64,000 nucleotides of DNA from a bacterium (GTDB lineage: Bacteria > Armatimonadota > Zipacnadia > Zipacnadales > Zipacnadaceae), in assembly GCA_030615605.1 (NCBI GenBank), contig JAUWYY010000003.1, positions 62,001 through 126,000 on the forward strand. Direction: 5' to 3'. This document shows, piece by piece, positions 1 through 64,000 of this stretch; position 1 is the stretch's first letter, and each line of letters opens with the position of its first letter. The notes under the pieces are model-generated. The model worked only from the letters and a program-made list of their open reading frames with translations, was not told the DNA's origin and searched no databases. The translations under genes and the position numbers were made by a program.

Positions 1-1335
1 CAGCAAGCTACTCACCGGGACGGCAACGTGGGCAGCGGCGAAAATCAGGGCACTTATCACCGCCGCTCCCGGCACCGTCATAATTCGGCGCAAGCCCGCA
101 TAGACAAATCCTCGAAATATTGTCTCCTCGATCAGCGGGGCAATAATTCCGACTAGCAGAAAATAGACGGCAAATGTAAGCGGGTTGCGTGTTTCCAGAA
201 ACACCTCCAGAGGTGCTTTTGGCGCCAGGGGCACAATCCGTTCTATCCCGAACTGGCCAAGCACACTCAAAGCTATCGCCAGCAGCGCCACCACCACCCC
301 AAATCCGACAATCCCCTGTCCAACGGACGCAGCCACACGATGCCACTTCAGCCCCAGCAGCTCCCAGACGCTCCGGCGGCGCCCGATGCGGTACACTATC
401 AGAGCGATGGTGCAAGCCCCGCAGAATAGGTACCCAACCGCCATCAAGATGGCATCAGTCGTCTCCGAAGACAGGGCCGCCCCGACGCTCCCCCGCAGGG
501 CAGCCACGACCACTGATACGCACACCAGCAGCAACAGCAAAACCACCAGCGCCTCGGCTACATCCACCAGATTCCACGGCTTGCGCCACGGTGACGCGCT
601 GCGCTGGCGACCGGCCAGCCAGGTAATCACCACCATCGCCAGTATCACCACCCCCACCAACCCCATCACTGCGTAGAAGGCCATCAGTAGGCCGACAATA
701 CCAGAGAATACCATCTGGCGGTCCTGCCAATGGGCACGGAGTTGCTCGGCCTGATCCCGCTGGCCCACTCGCTCGTACAGGTCCACCCGGGTCATAGTAG
801 CCAGCCAGCGCTCTTGCTCGTCAAGCAGAGCCACCCGTTTCAACAGGCTCAGCTCTTCGACTGATTCATCAGCATACAATCGGATAAGCAGCGAATAGAG
901 CTTGGTGTTTTCTGCATCGCGCTGGATAGCCCGTTCGAACATAACCCGGGCATGGTCGCGGTATCCTGATTTGGCATAGATGATACCCAGGCGGCCACTG
1001 GCCTTGGCTGATCCTTGCGGGCCCAGCGCGCCACGTTCATACAGGGCAACAGCAGTCTGCTGGAGCTGATGAGCGCTGAAAGCATCGCCAACGCGGGCTT
1101 CGTAGCCGGAAGCAGCCAGCCCCACGCTGACCCGGTAGAGTATGTCGGCGGGCAGTGTCATCTGAGCCGGCGACTCCAGCCAACTGCCCGAGGCCAGGTC
1201 ATATGGCCCGCCCGCCAGAGCCAGCAATAGACCAGTAAGCGCCGCCAGCACCACAATGATGACGATTCGGGTCACATTGGAGTCGGGCCGAGGAGTTTTT
1301 CTGAACTGAGCGGGTACCAGGTGAGGGTCAGTCAT
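1..1335 (-). CDS. CPBP (CAAX/type II) family intramembrane metalloprotease with N-terminal TPR-like region, partial (runs off left edge)
   Basis: Reverse-strand frame open from ATG at 1335 to the window edge (MTDPHLVPAQFRKTPRPDSN...); contains ...PLIEETIFRGFVYAGLRR... (EExxxR motif) and multiple TM segments. Missing from the ORF track because it has no stop in the window. Confidence 0.75.
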   Translation of the reverse strand, partial: MTDPHLVPAQFRKTPRPDSNVTRIVIIVVLAALTGLLLALAGGPYDLASGSWLESPAQMTLPADILYRVSVGLAASGYEARVGDAFSAHQLQQTAVALYERGALGPQGSAKASGRLGIIYAKSGYRDHARVMFERAIQRDAENTKLYSLLIRLYADESVEELSLLKRVALLDEQERWLATMTRVDLYERVGQRDQAEQLRAHWQDRQMVFSGIVGLLMAFYAVMGLVGVVILAMVVITWLAGRQRSASPWRKPWNLVDVAEALVVLLLLLVCVSVVVAALRGSVGAALSSETTDAILMAVGYLFCGACTIALIVYRIGRRRSVWELLGLKWHRVAASVGQGIVGFGVVVALLAIALSVLGQFGIERIVPLAPKAPLEVFLETRNPLTFAVYFLLVGIIAPLIEETIFRGFVYAGLRRIMTVPGAAVISALIFAAAHVAVPVSSLL

Positions 1336-1374
1336 TATGCACCTGACGGCAGAACTGCAATCTACGGACTCCAG

Positions 1375-1647
1375 TTACCGTAACAGAATTCGCTCAACTA
1401 TTGACAGTAGGACAAACAAGACCAGTGGGGAAAAATCCATCGGCGAGTTTTTCTGATAGGGCGCCAACAGCCGCCGGATCGGCTGCAGCAGCGGATCGGT
1501 GATCCTGTAGCAGAAACTGCGAAGCTCCACCAGCGTCGGCGATCGGGAGGAAACTGGTACCCAACTGAGAAGAACCCTGCCTAGCAGGATTATGTAGAAG
1601 GCGGTGAAGACGAAATCTATTAAGCGGAGGGCAAACACCGGCATCAT
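1375..1647 (-). CDS. YggT family membrane protein
   Basis: 90 aa; YIILLGRVLLSWVPVSS...FCYRITDPLLQPIRRLLAP typical of YggT; adjacent to proC/sepF/yggS. Confidence 0.85.
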   Translation of the reverse strand: MMPVFALRLIDFVFTAFYIILLGRVLLSWVPVSSRSPTLVELRSFCYRITDPLLQPIRRLLAPYQKNSPMDFSPLVLFVLLSIVERILLR

Positions 1648-1672
1648 ACCTCGCTGGGAGAAATCAGAGTGC

Positions 1673-2509
1673 TTACTGCCCCAGTTCCTGTGAGCGGCGC
1701 GCGGCTGCTATGACTGCTTCAATAGCTGCGTTGCGCAGCCCCTTCTGCTCGAGGACACGCAAGCCAGCCGCCGTGGTACCACCCGGCGAGGTAACAGCTT
1801 CCCGCAACTCGCCCGCGCCGCGGCCTTCCAATACCCACTGGGCAGCCCCCCGCGTAGTCTGGGCAGCCAGTTGCACGGCTGCTTCCCGAGGCAAGCCCAC
1901 CGCTACTGCGCCATCCACAAGCGCCTCGATAAACAAGGCCACAAAGGCCGGTCCGCTACCAGAAACGCCGGTTACCGCATCGAGAAGACGCTCTTCGACC
2001 GGGACAATCGTGCCGACCGCACCAAATAACGCCTCGACAAACTCGCGCTGCTGGGCACTAACCTTCTCGTCGCTGCTGTAGGCCGCAGCGCCCTCGCCGA
2101 TGGTGCATAGAATATTGGGCATGACCCGGACAATAGCCGGGCACGATCCACACAACTGCGCCAAACGGGCCAGTCTGATCCCGGCGGCAATAGAGACAAC
2201 CAACTGGCCGTCGCGAAACACTGGCTCAAGAGGAGTCAACACAGAAGCAATGACCTGGGGCTTGACGGCCACTACGACGACTTGCGCCGATTCAACCACC
2301 TGACGATTACTGTCAGCGACCGGATGGCCCAGCAGTGCGCCGATAGTCTCCTGGCGCTCCGGGTCCGGATCGTAGAAGACAACTTGTTGGCCAGCAACAA
2401 TTTCAGCCTCAATCGCCCCTCTGATCAGGCCCGTGCCCATACTGCCGGCTCCAACTAAACCCAGTCGGTAGTCATATTCAGACATCGGGTCGCTCCCGCC
2501 CAGCCCCAA
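1673..2509 (-). CDS. proC: Pyrroline-5-carboxylate reductase
   Basis: GLVGAGSMGTGLIRGAIEA Rossmann start; GVSGSGPAFVALFIEALVDGAVAVGLPR and SPGGTTAAGLRVLE signatures. Confidence 0.93.
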   Translation of the reverse strand: MGLGGSDPMSEYDYRLGLVGAGSMGTGLIRGAIEAEIVAGQQVVFYDPDPERQETIGALLGHPVADSNRQVVESAQVVVVAVKPQVIASVLTPLEPVFRDGQLVVSIAAGIRLARLAQLCGSCPAIVRVMPNILCTIGEGAAAYSSDEKVSAQQREFVEALFGAVGTIVPVEERLLDAVTGVSGSGPAFVALFIEALVDGAVAVGLPREAAVQLAAQTTRGAAQWVLEGRGAGELREAVTSPGGTTAAGLRVLEQKGLRNAAIEAVIAAARRSQELGQ

Positions 2510-2539
2510 TCATTCGCCCCCTACAGCCACAAATAGCGA

Positions 2540-3109
2540 TCAGTATTCCAGCTCATTCAACTGGGGGACATACTCATCCTCGAATCGGTCTTCACCGCGC
2601 CGAGACGCATCCAAGATCAGCCTTTCGATGGGCATATCAAACGGAGAACATATGTACACCCAACTACTAATCTTGCGCATATACCCGTTCACACCGTAGG
2701 TGACACCGCCCAGGAAATCGCGGATCCGGCCCGCTTCCTCTCGTTCGACACCCTCCAGATTGAGCACTACAGGGTTTTGGCGCTTGATTTCATCCCCGAC
2801 AGCAGTAGCTTCCTCCATGGTGTGGGGTTCGGCTCGGACGACCGGGCAACTGATCGCCTGAGGTTTACGCGGGGAAGTTGTCACTCGGGGGTCGAGGTCG
2901 CCTTCACTAGTCGGCGAAGGCTCCTCATAGTAATCAAACTCGCCGTATTCGACTTCATCCGCATCCAGGCCCAGCCACTGCATGGTCTGAGCAAACAGGC
3001 CTCTAGCCACCGGTGGTCCCTCCTTTGCTGCGACTGATTGCTGCGTTGAGTGCTGTGTGTGGTATCTCGAGTGTTTCAGCGTATAGCGATCTGTATTATC
3101 ACTGGCCAA
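2540..3109 (-). CDS. sepF: Cell division protein SepF
   Basis: C-terminal domain ...DEIKRQNPVVLNLEGVEREEAGRIRDFLGGVTYGVNGYMRKISSWVYICSP; neighbours yggS and yggT. Confidence 0.88.
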   Translation of the reverse strand: MASDNTDRYTLKHSRYHTQHSTQQSVAAKEGPPVARGLFAQTMQWLGLDADEVEYGEFDYYEEPSPTSEGDLDPRVTTSPRKPQAISCPVVRAEPHTMEEATAVGDEIKRQNPVVLNLEGVEREEAGRIRDFLGGVTYGVNGYMRKISSWVYICSPFDMPIERLILDASRRGEDRFEDEYVPQLNELEY

Positions 3110-3119
3110 AGGCTATTGC

Positions 3120-3836
3120 TTATCGGCCAGGCCCAAAAAGTGCTGTGCCCAGCCTGATGGTTGTCGCTCCCTCTTCGATCGCTACCTGGTAGTCGCCGCT
3201 CATACCCATCGACAGCTCACTCATCGCCTCGTTGGGTAGCCCCAGGCTAACCAATTGCTCGGCCAGATCCCGCAGAACCTTAAATAGCGGGCGACTGTCC
3301 TCGGAATTATTGGTGTAAGGCGGCATAGTCATTAGCCCCCGCAGTTGCAGGTGCTCCAGTTCCATAACTTGCTCAGCCAACTGTGCCGCCTGCTCAGGAG
3401 CGATTCCAAACTTGCTCTCCTCACCCGCTATGTTGACCTCCAACAGCACAGCTTGTACCCTGTCAATGCGGGCGGCTCGCTTGTCAATCTCTTGAGCCAA
3501 CCGCATACTCTCAACCGAGTGTATCCGGCTACAAAATGGCACTACATAGCGAACCTTGTTTCGCTGCAAATGGCCGATCGTGTGCCAGCAGATCTCACTG
3601 TAGCCAGCCTCGTCCAGCTCACCCTTTTTGTCAAGCAGCTCCTGAACGTAGTTCTCCCCCACATCGCTGATGCCAGCCTCGACCGCCGCCACTATCTCCG
3701 GAACGCTACGCCCCTTGGTCGCCGCCATAATGGTGACATCTTCAACCTCGCGTCCAGCCCGTTCGCAGGCCCGCTCGACGTTCTCACGAGCTTCTGCGAT
3801 ACGCTCAACAACTGTCGGCATCAATGATCTCGCCAA
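3120..3836 (-). CDS. YggS family pyridoxal phosphate-dependent protein
   Basis: VTIMAATKGRSVPEIVAA, GENYVQELLDK, WHTIGHLQRNKVRYV, LSMGMSGDYQVAIEEGATTIRLGTALFG. Confidence 0.93.
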   Translation of the reverse strand: MARSLMPTVVERIAEARENVERACERAGREVEDVTIMAATKGRSVPEIVAAVEAGISDVGENYVQELLDKKGELDEAGYSEICWHTIGHLQRNKVRYVVPFCSRIHSVESMRLAQEIDKRAARIDRVQAVLLEVNIAGEESKFGIAPEQAAQLAEQVMELEHLQLRGLMTMPPYTNNSEDSRPLFKVLRDLAEQLVSLGLPNEAMSELSMGMSGDYQVAIEEGATTIRLGTALFGPGR

Positions 3837-3852
3837 CGATTCGTCCGTACCG

Positions 3853-4377
3853 TCAATCTCCGCCTATGGTCCATTCGTCCTCGGCGCTCTCTTCAGCTTC
3901 CTCTTCAGCGGCCGACTCGTCGAGATCGAATACCTCTTCAGGGGTAGGAGGCGCCGGAGGAGCTTCGGGCATTTCTTGCTCCGCTGCGGCAGCCACCGCC
4001 TCTGCTGGTTCCTCCTCGAATTCTACAATTCCCGGCGGGGGCGGAGGAGGAACATACTCTTCTTCCGCATCTTCAGCAGCTTCTTCGACGGGCCCGGCGG
4101 CGGATACATCTTCAAGCCCTACCATCTCGTATTCTTCCGGAGCCTCCACATCACCTTCTGCCCCCATTGCCCCGCCCGCCGGGCCTCCCAGGCTTCCTTC
4201 TACGCCCTCGAGCAGCACCGCAGCCATAGCCTCTGGGCCAGGGGGGGCATCCGCAACTGGGACCGGCTGCTGTCCCTCCCCGACCGCCACGACTGGCAGC
4301 GGAGCATGACACATCAGGCACGCGCCACGCTCTGCATCATTTGCGTATCCACAGTTAGGGCAATACTTGTTGGCCAT
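3853..4377 (-). CDS. Zinc-ribbon protein with long acidic/proline-rich low-complexity tail
   Basis: N-terminal MANKYCPNCGYANDAERGACLMCHAPL (two CxxC pairs); remainder Glu/Ala/Pro rich. Confidence 0.65.
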   Translation of the reverse strand: MANKYCPNCGYANDAERGACLMCHAPLPVVAVGEGQQPVPVADAPPGPEAMAAVLLEGVEGSLGGPAGGAMGAEGDVEAPEEYEMVGLEDVSAAGPVEEAAEDAEEEYVPPPPPPGIVEFEEEPAEAVAAAAEQEMPEAPPAPPTPEEVFDLDESAAEEEAEESAEDEWTIGGD

Positions 4378-4437
4378 TACAATCGGCCTCTTCGGTCAAC
4401 CAAGATTCGCTACTATGTCCGCAACAATAGTCATACA

Positions 4438-4466
4438 AGTATAACCGCTGGCCGAGTTTGTGTCAA
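4438..4466 (-). promoter_or_regulatory. Sigma70-type promoter for the zinc-ribbon/yggS/sepF/proC/yggT set
   Basis: Minus strand TTGACA - 17 bp - TATACT, about 60 bp upstream of ATG at 4377. Confidence 0.7.
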
Positions 4467-4670
4467 GCCAGAATTGCTGCTCTATATGAAGATACCCAGC
4501 CCACCCACGCCCACCAGGGAAGTAGCCTGGGTAAGTCGGCAACGGCAAGAAGCTGCACAGGAAGTGAATTTCTGCTATAATTAGTGGCAGAGAGCTGTCC
4601 GGTCGATGCCAGCGCACAGACCTGGCGTCTTCTCGAGCAGACCTCCCGTAAATCAACTCTGTCGGAGGCA

Positions 4671-7562
4671 ATGATGCAAAGCGAGCGGCGCAAGCGGGGA
4701 ATATGGATCGGAGCAGGCGTGCTCGTGCTCCTGGCTATGCTCTCGCCCCGGCTGGTTGATCTCGACCCTACTGTCTATAATCTCTTCTTCCAGTTGCGGA
4801 GCACTCGCGCTGCGGACGCACGGATAGTGATTGTGGCCGCCGATGACCGGAGCCTAGCTAAAATCAGGCATTGGCCATGGTCAGCGGCCCGGCTCGCACA
4901 ACTGGTGGAGAAGCTGGACGAGGCCGGTGCACGGGTCATCGGCCTTGACACCGCCAGCTTGATAACTCAGTGGCCAAGCTCGCCGGACAAGCCAAACACG
5001 GAGGCATTAGCTAGCGCCTGTCGGCGTCACGGCGCGGTCGTCTTTCCCGCAATAATACTTCCCCCCGATATCACTCGTCAGCCCGATGAACAGGGCCTTG
5101 CGCAAGCCTCGCGCTTCGCCACCGGGCGCGGGACTGTCCCCCGTCCGGTTAGCCTCCAGGGCGGAAGCCTGCACACTCCCCCCGGCCAACTGGTGGGGGC
5201 CGCTGCCGGGCTGGGAGCAATTAATGTGACTCCCGAAGCCGATGGCACCCTCCGTCGAATGCCGGTGGTCGTCTCAGATCAAGGGCAGATCTATCCCAGT
5301 TTTGCCGCGGAAGTCGCCCGGGTCTTCCTGGGGATATCGCCGGGAACACAGCAGATGAGCCTCTTCCTCCAGTCCGGCCAACTGAAGCTAGGCAACATGA
5401 CCATACCCGTAGACAGCGCCGGAGAGATTCACCTGAATTATCCGCGCCGATACCCCAGCTATCCCGTACTGTCGGCTGTCCAAGTATTCGAATTGCCCGC
5501 CGATCAGCTCCGTGAACAGGTGGACGGTAAGATAGTGCTGTTCGGTCCCACAGCAATTGAGCTGGCCCCCAGGTACCGCACTCCTCTCTCCCCGCTGGTG
5601 CCCGGCGTCGAGGTCACAGCCGTAGCCGTGGACAACATCGTCAACAACCGGGTGTTTCAACCCCTGGTATGGTGGTGGGCTCTGGTGCTAACAGCGATAG
5701 CGTGCCTGGGCCTGGGCCGGGCGCTGGCCGAGGCGAATGCTTGGACCTGCCTGGTGACAGGGGCGGCCGTAGCCCTCAGCTATTCGGCTGTAGGACTGGC
5801 CCTGTTTACCGCCAAAATCCTGTTACCAATGGCTCTACCGCTGATCGGCATTGTGCTAGTCTCTCTCATACTGGTAGCCAGAGCTGCCGGCCTCAGCGAG
5901 CGAGAAAAAAGCCAGGCCGAGGCCGAACTGCATGGCCGGATCCGCAGCCTCTCCCGTGTCGGGCAGTTGATCAGTTCCAGTCGGGATCGTGATCGGTTGC
6001 TCGATGGAATCCTGCAATGGATCGAAACCGAGCTGGAAGCCGAAGCAGCCTCGGTGATGGTCATTGACGAGAAGCGCCGCCATTTGCGCTTTGTTGCTGC
6101 TACCGGTGAGAAGGCCGATCAGATCAAGGATTTTACTGTGCAACTGGGTCACGGGGTTGCCGGCCAGGTTGCAGCCACCGGCGAGCCACTAATAATCAAC
6201 GAGGCCGCCTCTGATCCCCGCCAGGCCCAGGATATTGCTCAGGCAGTGGACTTTCCGGTCAGCTCAGTGCTGGCGGTTCCTATGCATCTGCACGGCGAGG
6301 TCGTCGGCGTTGTCGAAGCACTAAACAAGCGAGGCGCGACCCCGTTCACCGAGGACGACGCGGGGCTGCTGGCCGTTATCGCCCAGCAAGCGGCAATGTT
6401 CCTGGACAGTGCCCAATTGTACGCAGAACTCCAGCAGCGTGTTGACTTTGCTAATGCCGAATTGCGGGAGGTGAATGCGCGACTCAACGATGAAAAAGCA
6501 CGCGTTGAGACATTGGTTGAGCAAATGGCCTCCGGAGTAGTGTCCACCGATGCTCGCGACCGAGTTGCCCTGATCAACGCCGCTGCCGAACAGATGCTGC
6601 AGCTCAGTGAAGCAGCCACCCTCGGAGAACCAATCCTGGCGATCGTTGACGACAACCGCATAGCCGACCTGTTTGCCCGCCCGTTGTCCATCGAATCAGG
6701 GGTCCATATCGAGCAGATGGAGCTACCGGCGAGCAGCGGCAGGATAGTCCGCCTGCACCTGGCACTGGTCGAAGATGAGCACCAGCATCTTGGCAAGTGT
6801 CTGGTGATGACCGACGTGACCCACTTTGTCGAGTTGAATCGCATGCGCACCGACCTTATTTCGTTCGTCTCCCACGAGTTGCAGAACCCGCTGAGCGCGC
6901 TGGAGGGCTTTATCACCCTACTGGCCACTGACGCCACCCACCTTAGCGCCGAGAGCGACTCATACATCCAGCAAATTGATCGCCTGGCCAAGCGAATGCA
7001 GTATCTGGTGGCCGACTTCCTGAATATATCTCGCATCGAAGCAGACCAACCGCTATTCATGAGATGGGAAACAATTCATAGCAACAGGCTCCAGCGCCTG
7101 ACCGACAACATCATCGAACTGCAGCGGCACGGCGCGCCCAGCCATAACTTGACAATCGACATACCCGACGAGTTACCACCACTCCGCGCCGACCGACATA
7201 AACTCGAAGAGATCCTAACTAATCTGATCAGCAATGCCATAAAGTTCTCGCCACAGGGAGGCACTGTGAAGGTGGCCGCGCGAACTGACGATGGCTTCGT
7301 CATAATCTCAGTCAGCGATGAGGGGATTGGCATATCTGACCAGCAGATGCCTCAGCTGTTCCAGCGATTCCGCCGCCTGCACGAAGACGAACAGAAGAGG
7401 GTCAGTGGCACAGGAGTGGGGCTGTTTTTGTGCAAACATCTCGTCGAAGCCCACGGGGGAACCATTGAGGTAAAGAGTGAGCCTGGCGCGGGCTCGACCT
7501 TCAGCTTCACTATTCCCATAGCAGACGCCGACCAGCAAGGACAGACCGAAGATGCGGACTGA
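4671..7562 (+). CDS. CHASE2-GAF-PAS-type sensor histidine kinase
   Basis: ORF track starts at 4584, but ATG at 4671 is preceded by GGAGG (4664-4668) and a TATAAT box lies at 4576-4581. N-terminal CHASE2-like region ([49 protein letters not shown]), TM helices, GAF, PAS, HisKA ([19 protein letters not shown]), HATPase ([37 protein letters not shown]). Confidence 0.88.
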
Positions 7563-7767
7563 CGATGACCTGCATATGGGCGATATAGTGGAGCTGAAAA
7601 AACCGCATGCGTGCGGAAGCAACCAGTGGGAAGTGATCCGACTGGGGGCCGACATCCGCGCGCGGTGCTGTCAGTGCGGTCGGGTCGTGATGATACCTCG
7701 GCGGCGCTTTGCACGACTGATCCGCGCCCGGCAGCCTCGAGCCCAGGCTTCCGAGGAGGACCAGTAA
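7552..7767 (+). CDS. DUF951 family protein
   Basis: [45 protein letters not shown] matches the DUF951 pattern; overlaps end of kinase gene. Confidence 0.85.
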
Positions 7768-7860
7768 ATTACCGAGCCGCCTGCAGCACCGAGCCCCCGG
7801 TTGCGCCACGATAACTATTGGCTACCAGCCAGATACACTTTTGTTGGCAAGGGAAAAACA

Positions 7861-8802
7861 ATGAACAATGAAATACTCATCGTAGGTTCGCTGGCCCTGG
7901 ACACGGTCGAAACCCCGTTTGGCCGCGTCGAAGATACCCTGGGCGGCGCGGGCCTATACGCAGCAACCGCGGCCAGCCTACTTGCTCCCGTCCACGTGGT
8001 GGCTGTAATCGGCGATGACTTCCCTCAGCAAGCGCTTGATGAGCTGTCCGCACGAGGCGTCGCACTCGAGGGTGTCCAATGGGTGGAAGGAGGGCGCTCA
8101 TTTCGATGGTCAGGTCGTTACGAATACGATATGAATGAGGCCGAAACCCTGGACACTCAGCTCAACGTTTTCGCCGATTTCGATCCCGTCTTGCCCGAGC
8201 CGGCCCGCCGCTGCGGTTATGTGTTTCTTGCTAACATTCTGCCCTCTCTCCAGCTAAAGGTGCTTGACCAGGTGCAACAGCCCCGCCTGACTATCTGTGA
8301 TACAATGAACTTCTGGATTGAGAATGCCCGCGACGAACTGCTGGAGGTATTTCGCCGGGTGGATGTAGCCGCAATGAACGATGCTGAGCTGCGCCAACTG
8401 ACCGGCGAACCGAATCTGGCCAAAGCCGCCGCTGAGGTGTTGACGATGGGCCCGCAGTATCTTATCATAAAAAAGGGCGAGTACGGGGCGTCGCTTATCT
8501 GGGAAGAGGGGCATTTTGCCCTGCCCTGCTGCCCGCTGCCGACAGTGATAGACCCCACCGGAGCGGGCGACAGTTTCGCCGGCGGCTTCGTTGGCTTCCT
8601 GGCCTGGGCTGGAGGAACCAGCGAACAGCAGCTCCGGCAGGCCTTAGCTATCGGCACCGTGACGGCCTCGGCGTGTGTGGAGGACTTCTCCATCAACGCA
8701 CTGGGCAGACTTACCATAGATGACCTATACAGCCGCTACGAAGCCCTCCACGAAATGGTCAGATTTGAAGCAATATCCCCACAAGCCATCCTGCCAACCT
8801 GA
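7861..8802 (+). CDS. PfkB family carbohydrate kinase
   Basis: MNNEILIVGSLALDTVETPFGR...DTLGGAGLYAA; PTVIDPTGAGDSFAGGFVGFLA (PfkB signature). Start chosen at ATG 7861 rather than track start 7801. Confidence 0.85.
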   Translation: MNNEILIVGSLALDTVETPFGRVEDTLGGAGLYAATAASLLAPVHVVAVIGDDFPQQALDELSARGVALEGVQWVEGGRSFRWSGRYEYDMNEAETLDTQLNVFADFDPVLPEPARRCGYVFLANILPSLQLKVLDQVQQPRLTICDTMNFWIENARDELLEVFRRVDVAAMNDAELRQLTGEPNLAKAAAEVLTMGPQYLIIKKGEYGASLIWEEGHFALPCCPLPTVIDPTGAGDSFAGGFVGFLAWAGGTSEQQLRQALAIGTVTASACVEDFSINALGRLTIDDLYSRYEALHEMVRFEAISPQAILPT

Positions 8803-8820
8803 GACGGAGGTTATCCCAGT

Positions 8821-9786
8821 ATGCCCGACATAATCTGCCTTGGTGAACCGATTGTTGACATGGTCTGCACCCAGCCGGCCCGCGACCTGGTGGCAGCCTC
8901 AAATTTCGACAAGCTAGCCGGGGGCGCACCGCTGAATGTCGCCGCCGCTGCCGCACGCCTCGGGGCAAGCTCCGGGGTCATCTGCAAGGCGGGAGGTGAC
9001 CACTTCGGCGACTTCATGCGCCTGAATCTGGAAGCCTGTGGAGTGAATACTGAGCACTTGCTTCAGGATCCGGAGTACGCCACCCAGCTTGCTTTCGTCG
9101 CAGTTGATGAGCACGGCGTTCCCGACTTCAGCTTCCATGTCAAGCAGAGCGCCGATATGATGCTGAGCTCCTCGGAGCTAGACTGGTCCTATATCAATAC
9201 CGCCGAAATCTTCCACTTTGGTACCATCACGCTGATAAATACGCCCGTGCGGAAGGCAACCCTGGATGCGGTACAGTGGGCGATCGAGCAGGGGATAATG
9301 ATCAGCCTCGACCCCAACCTGCGTCCCGCGCTGTGGCCGGATCTCAAGGAAGCTATGCGCTGGTTCCTGCAGGCTATCGCCAAGTGTGACTTTCTCAAGG
9401 TCAGCGCGGAGGAAATGGAGTTTGTAACCGGCACCCGGGATCTAGAAAGCGGCGCCGACGCGCTGTGGGAGATGGGGCCGGAGCTGGTGGCCGTCACCCT
9501 GGGCCCGGAGGGCGCCTATGCTTACAATGGCCACCAGGGCGGTCATATTCCGGGATTCGGTGTTGATGTGGCCGATACGGTAGGCTGCGGCGATGCGTTC
9601 ACTGCCGGAGTGCTCGTCAAGCTGCTGGAGTCTGACACCGATATAGCTCAGCTTGACTGGCTCGCGCTGAAAGAAATCATGATGTTTGCCAATGCTACCG
9701 CGGCGCTGACCGCCACCGCCAAAGGCGGTATCCCCGCTATGCCCGCCAGACAGCAGGTGGACGAATTCCTGCGCCGCCAGGGCTAG
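8821..9786 (+). CDS. PfkB family carbohydrate kinase (fructokinase-like)
   Basis: ICLGEPIVDMVC, GGAPLNVAAAAARLGA, SLDPNLRPALWPD, DTVGCGDAFTAGVLVKLL. Confidence 0.87.
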   Translation: MPDIICLGEPIVDMVCTQPARDLVAASNFDKLAGGAPLNVAAAAARLGASSGVICKAGGDHFGDFMRLNLEACGVNTEHLLQDPEYATQLAFVAVDEHGVPDFSFHVKQSADMMLSSSELDWSYINTAEIFHFGTITLINTPVRKATLDAVQWAIEQGIMISLDPNLRPALWPDLKEAMRWFLQAIAKCDFLKVSAEEMEFVTGTRDLESGADALWEMGPELVAVTLGPEGAYAYNGHQGGHIPGFGVDVADTVGCGDAFTAGVLVKLLESDTDIAQLDWLALKEIMMFANATAALTATAKGGIPAMPARQQVDEFLRRQG

Positions 9787-9797
9787 CCCCCAGCGGT

Positions 9798-9826
9798 TTG
9801 ACAAGCTGAAGCGATTGTGATAGACT
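9798..9826 (+). promoter_or_regulatory. Sigma70-type promoter upstream of aldolase-like gene
   Basis: TTGACA - 17 bp - TAGACT with TGA immediately before the -10. Confidence 0.6.
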
Positions 9827-10168
9827 CTATCTGCGGCTGCTGGGGATGCACGTAGTACCTACCGACAAAGCAACTTTTGCCAATTCAACTCGTCTAGACG
9901 CCGGCGCAGCCAGCAATATGCGCCGGATGCTTTATGAATAGGGACCAGAGAAGCGGGGCCTTCGTAGTACCTGTCTTCGAACGGATCTCCACCTGCCGCC
10001 AACCGACGGAGCACCAAAACGCACACAGCGACACATTTGCTCTGTCTGGCCGATATTGAAGAGCTAGACAGATCAGCATTATGTGTGTGTGGTGACTGCC
10101 TGCCAGATACCTCCGTGCACAAAGCACCAAGCCAGAGCATTTGAATACAAAGACAAGGAGTACACGAA

Positions 10169-11401
10169 ATGGGTAAGCTATTGACCGGACAACAACTAAG
10201 AAAGATCTTCGACCACTACTGTCCCTTTGACGGGGAGGGCAATCTGCGGCCAGTCGAAGAGCGCGTGACCCTGTGCGCCAATAACTCTAACAACTGGTGG
10301 CAGACCCGCGCATTTGTCCAGGGCGCCGCCCAGGGCGACCAGTCGCCGATGGTCATCCAGTTCTCCTACAACGCCAACCGCAAAATTGGGGGGGCTCCGA
10401 CCGCCATCTTTATCCCCGAGGGCGTCTCTTACCACGCCAATCCAGTGACTACCTCGGCCAGGATAATGTCGGATTGGCTGGCGATGGAAGTCGAGGCCTG
10501 GGGGGCCGATTTTGTGGCAGCTTCGCTGGACCACTTCAACGTCCCGAAGTTCTCGCTGACCACCGAATATGAGCGCGCGGCGACCCCGATCGAATACGAG
10601 GACAATATTGACGCTGCCCTGGCATACCTGCGCAAGCAAGGGCTCGACACCGTCGCCGCTGAGGTGGGCGACGACACTTTTACAGCCTACTCGAACTATT
10701 TGCGAAGTGTCGAGTATCGCAACTTCCGGGCTGATTTCCTGGATACGGTTAGCATCATACAGCCCGCCTGGGGTATGATCGACACCGAAGGGATTCCTCC
10801 GGTGCTCGACTTCATAATCACCAAAGACATTACCAGCGGCGTGCGCACCGACCTGAACAACAACGATATGATGTTGGAGGCTGAGCTAGGTGCCACCGGC
10901 AAGAGCGGTGACGAGATCGAATACGAGGAAATCTCCGATGAGCAACTCGCCGAGTTCGCTCATCTGGCGGCCTCCTTTATAGCCTACACCGGAGCCGAAG
11001 GTATCGCCTATGATATTGGTATGAAGCACTCTGCCAAAAGCGGAGAGAAGCATCCGACCGATGCCCGCAAGCTGGAGGTCGTCCAGCGGACGATCATCGA
11101 AGAGACCGGCATTTACGCTCCCTTCGCCCAGCATGGGGGCACTGGAGCTGCCGATGTCCCCCGGAGCTTGATCGGCAAGACCAACCTCAATACCTGCTAC
11201 CTGGTCGCCGGTACCCAGGCACGCTTCAACTATATGGATGAGCACGCCGACAAGGTTCGTGCCGGCGACAAGAGTATCTGCGGCACCGACATAGAAACTC
11301 ACATCTACCTGCAGGGCGTCTACGAAGAGGTTGTGCGCCGCTTTGAGGGCACCGGAAGCTGGCAGCTCGGCCCCGAGCTTGCCCGGATCCTGCCCGAATA
11401 A
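10169..11401 (+). CDS. Class II (fructose-bisphosphate type) aldolase-like protein
   Basis: VAASLDHFNVPKF and C-terminal GIYAPFAQHGGTGAADVPRSLIGKTNLNTCYLVAGTQARF resemble the zinc/phosphate-binding regions of class II aldolases; overall divergent, 410 aa. Confidence 0.6.
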   Translation: MGKLLTGQQLRKIFDHYCPFDGEGNLRPVEERVTLCANNSNNWWQTRAFVQGAAQGDQSPMVIQFSYNANRKIGGAPTAIFIPEGVSYHANPVTTSARIMSDWLAMEVEAWGADFVAASLDHFNVPKFSLTTEYERAATPIEYEDNIDAALAYLRKQGLDTVAAEVGDDTFTAYSNYLRSVEYRNFRADFLDTVSIIQPAWGMIDTEGIPPVLDFIITKDITSGVRTDLNNNDMMLEAELGATGKSGDEIEYEEISDEQLAEFAHLAASFIAYTGAEGIAYDIGMKHSAKSGEKHPTDARKLEVVQRTIIEETGIYAPFAQHGGTGAADVPRSLIGKTNLNTCYLVAGTQARFNYMDEHADKVRAGDKSICGTDIETHIYLQGVYEEVVRRFEGTGSWQLGPELARILPE

Positions 11402-11441
11402 CCAGCGCGTCGGCGCTCCATAACAGAATGACTTAGGCAAA

Positions 11442-11480
11442 GGGGTGGCTAACTGACCAGCACAGCCACCTCTATTATTT
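11442..11480 (+). terminator. Intrinsic terminator-like hairpin between aldolase and transaldolase genes
   Basis: GGGGTGGCT - aactgaccagcac - AGCCACCTC stem followed by TATTATTTT. Confidence 0.6.
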
Positions 11481-11508
11481 TCATAATGTCTAGCAGGGAG
11501 CAATTCAG

Positions 11509-12936
11509 ATGAGAGACCAGGATGTTGAAGTGCTGCAAGATCTATTATTTCGAACCGCACCTCAGGATCTATCTACTACGCTGGACTCGTGGCGAGAGGA
11601 GCTGAATAGCGAATACGCTAAGGCCTCGGAGGACCGCCAGGACGAAATCGCCCAGATCCTCTGCGCCAACTCCATTGATCTACAATCGGTATTCGCCGAC
11701 TGGGGCCTGAAGGAAAATGCCGTAGTAGAATCGGGTGACTCTCCGAAACTAGACCAGGCCCAATTAGATGCCGAAACCGCTACGAACTATGCCTTGCTGG
11801 CCCAGTGGGGTCGCGATGATCTGGTCAAACAGGCCAAAGAGGCAGTTCGGGAAATTGAAGAGAGCAACCTGACCCGCCTCGCCCGCATGGCTCTGACCGG
11901 CGAGGTAAACACCTTCTGGGGCAACGACTACGCTGCCCACCTGCGCGAGGCGATGCGTAAAGGCGCCTGTCTGGTCACCACCAATCCGCAACTGGTCAAC
12001 ATTGCCCGCCAGGAAGAGCCCGGCCGCTGGACGCCCATCCGCGATCAAATGCGCGAAGAAAACCCGGATATGGACGCGCTTCAGCTCGCTTACGAGATGA
12101 CCATCGCGGTTGTGGTGGCCAACTGCAAGCTGCTGCGTCCGATCTGGGAATTGACTGATGAACGCATCGGCTACGTCAGCCTGCAGCTCAATCCCAAGAA
12201 CTCCGACGACGCCGACAGCATGGTCGAGCAGGCCAACTACGTCTGGCCCCGGCTGGAGGAGGCCCTGGGGGGAATTCCTAACACCGTCTTCAAGGTGCCC
12301 GGGACTAAGGCCGGCCTTACCGCAGCCGCCGAACTCACCAGCAATCGCATGGGTGTCAATATCACCGTCAACTTCTCGCTGCCCCAGCAGATTGCCTTCG
12401 GCGCGGTCATCGAGAAGAACAGCATCGCTCCGGTAAGCTTCCGCACACAGATGGACGGCCGCCTGGATGACCCCGTCGGCGAAGAACTGCAGGAAGCGGG
12501 CATCAGCAACGGGGAGGAAGTCAAGACCTGGTGCACCACTGCCATTCGCCAGCGCGAGTATCGGCTGTTGTGTATGGACCCGATGCGCGGGGGTATGGGG
12601 CTACGGAAGACCAATATGCTGCCGGCGTCAGGGCGCGGTGCGTGGAACATCAGCCGCTCAATCCACCGCGAGCCGGAAGTTTCCTGTTTCATCACCATCT
12701 TCCCCGACAAACAGGATATGTTCGATAGCCAGCCGCGCGAGCTGAACCCCGATGGCATGTGGACGCCGGTGCCACCCGAGATTATGGAAAGGCTGTACAA
12801 AAGCGAGCTGTTCCGCAAGGCTTATGAGCCTGATGGGATGACGGTAGATGAGTTTGACGACTTTCTGCCCTGCGTGCGTACGCTCAAAGGCTTCTCAGAG
12901 TCCTTCGATGAGTTCGTGGACTGGGTAGCCGACTGA
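11509..12936 (+). CDS. Transaldolase family protein with N-terminal extension
   Basis: GACLVTTNPQLVNIA and TVFKVPGTKAGLTAAAELTSNRMGVNITVNFSLPQQIAFGAV (catalytic Lys region); 475 aa, longer than canonical transaldolase. Confidence 0.7.
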   Translation: MRDQDVEVLQDLLFRTAPQDLSTTLDSWREELNSEYAKASEDRQDEIAQILCANSIDLQSVFADWGLKENAVVESGDSPKLDQAQLDAETATNYALLAQWGRDDLVKQAKEAVREIEESNLTRLARMALTGEVNTFWGNDYAAHLREAMRKGACLVTTNPQLVNIARQEEPGRWTPIRDQMREENPDMDALQLAYEMTIAVVVANCKLLRPIWELTDERIGYVSLQLNPKNSDDADSMVEQANYVWPRLEEALGGIPNTVFKVPGTKAGLTAAAELTSNRMGVNITVNFSLPQQIAFGAVIEKNSIAPVSFRTQMDGRLDDPVGEELQEAGISNGEEVKTWCTTAIRQREYRLLCMDPMRGGMGLRKTNMLPASGRGAWNISRSIHREPEVSCFITIFPDKQDMFDSQPRELNPDGMWTPVPPEIMERLYKSELFRKAYEPDGMTVDEFDDFLPCVRTLKGFSESFDEFVDWVAD

Positions 12937-13120
12937 GAACTAACCGGCTTGGCTCCGGGCAAGCTCTGCAGTCGGTGCCCGACCCAACTCGCTCAACATA
13001 TCCCCTATTCATCCGCCCCGGGGCCGACCTTTGCTGAGCACGGCGCTGCCGTCATAGCTTATATTCCCTGGGCCTTACATCGGGACTGTGCCCGCCCTGT
13101 TTTAGGACTCCGCCAATTCC

Positions 13121-13149
13121 TTGACAGACTCCGCACGGGTCCGTATAAT
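13121..13149 (+). promoter_or_regulatory. Consensus sigma70 promoter
   Basis: TTGACA - 17 bp - TATAAT, both hexamers exact. Confidence 0.75.
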
Positions 13150-13205
13150 GTGAGATAGTCTAAGTGCTTCGGCTGAGAACCGCAGGTGAAGGGAGGATGG
13201 CAAGT

Positions 13206-13859
13206 ATGTCCGATGAGGAAAAGGGTATGGAAGGTGACGAACAGGAAGAGATCCCGGAAACAGAAGAGATTGATATTGAGATAGAGCCGGCCGAGCCTAC
13301 CCGGGGCAGCCGAGGGGTATGGTTTGTGATCGTACTGATAATCATACTGGCTGCTCTGGTCTGGTATGCGCTGTGGGCCAAGGAACAAGCCGAAGAGCGT
13401 GAACTGGAGGCGCAACAGGTGCGGGCTCAGGAGTACCAAATGCAGGAGCGACAGATTGGCAAACAGCTCAACAAAGGGCTGGAGAGCCTGGAGGCCGGAA
13501 ATGTCTCAGCAGCCATCGAGGGACTTGAGAAGGCTGCCACTCAACTGCGTACCCTGGCCAGCGAGGCTAGCAGCAACGATGACTCTGAGGAAGCTGCCCA
13601 TATTCAGCTTACCCTCAACCAAACCAAGAAGGCACTAACCGAGCTTAAACAAAAGCAGAATGAACTCGCCGAGCTAACCCGCGAGAAGCTTACCTCGCTG
13701 CAACGCAAGCTAGGCGTCTCGCCTCAGGAAGCTGCGAAGAGCACTGAGAAAGCCCCAAGAGAGAGTAAAGAGACCGAAGCAAAGGAAGAAACAGAAAAGA
13801 CCGAGGGGGGGCCGCCTAAACCGACTCCGCCCAGGCGACCGATTTCAGCTCCAAGGTAA
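13206..13859 (+). CDS. Single-pass membrane protein with coiled-coil region
   Basis: MSDEEKGMEGDEQEE... acidic N-terminus, TM GVWFVIVLIIILAALVWYALW, long Gln/Glu/Lys coiled coil, Lys/Glu/Pro tail. Start moved from 13164 to ATG 13206 downstream of AGGGAGG. Confidence 0.55.
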   Translation: MSDEEKGMEGDEQEEIPETEEIDIEIEPAEPTRGSRGVWFVIVLIIILAALVWYALWAKEQAEERELEAQQVRAQEYQMQERQIGKQLNKGLESLEAGNVSAAIEGLEKAATQLRTLASEASSNDDSEEAAHIQLTLNQTKKALTELKQKQNELAELTREKLTSLQRKLGVSPQEAAKSTEKAPRESKETEAKEETEKTEGGPPKPTPPRRPISAPR

Positions 13860-14133
13860 ACACACAATACCAATCCCGACATGGCCCCGCAACGTCTATC
13901 TGGCCTCCGAGGTCATTATTAGCCCGGGCGAGGCATACATCATATTGCGGTCCTGGCCAATACCAGCCAGTTGGAGCTGCGGCTGGCATTTTAGTCAATG
14001 GGCTAGGTGATTAGCGTCCTGCTGTCAGCGTCCACCAGTGACTACGCACGCCAAACAACGGCTGGGATATTGATGTATCTTTATCAGAAACGCATTGCAT
14101 CAGCCAGACAACTCAACGAACTGCAAATGAACG

Positions 14134-15483
14134 TTGGACAGAGGCTACATCGTGGCTGTCTCTAGACAGAAGATTACAAAGCTGGCCAATAGTCTGGCCG
14201 ACGCCAAGGGTGCTCAGGATCGACAACAAATAATCGATACCTTGGTAGAAATTGGCTCACCGGCCGTCGCGCAGCTAGTCAAGTTGCTCGAGCATGGGGA
14301 CTATAAAGTCCGCATGGCCGCTGCCGGAGGGCTGAGCGAAATCGGCGACGCCCAGTCAGTAGAGCCACTCATCCGCAGTCTCAGTGATACTAGCAAGAAC
14401 GTTCAGCGGGTGGCCACCGAAGCACTTAGCAATGTCGGCGAGCCGGCAGTCTCGGCGCTACTGGACGGCCTGATCGGCAAAGATCAACTGGCCCGAAAGT
14501 GGGCGGCCGAGGCCCTCGGCAACATTGGTGATGCCTCGGTTGCCCAGCAGCTCATCGCGCGGCTTAATGATCCTAATATTGAGGTCCGGCGCGCTGCGGT
14601 AACGGCCCTGGGCGACCTTAAATCCAAGCGCGCTATTGAGCCGCTCATTGAAGTCCTGTCATCAGACAATATCGAACTGGCTCGGGCCGCTACCGAGTCC
14701 CTCGGACAGATACGCAGTAAGGTAGCCATAGACCCGCTTGTCTCCGCCCTAAGCTCGTTCAGCGAAGACGTCCGCAGCGCAGCAGCGCAAGCACTGGCCC
14801 ATATCGGCTCACAGGCCGTTCCCGCCTTGCTTGAAGAGCTGGAGACTGCTGACCGCGACTTACGCCTCTATATCATCGCGATTCTAGGCAATATTGGCGA
14901 CGACCGAGCCCGCCGCGCCCTGACCAAAGCCCTGCAGAATCCTGACGAGCGCGTTGTGGCAGCCACAGGCATTGCTTTAGGCAAGCTCGGCAAGCATTCG
15001 TCCGTAAAATATCTGGCTGAACTGAGCGATTCCAGCTATGCTTCGGTGCGCTGTGCTGTTGCTCAGGGGTTGGGATCAATCGGAACGGCCAATGCCGTCG
15101 AGCCGCTCAGGCACTTGCTGGAGGACAATGATTGGGTCACGCGCATGGCTGCAGCCGGTGCCCTGGGCGAAGTGCGCAGCCGGAAGGGTGTGCAGCCTTT
15201 GATACAAGCTCTGGCGGACCCGGAGTGGAGCGTGCGTCTGCACAGCGCAAAAGCTCTCGGCCAAACCGGTCAGAAACAGTACGCCGCCGAAGCGCTACTG
15301 AAAGCGCTCGACGACCGCGAGGACCTGGTTCGGCGGGAGGTCGCAATAGCCCTGGCTAAACTGGGTGCCTCTGAGGCCACCGAAGTGCTAAAGGAGTTCG
15401 CCAACACCAGCCAGAGCGAGGAAGCTACCCAGGAGATTGCGGAAGCCCTGGCACTGGTCCAAGAAGAGCCAGAAGCTGGCTAA
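14134..15483 (+). CDS. HEAT-repeat (PBS-lyase type) protein
   Basis: About a dozen tandem repeats such as VRMAAAGGLSEIGDAQSVEPLIRSL, VRRAAVTALGDLKSKRAIEPLIEVL. Confidence 0.88.
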   Translation: MDRGYIVAVSRQKITKLANSLADAKGAQDRQQIIDTLVEIGSPAVAQLVKLLEHGDYKVRMAAAGGLSEIGDAQSVEPLIRSLSDTSKNVQRVATEALSNVGEPAVSALLDGLIGKDQLARKWAAEALGNIGDASVAQQLIARLNDPNIEVRRAAVTALGDLKSKRAIEPLIEVLSSDNIELARAATESLGQIRSKVAIDPLVSALSSFSEDVRSAAAQALAHIGSQAVPALLEELETADRDLRLYIIAILGNIGDDRARRALTKALQNPDERVVAATGIALGKLGKHSSVKYLAELSDSSYASVRCAVAQGLGSIGTANAVEPLRHLLEDNDWVTRMAAAGALGEVRSRKGVQPLIQALADPEWSVRLHSAKALGQTGQKQYAAEALLKALDDREDLVRREVAIALAKLGASEATEVLKEFANTSQSEEATQEIAEALALVQEEPEAG

Positions 15484-15589
15484 CCCCGGTTTTCGGCGAT
15501 TGACTGTTCGTGGCTGTCACCTGTCCCAACAGCAAGCTGACGCCACTGGTTAGCGCACCCCCCCGCCAACTGTCCAAGCGCTTACCCTG

Positions 15590-15619
15590 TTGCACACTCT
15601 TCCCAAGATGATATATAAT
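15590..15619 (+). promoter_or_regulatory. Candidate promoter for thiC
   Basis: TTGCAC - 18 bp - TATAAT located inside the 5' extension of the track ORF, supporting a thiC start downstream. Confidence 0.4.
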
Positions 15620-15697
15620 ATGAGCCGGGTTGCTGGCTGCATTGCACGCAGTATTCCTTCACGCCCTTTATCGCTTATCACTGGATTGTGCACACAA

Positions 15698-16993
15698 ATG
15701 TCCTCGCCAATTGATCCGCTGAAAGTATCCAACAAAGAAACTCTATCAGAGATTGCCACGCAGGAGCAGATAGCCACTGATAGGCTTCAGGCCGGTATCA
15801 GCTCGGGAGAAATCGTGGTGTTCGGCGATGTCCAGGGCCCGGTGCGCCCCTTGGCCATCGGGGCGGGATTATCCACCAAAGTCAATGCCAACCTTGGCAC
15901 CTCGCCCGACTTCCCCGATCTCGACCAGGAGCTGGGCAAGCTCCAGGCTGCTGTCACTATGGGGGCCGATACAGTAATGGATCTTAGCACCGGTGGAGAC
16001 CTGGATGAGATCCGTCGGGCCATCCGCGAGCAATGTCCGGTGACTCTGGGAACGGTACCGATCTATCAAGCCGCCATAGAAGCCGGCGAGGAGTGCGGCG
16101 ATATCACCAGGATGAGCCCCGATCAGATCTTTGAGGTAATCGAGCGTCACGCCCACGACGGCGTTGACTTTATGACCCTGCACTGTGGCGTGACCCGCTG
16201 GAGCCTGGAAGAACTGGACAGAGCGCCTCGCGTCTGTGGAATAGTCAGCCGTGGGGGAAGCATGCTGGCCCGGTGGATGCAGGTCAATGACGCCGAAAAC
16301 CCCCTGTATGACCAGTTTGATCGTCTGCTGGACATCCTGGACAACTATGGGGTGGCCGCCAGCCTGGGAGACGGCCTGCGACCGGGCGCTGTGGCCGACG
16401 CGAATGATCCCGGGCAGATTGCCGAGATGCGGGTGCAGGGCGAATTGGTGGCAGCCGCGCGCCAGCGGGGCGTGCAGGTCTTCGTTGAAGGCCCCGGACA
16501 TATGCCTATCAACCAGATTAGTGGCATGGTTGCGCTTCACAAGCAACTGTGTCAGAATGCCCCCCTGTATGTACTGGGCCCACTGATTACCGACGTCAGC
16601 CCCGGATATGACCACATCAGCGCTGCCATAGGAGGAACACTGTGCGCTGCCGCCGGCGCAGACTACCTGTGCTATGTGACCGCTGCGGAGCATATTGGGT
16701 TGCCCGACGAAGAGGATGTCGCCCGCGGCGTGTTGATCTGCCGGTTGGCCGCACACGCCGCTGACCTGGCCAAAGGCGTACCTGGGGCCGCGCAGTGGGA
16801 TAAAGAGATGTCTCAGGCCCGGTTCAATCTTGACTGGGAGCGCATGACGGAGCTTGCTCTCGACCCCGGCACTGTCCGCAAGCGGCGGGGCGACCGAGCT
16901 ACTCTGGACCCCCAGGCGTGCTCGATGTGTGGTAAGTTCTGTTCAATAAAGCTAGAATTGGCTCGGCAGGCTGCTACAACCGGCGATGAATAG
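15698..16993 (+). CDS. thiC: Phosphomethylpyrimidine synthase ThiC
   Basis: GADTVMDLSTGGDLDEIRRAI, FVEGPGHMPINQI, LGPLITDVSPGYDHISAAIGG, C-terminal CSMCGKFC (CxxCxxxxC cluster motif). ATG 15698 chosen; track ORF begins 15590. Confidence 0.93.
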   Translation: MSSPIDPLKVSNKETLSEIATQEQIATDRLQAGISSGEIVVFGDVQGPVRPLAIGAGLSTKVNANLGTSPDFPDLDQELGKLQAAVTMGADTVMDLSTGGDLDEIRRAIREQCPVTLGTVPIYQAAIEAGEECGDITRMSPDQIFEVIERHAHDGVDFMTLHCGVTRWSLEELDRAPRVCGIVSRGGSMLARWMQVNDAENPLYDQFDRLLDILDNYGVAASLGDGLRPGAVADANDPGQIAEMRVQGELVAAARQRGVQVFVEGPGHMPINQISGMVALHKQLCQNAPLYVLGPLITDVSPGYDHISAAIGGTLCAAAGADYLCYVTAAEHIGLPDEEDVARGVLICRLAAHAADLAKGVPGAAQWDKEMSQARFNLDWERMTELALDPGTVRKRRGDRATLDPQACSMCGKFCSIKLELARQAATTGDE

Positions 16994-17026
16994 CCTCGGA
17001 CAAACAGAAGGAGCATCTGAGAACCC

Positions 17027-18646
17027 ATGTCGATAGTAGGCCTGCGTAAGATATTCAGTACGTCTGTCGGCATACGTATTGGCAAATTCAAACTGCGTTT
17101 GGGCAGCCTCATGGTCATTATCCTCATGGGGCTCGCGCTGCTATTCATATTTGCCCTGATCCCTGGAGGCCCCCCTCCCAGCACTCCCCGGCCGAGAGGG
17201 GAAGGCCCAGTGCGGCAGGTCACCGCAGTAGTCGCCCAGGTCGGCCGCTACAAGGTTGAGCGCCAGGACTTCGAGCTGCGCTTCGAGCGCCTGGCCAAAC
17301 AACAGCTCGGGGGAATGGGTATCCCCCAGCAGTCCTTCGCCCGCTATCAACTTCTCGAAAGCATAATCGAGCATCATCTGCTGAGGCAAACAGCCAGAGC
17401 AGAAGGCATCACAGTCTCGCGCGCCCAGATCGAGCAGCGAATCGCAGAACTGGCGGACAGCTCAATAGATAGCCAGTTTCCTGACCAGAAGATGCTGCGT
17501 ACTTACCTGGAACGCAAGGGCATCTCCTACCAGGAGTATCACGACCAGGTCCGAAAAGCGCTAGAGGCCAACCGTGATCAGCTCAAGGAAAGCATGCTGC
17601 TGGAAAAGCTGGAGATCAAAATCACGAGCCAGGTACAGGTTACAGAAGAGGCTGTCAAAGACACATACAGGCAAGTCAAGGCGCGCCATATTCTCATCAC
17701 GCCGGAGCAGATCGCACAACAGACTCCCAGCGAGAACGAATCAACTCAGTCCGAACAGCAAGAATCGCCAGGTCCCACTGCCTCCGAGCAAACCGCCAAA
17801 CAACAGGCCCGGCAGAAGGCCAACGGGTTGCTCAACAATATTCGACAGGGCGCAGATTTTGCCGAGCTGGCGCGTGAGCATTCCGATGATCCAGGCAGCG
17901 CCGAGAAGGGCGGTGACGTGGGCTGGTTCGGGCGCCGCCGGATGACCAAGGAGTTCAGTGATGCTGCCTTTGCCCTCCAGCCCGGAGAGGTCAGTGGCGT
18001 GGTCGAGACCCCCTTCGGATTCCATATTATCAAGGTAGAAGGCAAGCGCATCGAGCTACCCGAAGATTTTGAAGAAAATAAACAGCGCTACATCAGCCAG
18101 CAGCAAAGCTATCGTGCGGACGAAGCCTGGAACGAATACAGACGGAATCTCAGGGAACAGGCCAACATCAACATCCACGATCCTGAGCTTCAGGCTATGG
18201 CCATAATGATGGAGGGCCAGCAGCAGAAGGCTCTTCCCCTGCTGGTCGAAGCTGCCGAGAACGATCCCTACAACATGACCGCGAGATATACGCTCGCTAG
18301 CATCTACCGGCAGCAAGGAGACGTGACACAGGCCATCGAGTATTTGCGCCAGATTGTCCAACAACAGGAGGGCGCCTCCTCTGCTCAGATACATCTGGAA
18401 TTGGGTACACTGCTACGCGAGCAAGACAAACCGGAAGAAGCTCTTCGGCAGTTCACCAGCGCCTCGGACTGGGCTGCTGCCCCCCAGTACCAGAACTATG
18501 CCATTCATTCTGAACTAAAGCGAATATACGAAGAGATAAAAGACACCAAAGGTGTACAGCAGGAGCAGCAGTGGCTCGACGAATTTCTGCAAGCTCAGGC
18601 AGAATCCGTGGGCACCTCTGGCAGCTATCCGATGACCGCACCCTAA
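17027..18646 (+). CDS. SurA/PrsA-like parvulin peptidyl-prolyl isomerase with C-terminal TPR-like region
   Basis: TM anchor MVIILMGLALLFIFALI, SurA-type N-domain, ARHILITPEQ...AEKGGDVGWFGRRRMTKEFSDAAFALQPGEVSGVVETPFGFHIIKVEGKR, then repeat-rich helical C-terminus. Confidence 0.85.
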   Translation: MSIVGLRKIFSTSVGIRIGKFKLRLGSLMVIILMGLALLFIFALIPGGPPPSTPRPRGEGPVRQVTAVVAQVGRYKVERQDFELRFERLAKQQLGGMGIPQQSFARYQLLESIIEHHLLRQTARAEGITVSRAQIEQRIAELADSSIDSQFPDQKMLRTYLERKGISYQEYHDQVRKALEANRDQLKESMLLEKLEIKITSQVQVTEEAVKDTYRQVKARHILITPEQIAQQTPSENESTQSEQQESPGPTASEQTAKQQARQKANGLLNNIRQGADFAELAREHSDDPGSAEKGGDVGWFGRRRMTKEFSDAAFALQPGEVSGVVETPFGFHIIKVEGKRIELPEDFEENKQRYISQQQSYRADEAWNEYRRNLREQANINIHDPELQAMAIMMEGQQQKALPLLVEAAENDPYNMTARYTLASIYRQQGDVTQAIEYLRQIVQQQEGASSAQIHLELGTLLREQDKPEEALRQFTSASDWAAAPQYQNYAIHSELKRIYEEIKDTKGVQQEQQWLDEFLQAQAESVGTSGSYPMTAP

Positions 18647-18661
18647 TCCAGCCACGCCCGA

Positions 18662-19450
18662 ATGCAGGGAGGATCTGATTTGTCGGTTCTGGATATTGAC
18701 GCTCCGACTGTACGAAAGAATCTGGTACAGTTCATCCGCGATCAGATGACCTGTGCCGCCTTTGAGCGGGTTATTGTCGGGCTTTCCGGCGGCCTGGACT
18801 CGGCAGTGACCACTCATCTGGCCGTTGAGGCCCTCACCTCTGCCAACGTGATCGGCCTCATCTTGCCCTATCGGAGCACCGACGATGAATGCCAGGAGCA
18901 TGCGGAACTGGTCGTCACCAAACTAGGCATAGAATCTCAAATAATAGACATCGCCCCCCAGATTGATGCCTATTTCGCCCAATTTCCCCAGGCTGACCGG
19001 CTGCGCCGGGCTAACAAGATAGCCCGCGAGCGTATGAGCGTCCTTTACGACCAGTCCCGCGTCTATGAAGCCCTGGTCATCGGCACAGGCAACAAAAGCG
19101 AACGGCTGCTGGGCTACACAACCCTCTGGGGGGATATGGCATGTGCCTTTAACCCTCTGGGCAATCTCTACAAGACTCAGGTAAGGCAACTGGCCGACGA
19201 GCTAGGCGTGATAGAGGCTATATGTACCAAAGCTCCGTCAGCGGGCCTGTGGCCTGGTCAAACTGACGAAGGCGAGCTGGGGTTCAGCTATGCCGAGGCC
19301 GATCAGATTCTCTACTGGCTCATGGACCAACAGTGCAGTGCTGAACAGGTCGCCGAAAAAGGCTTTCCTCGGGACCTGATCGCGGAGATTGCTATTCGCG
19401 TCAAGCGATCAGCTTTCAAGTCCCGAATGCCGCCTGTGGCGGAAATCTAG
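18662..19450 (+). CDS. nadE: NAD+ synthase (ammonia-dependent type)
   Basis: VIVGLSGGLDSAVTTHLA (PP-loop), GTGNKSERLLGYTTLWGD, KAPSAGLWPGQTDEGELGFSY. True start may be TTG 18680 after GGGAGG. Confidence 0.92.
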   Translation: MQGGSDLSVLDIDAPTVRKNLVQFIRDQMTCAAFERVIVGLSGGLDSAVTTHLAVEALTSANVIGLILPYRSTDDECQEHAELVVTKLGIESQIIDIAPQIDAYFAQFPQADRLRRANKIARERMSVLYDQSRVYEALVIGTGNKSERLLGYTTLWGDMACAFNPLGNLYKTQVRQLADELGVIEAICTKAPSAGLWPGQTDEGELGFSYAEADQILYWLMDQQCSAEQVAEKGFPRDLIAEIAIRVKRSAFKSRMPPVAEI

Positions 19451-19483
19451 CCATTTCCCAATTCAACTTGGCCAGGCGATAGT

Positions 19484-20392
19484 GTGCTTATGAATAGTCC
19501 CAGTTCCAAGTCAGCTCCAACAGGCATCCTATACGTAGTCGCCACCCCACTGGGCAATCTTCAGGACATCAGCCAGCGAGCCATTGAAGTCCTCAAGCAA
19601 GTAGACCTGGTGGCCGCCGAAGATACCCGCCGCAGCCGTCAATTGCTGAGCCATTTCGGCATTCGTGCCCAAATGGAGAGCTATCACGACGACAGCGGCG
19701 TGGCGAAAATCCAGCGCATTGTCGCGCAACTCGTGGCCGGCAAGCGTGTAGCGCTGCTATCGGACTCAGGAACGCCAGCCGTCTCCGACCCAGGCGCGGA
19801 GCTGGTGCGCCACGCTCTAGATCGGGGCGTGAAAGTGGTGCCCATCCCCGGCCCCAGCGCCGTGACCACCGCCTTCTCGGCAGCAGGGATCTCCGCCAGC
19901 GGCTTTCTATTTGCCGGATATCCCCCGCGCAAAGCCAGCGAAAAGCGCCAATTCCTCGAGCAAATCGCTGCCCACTCGTGTCCGGTGGTCCTGTACGAGG
20001 CACCCCACCGCGTGGCCGACACCCTGCAACTGCTCGCCAGGATTTGCCCGCAGCGCCAGATAGTGCTTGCCCGCGAGCTGACAAAGTTGTACGAAGAGAT
20101 CCGGCGCGGCCCGGTCGCCGAAATAGCGCAAGCAATCAGCGGCGAGGAGCCACGGGGGGAGTTTACGCTGGTGCTCAATCCCGCCTCCCAGCCAGCTCTG
20201 TCTCGCCAGGTTTCCGAAGAGAACATTCAGGAAGCAGTCGCAGCTATGCTGGAGGCGGGTCTGAGCCATCGCGATGCCGCCCGGATCATAGAGCTATTGA
20301 CCGAACTAAGCCGCAACGAGGCCTACCAGTCCGTGCAGAGGCTGGATACCCCCGAAACCGACCTACCCGGCACGACCGAGGCCAGTGACTAG
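19484..20392 (+). CDS. rsmI: 16S rRNA (cytidine-2'-O)-methyltransferase RsmI
   Basis: GILYVVATPLGNLQDISQRAIEVLKQVDLVAAEDTRRSRQLLSHFGI; LLSDSGTPAVSDPGAELV; PGPSAVTTAFSAAG. Confidence 0.94.
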   Translation: MLMNSPSSKSAPTGILYVVATPLGNLQDISQRAIEVLKQVDLVAAEDTRRSRQLLSHFGIRAQMESYHDDSGVAKIQRIVAQLVAGKRVALLSDSGTPAVSDPGAELVRHALDRGVKVVPIPGPSAVTTAFSAAGISASGFLFAGYPPRKASEKRQFLEQIAAHSCPVVLYEAPHRVADTLQLLARICPQRQIVLARELTKLYEEIRRGPVAEIAQAISGEEPRGEFTLVLNPASQPALSRQVSEENIQEAVAAMLEAGLSHRDAARIIELLTELSRNEAYQSVQRLDTPETDLPGTTEASD

Positions 20393-20803
20393 CCCGACCC
20401 CCACAACTATACACAGCACTCCGGCAACTTTGGGAGCAGTCAGCTTCTCTCCCAGAAACAGAGCAGCCAAAATGACGGTGACCAGTGGGTAGGAGGCAGC
20501 TATCGGTATCACACGCGAGGCCTCCCCCAACTTCAGGGCCTTATAGAAGGCAAGCTGGCCCAGAACCGGATTAACCACCACGCCTGCCATCAACCATGCC
20601 AGGGGGATAGCTGGTGCCGCCGCGAGCCCGCGAAAGTGACCCGCAAATGCTCCATAGCCAGTGAAAATGCCCGCTGTCATCAAGGAGCGAGCTATTACCG
20701 CGGTGCTAGCAGATAACCCGCGCAGCGCCAGCTTGTCACAGATCGCCCCACTACCAAATCCGACCAGTGCCAGGAACGCAAACAACACAGTAACTGAGTC
20801 CAT
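20363..20803 (-). CDS. Small EamA/DMT family transporter (single EamA domain)
   Basis: MDSVTVLFAFLALVGFGSGAICDKLALRGLSAS...VIPIAASYPLVTVILAALFLGEKLTAPKVAGVLCIVVGV; start at ATG 20803 behind GAGGGGG, shorter than track ORF. Confidence 0.8.
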   Translation of the reverse strand: MDSVTVLFAFLALVGFGSGAICDKLALRGLSASTAVIARSLMTAGIFTGYGAFAGHFRGLAAAPAIPLAWLMAGVVVNPVLGQLAFYKALKLGEASRVIPIAASYPLVTVILAALFLGEKLTAPKVAGVLCIVVGVGLVTGLGRAG

Positions 20804-21108
20804 TTGGATTTCCCCCTCGCAAAGTTGGACACTAACGAACCTAAGGCCAAACCTCGGCGATCCCGTTTGGTCTACAATTGATGAACAATCTCCCGAACAG
20901 CCGGCCATAACTGCTGACATAGTTGCCTTGAGCTTGGTGCTGCCCACGTCAACACTCATCAAACTCGTCAGTATTACCCTCCAACTGTGCAGGCTGCTCA
21001 CCGACAGGAGGTCCAACATACAACCGCGTATTTCAAGCCGACTCTATTACTAAACTCTGCTATTGTCAATACTCAACTGCTGTCAGCAGCCGACGGGCTG
21101 CTCAGAGT

Positions 21109-21137
21109 TTGACAGCCACAGGAGCATGGATTATAAT
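21109..21137 (+). promoter_or_regulatory. Consensus sigma70 promoter of the lipid A operon
   Basis: TTGACA - 17 bp - TATAAT, both hexamers exact, about 130 bp upstream of fabZ. Confidence 0.75.
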
Positions 21138-21267
21138 TTCTGCGGCGTTTGCACAAGCCCGTGGCCAAGACTTGCCAGCATCTGGACTGTCAGAGGAGAG
21201 TGGCAGTCGGCTGACTGGTGAGTAGGGCTCGGGTTAGTCGGGCCTCGGGAAAGGAGCCACACACCAT

Positions 21268-21732
21268 ATGGACATCAGGGCTATCCTGCGGACCTTGCCG
21301 CACCGCTATCCCTTCCTGCTGGTGGATCGGATCCTGGAGCTGGAGCCAGGGAAACGGGCCGTGGGTGTGAAGAATGTCACCGCAAATGAGCCGCACTTCA
21401 CTGGCCATTGGCCGGGCAATCCCGTCATGCCCGGTGTGCTAATCATTGAGGCGATGGCCCAGACTGCCGGCGTCGCTCTGCTGACAGCTCAGCAGACCCA
21501 GGGTAAACAGGCCTTCCTGGGGGGCGTGGATAAGGTTCGTTTCCGCCGACCAGTGGTCCCCGGTGACCAGCTTGTTATCGAAGCCGAGATCGTCCGCCAA
21601 AAGGGTGCTATTGGCAAGATGCATATCGTGGCCAAGGTGGAAGAAGAGGTCGCCTGCAGCGGCGATTTCAGTTTCGTGCTGGTGGATGAAGACCAAGAAT
21701 CCGACCCCACCCCATCAGAAACCGCAATCTGA
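21268..21732 (+). CDS. fabZ: 3-hydroxyacyl-ACP dehydratase FabZ
   Basis: LPHRYPFLLVDRILELEPGKRAVGVKNVTANEPHFTGHWPGNPVMPGVLIIEAMAQTAG. Confidence 0.95.
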   Translation: MDIRAILRTLPHRYPFLLVDRILELEPGKRAVGVKNVTANEPHFTGHWPGNPVMPGVLIIEAMAQTAGVALLTAQQTQGKQAFLGGVDKVRFRRPVVPGDQLVIEAEIVRQKGAIGKMHIVAKVEEEVACSGDFSFVLVDEDQESDPTPSETAI

Positions 21733-22520
21733 TGAATATACACCCAACAGCCATAATTGATCCTCAAGCCGATTTGGGCGAAAACGTCACCGTCAAGCCT
21801 TACGCGGTCATTGAAGGTAGCACTCAAATCGGCGACGATTGCACTATCGGCGCCTATGTAGTAATTCGGGCGGGGACAAGCATAGGGGCCGGAACCGAGG
21901 TCCACACCGGGGCGGTGCTGGGAGAACCCCCCCAGGATATCAAGTATGAGGAGGAAGAGTCCTACCTGAAAATTGGCTGCCACAATCACATCCGGGAGTT
22001 CGCAACCATACACCGCGCCAGCAGCGCCGGCCACAGCACACTGATCGGCGACCACAATTTACTGATGGCTTATTCGCATGTAGGCCACGATGCCGTTCTG
22101 GGCAATAACATAATAATGGCCAATAATGTCGGAATCAGCGGGCATTGCGTCATTGAAGACAACGTCAACTTCGGGGGTATGGTGGGAATTCACCAGTTTG
22201 TCACCGTTGGCACCACGGCTATGGTCGGCGGGTTCTCCAAGATTGTCCGCGACGTACCGCCATACACAATCGTCAACGGTAACCCCGCCCAACCCCGGGG
22301 GATCAACACCCGGGGCCTACAGCGCCACGACATGTCATCCGAACAGATCGCTGCACTCAAGCGCGCCTACCGCCTGCTGTTTCGCAGCGATCTCAATGTC
22401 AGCGGCGCCGTGAGCACGATATTGGAGCAGTTAGATCCGACACCTGAGGTCAGGCGGCTCACTGACTTTATGCTGCGTATTGATGAGGGATACGGCGGTC
22501 GTCAGCTTGATCCTCATTAG
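21732..22520 (+). CDS. lpxA: UDP-N-acetylglucosamine acyltransferase LpxA
   Basis: Hexapeptide repeats; IHPTAIIDPQADLGENVTVKPYAVIEG, IREFATIHRAS, LLMAYSHVGHDAVLGN, GFSKIVRDVPPYTIVNGNPA; overlaps fabZ stop. Confidence 0.95.
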   Translation: MNIHPTAIIDPQADLGENVTVKPYAVIEGSTQIGDDCTIGAYVVIRAGTSIGAGTEVHTGAVLGEPPQDIKYEEEESYLKIGCHNHIREFATIHRASSAGHSTLIGDHNLLMAYSHVGHDAVLGNNIIMANNVGISGHCVIEDNVNFGGMVGIHQFVTVGTTAMVGGFSKIVRDVPPYTIVNGNPAQPRGINTRGLQRHDMSSEQIAALKRAYRLLFRSDLNVSGAVSTILEQLDPTPEVRRLTDFMLRIDEGYGGRQLDPH

Positions 22521-22574
22521 CCACCTCCAGCACCGCGTTCCGCACTGCCTAACCTCGCCCCATGGCTATGACCT

Positions 22575-23768
22575 ATGAACAAACAGCCGGAACTATTCTT
22601 TGTGACAGGTGAGCTATCCGGCGACATACATGCGGCCGGCCTGGCCCGCGAGCTGGCGGGGATGGCTGGTGTCAAGCTGACCGGCGCCGGGGGGCCGCAT
22701 ATGCGCCAGGCAGCAGTAGCTACGGACTTTGACAGCACTGGCTGGGGTGCGATCGGCCTGCCCCAAGCCGTCCGCAAGATCCCTTACCTCTTGCTCCAGA
22801 AAAAACGCATCGTCAATATGATAAAGCAGCGACAGCCCGCTCTGTTGATTCTCATAGATTTCGGCGCCTTCAACGTTCGCCTGGCCCGAACCGTTCGCCA
22901 GGCATGCCCCGACCAACGAATTATGTACTACTTCCCGCCTTCGTCCTGGCGGCGCCGCCCCCGCGACTGGACCTTTCTAGCTGACTTGGTTGATGCAGTT
23001 GCTACGCCCTTCAAATGGTCGGCCCAGCAACTTCGCAACTGTGGCGTACCCGCTCATTGGGTTGGCCACCCGGTCGTTGACCGCTTCAGTGAACAACAGG
23101 ATGCGGCTGACTTTCGCCGTCAGCAGAATCTGCCGGACGGCGATCCCGTAGTTGGGCTTATGCCGGGCAGCCGCAATGTCGAGCGTAACTGCATCGGCCC
23201 GCAACTGCTGGCAGCGGCAAAACTGCTGCACAGCAAGCTCCCCGAGGCCCAATTCCTGTGGTCGGTATTGTCCGAGGCTCAGCCCGGTAGGCTGGACCGG
23301 CGAGCTGCCAGCGCAGGCTACGTTACGCCGCTGGCCGACAGCCGCAGTCTCATTCTGGCTTCAGACATTGTGGTTACCGCCTCGGGGACCGCGACTCTGG
23401 AGGCGACCGCGGCATTGCGTCCGCTTATTATGGTCTATCGCGGTACGCTGGCTATGCAGATTCAGGCGCGGTTTATGGACTTCGGCACCGACTACTTCGC
23501 GATGCCCAATATCATCGCCGGACGGTACATCATCCCAGAGCTTATCCAGAATGAGGTCAATCCGCAGCGGCTTTGTACAGAAGTACTGGAGTTACATACT
23601 GATAGATCTCGGCAGGCGCAAATGAAACACGAGCTGGCGGAAGTTCGCGCTGAACTTGGCCCGCCCGGCGCAGCCCGCCGCGCCGCACAACTGGCTCTGA
23701 CGCTCATAGCTGACCAGGACAAACTACCATCTGTGCAGACCACTGCGGTCGGGGAGGAGCTACAATGA
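22575..23768 (+). CDS. lpxB: Lipid-A-disaccharide synthase LpxB
   Basis: FFVTGELSGDIHAAGLARELA, YYFPPSSWRRRPRDWTFLADLVDAVATPFKW, VGHPVVDR, VGLMPGSRNVE. Confidence 0.92.
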   Translation: MNKQPELFFVTGELSGDIHAAGLARELAGMAGVKLTGAGGPHMRQAAVATDFDSTGWGAIGLPQAVRKIPYLLLQKKRIVNMIKQRQPALLILIDFGAFNVRLARTVRQACPDQRIMYYFPPSSWRRRPRDWTFLADLVDAVATPFKWSAQQLRNCGVPAHWVGHPVVDRFSEQQDAADFRRQQNLPDGDPVVGLMPGSRNVERNCIGPQLLAAAKLLHSKLPEAQFLWSVLSEAQPGRLDRRAASAGYVTPLADSRSLILASDIVVTASGTATLEATAALRPLIMVYRGTLAMQIQARFMDFGTDYFAMPNIIAGRYIIPELIQNEVNPQRLCTEVLELHTDRSRQAQMKHELAEVRAELGPPGAARRAAQLALTLIADQDKLPSVQTTAVGEELQ

Positions 23769-25555
23769 AAGGGCTTTGGGCGCTGCGCGGCTTTGCCATT
23801 AAGTACCGACGGGTCATCCTGGGCTCGATGCTGGTAATGGCTGTTGCCGGGGGCGTCAATGCTCTGGCCGTAAACCGGTTCGAGGATGTCTTAAAGCCTA
23901 TCTTTCAGTCCCTGACCGGAGCAGACCTGCAGGGCCAACCTGAGCCTATGCAGGAGCTGCTCCCCGAAGTCTTGATACTGCTGAGCTGGCTGATAGCAGC
24001 CGCAGTCCTGCAAGCAATCTCCCACTACTTAGGTGAATGGATCGGCCAGAATATTCTCTGTGATCTGCGCACAGCGGTCTTTAACCATCTGCAGTTCCTG
24101 TCAATGAGGTTTTTTGACCGCCAGCGATCCGGAGAATTAATATCACGGGTTAACAACGACACGCAGCGCCTGCAACAGGTATTAGGCTCGCAACTGGCTA
24201 ACCTGGTGGTGGCGCCCGTTACCGTCCTGGTTGCTTTCAGATTTATGTTGCAGAAGTCCTGGCGGCTGACACTACTGACGGTGGCAGTAGCGCCATTGGT
24301 CTACCTTATCACCAGATTACTGGGGAGATGGGTCCGCCGCTACAGCTACCTGGTGCAGGCACGCCTGGCTGACCTGACCAGCGCCGTCGAACAAGGATTT
24401 GGGCTCATACGGGTCATCAAGATATTCGGCATGGAGAGGACGACAACCAAGCGTTTTTCCGCTTCCGCCGAAGGGGTAATGCGCGCAGAATTGCGCCAAG
24501 CTCGCGTGCAGGCAGGCTCGCAAATGTTGACGCTCGGTCTGGTCAGTTTCGCCCTGTGCGGCACATTGCTGTATGGCGGCTACGAAATAGCCAGAGGCAA
24601 CCTCACTTCCAGCCAACTTATTGCCTTCGTATTATTGATGCAGCTTGCTGGTACTAGCATCAGCCGGATTACTCGACTGCGTCTTTCATTGGACCGGGCT
24701 GAAGCGGCAGCTTTTCGCACCGTGGAGATGCTGGAGGCACAGACCGACGTCAAGGATGCACCTGACGCACTTGACCTGGACCGCGTAACCGGCGAAGTCT
24801 GCTTTGATAATGTCGACTTTTCGTACGATGAGGGCACACCAGTACTTGTTGATCTAAATTTACAGATCGCACCCGGCGAGACTGTCGCCCTGGTTGGCCC
24901 CAGTGGTGCGGGCAAAACAACGCTCGGCAATCTGGTACCCCGCTTATATGACGTCGATTCGGGGGCCGTGTCAGTAGACGGTCACGATGTCCGCGACATT
25001 ACTCAGGCCTCTCTGCGTAGCTTTATGGGCTTTGTCCCCCAGGAGACGTTGCTATTCGGGGGCACGGCTCGTGAGAATATTGCTTTTGGGCGACCCGATG
25101 CTACCGACGAAGAGATCGTCGCGGCTGCCCGGGCCGCCAATGCTCACGACTTCATCGAGGCTCTTCCCGAAGGCTATGACACTCCCGTCGGCGAGCGCGG
25201 AGTTAACCTGTCCGGCGGCCAGCGCCAGCGGATAGCCATCGCCCGCGCCCTGTTGCGCGACCCCCGTATACTCATCCTGGACGAGGCCACCTCTTCATTG
25301 GACCGTGAGAGCGAGGCGGCAGTTCACCACGCCCTCGACACGCTGCTGAAGGGCCGCACCGCCATTATCATCGCTCACCGCCTCTCAACTATCCGCAACG
25401 CTGACCGCATTGTCGTTCTGGAGAACGGACGGATTGTCCAGCAGGGCACTCACGAAGAACTGTTGGCGCAGGAGGGCCTCTATCGCCGGCTGTATCTGTC
25501 CGCCGAGGCCGCCGGAGAAGAACATATTGCCGACCAGGAGGGCCCCTCTGCATGA
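23765..25555 (+). CDS. msbA: MsbA-like ABC transporter (TMD-NBD fusion)
   Basis: Six-TM domain, Walker A GPSGAGKTT, LSGGQRQRIAIARALLRDPRILILDEATSSLD; overlaps lpxB, in lipid A operon. Confidence 0.88.
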   Translation: MKGLWALRGFAIKYRRVILGSMLVMAVAGGVNALAVNRFEDVLKPIFQSLTGADLQGQPEPMQELLPEVLILLSWLIAAAVLQAISHYLGEWIGQNILCDLRTAVFNHLQFLSMRFFDRQRSGELISRVNNDTQRLQQVLGSQLANLVVAPVTVLVAFRFMLQKSWRLTLLTVAVAPLVYLITRLLGRWVRRYSYLVQARLADLTSAVEQGFGLIRVIKIFGMERTTTKRFSASAEGVMRAELRQARVQAGSQMLTLGLVSFALCGTLLYGGYEIARGNLTSSQLIAFVLLMQLAGTSISRITRLRLSLDRAEAAAFRTVEMLEAQTDVKDAPDALDLDRVTGEVCFDNVDFSYDEGTPVLVDLNLQIAPGETVALVGPSGAGKTTLGNLVPRLYDVDSGAVSVDGHDVRDITQASLRSFMGFVPQETLLFGGTARENIAFGRPDATDEEIVAAARAANAHDFIEALPEGYDTPVGERGVNLSGGQRQRIAIARALLRDPRILILDEATSSLDRESEAAVHHALDTLLKGRTAIIIAHRLSTIRNADRIVVLENGRIVQQGTHEELLAQEGLYRRLYLSAEAAGEEHIADQEGPSA

Positions 25556-26046
25556 GTCAGAAACCCACCATCCGCCCGGCCCAAGCTGAGGATCTCCCCC
25601 GCATGAAAGAGATTGCCGTCCAGGCCTGGGAGCCAATCTATGCTGACTACGAGGCGCGGATGGGCGAGGAACTGTTTTCGCTGCTGCATCCTGACGGCTG
25701 GAAGGACGAAAAAGCCAGCCAGGTCGCGGACCATTTTCAGGGCTGGCCCGAGTGGTGTCTGGTCGCCGAGATTGATGGTCAGATTGCTGGCTTCATCACC
25801 TTCATGCTTGACACAGAACTCAAAATCGGAGAAATCGGCAACAACGCGGTAGACCCCGACTATCAGGGCCGCGGCATTGGCGCAGCGCAGTATGCTTATG
25901 TGTTGGAGCTGTTTCGCAAGCAGGGAATGGCCTACGCCATGGTCGGCACCGGCCTGGACGAAGCTCACGCCCCGGCTCGAGCTGCCTACGAGAAGGTGGG
26001 CTTCGAGCTTATGATTCCGATGGGCAAATACTACCGGAAGCTGTGA
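25552..26046 (+). CDS. GNAT family N-acetyltransferase
   Basis: PTIRPAQAEDLPRMKEIA, GEIGNNAVDPDYQGRGIGAAQYAYVLELFRKQGMAYAMVGTGLDEAHAPARAAYEKVGFE; 4-nt overlaps with both neighbours. Confidence 0.9.
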   Translation: MSQKPTIRPAQAEDLPRMKEIAVQAWEPIYADYEARMGEELFSLLHPDGWKDEKASQVADHFQGWPEWCLVAEIDGQIAGFITFMLDTELKIGEIGNNAVDPDYQGRGIGAAQYAYVLELFRKQGMAYAMVGTGLDEAHAPARAAYEKVGFELMIPMGKYYRKL

Positions 26047-27416
26047 ACGAATCCGTGAAAACATGGCTGGACAAAAACGCCCCGGACTGGCGCAAAATAC
26101 TGTACAATATCGTGCTTGTCATCCTGCTGCCTGTGGTGGCCCTATATCTGCTGTGGCGACTGGTAGTTCAGGGCAAGTCCCGCGCAGGCCTGCCCCAGCG
26201 CCTGGGCATACTACCCGATTCAGTCAGCAAATTGAAAGAAGCTGATGGGCGCATTATCTGGGTGCACGCTGTCTCGGTCGGTGAGGTGGCCGCCGCCGAG
26301 CCAATACTGCATCAACTGCGCCTGGTCGAGCCTACCAGCCATATCGTTCTATCTACGACCACGCCAACGGGGCACAAGATGGCCGAAAAACTCGGCCTCG
26401 ACGTCGAAGCGCTCATCTACTTCCCTTTCGATTTTCCTGGCATAACCGAGCGGACTCTACGCACCATCAGCCCTGACTTGATTGTACTGATGGAAGCCGA
26501 ACTGTGGCCCAATCTTCTCGCCGCAGCCCGTGCCCGCAATATTTCGACCGCTGTCGTAAACGGCCGCATCTCCGATGCCGCCTTCCCCAAAAACCGGCTG
26601 TTTCGCCCGCTGTTTTCCTGGATGCTGAGCAATGTTGATCTGGTCTGCGCCCAGTCGCAAAAGGACGCCGACCGATTCATTGCGCTGGGTGCACCACCAC
26701 AGCGGGTAAAAGTCAGTGGCAACAGCAAGTTCGACGAGAATTTTCCCCACGTCCCGCCCGAAGAGCAGGCTAAATGGCGACAGGATCTCGGCCTCAGCCG
26801 GGAGTCTGCTGTGTGGCTGGCCGCCTCTACCCATCCCGGGGAGGACGAACCGATACTGGACGCCTTCGACCGGCTGCGCGCGGGCCATCCTGACCTGGAG
26901 CTGGTCATTGCTCCGCGCCATCCCGAACGCGGTGACGAGATCGAAAAGCTGGTCAGCGAGCACGGCTATGCCACCTACCGGCGCAGCCGCGTGCTGGCAG
27001 AACAGCACCAGGGCAAAGATATTGATCTGCGCTCTACTACTCAGGTGCGGGTGGTGATACTGGATACTATCGGCGAGTTGAATCGCATCTTCAGCATTGC
27101 CACGCTGGTATTCATGGGCGGCAGCCTGGTGCCTCGAGGCGGCCACAACATCCTTCAGCCGCTGGCCCAGGGCAAGCCGGTAGTCTTTGGCCCGCATATG
27201 CATAACTTCCAGGATATAACCGACCTGACCCTCGACCAGCAGGCAGCCATTCAGGTGCAGGATGCTAGCCAGCTATTCGAGGTCACCGATCGGCTGCTCT
27301 CTTCTCAGGTCGAGCGCGAACTTTACCAAACCAAGGGGCAGAGCCTCCTGCAGAGGCAGTCCGGCGCCTCCCAGCGCATGGTCGGCGAGCTGGCCCCACT
27401 GCTATCCGAACGATGA
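26043..27416 (+). CDS. waaA: 3-deoxy-D-manno-octulosonic acid transferase (Kdo transferase)
   Basis: WVHAVSVGEVAAAEPILHQL, FPFDFPGITERTL, LMEAELWPNLL, FMGGSLVPRGGHNILQPLAQGKPVVFGPHMHNF. Confidence 0.94.
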   Translation: MNESVKTWLDKNAPDWRKILYNIVLVILLPVVALYLLWRLVVQGKSRAGLPQRLGILPDSVSKLKEADGRIIWVHAVSVGEVAAAEPILHQLRLVEPTSHIVLSTTTPTGHKMAEKLGLDVEALIYFPFDFPGITERTLRTISPDLIVLMEAELWPNLLAAARARNISTAVVNGRISDAAFPKNRLFRPLFSWMLSNVDLVCAQSQKDADRFIALGAPPQRVKVSGNSKFDENFPHVPPEEQAKWRQDLGLSRESAVWLAASTHPGEDEPILDAFDRLRAGHPDLELVIAPRHPERGDEIEKLVSEHGYATYRRSRVLAEQHQGKDIDLRSTTQVRVVILDTIGELNRIFSIATLVFMGGSLVPRGGHNILQPLAQGKPVVFGPHMHNFQDITDLTLDQQAAIQVQDASQLFEVTDRLLSSQVERELYQTKGQSLLQRQSGASQRMVGELAPLLSER

Positions 27417-28561
27417 GTAACCATCAGGCCCCCAGGCAATCGACGCCTTTGTCTCGCCGGTGGGAAAAGACAGTTTCCGGCGATGATACCGGCCTGTCAG
27501 CCAACGCCAGCCGACTGCTGTTGTGGGGGGGTTCGCGACTATACTGGTTGGGCCTTAAGGGCAACTTGTTGCTGTATACCAGCGGCCTGAAGCGACGCAG
27601 CACGCCCGCGCTGCCTGCTATTAGCATCGGCAACCTGACTATGGGCGGTACCGGCAAGACGACCGCCGCCGCCTTCTTGGCCCGCCGGCTGCACCAGGCT
27701 GGCATCAGGCCCGCGATAGTCCTGCGCGGCTACCGAAGTCAGATCGGGCGCGAACCAGTTATTCTTTGCGGCGACGCTGCCAGCATCCGGCCGGACGTCA
27801 CTGCTGCCGGCGACGAAGCCTGCCTGCTGGCGCAGACGCTCGAGGGAGTGCCGGTAGCAGTTGGCAAGCGTCGCGAGGCAGCTATTGCCCGGCTGGCCGA
27901 AGACAGCGACGCTCAGGTCGTGATACTTGACGACGGCTTTCAGTATTTCCGTATGAATAGGCTGATTGACATAGTGCTAATTGATGCGACGGTTGACATA
28001 AGCCACCAACGGCTATTTCCGGCCGGCTATTTGCGGGAACCTCTTGCCCACCTGCGCCGCGCCGACCAGATCTGGCTTACCCACAGCGACCTGGCCGACC
28101 AAGCCCAACTTTCCCGACTGAAAAGCAGTCTGCGCCAGATCGCAAACAAGCTGCCAGTCGTCGAGACAGGACATCAAATCACCGGGCTTCGTATGCTCAG
28201 CGGGCCGCCGGCAGGATTAGAGGAGATATGCGCGAGACAGGTGCTGGCAGTCTCAGCAATCGGCAATCCTGAGTCTTTTGAGCAATCGCTGCGCCAGCTT
28301 GGCGCTGAAGTGACTGCTCGGCGTTATGCTGATCATCATTACTACACGGTGCAGGATTTGCGAGAGATCGAAGCGGCTGCCCGCGCCCAGCAGGCCGACT
28401 TTGTCGCCATCACTGCCAAAGACGCCGTGAAGTGGCCGGAACAAGAGCTGGACGTACCGGTAGTGGTCGTCGAGTGCCTACTGCAGATAATCAGTGGCCG
28501 GCAGGCAGTTGACGAAGTGGTGGATCGCGCCCGGCAGGCCCTAGGGGAGTACTATGACTGA
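27413..28561 (+). CDS. lpxK: Tetraacyldisaccharide 4'-kinase LpxK
   Basis: ISIGNLTMGGTGKTTAAAFLARRL, LRGYRSQ, AGDEACLLAQ, ILDDGFQYFRMNRLIDIVLID, AISAIGNPESFE-like. Confidence 0.92.
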   Translation: MSNHQAPRQSTPLSRRWEKTVSGDDTGLSANASRLLLWGGSRLYWLGLKGNLLLYTSGLKRRSTPALPAISIGNLTMGGTGKTTAAAFLARRLHQAGIRPAIVLRGYRSQIGREPVILCGDAASIRPDVTAAGDEACLLAQTLEGVPVAVGKRREAAIARLAEDSDAQVVILDDGFQYFRMNRLIDIVLIDATVDISHQRLFPAGYLREPLAHLRRADQIWLTHSDLADQAQLSRLKSSLRQIANKLPVVETGHQITGLRMLSGPPAGLEEICARQVLAVSAIGNPESFEQSLRQLGAEVTARRYADHHYYTVQDLREIEAAARAQQADFVAITAKDAVKWPEQELDVPVVVVECLLQIISGRQAVDEVVDRARQALGEYYD

Positions 28562-29462
28562 GCGGCGAGCGGTGGGCAAGCGAATCAGCTACTGGATGCT
28601 TCGCAACGTGGCCCGCACCGTGGACAGGCTAGCCCGCATATTGCCACTTAGCTGGCTGCGAGCCATCGCCACTGGTCTGGCCTACCTCACATATCTACTG
28701 TGCCCTTCCCGCCAGCGCCTGGCGCGCGAGAGTATCCGCAAGGTTTTCGGAGATCAGTTCTCTGCGGCCCAGCGGCGCAGCATCGTACTACAGTCAACCA
28801 TCAACATCTGCAAGACGATGATTGAGTTGTTCAAGATGCGCTATATGACTCCTGAGCAGGTGAAGGCACTTGTCTCCCTGGAGGGCGCTGAGCATCTTCA
28901 TCAGGCCCTGGCCGAGGGCAACGGTGCCGTGGTGTTCACTGCCCATTTCGGGAATTGGGAGCTGGGCGGGGCCCGCTTCGCCGCTGAGGGATTTCCGGTG
29001 ACGGTCCTGGCCCGCGACTCCAATGAACCGGTCTGCGCCCGATTGATCAACCAGGCACGCCAGCACCACAATATCGAGGTGCTGCAGCGCGAGGACATTC
29101 GCCAGATGATACGAACCCTGCGTAGCAACCGTGGGCTGGGCATCCTTCCCGACCAGCATGCTGCCGGAAGGGGCCTCGAGCTCGATTTTCTGGGACGTCG
29201 CGCTGCTACAGCCGCCGGCCCAGCCGTCCTGGCCCTGCACACCGGCTGCGCCCTGGTTCCCTTCTTCACCCGCCGTCTGCCCGATGGCAGCTTCGCCAGC
29301 CAGATCTTGCCGCCGCTTCCTCTGCCGCAAACTGACGACCGCGACCAATTCATCGGGCAGTTAGCTCAGCAGATCAATGATGCTATGAGTGAACAGATCC
29401 GACGCTACCCTGAGCAGTGGCTGTGGCTGCACAACCGCTGGAAAACGAACAAAGACGACTGA
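28554..29462 (+). CDS. Lysophospholipid / lipid A late acyltransferase (LpxL/HtrB family)
   Basis: VVFTAHFGNWELGGARFAAEGFPVTVLARDSNEPVC...GILPDQHAAGRGLELDFLGRRAATAAGPAVLALHTGC...PEQWLWLHNRWK. Confidence 0.9.
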   Translation: MTERRAVGKRISYWMLRNVARTVDRLARILPLSWLRAIATGLAYLTYLLCPSRQRLARESIRKVFGDQFSAAQRRSIVLQSTINICKTMIELFKMRYMTPEQVKALVSLEGAEHLHQALAEGNGAVVFTAHFGNWELGGARFAAEGFPVTVLARDSNEPVCARLINQARQHHNIEVLQREDIRQMIRTLRSNRGLGILPDQHAAGRGLELDFLGRRAATAAGPAVLALHTGCALVPFFTRRLPDGSFASQILPPLPLPQTDDRDQFIGQLAQQINDAMSEQIRRYPEQWLWLHNRWKTNKDD

Positions 29463-29516
29463 GCATGGAGTTACTCGTGGCGATCTTGCACAAATGAAGA
29501 GAAGGAGAAATTAGCT

Positions 29517-29765
29517 ATGGAACCATCTTTGGGTCTGGGCGTACCATTTCTCTCATCAGGCCTATTTGTGGCGCTGGCGTTGTGGAGCGTCGTCTGGAAG
29601 GGCATTGCCCTGTGGAAGGCCGCTCGCCGCGATCAGTTAGGCTGGTACCTTGCCCTGCTAGTTCTCAATACTGTGGGGCTGCTGCCCATGATCTATATCT
29701 TCCTGGTCGCCCCGCGCCATCCTGAACTGGGGACTGCACCGCAAGCAAACATCACCGAGTCATAG
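29517..29765 (+). CDS. DUF5652-like small membrane protein
   Basis: 82 aa; WSVVWKGIALWKAARRDQLGWYLALLVLNTVGLLPMIYIFLVAPRH, two TM helices. Confidence 0.65.
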   Translation: MEPSLGLGVPFLSSGLFVALALWSVVWKGIALWKAARRDQLGWYLALLVLNTVGLLPMIYIFLVAPRHPELGTAPQANITES

Positions 29766-29770
29766 CGCTA

Positions 29771-30586
29771 TCACAGATTGCGCTCGCGCTCGAGGTGAGC
29801 CTGGTAGATTATTTCGAGCAGCCGCTCAGGGCCTTCGCCCTCCGCCAGCGTTAGCCCGGGGAACTGCTCCTGCAAGGTGGCGGCTATGCGCGTTGCTAGC
29901 TGGCTGCGCATGTCAGCAGACAGTTCGCTGCGTCGTTCAATGAAGCGGCATACCGTCCGAATCTGCTCAGGACTAAGCGAACTTACATAGCCTCGCGCCC
30001 GGCGCACTGCCGGGTCATCGGCTTCTGCCAGGTCATCTGGCTCCTCACCCAGTTCAGCCGCCTCTTCTTCGCCGGGATATTCCCAAAGTCGCTCCTTGAC
30101 CACGATTGTGCCTGCCGCCAGGTCTCCAATCCGCTGGCTGGCCCTCGTGAAGAAGGCGAAGGCACCTCCGGCGAGGTAGAAAATGGGGAAACTGTCCACC
30201 ATCCGCAATATATTGCGGATGGCCGAGGCGGCAAAGCCGATAGAACCGCCCCCCGCCCTAATCACCCGCATCCCGCCTATGCGCTTCCCCGGTGTCTGCC
30301 CGTTCCAGATCAGCTCAAAGACAGTAAAATAAGCCAGCACCAGCAACGTCATGGAAAAGACAATGATGACCATCGTTATCGGCAGCCCGGCAGCCTCGCC
30401 CAGGTCCGGCAAAGTCCAGTTCAAGAGCTGATTAGCCGCCCCTAGTAGAATCAGCACCACCAGCAGCCCCACACCCTGGATTAGCGTGTCCAGCACCAGC
30501 GCCAGAAAGCGCGAGCCCAGCCCGGCTAGCTCATAGCTAAACTGGACATGCTCCGGCGTCTCGATGATAACCCGATCCTGCTGCAT
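29771..30586 (-). CDS. RDD family membrane protein
   Basis: GLGSRFLALVLDTLIQGVGLLVVLIL...ELIWNGQTPGKRIGGMRVIRAGGGSIGFAASAIRNILRMVD. Confidence 0.88.
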   Translation of the reverse strand: MQQDRVIIETPEHVQFSYELAGLGSRFLALVLDTLIQGVGLLVVLILLGAANQLLNWTLPDLGEAAGLPITMVIIVFSMTLLVLAYFTVFELIWNGQTPGKRIGGMRVIRAGGGSIGFAASAIRNILRMVDSFPIFYLAGGAFAFFTRASQRIGDLAAGTIVVKERLWEYPGEEEAAELGEEPDDLAEADDPAVRRARGYVSSLSPEQIRTVCRFIERRSELSADMRSQLATRIAATLQEQFPGLTLAEGEGPERLLEIIYQAHLERERNL

Positions 30587-30646
30587 CTGACTTACCCTTC
30601 ACTACCGAAAAGTGATATAATAGTCATAACTGACTGCTGAAAGCGA

Positions 30647-31645
30647 GTGATTTCTATTCCCAACCAATCGCAACAGTGGGAACGACTAGCCGAGCTGGTC
30701 AACCGCGCCCAGCGCCGCGGCCTGGGCAAGCTGCGGGCTGAAGAGCTTGACGAACTGGGTGCCCTATACCGGCAGGCCACTGCCGCCCTGGCCCGGGCCA
30801 ATAGCCAGGGGCGCGATGCCGAAATGATTGAGTACCTGAATCAACTGGTCGGTCGCGCCCACGGCCTGGTCTACGGGCGGCGCAGTCGGCCTCCGGTACG
30901 TCTGGGTCATCTATTCGGCGCCGAGATTCCCCAGACCTTCCGCGAGAATTGGCGGTATGTGGCGGTAGCCGCCGGCATCACCGTTGCCGTCGCTGCTCTG
31001 GCCTACCTGCTGGTCAGCATTGACTACCGCTGGTCAGCCACGCTGCTGGGCCCCTGCTCCCCCGAGGCCATCGAAGACTTCGCCACCTCCGACAAGCCCG
31101 CCGGTGAGTACTTCGCTGAGACTGCCCAAATGCTGGGCGGAGCCAATTTCTCAGCCATGCTGATGAGCAACAATATCCAGGTAGCCCTGAAGGCCTTCGC
31201 GCTGGGCGTCACTCTGGGCCTCGGGACATTGTATGTGCTGATAATGAACGGCCTGATGCTGGGTGCCTTTCTGGGCATTGGTGCCCACTGCGGGCGCCTG
31301 GCCGACCTGGTGGCCGTGGTCATCCCTCACGGAGCCATCGAAATACCCGCGATCTTCATCGCCGCCGGAGCCGGGCTGATGATGGGCTATGCGCTAATCA
31401 ACCCCGGCGATCGATTGCGCGGTGACGCCTTTCGCATCGCCGCAGTCAAGGCGGTAAAGCTGGCCGTGGGGACGGTGCCGCTATTCGTGGTGGCTGCACT
31501 CATCGAGGGCCTGCTCAGTCCCCAGCATGCCGGACCACTCGCCCTTAATGAGACCCGGTTCCTGCTAGGGGCGCTGGCCTTCGCAGCACTTGCGCTATAT
31601 TTAGGCTACGGAGACAGGATTCTCACTCGCGAACGCCGTTCGTAG
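30647..31645 (+). CDS. SpoIIM (stage II sporulation protein M) family membrane protein
   Basis: WERLAELVNRAQRRGLGKLRAEELDELGALYRQATAALARA...MLMSNNIQVALKAFALGVTLGLGTLYVLIMNGLMLGAFLG...IPHGAIEIPAIFIAAGAGLMMGYALI; GTG start. Confidence 0.88.
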   Translation: MISIPNQSQQWERLAELVNRAQRRGLGKLRAEELDELGALYRQATAALARANSQGRDAEMIEYLNQLVGRAHGLVYGRRSRPPVRLGHLFGAEIPQTFRENWRYVAVAAGITVAVAALAYLLVSIDYRWSATLLGPCSPEAIEDFATSDKPAGEYFAETAQMLGGANFSAMLMSNNIQVALKAFALGVTLGLGTLYVLIMNGLMLGAFLGIGAHCGRLADLVAVVIPHGAIEIPAIFIAAGAGLMMGYALINPGDRLRGDAFRIAAVKAVKLAVGTVPLFVVAALIEGLLSPQHAGPLALNETRFLLGALAFAALALYLGYGDRILTRERRS

Positions 31646-31682
31646 CCACAGTTCTTTATGCGCCCAGACCGCTCTCAGATAG

Positions 31683-33161
31683 TCAGAAGGGATATACCGG
31701 CACCAGCGTCGCATGAAGAACGATGGCAAAGCAGACCTGCAGGCCAATGAGCGCCGCTCCCACCCACACGAATCTGGAGTCAGACAGCCTGGCAACATAA
31801 TAAGCCACGGGCAGCGCTGCCAGGGGCATAAGAAAGACCCAGATGCGCCCCACCTCTCCCCGCGTGGAGCCAGAAAGCAACAATAGCGCTACAATAACGA
31901 GCAGGCCCATCACCAGCCCCTGGGGCAGGGCCGGCCAGCGCTGTTGTTTCAAGCCGTTGCAGATGGCAGCTACTGACATCGTAGCCAGAGCTGGCCCCAT
32001 AAACATCAGAAAATCGTACAGATTCATTGGCAGCCACAACCAGTAGCTGCGACCGGCGGCGGCCAGTACTTGCCGATGTACAGCCACGGAGGCAGGAAGT
32101 GCAGTGAATATATTGTATTCCAGACCCGAGGAGAGTAGCTGATGGACGACAGCGAAGACCAGAATTCCCCATGCCACTCCCCGCAGATGCCGGCTCATCT
32201 CGTCCGGGTATGCCTGGCCCCACACGGGTATCGCCATAACCACTGCCATCACCAGCAGAATTGCATACCCAAAGCTCCACAGCAGCATCACTGTCGCGCC
32301 CAGCGCCGCCAGTATATACAGCCACACTTCCCCCCGGCGGAGGGCCAGCATCCACAGCCACAGGTAAGTGAGCGCCAACACCATCCCAATGCCATCAATG
32401 CTGGGCACGAAGTGCAACAATGAGGGCACCGTACCCGCCAGCAAAGCCGCTATCAGGCCCGTGCGCCGGTCAAAGGCGACGGTGCCTATTCCGTAGGCCG
32501 GTAGCACCACCGCAGCTCCAAGTACGCTCAGAATGAAAGCAATGGGTACCGCGAGGGCGACATCTCGGCGGCTTATGGGCGCCTGGGTGAGACCGCGAGC
32601 TATCCCATGGAACTGGGCTGGGCTGATACCTCGCTGGGCAAGCGCAGTCTCGCCCCAGTCAATCACCCCGGGAGCATACTCAAGCCACTGACGCAGCAGA
32701 TAAAAGAAGATGATAGGGCCAGGTGGGTGAGTGCGGACACGATCGGGAACTCGGCTGCTGGCGACCCGCTCGGCGTGATAAGAAAAGGCATCGCTGACGC
32801 CGCTTAGTGACAGCGCCTGGCCGTAGTAGCCCATCGAGGTGTCACTAATGATCGCCAGAGCGCCGCTGGCCCAGAGACCCGGATCGCTGGCCGTCAGGCC
32901 GACGGCAGCGAGCAAACTGGCTACCAGGATTGCTGCAAGCAGCACTGCCGCAGTACGCCGCGTCGGTTGGCGGTCTGAACGCAACTTCGCCAGGACCAGT
33001 ACCCCTGCACCTATCGCTGCACCCACGGCCACCGCTGCTGCCAGGCTCGGCAGTACCGCCACCGCGCGCCGGCGCCATTCCCACTGGCCGGGTACACCCA
33101 GCGGCAGCCAGTCCAGCCACAACAGCACCACCGCTATCCCCGTAATACAACCCCCAACCAC
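31683..33161 (-). CDS. Polytopic membrane protein, possible GT-C type glycosyltransferase
   Basis: 492 aa with many TM helices; loop motif RVRTHPPGPIIFFYLLRQWLEY resembles the HPPG loop seen in ArnT/PMT-like proteins. Confidence 0.45.
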   Translation of the reverse strand: MVGGCITGIAVVLLWLDWLPLGVPGQWEWRRRAVAVLPSLAAAVAVGAAIGAGVLVLAKLRSDRQPTRRTAAVLLAAILVASLLAAVGLTASDPGLWASGALAIISDTSMGYYGQALSLSGVSDAFSYHAERVASSRVPDRVRTHPPGPIIFFYLLRQWLEYAPGVIDWGETALAQRGISPAQFHGIARGLTQAPISRRDVALAVPIAFILSVLGAAVVLPAYGIGTVAFDRRTGLIAALLAGTVPSLLHFVPSIDGIGMVLALTYLWLWMLALRRGEVWLYILAALGATVMLLWSFGYAILLVMAVVMAIPVWGQAYPDEMSRHLRGVAWGILVFAVVHQLLSSGLEYNIFTALPASVAVHRQVLAAAGRSYWLWLPMNLYDFLMFMGPALATMSVAAICNGLKQQRWPALPQGLVMGLLVIVALLLLSGSTRGEVGRIWVFLMPLAALPVAYYVARLSDSRFVWVGAALIGLQVCFAIVLHATLVPVYPF

Positions 33162-33169
33162 CCCTGCAT

Positions 33170-33790
33170 TTACCTGACTGGCTCGGCTTCGTCGGGGGGC
33201 GATAACTGGTCTTCCTCCTGGGCATCCAATGATTGTTGGCGCACCGACTCGGCCAGCCCCTCAGCGAGCTTCTCGGCCTCAAGCGGGCCTAACCGAGGCA
33301 GTTCATCAAGGTCGCGCAGCCCGAAGCTGCTCAGAAAGTGCGACGTAGTCTTTAGCAGAAACGGGCGTCCCGCTGCCTGCTTGCGGCCAGCCACTTCTAC
33401 CAGGCCCTTTTCCAGCAAGGTATTGACCACTCCCGAGGAATTCACGCCGCGAAACTCATCAATCTCCGGCCGCGTAACTGGCTGCCGGTAGGCGATGATG
33501 GCCACCGTCTCCAGCGCCGCCACTGACAACCGTTCCGGCTCAGGCTCCAGCAACTGCTCGACAAAGTCAGCATACTCCGGACGCGTGGCCAGATTATAGC
33601 CGCCGGCCAGCTCAACCAAGCACAGGCCCCGATCTTCAAGTCTTTGCTGCAACTGGTCGATCAGCACGGCCATCCGCTGTTCAGCCACACCCAAAGCCTC
33701 CGCCAGCTTCGCCTCGCTGACCGGCTTGTTGCTGGCAAACAGCAGACATTCAATTGCACAACACAAATCCGCTGAGGTCAATCCAAGCAT
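33170..33790 (-). CDS. scpB: Segregation and condensation protein B
   Basis: IECLLFASNKPVSEAKLAEALGV...VAALETVAIIAYRQPVTRPEIDEFRGVNSSGVVNTLLEKGLVEVAGRKQAAGRPFLLKTTSHFLSSFGL. Confidence 0.94.
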   Translation of the reverse strand: MLGLTSADLCCAIECLLFASNKPVSEAKLAEALGVAEQRMAVLIDQLQQRLEDRGLCLVELAGGYNLATRPEYADFVEQLLEPEPERLSVAALETVAIIAYRQPVTRPEIDEFRGVNSSGVVNTLLEKGLVEVAGRKQAAGRPFLLKTTSHFLSSFGLRDLDELPRLGPLEAEKLAEGLAESVRQQSLDAQEEDQLSPPDEAEPVR

Positions 33791-33828
33791 CTCTCCCCGG
33801 GGATGGTAGCTAATTTGACGTAATCGAG

Positions 33829-34638
33829 CTAATCCGCGTCGGCAGGCGACTCACTGACACGTTGGGCATTCGGAATCAGGCGAATGACAATCTCGGCCCC
33901 CGCCCCCTCCTGATGAACCTGGATACAACCCCGGCGGATCAGCTCCAGGATGGCCAGGAAGGTAACAATAATGATCTGCCGGGTGACTGGAGTGCCCACC
34001 AATTGTGCAAAGGGCAGAGGCCCTGCTTCGGCCGCCCGGAGCTGAAACAACAGCTCTCCGATACGCTCAGGGAGGGTCACTGGCGGCCGCTCCACGCTAT
34101 GCACGGATTGCTCGGCGCGGGCTTTTTCGAGCAGATCCTGCACCGCGCCAACCAGGTCAAATATCGAGATATCTCCCAGGCGGACAAAGCCATTGGGCAA
34201 GTCATCGTCATCACTCAGGGAGCGCACGTACAGGTGCTGGCGCTGTTGACGCGATTCGTCCAGCACCTGAGCAGCTTCCTTGAAAGCCCGGTACTGGGCC
34301 ACCCGCTGCCGCATCCGCCCCAGCAGCTCCAACTCCTCGTCTTCATCTGGTTCAACTTCCTCCACAGTTACCGGCAGAAGATGGCGTGATTTGATCTGCA
34401 GCAGCGTTGCCGCAGTAACGATAAACTCCCCGGCCACCGCAATATTTACCGCCTGCATGGCCTCCAGGTAGGCCAGGTATTGACCGGTGATCTCAGCCAG
34501 GCAGACCTCGGATATGTCCAACTCTTCGCGCCTGACCAGATACACCAGCAGGTCTATCGGGCCTGCGAAAATCTCGATCCTCACCGGATAACCAGTGAAA
34601 AGATCCCGATCCAATTCTTCGGTCAGCGTTGCATCCAT
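33829..34638 (-). CDS. scpA: Segregation and condensation protein A
   Basis: YPVRIEIFAGPIDLLVYLVRREELDISEVCLAEITGQYLAYLEAM...GEFIVTAATLLQIKSRHLLP. Confidence 0.93.
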   Translation of the reverse strand: MDATLTEELDRDLFTGYPVRIEIFAGPIDLLVYLVRREELDISEVCLAEITGQYLAYLEAMQAVNIAVAGEFIVTAATLLQIKSRHLLPVTVEEVEPDEDEELELLGRMRQRVAQYRAFKEAAQVLDESRQQRQHLYVRSLSDDDDLPNGFVRLGDISIFDLVGAVQDLLEKARAEQSVHSVERPPVTLPERIGELLFQLRAAEAGPLPFAQLVGTPVTRQIIIVTFLAILELIRRGCIQVHQEGAGAEIVIRLIPNAQRVSESPADAD

Positions 34639-34658
34639 GGTTGGACCAGGTGAAGTTG

Positions 34659-35741
34659 CTATCTACCGGTAGTAGTCTCTATGCGGCACATATCGCCGAC
34701 GATTACCCGCGTTGGCTGCGAGCAGCAGCCTTCGCCCTGCAGGAACACCTGCCGGCCGATCCCCGAGTCCACCAGCCCTCCAGGGAAATTCTCGATACAA
34801 GTGCCGTCTTCTATGATACAATTTCGCAACTTTGCAGCGATAACCCGGCAGTTATCACCAATTGACACGCTCGGCCCGATGTCACTGTTAGCCAGGACTG
34901 AATCCTTCCCCACCAGGCAGGGCCCCGACAACGCACAACTGGTGATCTGTGTGCCCACGCCTATACCTATCGCGCCATCGGTGCTGCTGGCCTCATTTAT
35001 TACACCATGGACGGCCAGATCAAGTTGATCCAGGTAGAAACGGTTGATACGCAGCAGATCCGGGGGCGCGGCGGCATCTTCCCAGAATCCGGTCAATTCG
35101 TGGGCCATCACCTTGCCGCCGTCGTCCAGCAATTGCTGGATAGCATCGGTGATCTCATACTCTCCGCGAGCCGAGGGGGCGATGCGATCAATCGCCTCCA
35201 GGATCGACGGCTGAAAAACGTAAACGCCAACAATCGCCAGGTTGCTGGGAGGATCGGGCGGCTTCTCCACCAGCCCGGCTACCTGGCCGTCGCGCATCTC
35301 CACCACACCGTACTGGCGGGGATCGTCCACCTGCTTGACCAGGATAGTAGCTTCGGCCTCGGTGCGTTCGAACTCACCAACAAACTCACTCAGCGGCTGC
35401 TCCAGGGCATTATCGCCCAGGTACATCAGAAAGGCATCATCATCCAAGAAGTCGCGAGCGCACTTGACGGCATGGGCCAGGCCTAGCGGTTCGGGCTGAA
35501 CCAGATAGGTGGCGCTCATTCCCCAGGCAGCGCCATCTCCCACGAACTCGCGGATAGCCTCTTCTTGAGGCGGTGTGATCACACCAACCTGCTCGATGCC
35601 GGCTTCGCTGAGTGCCTCCAGTATCCATCCCAGCAGCGGCTGACCGGCAACACTCATCAGGTGCTTGGGTACCGAGAAGCTTAGGGGGCGCAGGCGCGTG
35701 CCCTCACCAGCACACAGAACTATGGCTTTGCGGACCGCCAC
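34659..35741 (-). CDS. Sugar-phosphate nucleotidylyltransferase (long RmlA-type with C-terminal beta-helix)
   Basis: KAIVLCAGEGTRLRPLSFSVPKHLMSVAGQPLLGWILEAL; LGDNALEQPL; C-terminal hexapeptide-like repeats. Confidence 0.87.
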   Translation of the reverse strand: MAVRKAIVLCAGEGTRLRPLSFSVPKHLMSVAGQPLLGWILEALSEAGIEQVGVITPPQEEAIREFVGDGAAWGMSATYLVQPEPLGLAHAVKCARDFLDDDAFLMYLGDNALEQPLSEFVGEFERTEAEATILVKQVDDPRQYGVVEMRDGQVAGLVEKPPDPPSNLAIVGVYVFQPSILEAIDRIAPSARGEYEITDAIQQLLDDGGKVMAHELTGFWEDAAAPPDLLRINRFYLDQLDLAVHGVINEASSTDGAIGIGVGTQITSCALSGPCLVGKDSVLANSDIGPSVSIGDNCRVIAAKLRNCIIEDGTCIENFPGGLVDSGIGRQVFLQGEGCCSQPTRVIVGDMCRIETTTGR

Positions 35742-35777
35742 TGCATATCACCTCACCGATTCGGTCTATTGGCTTCG

Positions 35778-36761
35778 TCATAGCTTCATTGCCGCGCGGA
35801 CATCTTCCATCGTCGCCGCGGCCACCTGCCGGGCCTGCTCAGCTCCACTAGCCAGCACATCCCGTACCAAATCCCGGTCAGCTTCCAGCTCGCGGCGCCG
35901 CTCCATCATCGGAGCCAGTGTCGCCAGCAGCTTCTTGGTGACCTCCGCCTTGCAATTCACACAGCCTAGCTCACCAGCCTCGCACGCCTCTCTTATCGAC
36001 GCGATGCGCTCCTTATTATACATACCCTGAAAGACGAACACCGGACACTCGTCGGGATGGCCGGCATCGCCTTGATATATCTTCGTCGGATCAGTGAACA
36101 TCTTGCGAATCTTCTGCTCGATCTCGTCAGGCTCGTCAGCCAGATCTATGGTGTTGCCGTACGACTTGCTCATCTTTCGCCCATCAGTGCCTGGCACCAG
36201 GGCAAACTCGCTGAACATCGCCTGCGGCTCGGGAAAAACCTTGCCGTAGAAGTTGTTAAAGCGCCGCACGATCTCGCGAGTAAGCTCCAGGTGGGGCAGT
36301 TGGTCCTTGCCGATGGGCACGGTATCGGCCTTATAGATTATGATATCGGCCGCCTGCAGGACCGGATAGCCCAAAAAGCCGTAGCCAGCGGTCTTCTCTT
36401 CGCCGATCTGATCTCTTTGTTCCTTGTATGTGGGACAGCGTTCCAGCCACGAGACCGGCGTGACCATCGAGAGTAACAGGTGTAATTCGGCGTGCTCTTT
36501 GACGTCAGACTGGACAAATAGCACGCTGCGCTCCGGGTCGAGGCCAGCGGCCAGCCAATCAATGGCCACCTGCTCGATATTCTCGCGCAGCATCTCGGTA
36601 TCTTCAAAGTCAGTGGTCAGCGCATGCCAGTCGGCGATCTCAAAGAAACACTCATAATCGTCCTGCAGACTGGCCCAGTTGCGCAGAGTCCCCTCCAGGT
36701 GCCCCAGATGCAACTGCCCGGTGGGGCGATGACCACTGAGGATACGTCCTTTCTTAGCCAC
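35778..36761 (-). CDS. trpS: Tryptophanyl-tRNA synthetase
   Basis: GRILSGHRPTGQLHLGHLEGTLRNW, FSEFALVPGTDGRKMSKSYGNTIDL. Start chosen at GTG 36761 after GGAGGG; track ORF is extended to 37040. Confidence 0.94.
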   Translation of the reverse strand: MAKKGRILSGHRPTGQLHLGHLEGTLRNWASLQDDYECFFEIADWHALTTDFEDTEMLRENIEQVAIDWLAAGLDPERSVLFVQSDVKEHAELHLLLSMVTPVSWLERCPTYKEQRDQIGEEKTAGYGFLGYPVLQAADIIIYKADTVPIGKDQLPHLELTREIVRRFNNFYGKVFPEPQAMFSEFALVPGTDGRKMSKSYGNTIDLADEPDEIEQKIRKMFTDPTKIYQGDAGHPDECPVFVFQGMYNKERIASIREACEAGELGCVNCKAEVTKKLLATLAPMMERRRELEADRDLVRDVLASGAEQARQVAAATMEDVRAAMKL

Positions 36762-36793
36762 AATGAACCCTCCGTATATGATCGTACAATCTG

Positions 36794-37423
36794 CTAAAAT
36801 GGCGAGGGTAGGCCTGTAAGTAGATAATATAGTAATCCAGAAGGAATTACAACCACACTCCACAACACACCAGTGAAGACGAGCACAAGCAGAAGAACGA
36901 TCCCGTATCGGCTCATGAAAATCGCGTAGTCGCGGGCCTTCTCGTAAGGTAGTATGGCCTGCAGTATATGTGAACCGTCCAACGGGAACACGGGAATGAG
37001 GTTGAAGAAAGCCAAGAACAGGTTGATCAGCACAATCCATTGCAGTACCTGTCCATATTCCTCGGCAAACCCGAAGCGCAGCGGCATGGCGAACAGCGCC
37101 GCTGTAACGATATTCGTCCCCGGACCGGCCAGTGCGACCAGGGCATCATCGCGCCGGGGGTGGCCGAAGTTGGTCGGGTTTATCAGCACCGGCTTCCCCC
37201 ACCCCATCCCCAGCAGCAGGATCATAGTCGTGCCGATCGGATCGTAATGATCTATTGGATTGAGTGAGACCCGTCCCATCGCCCGGGGGGTGCCGTCACC
37301 AGCCATATCTGCCACCTTGGCATGGGCAAACTCATGCACCGTCAATGCAATTGTCACTGCCACCAGCCAGGACAGAATAAAGGCCGGGTCAAAGTTTCCA
37401 CTGAGCAACTGCTGAAGTAGCAT
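36794..37423 (-). CDS. Site-2 protease family (M50) zinc metalloprotease
   Basis: ALTVHEFAHAKVADMAGDGTPRAMGRVSLNPIDHYDPIGT...ALAGPGTNIVTA...LAFFNLIPVFPLDGSHIL. Confidence 0.92.
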   Translation of the reverse strand: MLLQQLLSGNFDPAFILSWLVAVTIALTVHEFAHAKVADMAGDGTPRAMGRVSLNPIDHYDPIGTTMILLLGMGWGKPVLINPTNFGHPRRDDALVALAGPGTNIVTAALFAMPLRFGFAEEYGQVLQWIVLINLFLAFFNLIPVFPLDGSHILQAILPYEKARDYAIFMSRYGIVLLLVLVFTGVLWSVVVIPSGLLYYLLTGLPSPF

Positions 37424-37438
37424 TATCGTCCTCAGTTC

Positions 37439-38731
37439 CTACTGCTGCTGCATGGACTCCAAGTATTCCAGCGCCGCCCGCAACTGCTCTTCGGGAGAGG
37501 CACCGGGATTATTAAGCTTCACTCGCAGCGCCTCCTGCAAGGCTTGCGAAAAAGCGGGTCCGGGCTGGGCGCCCGCCGCCAGCAGATCGTCGCCGGTAAT
37601 ATCTGACTCAACATGACGTAGCTCTCGCCAGTATTGTTGGATGCGCTTGCCCGCCATGGATGGCTCGCTGATGCTCAAGACGGCGGCAGTGACAATGTGA
37701 TAATGTTCTAGTGCAAAATACAATTCGGCAGGGCTGACCGAAGCGGCCATCAACTGCGGTGGGGGGCTGGCCAGCGCTGCCAGTGCCTGTGTAAGACTGG
37801 CTCCCTCCTTACCAGGCAACTGCAAGTAATCAATGAGCGTAGCGGCGGCGATGCCGGCATCATGGGCCACTAAGGCCAGACGGGCCAGAGCAGCAGCCCT
37901 TCCCGTCCCGGGCGCACCCAAAGCTTCCAGCACTGTCGGCAGCCTCTGCAACTTTCCGTGCAACTCGTGGCTAACCGGCCCGCTCAGGTGCATGCTGCTA
38001 AGCAGACCCAACTCGCCCATCCTCACCAGCACATCCGCGCCTGGTTCTTCTCCAACCAGCGGCAGCAGGACCTCAGCACGCCGCTGGGCGCTGACCAAGT
38101 CCAGCGCTGATGCATCAATTGCCGCCCCCAGTAGCTGGTGCGTGTGCTCTTCCAGCGAGAAACCAAGGCGCACCTCAAAGCCGACCGCGCGGATCAGCCG
38201 CGTCGGATCATCAACAAAGCTCTCATCATGCAACACCCTGATCAGGCCGGCGTGGAGATCGCGCTGACCTCCACGGGGGTCACACAGCTCCCCCCATCTG
38301 TCTGGATTCAGCGCTACGGCCAGCGCATTGATAGTAAAATCGCGCCTGGTTAGGTCCTCTTCGATGGATGCTGGCTGCACGGTGGGCAGTGCCCCGGGAT
38401 GCTGATAAGTTTCGCGCCGCGCCGTAGCAACATCCATATGACGCCCTGCAGGCAGCGTCACAGTTGCCGTCAAAAAGGGCTCGTGAACGATAACGCTGGC
38501 CTCCAACATCTCAGCCCAGGCCCGGGCGAAGCCCAACCCGTCGCCAACTGCTACCAGGTCCAGGTCAAGCTGCGCTCGCTGCAGCAGCAGATCTCGTACC
38601 GGCCCGCCCACCAGATACAGCTCGACACTCATATCCTGGGCAAGCTTGCCTGCTTCTCGCCGCAGAGCGAGCCCGTCAGCATCCAGACCGCGTTCCATCT
38701 GTTCCGACAGATTCTCTGCCATCTGATCCAT
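37439..38731 (-). CDS. CCA-adding enzyme / poly(A) polymerase family nucleotidyltransferase
   Basis: ELYLVGGPVRDLLLQRAQLDLDLVAVGDG; EDLTRRDFTINALAVALNPDRWGELCDPRGGQRDLHAGLIRVLHDESFVDDPTRLIRAVGFEVRLGF. Confidence 0.88.
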   Translation of the reverse strand: MDQMAENLSEQMERGLDADGLALRREAGKLAQDMSVELYLVGGPVRDLLLQRAQLDLDLVAVGDGLGFARAWAEMLEASVIVHEPFLTATVTLPAGRHMDVATARRETYQHPGALPTVQPASIEEDLTRRDFTINALAVALNPDRWGELCDPRGGQRDLHAGLIRVLHDESFVDDPTRLIRAVGFEVRLGFSLEEHTHQLLGAAIDASALDLVSAQRRAEVLLPLVGEEPGADVLVRMGELGLLSSMHLSGPVSHELHGKLQRLPTVLEALGAPGTGRAAALARLALVAHDAGIAAATLIDYLQLPGKEGASLTQALAALASPPPQLMAASVSPAELYFALEHYHIVTAAVLSISEPSMAGKRIQQYWRELRHVESDITGDDLLAAGAQPGPAFSQALQEALRVKLNNPGASPEEQLRAALEYLESMQQQ

Positions 38732-38763
38732 ATGAGCACGCTACTGCGGCCGCAGCAGTCACC

Positions 38764-40089
38764 TCACCGCAGCCGCTCGGGTATAACATCCTGGCGCACC
38801 AGATCATCCAGGCTCTCGCGGCGCACAATGACATCTGCCTGACCGTCCCGCACCAAGACCATCGCCGGCCGTAGGAAGCGATTGTAGTTTGAGGCCATCG
38901 AGTAGTTGTACGCACCGGTCGAGAATACGGCAATGATGTCCCCTTCCTGGACCGGGGCCAGGGCTACTTCCTCAATGAGTGTATCGGTTTCGCAGTGCCG
39001 ACCGACCAGTCGTACCGGCATAGTCCGAGGCTGGTTGGTCCGGTTGGCCACCACAGCAGTGTATTGGGCGTCGTACAGAGCCGGTCGGGGATTATCCGAC
39101 AGACCGCCGTCTACCGCCACATAAGTGCGCACGCCGGGAATTTCCTTGACCGGCCCGACCGTATAGAGAGTAAGGCCGGCAGTACCCACTATCGAGCGGC
39201 CCGGCTCCAAAACAATCTCGGGGACCGGATAGTTATGCTTGTCCGTTGCCTGCTGGACGGCCTCAGCAATGGTGTCAGCCAGCTCCGGGATGCCGGGTGG
39301 AGCATCTTCCGAGGTATAGGCTATACCCAGGCCTCCTCCCAGGTTTAGTTCATCAAGCGTTACCCCAAACTCATCGCGCATCTGCGCCATGAACTCAATC
39401 ATAACCTCAGCAGCGCGCGCAAAGCTATCCAGCTCGAACATCTGCGAGCCAATATGGCAGTGCAGCCCTCGCAGAGCTACTCCCTGCAGCTCTGTGGCCA
39501 TCCGCACCCCCTCAGCGGCCGCTCCTGTGTCTATATGTAAGCCAAATTTGGTGTCAATCTGCCCAGTTTGGACATAGCTATGCGTCTGGGGCTTGATGCC
39601 GGGGACTACCCGCAGGCAGATATCGGCCTGCGTTCCGGCGTTGTGGGCCATCTCAGCGAGCCGGTGCAACTCTGACAGGCTATCAACAACCACCCGCGCC
39701 ACCCCCGCATCCAGGGCCATTTGTAGCTCCTCGTCCAGCTTGAAATTGCCGTGCAGAAGTATACGGTCAGAGGGAAAGCCAGCCTGGATAGCCGTGTACA
39801 ATTCACCAGCACTGGATACCTCCAGAGAAAGGCTCTCCTGGTCGATGATTCGGCAGATACCGGTGGTAGTCAGTGCTTTACTGGCGAAACAGATGCTCGC
39901 TTCCGTCAGCCGCTCGGCAAAGCTTTCCCGATATTCTCGGCACCGCTGACGTAGATGCATCTCGTCCATAACATAGAGCGGCGTACCAAACTCATCGGCT
40001 AGCTCCACTGTATCGCATCCGCCCACCTTCAGGTGGCCATCATCACCGACTCGTTGTGTGCCAGACAGCATCAATTCTCCATCGGGCAT
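38764..40089 (-). CDS. lysA: Diaminopimelate decarboxylase
   Basis: FGTPLYVMDEMHLRQRCREY, ICFASKALTTTGI, GLHCHIGSQMFEL, LNLGGGLGIAY, LEPGRSIVGTAGL. Confidence 0.94.
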   Translation of the reverse strand: MPDGELMLSGTQRVGDDGHLKVGGCDTVELADEFGTPLYVMDEMHLRQRCREYRESFAERLTEASICFASKALTTTGICRIIDQESLSLEVSSAGELYTAIQAGFPSDRILLHGNFKLDEELQMALDAGVARVVVDSLSELHRLAEMAHNAGTQADICLRVVPGIKPQTHSYVQTGQIDTKFGLHIDTGAAAEGVRMATELQGVALRGLHCHIGSQMFELDSFARAAEVMIEFMAQMRDEFGVTLDELNLGGGLGIAYTSEDAPPGIPELADTIAEAVQQATDKHNYPVPEIVLEPGRSIVGTAGLTLYTVGPVKEIPGVRTYVAVDGGLSDNPRPALYDAQYTAVVANRTNQPRTMPVRLVGRHCETDTLIEEVALAPVQEGDIIAVFSTGAYNYSMASNYNRFLRPAMVLVRDGQADVIVRRESLDDLVRQDVIPERLR

Positions 40090-40134
40090 CTACTTGTACG
40101 TCCTTTCGCGGGGCGCACCCCGACGCCATAACTG

Positions 40135-40167
40135 AAGACAGCCCCAGAACAGTACCGGGGCTGTCTT
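40135..40167 (-). terminator. Hairpin terminator between the Cu-amine-oxidase-N-domain gene and lysA
   Basis: Perfect 11-bp inverted repeat AAGACAGCCCC / GGGGCTGTCTT with 11-nt loop; weak U-tract on minus strand. Confidence 0.55.
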
Positions 40168-40202
40168 TAGTGCGCGTTGAGACGGTCACGCCCAAAAGAC
40201 AC

Positions 40203-41927
40203 TCAGAACTCAGTGCTGCTGATGACCAGTTGTCCGGTGGCTGGATTGTAGCGAATGGCTACATCCAGGGCATCGGCCAAAAACTGGAGCGGAACCATAG
40301 TGCGACCACACTTGATATATGGGGCCAGAATCAGTTGCTGCTCCTGATTGTTGACCTTAACAACCGGGTTGCCGATCTGCAGGCTAATATCCAGCTCGTC
40401 GTTAACCGCACGGACCTTCTTCTGTTCGGCAAACCAGTACAGGACCCCATCAGCCTGCTCAAATACCTCGCGAAGCGGCCCCATCGAAATTTCAGCTCTT
40501 ACTTCAGGAGCGGCCCGCAGGTCGAGTATCTCCCCGTCAAATACCACTTTGATATCGCGCAACTCGCCAATCTCCCTGGGCAGCGAGACGCCGGTAGCCG
40601 GCTTACTAACCCGCCCGGCATGAGGCAAGCCGCTTTCTTCCGGACCGGGCAGCATGGCCACCTGGTATTCAACGGTTTCTTGTGGACGCGGCCGCGAGAC
40701 CGATGTCATCGCCGTAGTCGGTGGTGCTGAAGGGGTAACAGTAGATGTTGCCGGTGCGGTACTGCGAGAGCCTGCCACCATTGCATAACGCGCAGGAACT
40801 GGCTCGACCCCCGTACTTGGTCGTGCAGCTTCACCGGTAGCTTTCGCCGTAGTAGCCGCCGATAAGCGGACCAGCCTCGCACCAGTTGGAGCCGCCGAAG
40901 CCGGCTCGGAGACGGTTGGGGTGACCGCCAGCCTGTTTGTGACAGTTGTCTGAGCGGGTTGGCTTATGCGATGGCCAGCAATTGGTTGTTCACTATCCGG
41001 CACAGCCGCCACATGCGCTCGTTCAGCCTCAGTGAGCTCAGACGCAGCCGGCCGGGCCACAGTTGGCGTGCTCCCAAAGGTCTGCGCCACAACACCCGCA
41101 TCCGCGGCAGGCTGCTGCTCCGTTGCACCATCAGCTATCGGCCCAATCGTCACCACGGGGCCCTGGTCAGGCTCTGCTGTCGCAGCAGCCGTCGCTGTCG
41201 CCACCGCAGCAGTGGTCCGCGAGCGATTCTTAACGAGCACAGTAACTTCCGCGGAATCACCGCGATTCTCGGCCTTGTCCCAGGCGCTGGCCTTTATCAG
41301 GTGGGGGCCGTCGGTGGCCCTGGTGGTATCCCACTGTGCCACGTAGGGCGGCGCGTTCATGATCATAGTGTGAAGCTTGCCATCTACATAGAAGAAAACA
41401 GCATTGACCCCGACGTTGTCAGTGGCGTTGGCCTTCAGTTCAATCTCGCCCTCGACCTCAGCGCCCTGGGCCGGGTAGTAGACATTGACCACCGGCGGGA
41501 TCTGGTCGGGCTGCTCACTGCTGATGCTTCGCACCTGGACAATGATCTCGGCTGCCCCTTCGACCCCCACTGTGTCAACAGCCTTAGCAGTAACAGTGTG
41601 GGTCGTACCGCTGGCAAACGAGAAATCCCACGAGAATGACTGCGTACCCTCCAGCTTGGGCACTGGCAAGCGCCAGTGATGGGCTAGCTGATGGTCTACA
41701 TACAGTTGAACCGCCTGAATAGGATTGTTGTTGTCGGCGCGGTAGGCAACCTCAACCCAAGTCTGACCAACAACAAGTTGCCCACTTTGCGGCTTGGTGA
41801 TACGCACTACAGGTGCACCTATACCCGGCGGCGAGACCGATAGCAGCAGGAAGCTAACCAGACCGAGGTGGCCCAGTAGCGACCAGCACAAGGAGCGTAG
41901 CCTAGACATTGCAACTTCCTCCCTCAC
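40203..41927 (-). CDS. Secreted protein with Ig-like domains, Thr/Ala/Pro linker and C-terminal copper-amine-oxidase N-terminal-like domain
   Basis: Signal peptide; VRITKPQSGQLVVGQTWVEVAYRADNNNPIQAVQLYVD and Ig-like ...NATDNVGVNAVFFYVDGKLH; C-term GNPVVKVNNQEQQLILAPYIKCGRTMVPLQFLADALDVAIRYNPATGQLVISS. Confidence 0.78.
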   Translation of the reverse strand: MREEVAMSRLRSLCWSLLGHLGLVSFLLLSVSPPGIGAPVVRITKPQSGQLVVGQTWVEVAYRADNNNPIQAVQLYVDHQLAHHWRLPVPKLEGTQSFSWDFSFASGTTHTVTAKAVDTVGVEGAAEIIVQVRSISSEQPDQIPPVVNVYYPAQGAEVEGEIELKANATDNVGVNAVFFYVDGKLHTMIMNAPPYVAQWDTTRATDGPHLIKASAWDKAENRGDSAEVTVLVKNRSRTTAAVATATAAATAEPDQGPVVTIGPIADGATEQQPAADAGVVAQTFGSTPTVARPAASELTEAERAHVAAVPDSEQPIAGHRISQPAQTTVTNRLAVTPTVSEPASAAPTGARLVRLSAATTAKATGEAARPSTGVEPVPARYAMVAGSRSTAPATSTVTPSAPPTTAMTSVSRPRPQETVEYQVAMLPGPEESGLPHAGRVSKPATGVSLPREIGELRDIKVVFDGEILDLRAAPEVRAEISMGPLREVFEQADGVLYWFAEQKKVRAVNDELDISLQIGNPVVKVNNQEQQLILAPYIKCGRTMVPLQFLADALDVAIRYNPATGQLVISSTEF

Positions 41928-42080
41928 ACGAACTGCGACGCATACTGCGATTACGCACCAAGCGCGTCTGTTTCAACAGCCAGCACAAATAGCCGACTGC
42001 TCATCCGCATCCTTTATATTAGAGACTATCCACAGCGTCAATCAGTTAAACACCACACAATAGAGCCAAAACCCAGATAT

Positions 42081-42109
42081 ATTCTATCATATGCCTTCTG
42101 TCGAGTCAA
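42081..42109 (-). promoter_or_regulatory. Sigma70-type promoter for 40203..41927
   Basis: Minus strand TTGACT - 17 bp - TAGAAT with TGA before the -10. Confidence 0.6.
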
Positions 42110-42207
42110 GTGTAGGGCGTTTGTTCCCCTGCTGTCGGGGCCATATTCACTACTGACCGCGTGCCATAGAACATCCCTGAGCTGCCCATATCGCTTGATA
42201 ACAGCCC

Positions 42208-42236
42208 TTGCGCTGTGGCTGCACAGATGATATACT
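42208..42236 (+). promoter_or_regulatory. Sigma70-type promoter upstream of hydrogenase maturation protease
   Basis: TTGCGC - 17 bp - TATACT with TGA before the -10. Confidence 0.5.
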
Positions 42237-42398
42237 ATAGCAACGTTATAGTCGAAAGCAGTGGTTGGTGTTGTCATCTGTGCGTCAGCCTGATGGCCCG
42301 GGCTGACGCCAAATTCTGTATAGCGCTTGCCCAGGTGGGCACGCCAGGGCACAATAACTTTGCCGCACTCATACTATACCCGATAGGAACCCTCATAA

Positions 42399-42851
42399 AT
42401 GAATCTGCTTGCCGATCACATTGGCCGCCAGATGTTAGTTGTGGGCGTGGGCAATCCAATGCGAGGTGACGATGAGGCCGGGCTGGTCCTGGCCGAGAAA
42501 GTTGCCGAGAAGCTCGACCTGGAATATCTCCGCTGCGAAGAAATACCAGAAAACTATGTCGGAACAATGCTGGACAACCCGGCTGACACCATCCTACTGG
42601 TTGATGCCGTAGATATGAAGCGAGCTCCCGGCGAAATAGGTCTGCTTGCGCCCGACGAGCTGGCCGACGCCGGCATTTCCACCCATAACTGCTCAGTAGG
42701 GCTGCTGGCTAAGGTGCTGGCGGGAGTCAAGGACAAGCAGATGCTGATACTGGGTATCCAGCCCCAAAACCTGGGCTGGGGCCAGCCCCTGACGCCATTG
42801 ATCACCGAGGCCATCGACCGTTTTGTCGCTGACTTGCCCGACCGCCGCTAA
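42399..42851 (+). CDS. Hydrogenase maturation protease (HycI-like)
   Basis: MLVVGVGNPMRGDDEAGLVLAEKVA, ILLVDAVDMKRAPGEIGLL, ILGIQPQNLGWGQPLTP. Confidence 0.88.
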   Translation: MNLLADHIGRQMLVVGVGNPMRGDDEAGLVLAEKVAEKLDLEYLRCEEIPENYVGTMLDNPADTILLVDAVDMKRAPGEIGLLAPDELADAGISTHNCSVGLLAKVLAGVKDKQMLILGIQPQNLGWGQPLTPLITEAIDRFVADLPDRR

Positions 42852-43086
42852 TCTAGTTCTGCTCAGCCTCCAACCAAGCACCGCCAGCCCCAACCCAATA
42901 ACGCTGAGAGAATCGCGGAGGCTCTACTGGCACCAAAGCGGACCTGCCGGGCGGGGCTGGCATCTTACGAACGGGGCGTGGCCGTCATATGTGCGCGGTA
43001 GGAGCTTGAAGTAGGCGGCGAGACACTGCCCCACATCTGCTGATAGGGCACATCTGCAAAGAAAGATTCGCAAAACTGTAAACTCC

Positions 43087-43115
43087 TTGACAATTTCCTC
43101 TCTTTGTGCTATGCT
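43087..43115 (+). promoter_or_regulatory. Sigma70-type promoter for Flp-type pilin
   Basis: TTGACA - 17 bp - TATGCT with TGC before the -10. Confidence 0.65.
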
Positions 43116-43165
43116 AATAGTAGTTGGTTATCCAAGTAAACCCGTATTGCGAAGGTGAATGCATA

Positions 43166-43357
43166 GTGCAAAAGCGCCTACAGGAACTCTGGTATGACGA
43201 GAAAGGCGTCGTTACCGTCGAGTATGCCTTGTTGCTTAGCGTCCTTGTCGTGGGTATGGCCAGTGTTTGGCAGATGCTCAGAGCCGCCGTAGCGCATGCT
43301 GTTACCGATGCTACCAACACTATATCCAGCGGAGGCGTCACAGCCTCAGGGCAGTAG
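43166..43357 (+). CDS. Flp/Fap-type prepilin
   Basis: VQKRLQELWYDEKGVVTVEYALLLSVLVVGMASVWQML: G|xxxxEY processing motif followed by hydrophobic helix; GTG start 43166 after AAGGTG. Confidence 0.8.
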   Translation: MQKRLQELWYDEKGVVTVEYALLLSVLVVGMASVWQMLRAAVAHAVTDATNTISSGGVTASGQ

Positions 43358-43400
43358 CGTACTACTTCTGCCGCCAGCCAGGCCAGCACGTTTTGCAGGG

Positions 43401-43443
43401 GACCATCCTCAAAGCACAGTGGTTGAGGATGGTCTTTCTCATT
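43401..43443 (+). terminator. Intrinsic terminator of Flp pilin gene
   Basis: Perfect 12-bp stem GACCATCCTCAA / TTGAGGATGGTC, 10-nt loop, followed by TTTCTCATT. Confidence 0.8.
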
Positions 43444-43486
43444 CGGTATCAGCATCTTCCCGAGGGTTGGGCCGCTTCCAATCAGA

Positions 43487-45205
43487 TTACGAGCTATCGC
43501 TGTCAGTGATGCACAGTGCCTCGCTGGTGACTTTCGCCAGAGTGGCCAGACCCCGATCAACCTCACGGCCCAGCTCAATGCGTAGCACCCGTCTGCCGCG
43601 CTGCTGCAACACCGCGAAATCCCCTAAGGCCTGTGCTTCTTTAAGCGTGGCAAAGTCATATTCCTTTCCAGGAATTGGCACAGCCGCGCCATCCTGTGCT
43701 ACGAGCTGAATGAACAGACCAGTGTTGGGGCCTCCTTTGTGCAACTGGCCCGTCGAATGCAGAAAACGTGGGCCGTAGCCCAACGTCGCCGGCAGTCTCA
43801 GCGCATCGCGGATCTGCCCCCGCATTGCCTCCAGGGTCTGTTCGGTGTGGGCGGTGTGCGGCAGGTAGGCCATAATTGCCACATAGTCACCCGGCTCGGC
43901 CTGACCGAAAAGTTGACGCAACGCTTCGGCCGCCGAATGAGCGACCACCGCACCATAGAACCTCAAGGGATCTTCTACAACATCCGGTGTAAACTGGGGC
44001 AGGTGGCCGGCCTGGGCATACTCACCCAGCACCTGGCGAGTCTTGTCCTTACTCTCCTGGACATTAGGCTCATCAAAGGGATTGATGCCCATCAGCGCAC
44101 CGACTACCGCGGTGCCCAACTCCCATCGGTACATCTCCTGGCCGATCGAATTAGCCTCCGACAGTTCGATATCAATCACTGGATGACCCGCGGCCGTCAA
44201 CTCACTAATCAGGGCACCAAACTGTTCATCGCCCGGCAGATGTACGTGAACAAATAACCGATCATCCCCGTACACTTCTGGTTCTCCCAGAGGCTCGCGG
44301 ACGACCGGAACCAAGCCCTTGTCCTGCTTTCCCGTACTTTCGGCCAGCAACTGCTCGACCCAGTCCGCAAAGCTCTCCAACTCAGCAGGAGTCAGGAGGG
44401 TAATCTTGTCTCGCCCCAACCGGTAGCAGGCACCCAGCAGCGCGCCCAGACACAGGCCGGGATTCTGCTCCGGAGATACCGACGGGCCACAGGCTGCTGC
44501 CATCGCTTGCCCGCCCTCAAGAATCTGCCCGATAGGTAGACAAGCCAGCGCCGCCGGCACCATACCAAAGTATGACAGCACCGAAAAACGCCCGCCCACA
44601 TCAGGCCAGTTGTCGAAGGTCGCCCGCAGCCCGCGCCGGTCGGCAATTTCGGCCAGGGCACTGCCCCGATCAGTTATGACCACAAAATTCTCGCCAGCCC
44701 GGTCTCCCTTGGTCCGACGGATCTGCCCGTAGAAATACTCGAAGAATGACAGCACTTCGGTCGTCGCCCCCGACTTGCTGGCCACAACAAAGAGAGTCAG
44801 CTCCGGGTTGATGCTTTCGGTGACGCGAAGTACCTCAGCAGGCACGGTGCTATCCAGGACTTTCAGGCTGGGATAGCCAGCCCTGGCCTCGACGATGCGC
44901 TCAAGCGCCCAGGCTCCCAGGCAGCTTCCTCCCATCCCCAGCAATATCACATGCTCAAAGCCCTCCTGGCGAATATCATCAGCGAATTGAGCAAGCTCAC
45001 CAACACGCGGCAAGCAGCGCTCGGGCAGCCGCAGCCAGCCTAATCGGTTTTCGATCTTCTCCTGCTGACTGGGCTCGGAGGTCCACAGACTGGCGTCTTT
45101 GTTCCAGATCCTCGACACATACTGTTCGGCACTCATCACCCCCAGCACTGCCTGAAGCTCTGCTCTCTGCTCATCAGTTCCGACCCAGCTCTGCTCATTG
45201 ATCAC
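43487..45205 (-). CDS. pgi: Glucose-6-phosphate isomerase
   Basis: ILLGMGGSCLGAWALE, VASKSGATTEVLSFFEYFY, GGRFSVLSYFGMVPAAL, GPRFLHSTGQLHKGGPNTGLFIQL. Confidence 0.88.
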   Translation of the reverse strand: MINEQSWVGTDEQRAELQAVLGVMSAEQYVSRIWNKDASLWTSEPSQQEKIENRLGWLRLPERCLPRVGELAQFADDIRQEGFEHVILLGMGGSCLGAWALERIVEARAGYPSLKVLDSTVPAEVLRVTESINPELTLFVVASKSGATTEVLSFFEYFYGQIRRTKGDRAGENFVVITDRGSALAEIADRRGLRATFDNWPDVGGRFSVLSYFGMVPAALACLPIGQILEGGQAMAAACGPSVSPEQNPGLCLGALLGACYRLGRDKITLLTPAELESFADWVEQLLAESTGKQDKGLVPVVREPLGEPEVYGDDRLFVHVHLPGDEQFGALISELTAAGHPVIDIELSEANSIGQEMYRWELGTAVVGALMGINPFDEPNVQESKDKTRQVLGEYAQAGHLPQFTPDVVEDPLRFYGAVVAHSAAEALRQLFGQAEPGDYVAIMAYLPHTAHTEQTLEAMRGQIRDALRLPATLGYGPRFLHSTGQLHKGGPNTGLFIQLVAQDGAAVPIPGKEYDFATLKEAQALGDFAVLQQRGRRVLRIELGREVDRGLATLAKVTSEALCITDSDSS

Positions 45206-45393
45206 ACCGGCATCACTCTCTCATCTCTTCATCGACACGTAGACTCCTCTCAGCCCCACCAATACTATATTCGACAGCACAACCGGCTTCTCCTTGCCAG
45301 CATATACTTAACTGGAGCGCGTACACTCTCCGCACAGGCTGTGAACTTCAGTGGGGCAAGTGTTTACGGTATCCCAGCCAGACAGGGACCTTG

Positions 45394-45422
45394 TTGACAA
45401 CACTGGGGAGATATGATATAAT
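45394..45422 (+). promoter_or_regulatory. Perfect-consensus sigma70 promoter of the flagellar/T3SS-like operon
   Basis: TTGACA - 17 bp - TATAAT, exact hexamers, TGA immediately before the -10. Confidence 0.8.
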
Positions 45423-45529
45423 GGTTGTAGAGGTTAGTCTAGCGATAGGCCCTTAAAGCTATCACAGATACAACAGCGGGTCACCACATCACTTGACAAC
45501 CTACAACCGTAGCAAAGCTGGTAACCGCG

Positions 45530-46525
45530 ATGGGGGCACTGGGCGACCTACTTCGCTGGTGGCAGGCGCTTTCTCAACACTCGCGGATGGCTTATGCCAT
45601 TGTGAGTGTCATTGTAGCTGTTGCCCTGGGAGTAGCGCTGTACCAGGGCTACTGGGGGCCGGCTGCTCCGACCTCGTCTGATGGCGCAGAGCATGAGCGT
45701 GGCTCGCGGGCCACGCTGCCAACAAGTATATTATCCCTCCCCCTCCCGGGCACCACCCGGCGCAGGCAAGCCGAAACCACGCAACTCCTGGAAAGTGCTC
45801 TAGTTGGCTACGACTACATCGCCGACGCCCAGGCTACTTTCGCTGTACGCCCGTCCGAGACCGAAACTGCCAGCTCCCCTCGCCTCTCGCTGCAATTACG
45901 GTTCCAGCCTGCCTCTACACTGCCGGATAATTGGCTGGACAACCTGGTTGCTTTCGTTTTACATACCGTCCCGGGATTACGGCCGGCCGACCTACTAATC
46001 ATCGACAGCCGCGGCGAGGTCCTCTACACCAAAGAGCAACCGACCCCCGCCGCAGCCAGCATGGCCTCTCGCCCTTCCCCCTCCGCTAGCCCAATCTCCG
46101 AGCCGAAGGCAGTCTTCAATATCCCGACAGGGGCCTGGGGACTGGCAGCACTGCTAGCTATTGCGTTGGCCGCCTTGTACCTACGGCAGGCTCGGCGAGG
46201 CAGCCAGCAAGCCCAAACGAGCGGCGCGACTGCGGCCAGCCGACCACCCCAGCTCGAGCAGTTTCTCAGTGGTTTGACCGCCGGCCAGATTACTTCACTG
46301 GCCGAAGGTGAACGTCCTGAGGTGGTAGCCGCCCTCCTGCATCACGTGCCCAACGCGGAAACAGCGGCCACAGCCCGGCAGCAGATGAATGCTCTACCTG
46401 GGAGCTTATCTGAGCCAACGCAACCGACGCGGGAAGAAATCTTAGTCTCATTCACCGAGACCTTGCGCACTAAATTGACGGCAAGCCAGAATACCCTCGG
46501 CAACGGTGGTGATCACAGTGAGTGA
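45530..46525 (+). CDS. Truncated FliF/SctJ-like ring protein fused to FliG-like C-terminal segment
   Basis: N-terminal TM; SESALVGYDYIADAQATFAVRP...PRLSLQLRFQPASTLPDNWLDNLVAFVLHTVPGLRPADLLIIDSRGEVLYTK resembles the ring-building motif of FliF/SctJ; second TM WGLAALLAIALAALYLRQ; then LEQFLSGLTAGQITSLAEGERPEVVAALLHHVPNAETAATARQQMNALPG resembles a FliG segment. Position first in a fliH-I-J-M operon. Confidence 0.65.
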   Translation: MGALGDLLRWWQALSQHSRMAYAIVSVIVAVALGVALYQGYWGPAAPTSSDGAEHERGSRATLPTSILSLPLPGTTRRRQAETTQLLESALVGYDYIADAQATFAVRPSETETASSPRLSLQLRFQPASTLPDNWLDNLVAFVLHTVPGLRPADLLIIDSRGEVLYTKEQPTPAAASMASRPSPSASPISEPKAVFNIPTGAWGLAALLAIALAALYLRQARRGSQQAQTSGATAASRPPQLEQFLSGLTAGQITSLAEGERPEVVAALLHHVPNAETAATARQQMNALPGSLSEPTQPTREEILVSFTETLRTKLTASQNTLGNGGDHSE

Positions 46526-47114
46526 ACGGCTGCTGAAAAAAGCGGACATAGACCAGAGGGGGCTGTGGGTAAGGCCGGTGCGATTCGAATCAGGCTTTGA
46601 TCACGAAACCACCCCCCCGAACAACCCGGCAGGCAGTGACGGAACTGTACCCGCCCTTACTGACCTGCAGGATGCGTCAGCGCAGAGGGCGCGCATCAGA
46701 AACCTGCTTCATGACCTGACCACCCAACTGGCGCACGACAAAGAGCGCTTGCTGGAGGAGCTCCAGCCCCATCTTGTTCGTCTGGCTATCGCCATCGCTC
46801 GGCGCATCGTCGCCACTGAGATTCGCCAGGACCGCCGGGTTGTCGAACGCACCGTCAAAGCCGCTCTGGAGGACCTGGCTTGCCACGGAGAACTGCACGT
46901 GCGCGTCCATCCCGACGATCAGCCGGTCGTGCAAGATATCCTCCAAACCGATGAAACGCTGCTGGGACGACTCTCCAACCTGCTCGTAATCGGCGACTCC
47001 AGCATTGAACGCGGAGGCTGTATTGTGGAAAGCGACCATGAAATCATTGATGCTGATATCCCCACCCAACTGGCCCAGATTCACCGAAGCCTCCCGGCAT
47101 ACGTAGAGCAATAA
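46506..47114 (+). CDS. FliH/SctL-like protein
   Basis: LEELQPHLVRLAIAIARRIVATEIRQDRRVVERTVKAALEDLACHGELHVRVHPDDQPVVQDIL...IERGGCIVESDHEIIDADIPTQLAQI; overlaps upstream gene, precedes fliI. Confidence 0.8.
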   Translation: MVITVSERLLKKADIDQRGLWVRPVRFESGFDHETTPPNNPAGSDGTVPALTDLQDASAQRARIRNLLHDLTTQLAHDKERLLEELQPHLVRLAIAIARRIVATEIRQDRRVVERTVKAALEDLACHGELHVRVHPDDQPVVQDILQTDETLLGRLSNLLVIGDSSIERGGCIVESDHEIIDADIPTQLAQIHRSLPAYVEQ

Positions 47115-47134
47115 TCGCACCAGCAACAGATTCT

Positions 47135-48475
47135 ATGTCTATACAGCCGATAATCAACAAGCAAGTCCAGCGATTTGAACACCTGGTCGAGCAAGCCCGG
47201 ACAGCCAGCCGGTTCCGGCGAGCCGGAACGGTAGTGGAGATTTCCGGGTTGACAATCGTCGCTCGCGGCCCGGCTGCGCAGATCGGTGAACTGTGCGTCC
47301 TGGAACCGGACAACGGCGATGATCCGATCTACGCCCAGGTGGTGGCCTTCCGCGAGAATCATACCATTCTGCTGACGCTCGGCTCGTTGCAAGGTGTCCG
47401 GCCGGGCTGCCGCGTCGTGGCCATCGGTCAGCAACTGCAAATCGGCACAGGGCCACAGATGCTGGGCCGGGTAGTAGACTGTTTTGGCCGGGCGCTGGAT
47501 GACAAAGGTCCCATCCCTGTCCGAAGCCATCGGGCGCTGGAAAACGCTCCGCCACCACCACTACAGCGTCGCCGCATAACTGAGCCACTGTGGGTGGGCG
47601 TGCGCGCCATTGACGGTCTGCTGACCTGTTGCCAGGGACAGCGACTGGGCATCTTCTCAGGAGCTGGCGTCGGCAAGAGCGTGCTGCTGGGGATGATTGC
47701 CCGCAATAGCAGTGCCGATGTCAACGTAATTGCGCTTGTCGGCGAGCGCGGGCGAGAAGTTCTCGATTTCCTGGAGCGTGACCTGGGCGAGGGGCTGGCT
47801 AAATCCGTCGTCGTGGTGACTACCTCCGACCAACCTCCGCTGCTGCGGGTACACACCGGGCTGGCCGCTACCGCCATTGCTGAATATTTCCGCGACCAAG
47901 GCGCCAATGTTCTGTTGCTAATGGACTCGCTGACCCGCCTGGCGCGAGCTCAGCGCGAGGTTGGCCTGGCGGCTGGCGAGATGCCCACCACCGGCGGCTA
48001 TCCGCCGTCATTGTACACTATGCTCCCCAAGCTTCTGGAACGAGCCGGGGCAACCCAGCGGGGCACGATAACCGGACTTTATACGGTACTGGTCGAACAA
48101 GACGATCTACACGATCCGGTCGGCGATGCCGCCAGTGCCATCCTGGACGGGCGCATCGTGCTCTCCCGCCACCTCGCCGAAGCTGGCCACTATCCGGCTA
48201 TTGATATCACTCGTTCGGTTTCGCGGCTGATGGCCGATGTCGTTGAGCCAGACCACCGCCAGGCCGCGGCCCAGTTCCGGTCGTTGGTGGCAGCCCGCAA
48301 CGAAGCCCAGGATTTGATAGACGTAGGGGCGTACACCCGAGGCAGCGACCCCCGGGTAGACCGGGCCCTGGCGCTGCGCGCCGAGATGAACCGGTTCCTG
48401 CAACAGCCTCCTAATGAGTATACGGCCCCTGATCGTACCCGCCAGCGGTTGAAGAAATTGATGATGATCAGATGA
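47135..48475 (+). CDS. fliI: FliI/SctN-type secretion ATPase
   Basis: GIFSGAGVGKSVLLGMIARN (Walker A), LVGERGREVLDFLERDLG, LLLMDSLTRLARAQREVGLAAGEMPTTGGYPPSLYTMLPKLLERAG, VLVEQDDLHDPVGDAASAILDGRIVLSRHLAEAGHYPAIDITRSVSRLM. Confidence 0.92.
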   Translation: MSIQPIINKQVQRFEHLVEQARTASRFRRAGTVVEISGLTIVARGPAAQIGELCVLEPDNGDDPIYAQVVAFRENHTILLTLGSLQGVRPGCRVVAIGQQLQIGTGPQMLGRVVDCFGRALDDKGPIPVRSHRALENAPPPPLQRRRITEPLWVGVRAIDGLLTCCQGQRLGIFSGAGVGKSVLLGMIARNSSADVNVIALVGERGREVLDFLERDLGEGLAKSVVVVTTSDQPPLLRVHTGLAATAIAEYFRDQGANVLLLMDSLTRLARAQREVGLAAGEMPTTGGYPPSLYTMLPKLLERAGATQRGTITGLYTVLVEQDDLHDPVGDAASAILDGRIVLSRHLAEAGHYPAIDITRSVSRLMADVVEPDHRQAAAQFRSLVAARNEAQDLIDVGAYTRGSDPRVDRALALRAEMNRFLQQPPNEYTAPDRTRQRLKKLMMIR

Positions 48476-48927
48476 ACAAACGTATCGCCCGGATGGGTAA
48501 CATCCTGAACAACCGCACAAGCCAGGAACGACTCTGTCAATGGCGAGTGGGCACGTGCCGCCGACTGCTGCATGCAGCCGAGGCCAAACTGAGCGGACTA
48601 CACCACGAACAGACCGCTTTGCGCAACACCACCGGCAGGCAGGTCGCATATACTGTTCACTGGCATCAGCAGCGCCAGCGCGCACTGGCCGAGCTGGACC
48701 GGCGCATAACCCGAATCCAGCGCACACATCAGCGGCTCAAGCAGAGGGCCTCTCGCAGACAGGCCGAGCTGGTCAATGCCGCCCAACTGCGGCGCGCTGC
48801 CCAAAAAGCTACCGCCCGGCTCCAGCAGCAAGCCAACCAAACAGCCCGGCGCAGCCGCCAGAGGCGATTCGACGACCTGATCCGCAGTAAACGAGTAGCT
48901 CTCAACTCTCATGCTACTGCCACCTGA
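48472..48927 (+). CDS. FliJ/SctO-like coiled-coil protein
   Basis: 151 aa Arg/Gln/Ala-rich helical protein, ATGA overlap with fliI; assignment relies on size, composition and position. Confidence 0.55.
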   Translation: MNKRIARMGNILNNRTSQERLCQWRVGTCRRLLHAAEAKLSGLHHEQTALRNTTGRQVAYTVHWHQQRQRALAELDRRITRIQRTHQRLKQRASRRQAELVNAAQLRRAAQKATARLQQQANQTARRSRQRRFDDLIRSKRVALNSHATAT

Positions 48928-50107
48928 TACCACATATCAGCGGGCCCGCTTCCCTGCCGCCTGGCAGCTAGGCAGCCAGGAGCGACAGGCGCTGCAGGCC
49001 CAATTGCCTACGATGACCGAGGCGCTGCGCCGCGTCAGCCGCAGCTACCTGGGCACGGCTGCCACCACCGACACCCCTCAGTTGCTCTGGCAGCAGTCTG
49101 AATTAGAGGAGATAGAACAAATCATCGGGGCCACGCTGGTCTCACGCTTCGGCGACTCCGGCCAGATGGTAACAATAATACCCCGAGCACTGGCAGCACG
49201 CTGCGTCGGCCCATTACTGGGATACCCCATGAAGCTGGAGCTATCCTCTGAGAGATTGACCCGAACGGACCTGGCCATCTTGCAGCCATATCTGGAAGCG
49301 CTGGCCGACAGCGTCCTGCGTACGCTTCTTGGCAGTCGTGGCCGACACCAGATGTTATCTGCCGATGCCCCGCGGTCGGGGCTCGCCTCCGAAAGCTTTG
49401 CTGTAGCAATTCCCCTGGGGCCAAGCGGCGGCCGGCACGACATAGTGATGGCAGCATCGACCGCAGCCTGGCGCAATAACCTCGCAGTCAATTCCGAAAC
49501 CGACCCTACCGGGCTCAAGCGCAGCCAACTGTATGCTCTTCCGGTGTGCCTGGAGGCCGTCCTATCCGCTCCATCTCTAGGGTTAACCGAACTGCAGGCG
49601 CTGGCTCGCGGGGATGTCCTGTTGCTGACCAACAACCGAAAAATGATTGTGCAACTGCAAGCCGACGGCCGGCCGGTCGCCGCTGGACAGGCCGGTGCCC
49701 AGGGCAGTCAGCTTAGTGTACGCTTACTGGCGACAAATACTTACAGCGGGAGCCACACAGCTATGAGCGAGCAGCCCAACACTGTCCCCCAGTCCGAGCA
49801 GCAACTGTCCTCAGCCCAAACGCCCGAGGGCACACGCACAGGCGAGACGACCCTGGAGTCGGCGGACGGGATTCCGGTCGAGATTCAGATCCGGCTGGGA
49901 CAAGTTGTCATGCCGCTGGGCGAACTGCAGGAGCTTTGCGCCGGCGCAGTGGTGACCCTGGACCGCAGCCTCGATGATCCGGTAGAGATTCTGGCCGGCA
50001 ACAAGGTGGTTGCCCGTGGCGAGATCGTGGCGGTCGAAGACCAACTGGGAGTTCGCATCTTGCAGGTAGCCGATCCACACCAGGCCCAGAGCGAAGCTCC
50101 CCACTAG
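48911..50107 (+). CDS. FliM-FliN fusion-like C-ring protein (two SpoA domains)
   Basis: TYQRARFPAAWQLGSQERQALQAQLPTMTEALRRVSRSYLG resembles FliM middle-domain start; C-terminal IPVEIQIRLGQVVMPLGELQELCAGAVVTLDRSLDDPVEILAGNKVVARGEIVAVEDQLGVRILQV is a SpoA/FliN domain; a second SpoA-like segment at LPVCLEAVLSAPSLGLTELQALARGDVLLLTNNR. Confidence 0.78.
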   Translation: MLLPPDTTYQRARFPAAWQLGSQERQALQAQLPTMTEALRRVSRSYLGTAATTDTPQLLWQQSELEEIEQIIGATLVSRFGDSGQMVTIIPRALAARCVGPLLGYPMKLELSSERLTRTDLAILQPYLEALADSVLRTLLGSRGRHQMLSADAPRSGLASESFAVAIPLGPSGGRHDIVMAASTAAWRNNLAVNSETDPTGLKRSQLYALPVCLEAVLSAPSLGLTELQALARGDVLLLTNNRKMIVQLQADGRPVAAGQAGAQGSQLSVRLLATNTYSGSHTAMSEQPNTVPQSEQQLSSAQTPEGTRTGETTLESADGIPVEIQIRLGQVVMPLGELQELCAGAVVTLDRSLDDPVEILAGNKVVARGEIVAVEDQLGVRILQVADPHQAQSEAPH

Positions 50108-50169
50108 TTGCTACCCTCTGCTGAAGCTACCTACCCGCGATCTGTCTATCATTATCCACTTATTTGCTA

Positions 50170-51858
<1,689 letters not shown>

Positions 51859-52142
51859 CTAATCCTCCCTCCCCAATTCTGTGCTGCTCCTGGAAGCACC
51901 ACTTTTCTGACGCACAGCCTCCGCCAAGCAAACCCCAGGAAGGTCAATTCATTCCTGGAGAGAAGTGAGGATGCACATATCACGGTTGCCAAGCGTAGAG
52001 CTGAGGCGCGATCAACTGCAACCCTGACTCCATCTGCACGGAAATGCTACCTCACGTTACACATTACCCCCGCCTGGAACGTTATAGTAAGTGAGAAAAG
52101 GATTTGCAGGAGCTTGCGAAGACCAGAAGCCAGGAGGCTGTT

Positions 52143-52655
52143 GTGGAGACCGGGGAACAACTCTACCAGGAACTGATCGCACCCATCGAGCAGCAGATGA
52201 TGCGCACCGTCACCGGAATACTCCGCGACCCAGAGGACGCTGCCGATGTCTTCCAGGAAGTGTTGGCGATTATCTGGAAGAAACTGAGAAGGATTCACCG
52301 ACACCCCAATCCTCACAGTTATATCTTGCGCATCTGCGTTAATGCTTCCTACGACGCCCTTCGTAAGCGCGCCCGGACAAGAGGAAGAGAAGTGTCCCTC
52401 GGAGCAGAAGCGCGGGCGACTCTTGTCGGAACGCCGGGAGGCACCCCGGAGGCTGGCGAAAGAGAAGAGACAGTCATGCAGGCGATCTCTGCTCTGCCCG
52501 CCAAACAAGCTAAGGCAGTGCTGCTGCGTGTAGTCGAGGACCTGCCCTATGAGGCCATTGGCGGCATGCTGGGCTGTTCCGAGGCGACCGCTCGTTCCCA
52601 TGTGTCGAAGGGCAAGGCCCATCTTCGCACGATCCTGTCTGATCCACATTCCTAA
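52143..52655 (+). CDS. ECF-type RNA polymerase sigma factor
   Basis: LRDPEDAADVFQEVLAIIWKKLRRIHRHPNPHSYILRICVNASYDALRKR (region 2) and ALPAKQAKAVLLRVVEDLPYEAIGGMLGCSEATARSHVSKGKAHLR (region 4); GTG 52143 sits 5 nt after AGGAGG. Confidence 0.88.
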   Translation: METGEQLYQELIAPIEQQMMRTVTGILRDPEDAADVFQEVLAIIWKKLRRIHRHPNPHSYILRICVNASYDALRKRARTRGREVSLGAEARATLVGTPGGTPEAGEREETVMQAISALPAKQAKAVLLRVVEDLPYEAIGGMLGCSEATARSHVSKGKAHLRTILSDPHS

Positions 52656-52678
52656 CCCACAAAAGGAGAAGAGAGACC

Positions 52679-54019
52679 ATGACACCCAAAGCGCGTGACC
52701 TGCAGGAACCCGGTCAGCACGACATGATCGGGGCATTGCGTGATGCTTTACGCCAATATAATTCCGAAGAACTCAATCCACGCATGCGGGAGGCCCTGAA
52801 AAGCTTCCGCGAGGGCTTACATGCCCACCCCTACGTTAGGTCACTGGAGAAACACGGGGCGATTACTCGTTCGCTTCGCCGGCGTCGCTTCGCGCCGGGG
52901 ATACCTCGTATTGGTCTCTTCTGGCGCGCACTGCGTCCAAAGCCACTGCTGGTGGGAGCCGCGGTGGTGCTGGTAGCTCTTCTGGTCAGCGTGCTGCTGT
53001 TGGCTCCACGGCCTAGTTCGGACTTCGCCTGGGCGGATGTGGTAGAGGCCATGCAGAGGGTGGAAAAGGCGCATATCACAGGCAGTTCCGGCGATATGTG
53101 GTATTTGCGTGGGCACGGTTGGCGGTGGCAGACGGTGGGGTGGGAGCACGCGCCTAGTGGTAGAACGCTGATTCTGACGCCGGAAGCCTCGTGGCTGGTC
53201 AGTGAGGACCACGCAACCCTGGCGGACCCAGACCCTGCACTGATTGCCAGTAAGGTCAGAGCCAATCTGACCGCTCCGGATTGGATGGCGTTAATGGAGG
53301 GACCGAGCACCGAGGGAGAAAACCGTATCACGAATTGGCGGGTGAATGACGATGTGCTGGATGGTATGCCCGTCAAGCGCCTTGACCTGTGGGGGGGCAT
53401 GACGCCGGACTCTAAGGGGAAGGTGTGGATAGATTGGGACACGAAGCGGATCCTTCGCTACGAAACATGGAAGATCGAAGAAGACGGAAGGGAAACACTC
53501 ATTATCTGGTGGACCGTGGACTATGACAGTCCGGTTGATCCAAGTCTGTTTGCATACGAGCCCCCAGCGGGGATGAGGATCCAGGACTCTCGTTTGACTG
53601 CGATACGAAGACAGGCCATAGAGGGTGCAATAGCTGCGCTGGCAGACTACCCGGACGAAGTCGCATACCTCGAACATCTGCTCGCCGAGTGGTTGAGTCT
53701 CAATTGCTTCTTTGAGGTCGTGGAGACGGAGGATTCAGGACACAAACTGGCGCGCGTATGGTCGGCTCATTTCAGCGAAGAGCAGAAGGTACGCTTCGAA
53801 AGCGAACCGACTAGCCAATTCTTCACGTTTGACCTAAACGAGAAGAAGCTGGTTGAGCGCGAAGTGAAGCACCGCCTGAGCCTCCCATGCCCATCCTCAT
53901 GCCGCATCCCGGGCACTCACACGCATCCTAGCCACGAACAACAGACGCTCGAGCATGTCCGTATCGAATATGATGAGGTGGGCCAACCCCATATCCTGGA
54001 CCTTAAGGCCATTGAATGA
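52679..54019 (+). CDS. Single-pass membrane protein co-encoded with ECF sigma factor, extracytoplasmic domain possibly LolA/RseB-like
   Basis: About 95-aa cytoplasmic segment, TM LLVGAAVVLVALLVSVLLLAP, then FAWADVVEAMQRVEKAHITGSSGDMWYLRGHGWRWQ...; directly follows sigma gene. Confidence 0.5.
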   Translation: MTPKARDLQEPGQHDMIGALRDALRQYNSEELNPRMREALKSFREGLHAHPYVRSLEKHGAITRSLRRRRFAPGIPRIGLFWRALRPKPLLVGAAVVLVALLVSVLLLAPRPSSDFAWADVVEAMQRVEKAHITGSSGDMWYLRGHGWRWQTVGWEHAPSGRTLILTPEASWLVSEDHATLADPDPALIASKVRANLTAPDWMALMEGPSTEGENRITNWRVNDDVLDGMPVKRLDLWGGMTPDSKGKVWIDWDTKRILRYETWKIEEDGRETLIIWWTVDYDSPVDPSLFAYEPPAGMRIQDSRLTAIRRQAIEGAIAALADYPDEVAYLEHLLAEWLSLNCFFEVVETEDSGHKLARVWSAHFSEEQKVRFESEPTSQFFTFDLNEKKLVEREVKHRLSLPCPSSCRIPGTHTHPSHEQQTLEHVRIEYDEVGQPHILDLKAIE

Positions 54020-54345
54020 GGACCCACATACACATCCCGGCCTTGCACCCGAGTGGGCGCGACTGGCCGGCTGATGCAAGAATCTCAGACTTGCTCAAGG
54101 ATTAGGCGTTCTGGCGAGCGCGGCCCGCCGTCCTGCCAGTCTCTTCCCCAGCTAAGTATAGCACCTGCCGCCCTTGCAGGTTGAACTCAGGATAGCCCTA
54201 CCACGGCGGGAGAGCGTGGGGCTGCCGTGGGTACGGCAGGGGGCCTCAGCAGACCGGACTGAGAAGCTCTCGGCTGCAGGGGGAAGGTCACACGGCGACT
54301 GAGGCGGAAACTGGCGTCATCGCAAATCGACACGGAGGTAGTAAT

Positions 54346-55122
54346 ATGATAAAGCTGTCCGCTTGCATCGAGATGTTGTTCGCGGAGATTGATGAGTTCA
54401 GCCAACGCATCCCAGCCGCAGCCGAGGCTGGCCTGGACGGTGTCGAGTTCTGGAGTTACTCCAACAAGGACCTGGACGCCGTAGCCAGCGCCTGTCAGAA
54501 TACTGGCCTACCACTTACAGCAATGATCGTAGAAGCGCCCGAGGGGATGCTGGATCACCGCCTGGCCGACCAGTTTGCGGAGGCCGCCAAGCAGGCCATC
54601 GCTGCAGCCCAGAGCGTCGGCTGCTCCACGCTCATCTGCACCACCGGCAACATCGAAGAGCCGATCAATCGCAATCGCGCCCACGCCGGAGTGGTCGCCT
54701 GCCTAAAGACAGCAGCACCACTGGCCGAAGAAGCCGAGGTCACGCTCGTCCTCGAGCCGCTCAATGTCCTGGTTGACCATCCGGGGTATTTCTTGACATC
54801 CAGCCTGGAGGGCTTCGAGATAGTCGAGCAGGTGAATAGCTCCGCGGTGAAGTTGCTGTATGACATCTATGACCAGCAGATCACCGAGGGCAATCTCATC
54901 GCCACCATCACCTCGCACATCAAGCTGATCGGCCATTTCCACGCCGCTGACGTCCCCGGCCGCCACGAGCCGGGCACCGGGGAGATCAACTACGCCAACG
55001 TGTTGGCGGCCATTGACGAGGCCGGCTACGAGGGCTTCGTGGGATTGGAGTATGCACCGACCGTTGACACTGCCGAAAGTCTCCAAGCGCTTCTGGCAAT
55101 GCGGGAGGAGATCAACTCTTAG
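54346..55122 (+). CDS. Hydroxypyruvate isomerase-like TIM-barrel (AP endonuclease 2 family)
   Basis: KLSACIEMLFAEIDEFSQRIPAAAEAGLDGVEFWSYSNKDLDAVA; VLEPLNVLVDHPGYFLTSSLEGFEIVEQVNSSAVKLLYDIYDQQITEGNLIATITSHIKLIGHFHAADVPGRHEPGTGEINYANVLAAID. Confidence 0.88.
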   Translation: MIKLSACIEMLFAEIDEFSQRIPAAAEAGLDGVEFWSYSNKDLDAVASACQNTGLPLTAMIVEAPEGMLDHRLADQFAEAAKQAIAAAQSVGCSTLICTTGNIEEPINRNRAHAGVVACLKTAAPLAEEAEVTLVLEPLNVLVDHPGYFLTSSLEGFEIVEQVNSSAVKLLYDIYDQQITEGNLIATITSHIKLIGHFHAADVPGRHEPGTGEINYANVLAAIDEAGYEGFVGLEYAPTVDTAESLQALLAMREEINS

Positions 55123-55805
55123 CGAACCACTGTTACCTCACAGTTGCCCTGAACTCCAGAGATCAGGTCAGTCGCCGTGATCAAGCAGAAGCCGCCCGCG
55201 GCCAGGCCTTCGACAATGCCATCAGCACTGACAACCGCCACCGTGGGATCCCCACTGCTCCACACGATATCGCCGGCCACCACGTTTCCGTCAGAGTCAT
55301 AGCAGACAGCCGTCAGCGGAGCCTGTTCTTGCACACCAACTACTAGCACCGGAGGCAGGACCTCTACCAGAACTGTGAGTGCCTCAGTAAACAGATGCAC
55401 TATGCTCGTCCGCCCGGCGACAACTTGGGTCGGTGCGTGAGCCTGGGCGATGACCGGCCCGGTTCCATCAAATGACACATAGGCCAATGCCTGCACCAGA
55501 TAGTCGCCCGGCGGTACGCCCCTGACGGTCCCCCCCACCTGGGCGCTACCCGAATCCCGTCTTATCAGCAGGTCCGGCACAACCGGTCCCGTAGAACCCG
55601 CCGGAGCCACCACTTGGATGCGCACGCTGTTAGTGGCATTCGGCAGCCCCTGAGGGGCCGGACCAGCCGGCTGCGACTGCTCTGGAAACACCACAGTAAC
55701 TGAGATCTCTCCCGTCGCGCTGGAGCCTGAGCCTCCGCCACAGCCAGCTATTACCACAGCAATGACTACCGCCACGACTATTAAGGTAAGCTCTGCACGC
55801 TGCAT
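55119..55805 (-). CDS. Lipoprotein with C-terminal BIG2-like Ig domain
   Basis: VAVVIAVVIAGCGGGSGSS lipobox; C-term VVAGDIVWSSGDPTVAVVSADGIVEGLAAGGFCLITATD. Confidence 0.75.
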   Translation of the reverse strand: MQRAELTLIVVAVVIAVVIAGCGGGSGSSATGEISVTVVFPEQSQPAGPAPQGLPNATNSVRIQVVAPAGSTGPVVPDLLIRRDSGSAQVGGTVRGVPPGDYLVQALAYVSFDGTGPVIAQAHAPTQVVAGRTSIVHLFTEALTVLVEVLPPVLVVGVQEQAPLTAVCYDSDGNVVAGDIVWSSGDPTVAVVSADGIVEGLAAGGFCLITATDLISGVQGNCEVTVVR

Positions 55806-55845
55806 CTCTTATCTAATCCTCCTTAGCACCGATCCAATGCCGACA

Positions 55846-57510
55846 TTAGTCCAAGCTGCCGAAGCGCTTGAAGGCGCCGATAGCGCCGTCCCAGTCCCCG
55901 CCCTGGGTGCGTCGCGTCGCAAAGACGCCGGTCCAGCCCTTGTCCATCTCCTGGTAGCCGACCGCCGACCACATCGGAGCGTAGCCGTCGCGTTCGGCAT
56001 ACTCCACAAACAGATCCAGCCCCAGCGTCTGGTACATATTGGGGAAGTAGAAGCCGCAGGTTGTCAGCTTGTTATCCGCCGCATCTTCGCCGACCTCAGC
56101 ATAGAAGTCCAGAGAGCCGGGCCGGACCGGATACGATACATCCACACTCTGGCCGCCGCCCACGCCTCGTTCGTGGAAGTAATTGAATCCTATCTGCCCG
56201 CTGTACAGGGGCAGTCTGAGCCTGCCCAGAGCCCCGCCGCCCTCACCACCTGCGACGATCACCCGATCATAGCTGTCTATCCAGGCCAGATCCACGGTAG
56301 CATGGCGGCCCTTGTAGCGCAGCCGCGCGCCATCGAAAGTCGTGTAACTGAACAGCGAGCCGAGGGTAGAGTTGTTCACCGGCCCCTGCAGATAGTGCTG
56401 CCGGCCCGCAATGATATCAAATTCACCCGCCCGCCACAGACCAAAGCCTTCGCTCAGGGTCGTATGCCACTGCCCACTTAGGTCACTGATGGTCTCTCCG
56501 CCTACCTCCAAGTACAGGTTATTGCCCCAGATGCCGCTGGCCCGCGCCCGCATTCCGGCAAACGAGCCGCCGTTGTACAGCAGCCCGTAGACGTCAAGTT
56601 GGCTGCGCGGGCCATAGAAGTTCCGTCCGAAGGCCGCAGCCGGCTGGGACTGTAACGAGCCGAAAGCCTGTGGGGCAGCCGCCAGCAGCAACCCAGCAGC
56701 TCCACCAAAGCCAGAGACAGCAGCCGAGCCAGCGCCTTCGACGATTACCTCAATGGCACCAGTTGAAGGTGCAATCGCCCCTGCCGTCAGGTCGGCCTGC
56801 CCGGAGCCAATTACCTGCTGTTTGAAGTCGGCGCCCGCCGTGGTACCGGGAGTTGACTGAACAGCGACACCACCCTTTATGCCCTCCCACCACGGCGACA
56901 GCGCGCCCGTAGGAAAACTAGATGGCCATGACGGAGAGGCCGGGCCGGGCGCTCCGCTGGGGCCAACTCCGGACTGCTGCTGATGGCCGACCGTGGTACT
57001 ACCGACGTCAGTGCTGAATACCGCTTCGCCGTCCCAGACGGATACCTGCTCCCGCTCGCGGGGCGGATAGACTCCGGGCGCGGTCGGGCCCTGGAACAGC
57101 ATCTGCGTGCCGCGGACCGCGGCGGTCGCCACTGCGCCCTCAACCTGGGCACCGCTGCCCTTCACCACGTTGGCCAGAACCTGCCCGCTGAGCAGCTTCA
57201 CCTGCCGGCCCGTCACCGACTTGATAACCAGCTCGCTGCGCGGGGCCATGCGCACCACCGTGCCATTGGGGAACTTTATCTCGCACTTCGAGCGTCGCCC
57301 GGTACGCACGCGGCTATCCACGGCAAGCTGCGTACCCACCTGGCTCGTCACAAAGCTGTCCTGCCCGGGAACCTTGTGGGTCACCTTCAACACAATCGCA
57401 CTGATCTGGGCAGTTGGAGCAGCCGCCACCGGCCAAGCCAACGCTACTATCAGGGCTGCGATTGTCAGTAGAATCATCTGTCGGAACGTCACTCTCGCGT
57501 AACTATTCAT
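55846..57510 (-). CDS. FecR-domain protein with C-terminal region suggestive of an outer-membrane/beta-rich domain
   Basis: Signal peptide; VDSRVRTGRRSKCEIKFPNGTVVRMAPRSELVIKSVTGRQVKLLSGQVLANVVKGSGAQVEGAVATAAVRGTQM (FecR); Tyr/Gly/aromatic-rich C-terminus. Confidence 0.75.
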   Translation of the reverse strand: MNSYARVTFRQMILLTIAALIVALAWPVAAAPTAQISAIVLKVTHKVPGQDSFVTSQVGTQLAVDSRVRTGRRSKCEIKFPNGTVVRMAPRSELVIKSVTGRQVKLLSGQVLANVVKGSGAQVEGAVATAAVRGTQMLFQGPTAPGVYPPREREQVSVWDGEAVFSTDVGSTTVGHQQQSGVGPSGAPGPASPSWPSSFPTGALSPWWEGIKGGVAVQSTPGTTAGADFKQQVIGSGQADLTAGAIAPSTGAIEVIVEGAGSAAVSGFGGAAGLLLAAAPQAFGSLQSQPAAAFGRNFYGPRSQLDVYGLLYNGGSFAGMRARASGIWGNNLYLEVGGETISDLSGQWHTTLSEGFGLWRAGEFDIIAGRQHYLQGPVNNSTLGSLFSYTTFDGARLRYKGRHATVDLAWIDSYDRVIVAGGEGGGALGRLRLPLYSGQIGFNYFHERGVGGGQSVDVSYPVRPGSLDFYAEVGEDAADNKLTTCGFYFPNMYQTLGLDLFVEYAERDGYAPMWSAVGYQEMDKGWTGVFATRRTQGGDWDGAIGAFKRFGSLD

Positions 57511-59425
57511 CTTCTGTCAGCCTCCTCACGGCAAAGACTTCTAATGGCTCACCGCGACCACGGATCTGCGCCTCGCCCAGGGCCTCCAGCTCAAAGCCGG
57601 CCCCCATCTGCTGTTGGGTTGTCTTACTGATCAGGATGCGAGTGCCAAACTCTTTGTTGAGCCCCTCCAGCCGCGAGGCAGTGCTCACTGTGTCCCCAAT
57701 CACTGTGTACTCTAAGAGCTGCTGCGAACCAATATCACCGACCACCAAATCGCCGGTGTGTATTCCCACGCGGACCAGCGTTTCCCAACCCTCCCTCTTT
57801 GACTTCGCCAATAGGCCCTCTGTTTCCTCCCGAATCTGACATGCCGCCAGTACCGCACGTCTGGCGTGGTCGGGGTGGGGCACCGGCGCCCCAAAGGTAG
57901 CCATCACCCCGTCGCCAATGAATTTGTGGACTGTGCCGCCGTGGTGGCGAATGGCCCCGGTAATCCGCGTCAGATACTCGTTCAGCGTCTCCACTACCTG
58001 CTCGGGAGGAGCGCTATGGCAGAAGCTGGTGAAGCCCTGCAGGTCAGTGAACATAACTGTTGCCACCACCCGCTTGCCTTCTACGCCAGCGATGGCCGGG
58101 TTGTCCAGTATTACGTTGAGTACATCGGGGGAAACCCGTTGCGACCAGGACCGATGCAGGTGCCGCCGCTGTCGCTCGGTGGTCAGCTCCAGGTAGACGG
58201 TGCTCCCTACATAGCTAAGCGTCACGCCCAGCAACACCGCTATCGACAGCAGCCACAGGTTGTAAGTCTCGAACAAAATGAGAGCAAGGAAAGCCGGAGC
58301 AACTATCGCCGGCAGCCACAACAGCCCCAGCGACAACAGCGGACGCAGCCGCACCTCAAAGACGGCCACAATGATTGCCAGCAAACCGGTAAGCAAAGCC
58401 GGAAGCACCGGGCTAGCCGGCTTGATATAGCGCTCCCCCACAATGGTATCAATGGCATTGGCCATAACTTCGACACCAGGCATCTGCTCGCCGGCCGCAC
58501 TGTCGGCGGAGGTCTGCCCCCCCAGGGCGACAGGAGTATCATACATGTCCTGCAAGGCCGGATCAGTAGCACCAATCAACACTATCTTACCCGCAATTGT
58601 CGCCGGATCAAACTGACCCTCCAGCACCTGCCAGTACGGAATGCGCTTGATGCCGACCCCCGGACGCCCCCGATAAGCAATGGCAAAGCTGTCTCCGTGC
58701 AGGGAGACACTGTCCACTCCAGCCGCCTTTTCCACCTTCTGCATCTGCGCAGACGCTTCGGTGCCGAGAAACTCAGCCGCCAGCAGCAGCGGCATAGTCG
58801 GCCACGATTCATCCTGGTAGCTGCGTTGCATCCAACAGCGCCGCACCGTCCCGTCCAGGTCCTTGGGCATATTCACCACGCCCATCCCATAGGCAGCCTC
58901 CTCAAAACGCCAGTAGGGGAAATCGGCCTGGATGACATCCGCCGCCATCTCGCCATGGTGGGCACGGCTTTTGGCCATAGATATGGCCAGCACTACATTG
59001 CCCGCCTCGGCCACTGCCTCGGCCAGGGCCAAATCGTCGGCGCTGGGCTCCGGCTCCCAGGCCAGGGGTTTAGCTATGCCACTCTCCCCGCCGCTGACCG
59101 TGCTGAGGATGAGGTCCACACCAATCAACTTCGCGCCGGCCTCGGCTAGATTGCTGATAACCTGGGCATGATAGCTGCGCGGCCACGGCCAGGTACCTAC
59201 CGAAGCGATAGATCTCTCATCAATGGTGACAACAACGAGGTGGTCGCTGGCCGTCTGGGGTACCGAATTGGCCAAGCGAAAGTCGTAGGTGAGCAGCTCC
59301 GCCCGCCACAAGGCCTGGCTGACCAGTCCGAACCTGGCCCCCGGCCAGCATAGCAGCAGGGCCAGTACTGCGGCAACCAGCCCAATTACCCCTGCCATGA
59401 TGTAGCTGGAGCGCCGCCTCTGCAC
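57503..59425 (-). CDS. CHASE2-domain adenylate/guanylate cyclase (class III)
   Basis: DHLVVVTIDERSIASVGTWPWPRSYHAQVISNLAEAGAKLIGVDLI (CHASE2), TM helices, VVATVMFTDLQGFTSFCHSAPPEQVVETLNEYLTRITGAIRHHGGTVHKFIGDGVMATFGAP (cyclase). Confidence 0.93.
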   Translation of the reverse strand: MQRRRSSYIMAGVIGLVAAVLALLLCWPGARFGLVSQALWRAELLTYDFRLANSVPQTASDHLVVVTIDERSIASVGTWPWPRSYHAQVISNLAEAGAKLIGVDLILSTVSGGESGIAKPLAWEPEPSADDLALAEAVAEAGNVVLAISMAKSRAHHGEMAADVIQADFPYWRFEEAAYGMGVVNMPKDLDGTVRRCWMQRSYQDESWPTMPLLLAAEFLGTEASAQMQKVEKAAGVDSVSLHGDSFAIAYRGRPGVGIKRIPYWQVLEGQFDPATIAGKIVLIGATDPALQDMYDTPVALGGQTSADSAAGEQMPGVEVMANAIDTIVGERYIKPASPVLPALLTGLLAIIVAVFEVRLRPLLSLGLLWLPAIVAPAFLALILFETYNLWLLSIAVLLGVTLSYVGSTVYLELTTERQRRHLHRSWSQRVSPDVLNVILDNPAIAGVEGKRVVATVMFTDLQGFTSFCHSAPPEQVVETLNEYLTRITGAIRHHGGTVHKFIGDGVMATFGAPVPHPDHARRAVLAACQIREETEGLLAKSKREGWETLVRVGIHTGDLVVGDIGSQQLLEYTVIGDTVSTASRLEGLNKEFGTRILISKTTQQQMGAGFELEALGEAQIRGRGEPLEVFAVRRLTEDE

Positions 59426-59515
59426 GTGGAGTCTCCCTCAGCTCATTCCGCAGGCTATGCGACACACGCCTCCGGTCAGCCCGCACTCGCATAGCGTTGC
59501 TTCGTTGTGAAGCCG

Positions 59516-60931
59516 CTACCGGTGGCACTCCCAGACGATGTCGCCGTCCTCGTAGCGATGTTTTTCGATCGGCTCCCCGCCATCGTCGTCCAGGTCTGAC
59601 CACAGGCTGTAGAGCTTGAATCCCTTGCCTTCGCGCCGGTAGACAAAACTGTTACCACTGAAAGGGTCCTGGGGCAGTTGCCAACTCAGCGTCTGTTGCA
59701 ACTGTGCCAAGCTTTTCGGGTACGCCCGGTGCTCGTATTTGTACGCCTTGAGCGCCAACACCACCCGAAAGAGAGCGATTTGGGCGATACTATAATCCCG
59801 CTTTGCGGCAGCACGTCCGTGGACACTGGTCAATATTCTAGTCACTGGCACCTGGTAGCTGGGCATGTCTTCTAGAGCTTGCTGCTGCGCATCGTAACGT
59901 GTCTTTCCCAGGTGATAAGGTTGTTTGCTGAACTCAATCTGCTCGCGCATGATCGTCAGGTAGTAAAGCTCGTCCAGTTTCTGCAAGGGCCAGGCTAACC
60001 GGCTGCAGTACGTCCTTGCAGCCGCCTTTGAGCGCAGATCTCGACATCCCGGGAACATTTCCGAGAACTCTTCTGGAATATCCGGATATTGCGGGCAGAA
60101 GGTGTAGTAGCAAATGGTCGGGTTGTCGTGAAACACTCGAAATTCGGCCAGGCCCAGCGCTCGCTCGGTGATCATTGCATTAGTAAAGTGGGCGCGCAGG
60201 TCAATCTGGCGCAGGTAGTTTTCCATCTGCCGGGCATCCTGCGGAGAGACAGCTCCGGTGTCGAGGAATCCTTCAGCTTCGCGGATAGTGATCGAATTCA
60301 TCGCAATACTGACCAATTCCGCTATCAAGGTATGCTCGGCGGCGACATGCTCTGACATCCGCAGCCCAATTCGACACCAATCTAGCGCTTCCCTGATGCG
60401 GCCCGCGCGTGCCGAAGCCAGCGCGCGGAGGCTGATGAGGTAGCAGGCCTCCCGGAACTTAGCTAGATGCAGAAATGCGTGTGTTATGCGATCCTCGCCC
60501 TTTTCCCGATGTATCGCAAAAACACTGTACGGACGTTCCGACGCCTGCCGCAGAATCTCGAGGACTTTGGTAGTTTCAGGGTTGGCCAAGAGCGTCTGCA
60601 CTTGCCTCTCAATCTCGGAAGTTGGCTCCTCACGGAATGTTCTGATGAGATCGGAATCTATGTCTGGGAGTAGATCGCTTCCTGCCCAGGGGTCCGGAGC
60701 GTCGAAGTCAATCTGAAAGACCTGCTGATAAAGCACAGCGGCGTTCTGGGCATCAGGAACTGGCTCAGGGGCACACTCGGCGGCCGTCACCGGCCAGCCC
60801 TCGGCGCGGATGCGGGTCAGCTCAACGTTAATCATATGCTGATACTTAATGTCGAAATAGAGCCACAGCCCGACCAGCAAAATCAGGAGCAGGCCAAAGC
60901 CGATTGCCAGTTTGCCCCAGCACGAACGCAT
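59516..60931 (-). CDS. Hypothetical membrane-anchored protein
   Basis: 471 aa, N-terminal TM IGFGLLLILLVGLWLYF, helical body and C-terminal DPFSGNSFVYRREGKGFKLYSLWSDLDDDGGEPIEKHRYEDGDIVWE; no family recognised with certainty. Confidence 0.7.
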   Translation of the reverse strand: MRSCWGKLAIGFGLLLILLVGLWLYFDIKYQHMINVELTRIRAEGWPVTAAECAPEPVPDAQNAAVLYQQVFQIDFDAPDPWAGSDLLPDIDSDLIRTFREEPTSEIERQVQTLLANPETTKVLEILRQASERPYSVFAIHREKGEDRITHAFLHLAKFREACYLISLRALASARAGRIREALDWCRIGLRMSEHVAAEHTLIAELVSIAMNSITIREAEGFLDTGAVSPQDARQMENYLRQIDLRAHFTNAMITERALGLAEFRVFHDNPTICYYTFCPQYPDIPEEFSEMFPGCRDLRSKAAARTYCSRLAWPLQKLDELYYLTIMREQIEFSKQPYHLGKTRYDAQQQALEDMPSYQVPVTRILTSVHGRAAAKRDYSIAQIALFRVVLALKAYKYEHRAYPKSLAQLQQTLSWQLPQDPFSGNSFVYRREGKGFKLYSLWSDLDDDGGEPIEKHRYEDGDIVWECHR

Positions 60932-61250
60932 CGGCTGTCCTCCTTGCGTTGCCCAGCTTTGTCAACACAACTAGAAGGGAGCAAGACTCGTCCCCGCCAT
61001 CCACCGCCACCCCGCGCAGGGTCGATCTCCTAGCACAGGCCATTATACTATCTATTGAGTGGCTCGTAAACTGGTGCTGTCATCGCGAGGCAGGACATAC
61101 GGGTCAGATTAGCGAAGTTAAGTTCATAGATTTCCGCAGGAGCCTTGACACATCTGTCCCGAAATAGGAAACCAACAGGTTCTACATCCTCGCCCCTGCT
61201 ATGCACCTACGCAGGATGATGAATAATAGTGCAAGACCGGACAAGCAGCT

Positions 61251-62276
61251 ATGGACATCGCTATTGCCACGTTGAAGCATACCCTCTTGATCACGGCCTT
61301 CGTCTTTATGATGATGTTGTTAATCGAGTACGTTAACGTCCTCACCCGTGGTGTCTTGACGGAGGGGCTACGACGCGGAGGCTGGCAAGCCTACATCCTG
61401 GCCGTCTTTCTGGGAGCAACTCCGGGATGTCTGGGGGCTTTTGCCGTTGTGACGCTCTACGAGCATGGCATCATTTCGATAGGCGCGCTCACTGCGACTA
61501 TGATCGCCACCAGTGGCGATGAAGCGTTCGTAATGCTGGCTATGATCCCCCGCAGCTTCGCCATGCTGACTGGGGTACTGATAGCAGTTGCGCTTGGCGC
61601 TGGGGTTCTTCTCGATTGGTACCTGCGGCACTGCCGCCGACCGATCTCAGCACCGACTCATACCTACCAGGTCCATGGCGAAGCCTGCCCGTGCTACCCC
61701 CGGGGGCAGATCCTCCAACAATGGCGCGAATGTACGCTCGCGCGCGCCAGCCTGGCGGCCACAATAGGCCTGTTCCTGGGCGCGCTGCTTATCGGCGAGG
61801 TCGGCCCAGATCAGTGGAACTGGGTCCGCGTAACTCTCTTGGTGGCCTCAGCCATTAGCCTGTTTATAGTATGCACCGTCCCCGAGCACTTCCTGCAGGA
61901 GCACCTATGGGAGCACGTGGTGAAGCAGCACGTGCCCAGGATCTTTATGTGGACATTCGGCGCTCTGCTTCTTACCGCCCTATCCAATCAGCATTTGCAT
62001 CTGGATCAATTGGTCGAGGCCAACCCCCTGGCGGTGCTCGCAGTTGCCGGTCTGGTGGGCATAATCCCGGAATCGGGCCCCCACCTGTTTTTCGTGACCA
62101 TGTATGCCCGGGGCACGATTCCCTTCAGCATACTGCTAACCAACTCGGTGGTCCAAGACGGCCACGGCATGTTGCCGCTGCTGGCTCACTCGCGCCGCGA
62201 TTTCATCGTCGTTAAGACCGTCAATCTCGTCGTTGGCTTGCTTGTTGGTCTTGCGGTGCTCGCCACCGGATGGTAA
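61251..62276 (+). CDS. Putative 10-TM heavy-metal/manganese exporter (ArsP_2-like)
   Basis: LLIEYVNVLTRG, FLGATPGCLGAFAVVTLYEHGIISIGALTATMIATSGDEAFVMLAMIP; second half GLVGIIPESGPHLFFVTMYARGTIPFSILLTNSVVQDGHGMLPLLAHSRRDFI. Confidence 0.75.
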   Translation: MDIAIATLKHTLLITAFVFMMMLLIEYVNVLTRGVLTEGLRRGGWQAYILAVFLGATPGCLGAFAVVTLYEHGIISIGALTATMIATSGDEAFVMLAMIPRSFAMLTGVLIAVALGAGVLLDWYLRHCRRPISAPTHTYQVHGEACPCYPRGQILQQWRECTLARASLAATIGLFLGALLIGEVGPDQWNWVRVTLLVASAISLFIVCTVPEHFLQEHLWEHVVKQHVPRIFMWTFGALLLTALSNQHLHLDQLVEANPLAVLAVAGLVGIIPESGPHLFFVTMYARGTIPFSILLTNSVVQDGHGMLPLLAHSRRDFIVVKTVNLVVGLLVGLAVLATGW

Positions 62277-62527
62277 GCTGTGCTGGCGGTGCTGCTGGCC
62301 TGCAGTAGCTACCTTGTTGTTCTCGGCTACCAGACTGTGACTTCAAACCGACTGAGCCAAACGCCTGCCGGCTAAGCGAGTCGCAGCCAGGCTACCACCA
62401 GGAGGATGTATGATGAAGGGTTTTCGCTGCGGACCAGGGCTAATTGTAGCCAGTAAGCAGCCGAGGGCAGGAATACAAGCGACCAAGGAAGAAACAGGTA
62501 CATACTCCAGGAAAGAGGGTGAAAAGC

Positions 62528-64000
62528 GTGCTGGATTGCCAAGAGATTCTCAAGACGCTTCTGGTTGGAGCGATTCTGCTCACGACTTTGCTGGCCACCG
62601 AGGCAGGCGTACCCGAGGACTTACCTGAGGCGGAGAAGGGCATTGCCAACACTGTTGATCCGTGGGGGCTGCCGTTCAGCGACCAGCTTACGCGCTTTCG
62701 GGGCCGATTTGAAGAAGCGCCCGCCGCCAACTTCTGCGTGGGAATAACCCACGACCTGGTCAAGGTCTGGCCCAATAAGTACTGGTTCCGAGGCGATAGC
62801 TTCACGGCGGAGGCGGGCCGGATACACCAGGCCGAGACTGTCCGGGCCGCGGCGGGTACGACTGCCGCTTTCCAGGTGGCGATCCTGCCCAAGACGGGTG
62901 CCGCCGCATCAACTTACCATGTGGACGTAAGTCTGGGTGACAGAAGTGGCCTGGCCTCCGCCGGACTATTCCGCGAGGTCTTCGTGAAAACGGTTGAGCC
63001 GATGTATCCCCGCTACAACGTGGAACGGTGGCCCGATCCCCTGGTGCCCGAGTCATCGGTAACCCTTGAAGAAGGACTGGAGCTCGGCGTCTTCTGGGTG
63101 GACGTGCACCTGCCCGCGGACATGTTGAGGGGGACGATCCTGTGCCAGGTCAAGGTCACCGACGGCAGCCAGCAGTGCAGAATCAACGTGCCGATTCGGG
63201 TCGTCGGCGGGTTTGAACTGGCGCCTAACGACTATCCCTTCATCGGCTGGTTCCAGCCCAGTTGGGGTGGCGGGGAGCTGAGCTACGAACAATATCGGGA
63301 TATGTGCGGGATGGTGCTAGACCATCACATGTATCCGATGGACGCGCTGCGCCACTATTGGGATGCCGATGACCCCAGCAAGTTTGACCAACTGCACCAG
63401 TACCTGGCCGAGCGGGGGATGAAGCTGTTTGACATCGGCTGGCAGGGCGACGAGGAGATGCCGGCGCTATATCAGCACGTCAAAGCGCAGGGCTGGCTGG
63501 ATCAGGCCGTCATCTACAGTAATGCTGACGAGCCTGATGACAAGACCTTTGCCAGCAGCAACATACCGTTCCGCCAGATGATTCACGAAAAATACCCAGG
63601 GCTGCGTGTCTATCTGGCTTCCGAGTGGCACGAGAATATGGACCAGGGCTGCGACATCTGCATGACAGACGTCTCCTCGCATCGCTATGACCCGGAACAA
63701 CACCGCGATATCAAAGAGCCTGAACTGTGGCACTATTACTGTCATCTGCCGGTGCGCTGGCAGATGCGCGACCCGCTGGTGATGGCGCCCAATATGCAGA
63801 TTGACAACCCGGCTCTCGAACACCGGCTGGCCCTGATTATGTCCTACCATTACGGCGCTAAGGGCGTCTTCACCTGGACGGGCTTCTCTGCGGGAGGTCT
63901 GAACGAGGACTTCTGGGAGACGCTCCAGCTCCCTGATCAGCCCAGCGGGTTCCCCTACGCCGGCATTCACAATGGTAATAACTTCCGGGTCTATCCTCCG
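62528..64000 (+). CDS. Secreted glycoside hydrolase 123-like / DUF4091-type protein, partial (runs off right edge)
   Basis: Frame open from GTG 62528 to window end (491 codons, no stop, so absent from ORF track): signal peptide LVGAILLTTLLATEAG; VFWVDVHLPADMLRGTILCQVKVTDGSQQCRINVPIRVVGGFELAPN followed by a TIM-barrel-like region. Confidence 0.6.
   Translation, partial: MLDCQEILKTLLVGAILLTTLLATEAGVPEDLPEAEKGIANTVDPWGLPFSDQLTRFRGRFEEAPAANFCVGITHDLVKVWPNKYWFRGDSFTAEAGRIHQAETVRAAAGTTAAFQVAILPKTGAAASTYHVDVSLGDRSGLASAGLFREVFVKTVEPMYPRYNVERWPDPLVPESSVTLEEGLELGVFWVDVHLPADMLRGTILCQVKVTDGSQQCRINVPIRVVGGFELAPNDYPFIGWFQPSWGGGELSYEQYRDMCGMVLDHHMYPMDALRHYWDADDPSKFDQLHQYLAERGMKLFDIGWQGDEEMPALYQHVKAQGWLDQAVIYSNADEPDDKTFASSNIPFRQMIHEKYPGLRVYLASEWHENMDQGCDICMTDVSSHRYDPEQHRDIKEPELWHYYCHLPVRWQMRDPLVMAPNMQIDNPALEHRLALIMSYHYGAKGVFTWTGFSAGGLNEDFWETLQLPDQPSGFPYAGIHNGNNFRVYPP

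Follow-up and report, generated by a model that had tools for sequence, protein, structure and literature searches.

A natural FliF-FliG fusion at the head of a flagellar-type export operon in an Armatimonadota genome in which no rod, hook or filament genes were found

The window, by which we mean the whole 64,000-nucleotide stretch of DNA analysed here, from an Armatimonadota bacterium near Candidatus Zipacnadia, comes from a draft genome (G000; 93% complete, 59 contigs) and carries on its plus strand an operon of five genes: a fliF-fliG fusion, fliH, fliI, fliJ and fliM-fliN. The first gene (45530..46525) specifies a protein of 331 amino acids with matches to both FliF and FliG. It overlaps by 20 bases a FliH-like gene (46506..47114; Pfam FliH, 2e-24), which is followed by a gene for an ATPase of the FliI/SctN type (47135..48475; Pfam ATP-synt_ab 6e-84 and T3SS_ATPase_C 5e-24, NCBIfam FliI/YscN over its cut-off), by a FliJ-like gene (48472..48927; Pfam FliJ 6e-6, just below the cut-off) and by a gene coding for a 398-aa FliM-FliN fusion, a C-ring component with two SPOA domains (48911..50107; Pfam FliMN_C in two stretches, 7.5e-29). 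With flagellar FliM, the FliM-like part of the latter aligns along its length (probability 98.8, E 5e-17) and, therefore, a partner for a FliG middle domain is present. The gene upstream of the fusion is on the opposite strand. About 110 bases before the operon lies a sigma-70-type promoter-like site (45394..45422, plus strand; TTGACA-17-TATAAT with an extended -10), a candidate by its 12/12 consensus matches, which are striking in a window of 59% G+C; a search of the window for the canonical sigma-28 promoter pattern gave no match. Among the other genes of the surroundings are one for a hydrogenase maturation protease (HycI; 42399-42851), near the operon, and one for an ECF-type sigma factor followed by that of a 446-aa membrane-anchored protein (52104-54019), likely a sigma/anti-sigma pair.

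The fusion gene is real and under purifying selection. It has an ATG start and 331 codons, while stops occur throughout the minus strand at the same place, and its dN/dS is about 0.33 when compared with the nearest relative. The order of the parts of the protein is unchanged in 20 relatives, whose identity goes as low as about 20%, and in those examined fliH and then fliI follow downstream in the same order. A FliF-like W..LS...R stretch precedes the first membrane helix (about residues 20-41, 45587..45652; model helix H16-40, hhalign residues 4-41 against the FliF N-terminus). Then come a single ring-building domain of the RBM2 type (residues 76-169, 45755..46036; AlphaFold and Foldseek), a second membrane helix (about residues 201-221, 46130..46192; model helix H201-223, hydrophobic sequence) and, in a C-terminus that is helical in both sequence and model, a part resembling the FliG middle domain (residues 238-320, 46241..46489), recognised by profile matches and by PxxFL and GERPEV motifs. 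The 331-aa ORF with two transmembrane segments and one ring-building-like domain, as described in an earlier sequence-only reading, is thus recovered in full from the ORF, the sequence and the AlphaFold model.

Taken singly, the fusion sequence scored 0.0012 against PF01514 (YscJ_FliF), under the curated cut-off, and a phmmer search of the PDB with it returned no match, so that a family profile was needed; it was built from the 20 relatives. PF01514 is matched by 19 of these 20 family members, at best with 1e-11, and the profile finds complete FliF frames of the phylum, with E as low as 1e-13, as well as M-ring (FliF) proteins of the PDB, at 4.7e-11. When aligned by hhalign with nine FliF of the phylum, the family gave a probability of 98 (E 4e-13) over a region covering the N-terminal W..L....R and the membrane helix. 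The AlphaFold monomer, predicted from a four-sequence alignment, has a pLDDT of about 75-83 over most of residues 76-167, and the prediction, which the sequence-only reading had proposed as a check, assigns the periplasmic domain to FliF RBM2: Foldseek ranks FliF RBM2 chains first for the ring domain (E 4e-5, TM by target 0.6-0.76). The fusion has, then, an RBM2-type ring-building domain of the FliF/SctJ (YscJ_FliF) kind. RBM1 and RBM3 are missing from both sequence and model, and there would be no room for them, since the folded periplasmic part between the membrane helices amounts to only about 95 residues.

For the other half, hhalign comparison with 16 FliG of the phylum gave a probability of 92 (E 5.7e-7) over FliG 106-193, i.e. 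the FliG middle domain, FliG_M. In this alignment the PFDF of FliG falls on the conserved PxxF and its EHPQ on ERPE; within the family alignment, the F and the R of this part are invariant and the E is present in at least 90% of the rows. The whole-family profile matches FliF frames with its positions ~74-160 and FliG frames with positions ~213-302, often within one genome. Against Pfam FliG_M, just 3 of the 20 members give a match, the best with an E of 0.05 and below cut-off, and Foldseek run with the isolated C-terminal model (four sequences, pLDDT 71) found neither FliG nor any other meaningful match, which is why we rely on sequence profiles for the FliG identity. This Foldseek result, together with the weak single-sequence Pfam score, could be taken to mean that the C-terminal part is some other small helical domain, possibly MgtE_N-like, which resembles FliG_M by motif only, the protein being a short SctJ-like subunit. 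But a profile made from just the C-terminal 83 residues, when run over 121 genomes of the phylum, matches at E<=1e-5 nothing except the family itself and FliG (each of the 37 places outside the family is also a PF14841 place), none of the 20 members matches MgtE_N, the top PDB matches in the C-terminal region are FliG (eight chains, weakly, 0.005-1.5), and the fusion stands before fliH-fliI, where fliG normally is. We therefore hold another helical domain to be very unlikely. The C-terminal part would be a remote FliG_M homologue, in which ERPE replaces EHPQ and which seems to be about one helix shorter than FliG_M. With both halves matched by profile-profile comparison, as that reading had also suggested doing, its claim of a FliF-FliG fusion with a reduced FliF part is borne out; as to its FliG-like stretch, FliG_M is there and the whole of FliG is not, FliG_N and the torque domain FliG_C being missing (a single weak FliG_C match, 0.02, was seen among the 20 members). 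The scan of the phylum's genomes for FliG_M also brought up weak matches in frames of 430-465 aa (G050:C36, G077:C6, G156:C187, G165:C102), which, given their length and the known relation between the two folds, are probably MgtE-type magnesium transporters.

The remainder of the export core is encoded elsewhere in the genome, the genes lying at three places, the operon and two further contigs. One of these (C50) carries a second FliN, FliO, FliP, FliQ, FliR and FlhB, and the other (C12) FlhA and a sigma factor of the FliA/WhiG type; the genome has one FliP, one FlhB and one divergent FlhA. The components FliPQR, FlhA, FlhB and FliHI of a flagellar-type export core are thus all present. In relatives from other families (G016, G018, G030, G032, G038, G039 and others) the genes form a single cluster in the order fusion, H, I, J, M, N, O, P, Q, R, B, A, sigma; the fusion gene opens a cluster for the full core (FliH, I, J, M, N, O, P, Q, R, FlhB and FlhA) and a sigma-28-like factor. 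When the cluster flanks were searched for further shared genes, nothing came up beyond the core with its sigma factor, antisense shadows and a small number of neighbours of housekeeping type; no substrate candidate was among them. In none of the complete copies examined does FlhB have the autocleaving domain: the protein stops directly after the linker (e.g. ...EELRDTEG) and has no NPTH, which is present in the reference FlhB/SctU proteins, and in the genome-wide family search its match went no further than about position 240 of the 335.

Some genes around and within the second group of the window genome may be mentioned for themselves. Just before FliN/FliO/FliP on contig C50 (L108) lies a HisKA histidine kinase-like gene (10642-11442), found in three genomes of the genus (G000, G005, G001), which is a possible regulator. 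An amidohydrolase gene (8931-9701) is located between FliO and FliP and that of a DUF4190-like membrane protein (7698-8126) between FliP and FliQ, where other families have insertions too. At 2400-4400 of the same contig, six tRNA genes (Ser, Arg) on one strand are separated by 12-/24-base repeat arrays (CCTGCCGTTGTA-like).

Of the rod, hook and filament that define a bacterial flagellum, no genes were detected: searches of the window genome found no flagellin, no rod/hook protein of the Flg_bb_rod family, no FliG_N and, in the search of the genomes of the phylum, no FliG_M match. The relatives of the same genus G002-G006 show equal absences in the searches covering them, while a sixth, G001, has a flagellum as well. 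Such absences, seen in the window genome and in five of its six relatives within the genus, and the dispersal of the genes over three places are what would be expected of a decaying flagellum, i.e. of functionless leftovers from a lost flagellar gene set. However, dN/dS values are 0.10-0.35, the core is kept with the same gene order across several families of the class, and FlhA forms a clade apart from the flagellar FlhA of the phylum. Moreover, since many order-mates (G018, G023, G027, G030, G035, G037, G038, G039) hold the fused-ring system beside a separate intact flagellum, the system is not what would remain after the loss of that flagellum. Decay is for these reasons a quite improbable explanation.

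Another possibility is an ordinary injectisome, i.e. a non-flagellar type III secretion system (NF-T3SS) whose needle, SctD and secretin would be encoded elsewhere and be too divergent to be recognised. The presence of two SPOA domains in a single chain, which has a match to the NCBIfam SctQ just below the cut-off, a signal-peptide-like segment at the start of the fusion in other families, as in SctJ, and several secretins in the window genome would fit it. But secretins turned up in each of the 46 genomes searched, whether or not the fused-ring system is there. So wide a distribution is expected from their use in type II secretion or type IV pili. Within the clusters of the system, there is no gene for the secretin SctC, SctD or a needle, nor any extra conserved gene. 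Three components of the system, FliO, FliG_M and the FliA/WhiG-type sigma factor, are flagellar in character, and its FlhB is without the autocleavage domain, with NPTH, that SctU has. In a FlhA tree, unrooted and with Myxococcales and Chlamydiae left out, the 16 sequences of the fused-ring system make up one clade (100/100), separate from the flagella of the phylum, from other flagella and from the five injectisome SctV, and thus outside the SctV clade so sampled. We consider an injectisome unlikely.

What we propose instead is that the fusion is a covalent FliF-FliG adaptor serving an axial-less, non-rotating type III exporter, a reading to which we give a probability of roughly three in four. 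In ordinary flagella, FliG_N holds the tail of FliF. Here a direct peptide link would replace this joint: the membrane ring subunit is cut down to the RBM2 layer, and its cytoplasmic tail would be a FliG middle domain docking the FliM/FliN ring. The fused subunits would form a ring in the inner membrane, and the FliM-FliN ring, with FliH, FliI and FliJ, would pass substrates on to FlhA and to the gate of FliPQR and FlhB. Proton-driven, ATPase-assisted protein export across the inner membrane appears the most likely function; we infer export itself, because the searches brought up no substrate and no needle, rod or partner in the outer membrane. A rotary flagellum would not be expected given that FliG_C, rod/hook and flagellin are absent, nor, with FliG_C missing, would rotation against a stator. 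Because FlhB has no autocleaving switch domain, the machine probably handles a single substrate class without an early/late switch.

The fusion is natural, as the sequence-only reading had it, and it is not the first one. In 2016 a Chlamydiaceae protein of about 330 aa was described in which RBM2 of FliF is joined to FliG_M (PMC4768692); it is the only earlier natural example that we found and is of equal size and layout. That protein (CT719 / Cpn0860) is about 330-342 aa long and has two membrane helices, a SctJ-RBM2-only region and a C-terminal FliG_M (PMC4768692); a second RBM-like stretch predicted there is, however, not seen in the Armatimonadota fusion. The gene neighbourhoods are alike too. 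C. pneumoniae has a FliH-like gene between fliF and fliI, and the tail of its FliF binds FlhA (PMC2830194); in C. trachomatis, fliI is CT717 and fliF CT719, and flhA and the sigma-28 gene fliA have the consecutive tags CT060 and CT061 (PMC10597470). These sets are those of the window operon and of contig C12. But Chlamydia has these few genes beside a full injectisome, whereas in Armatimonadota the core is complete (FliJ, M, N, O, P, Q, R and FlhB). A common origin of the two fusions may be inferred from the layouts, likened on the basis of the papers.

Other systems are comparable in part. The flagellar basal body has the same order fliF-(fliG)-fliH-fliI-fliJ, FliO, a sigma-28-type factor and a homologous core, but its FliF has three RBMs and not one, its FlhB has the C-terminal domain missing here, and no rod, hook, filament, FliG_N or FliG_C was found for the Armatimonadota system. 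In the NF-T3SS of Myxococcales, an export core has likewise been long kept without rod, filament, secretin or needle; yet it is reported to be without FliG and the gene set described differs (PMC3459982). A fused adaptor can work, since engineered FliF-FliG fusions of Salmonella and Vibrio still form rings, although these are artificial constructs that keep the full FliF and belong to, or derive from, a normal flagellum (PMC6079021, PMC11481574). For Zipacnadia, flagella and a type III system have been mentioned from annotation only (PMC10290634), and no open-access paper describing an Armatimonadota fused-ring system was found. What looks new is, consequently, not the fusion but its setting, a whole axial-less export machine around it, of which the sequence-only reading made no mention.

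It is tempting to go further and to regard the Armatimonadota system as a third ancient type III lineage, a static, axial-less and switchless exporter, of which the orphan genes of Chlamydia (FliF-FliG, FliH-like, FliI, FlhA, sigma-28), rather than coming from a motile flagellum, would be the remnants. We offer this combined proposal tentatively, the odds being in our view against it. It bears on an old question, that of the origin of the injectisome from the flagellum and of what a type III machine did before it had a needle or a filament. A conserved and apparently selected core with a fused adaptor, devoid of axial parts and of the switch domain, would be a living machine resembling such an intermediate, found outside Proteobacteria and Chlamydiae, in the little-known Armatimonadota, and it may point to a possible source of the unexplained flagellar genes of Chlamydia.
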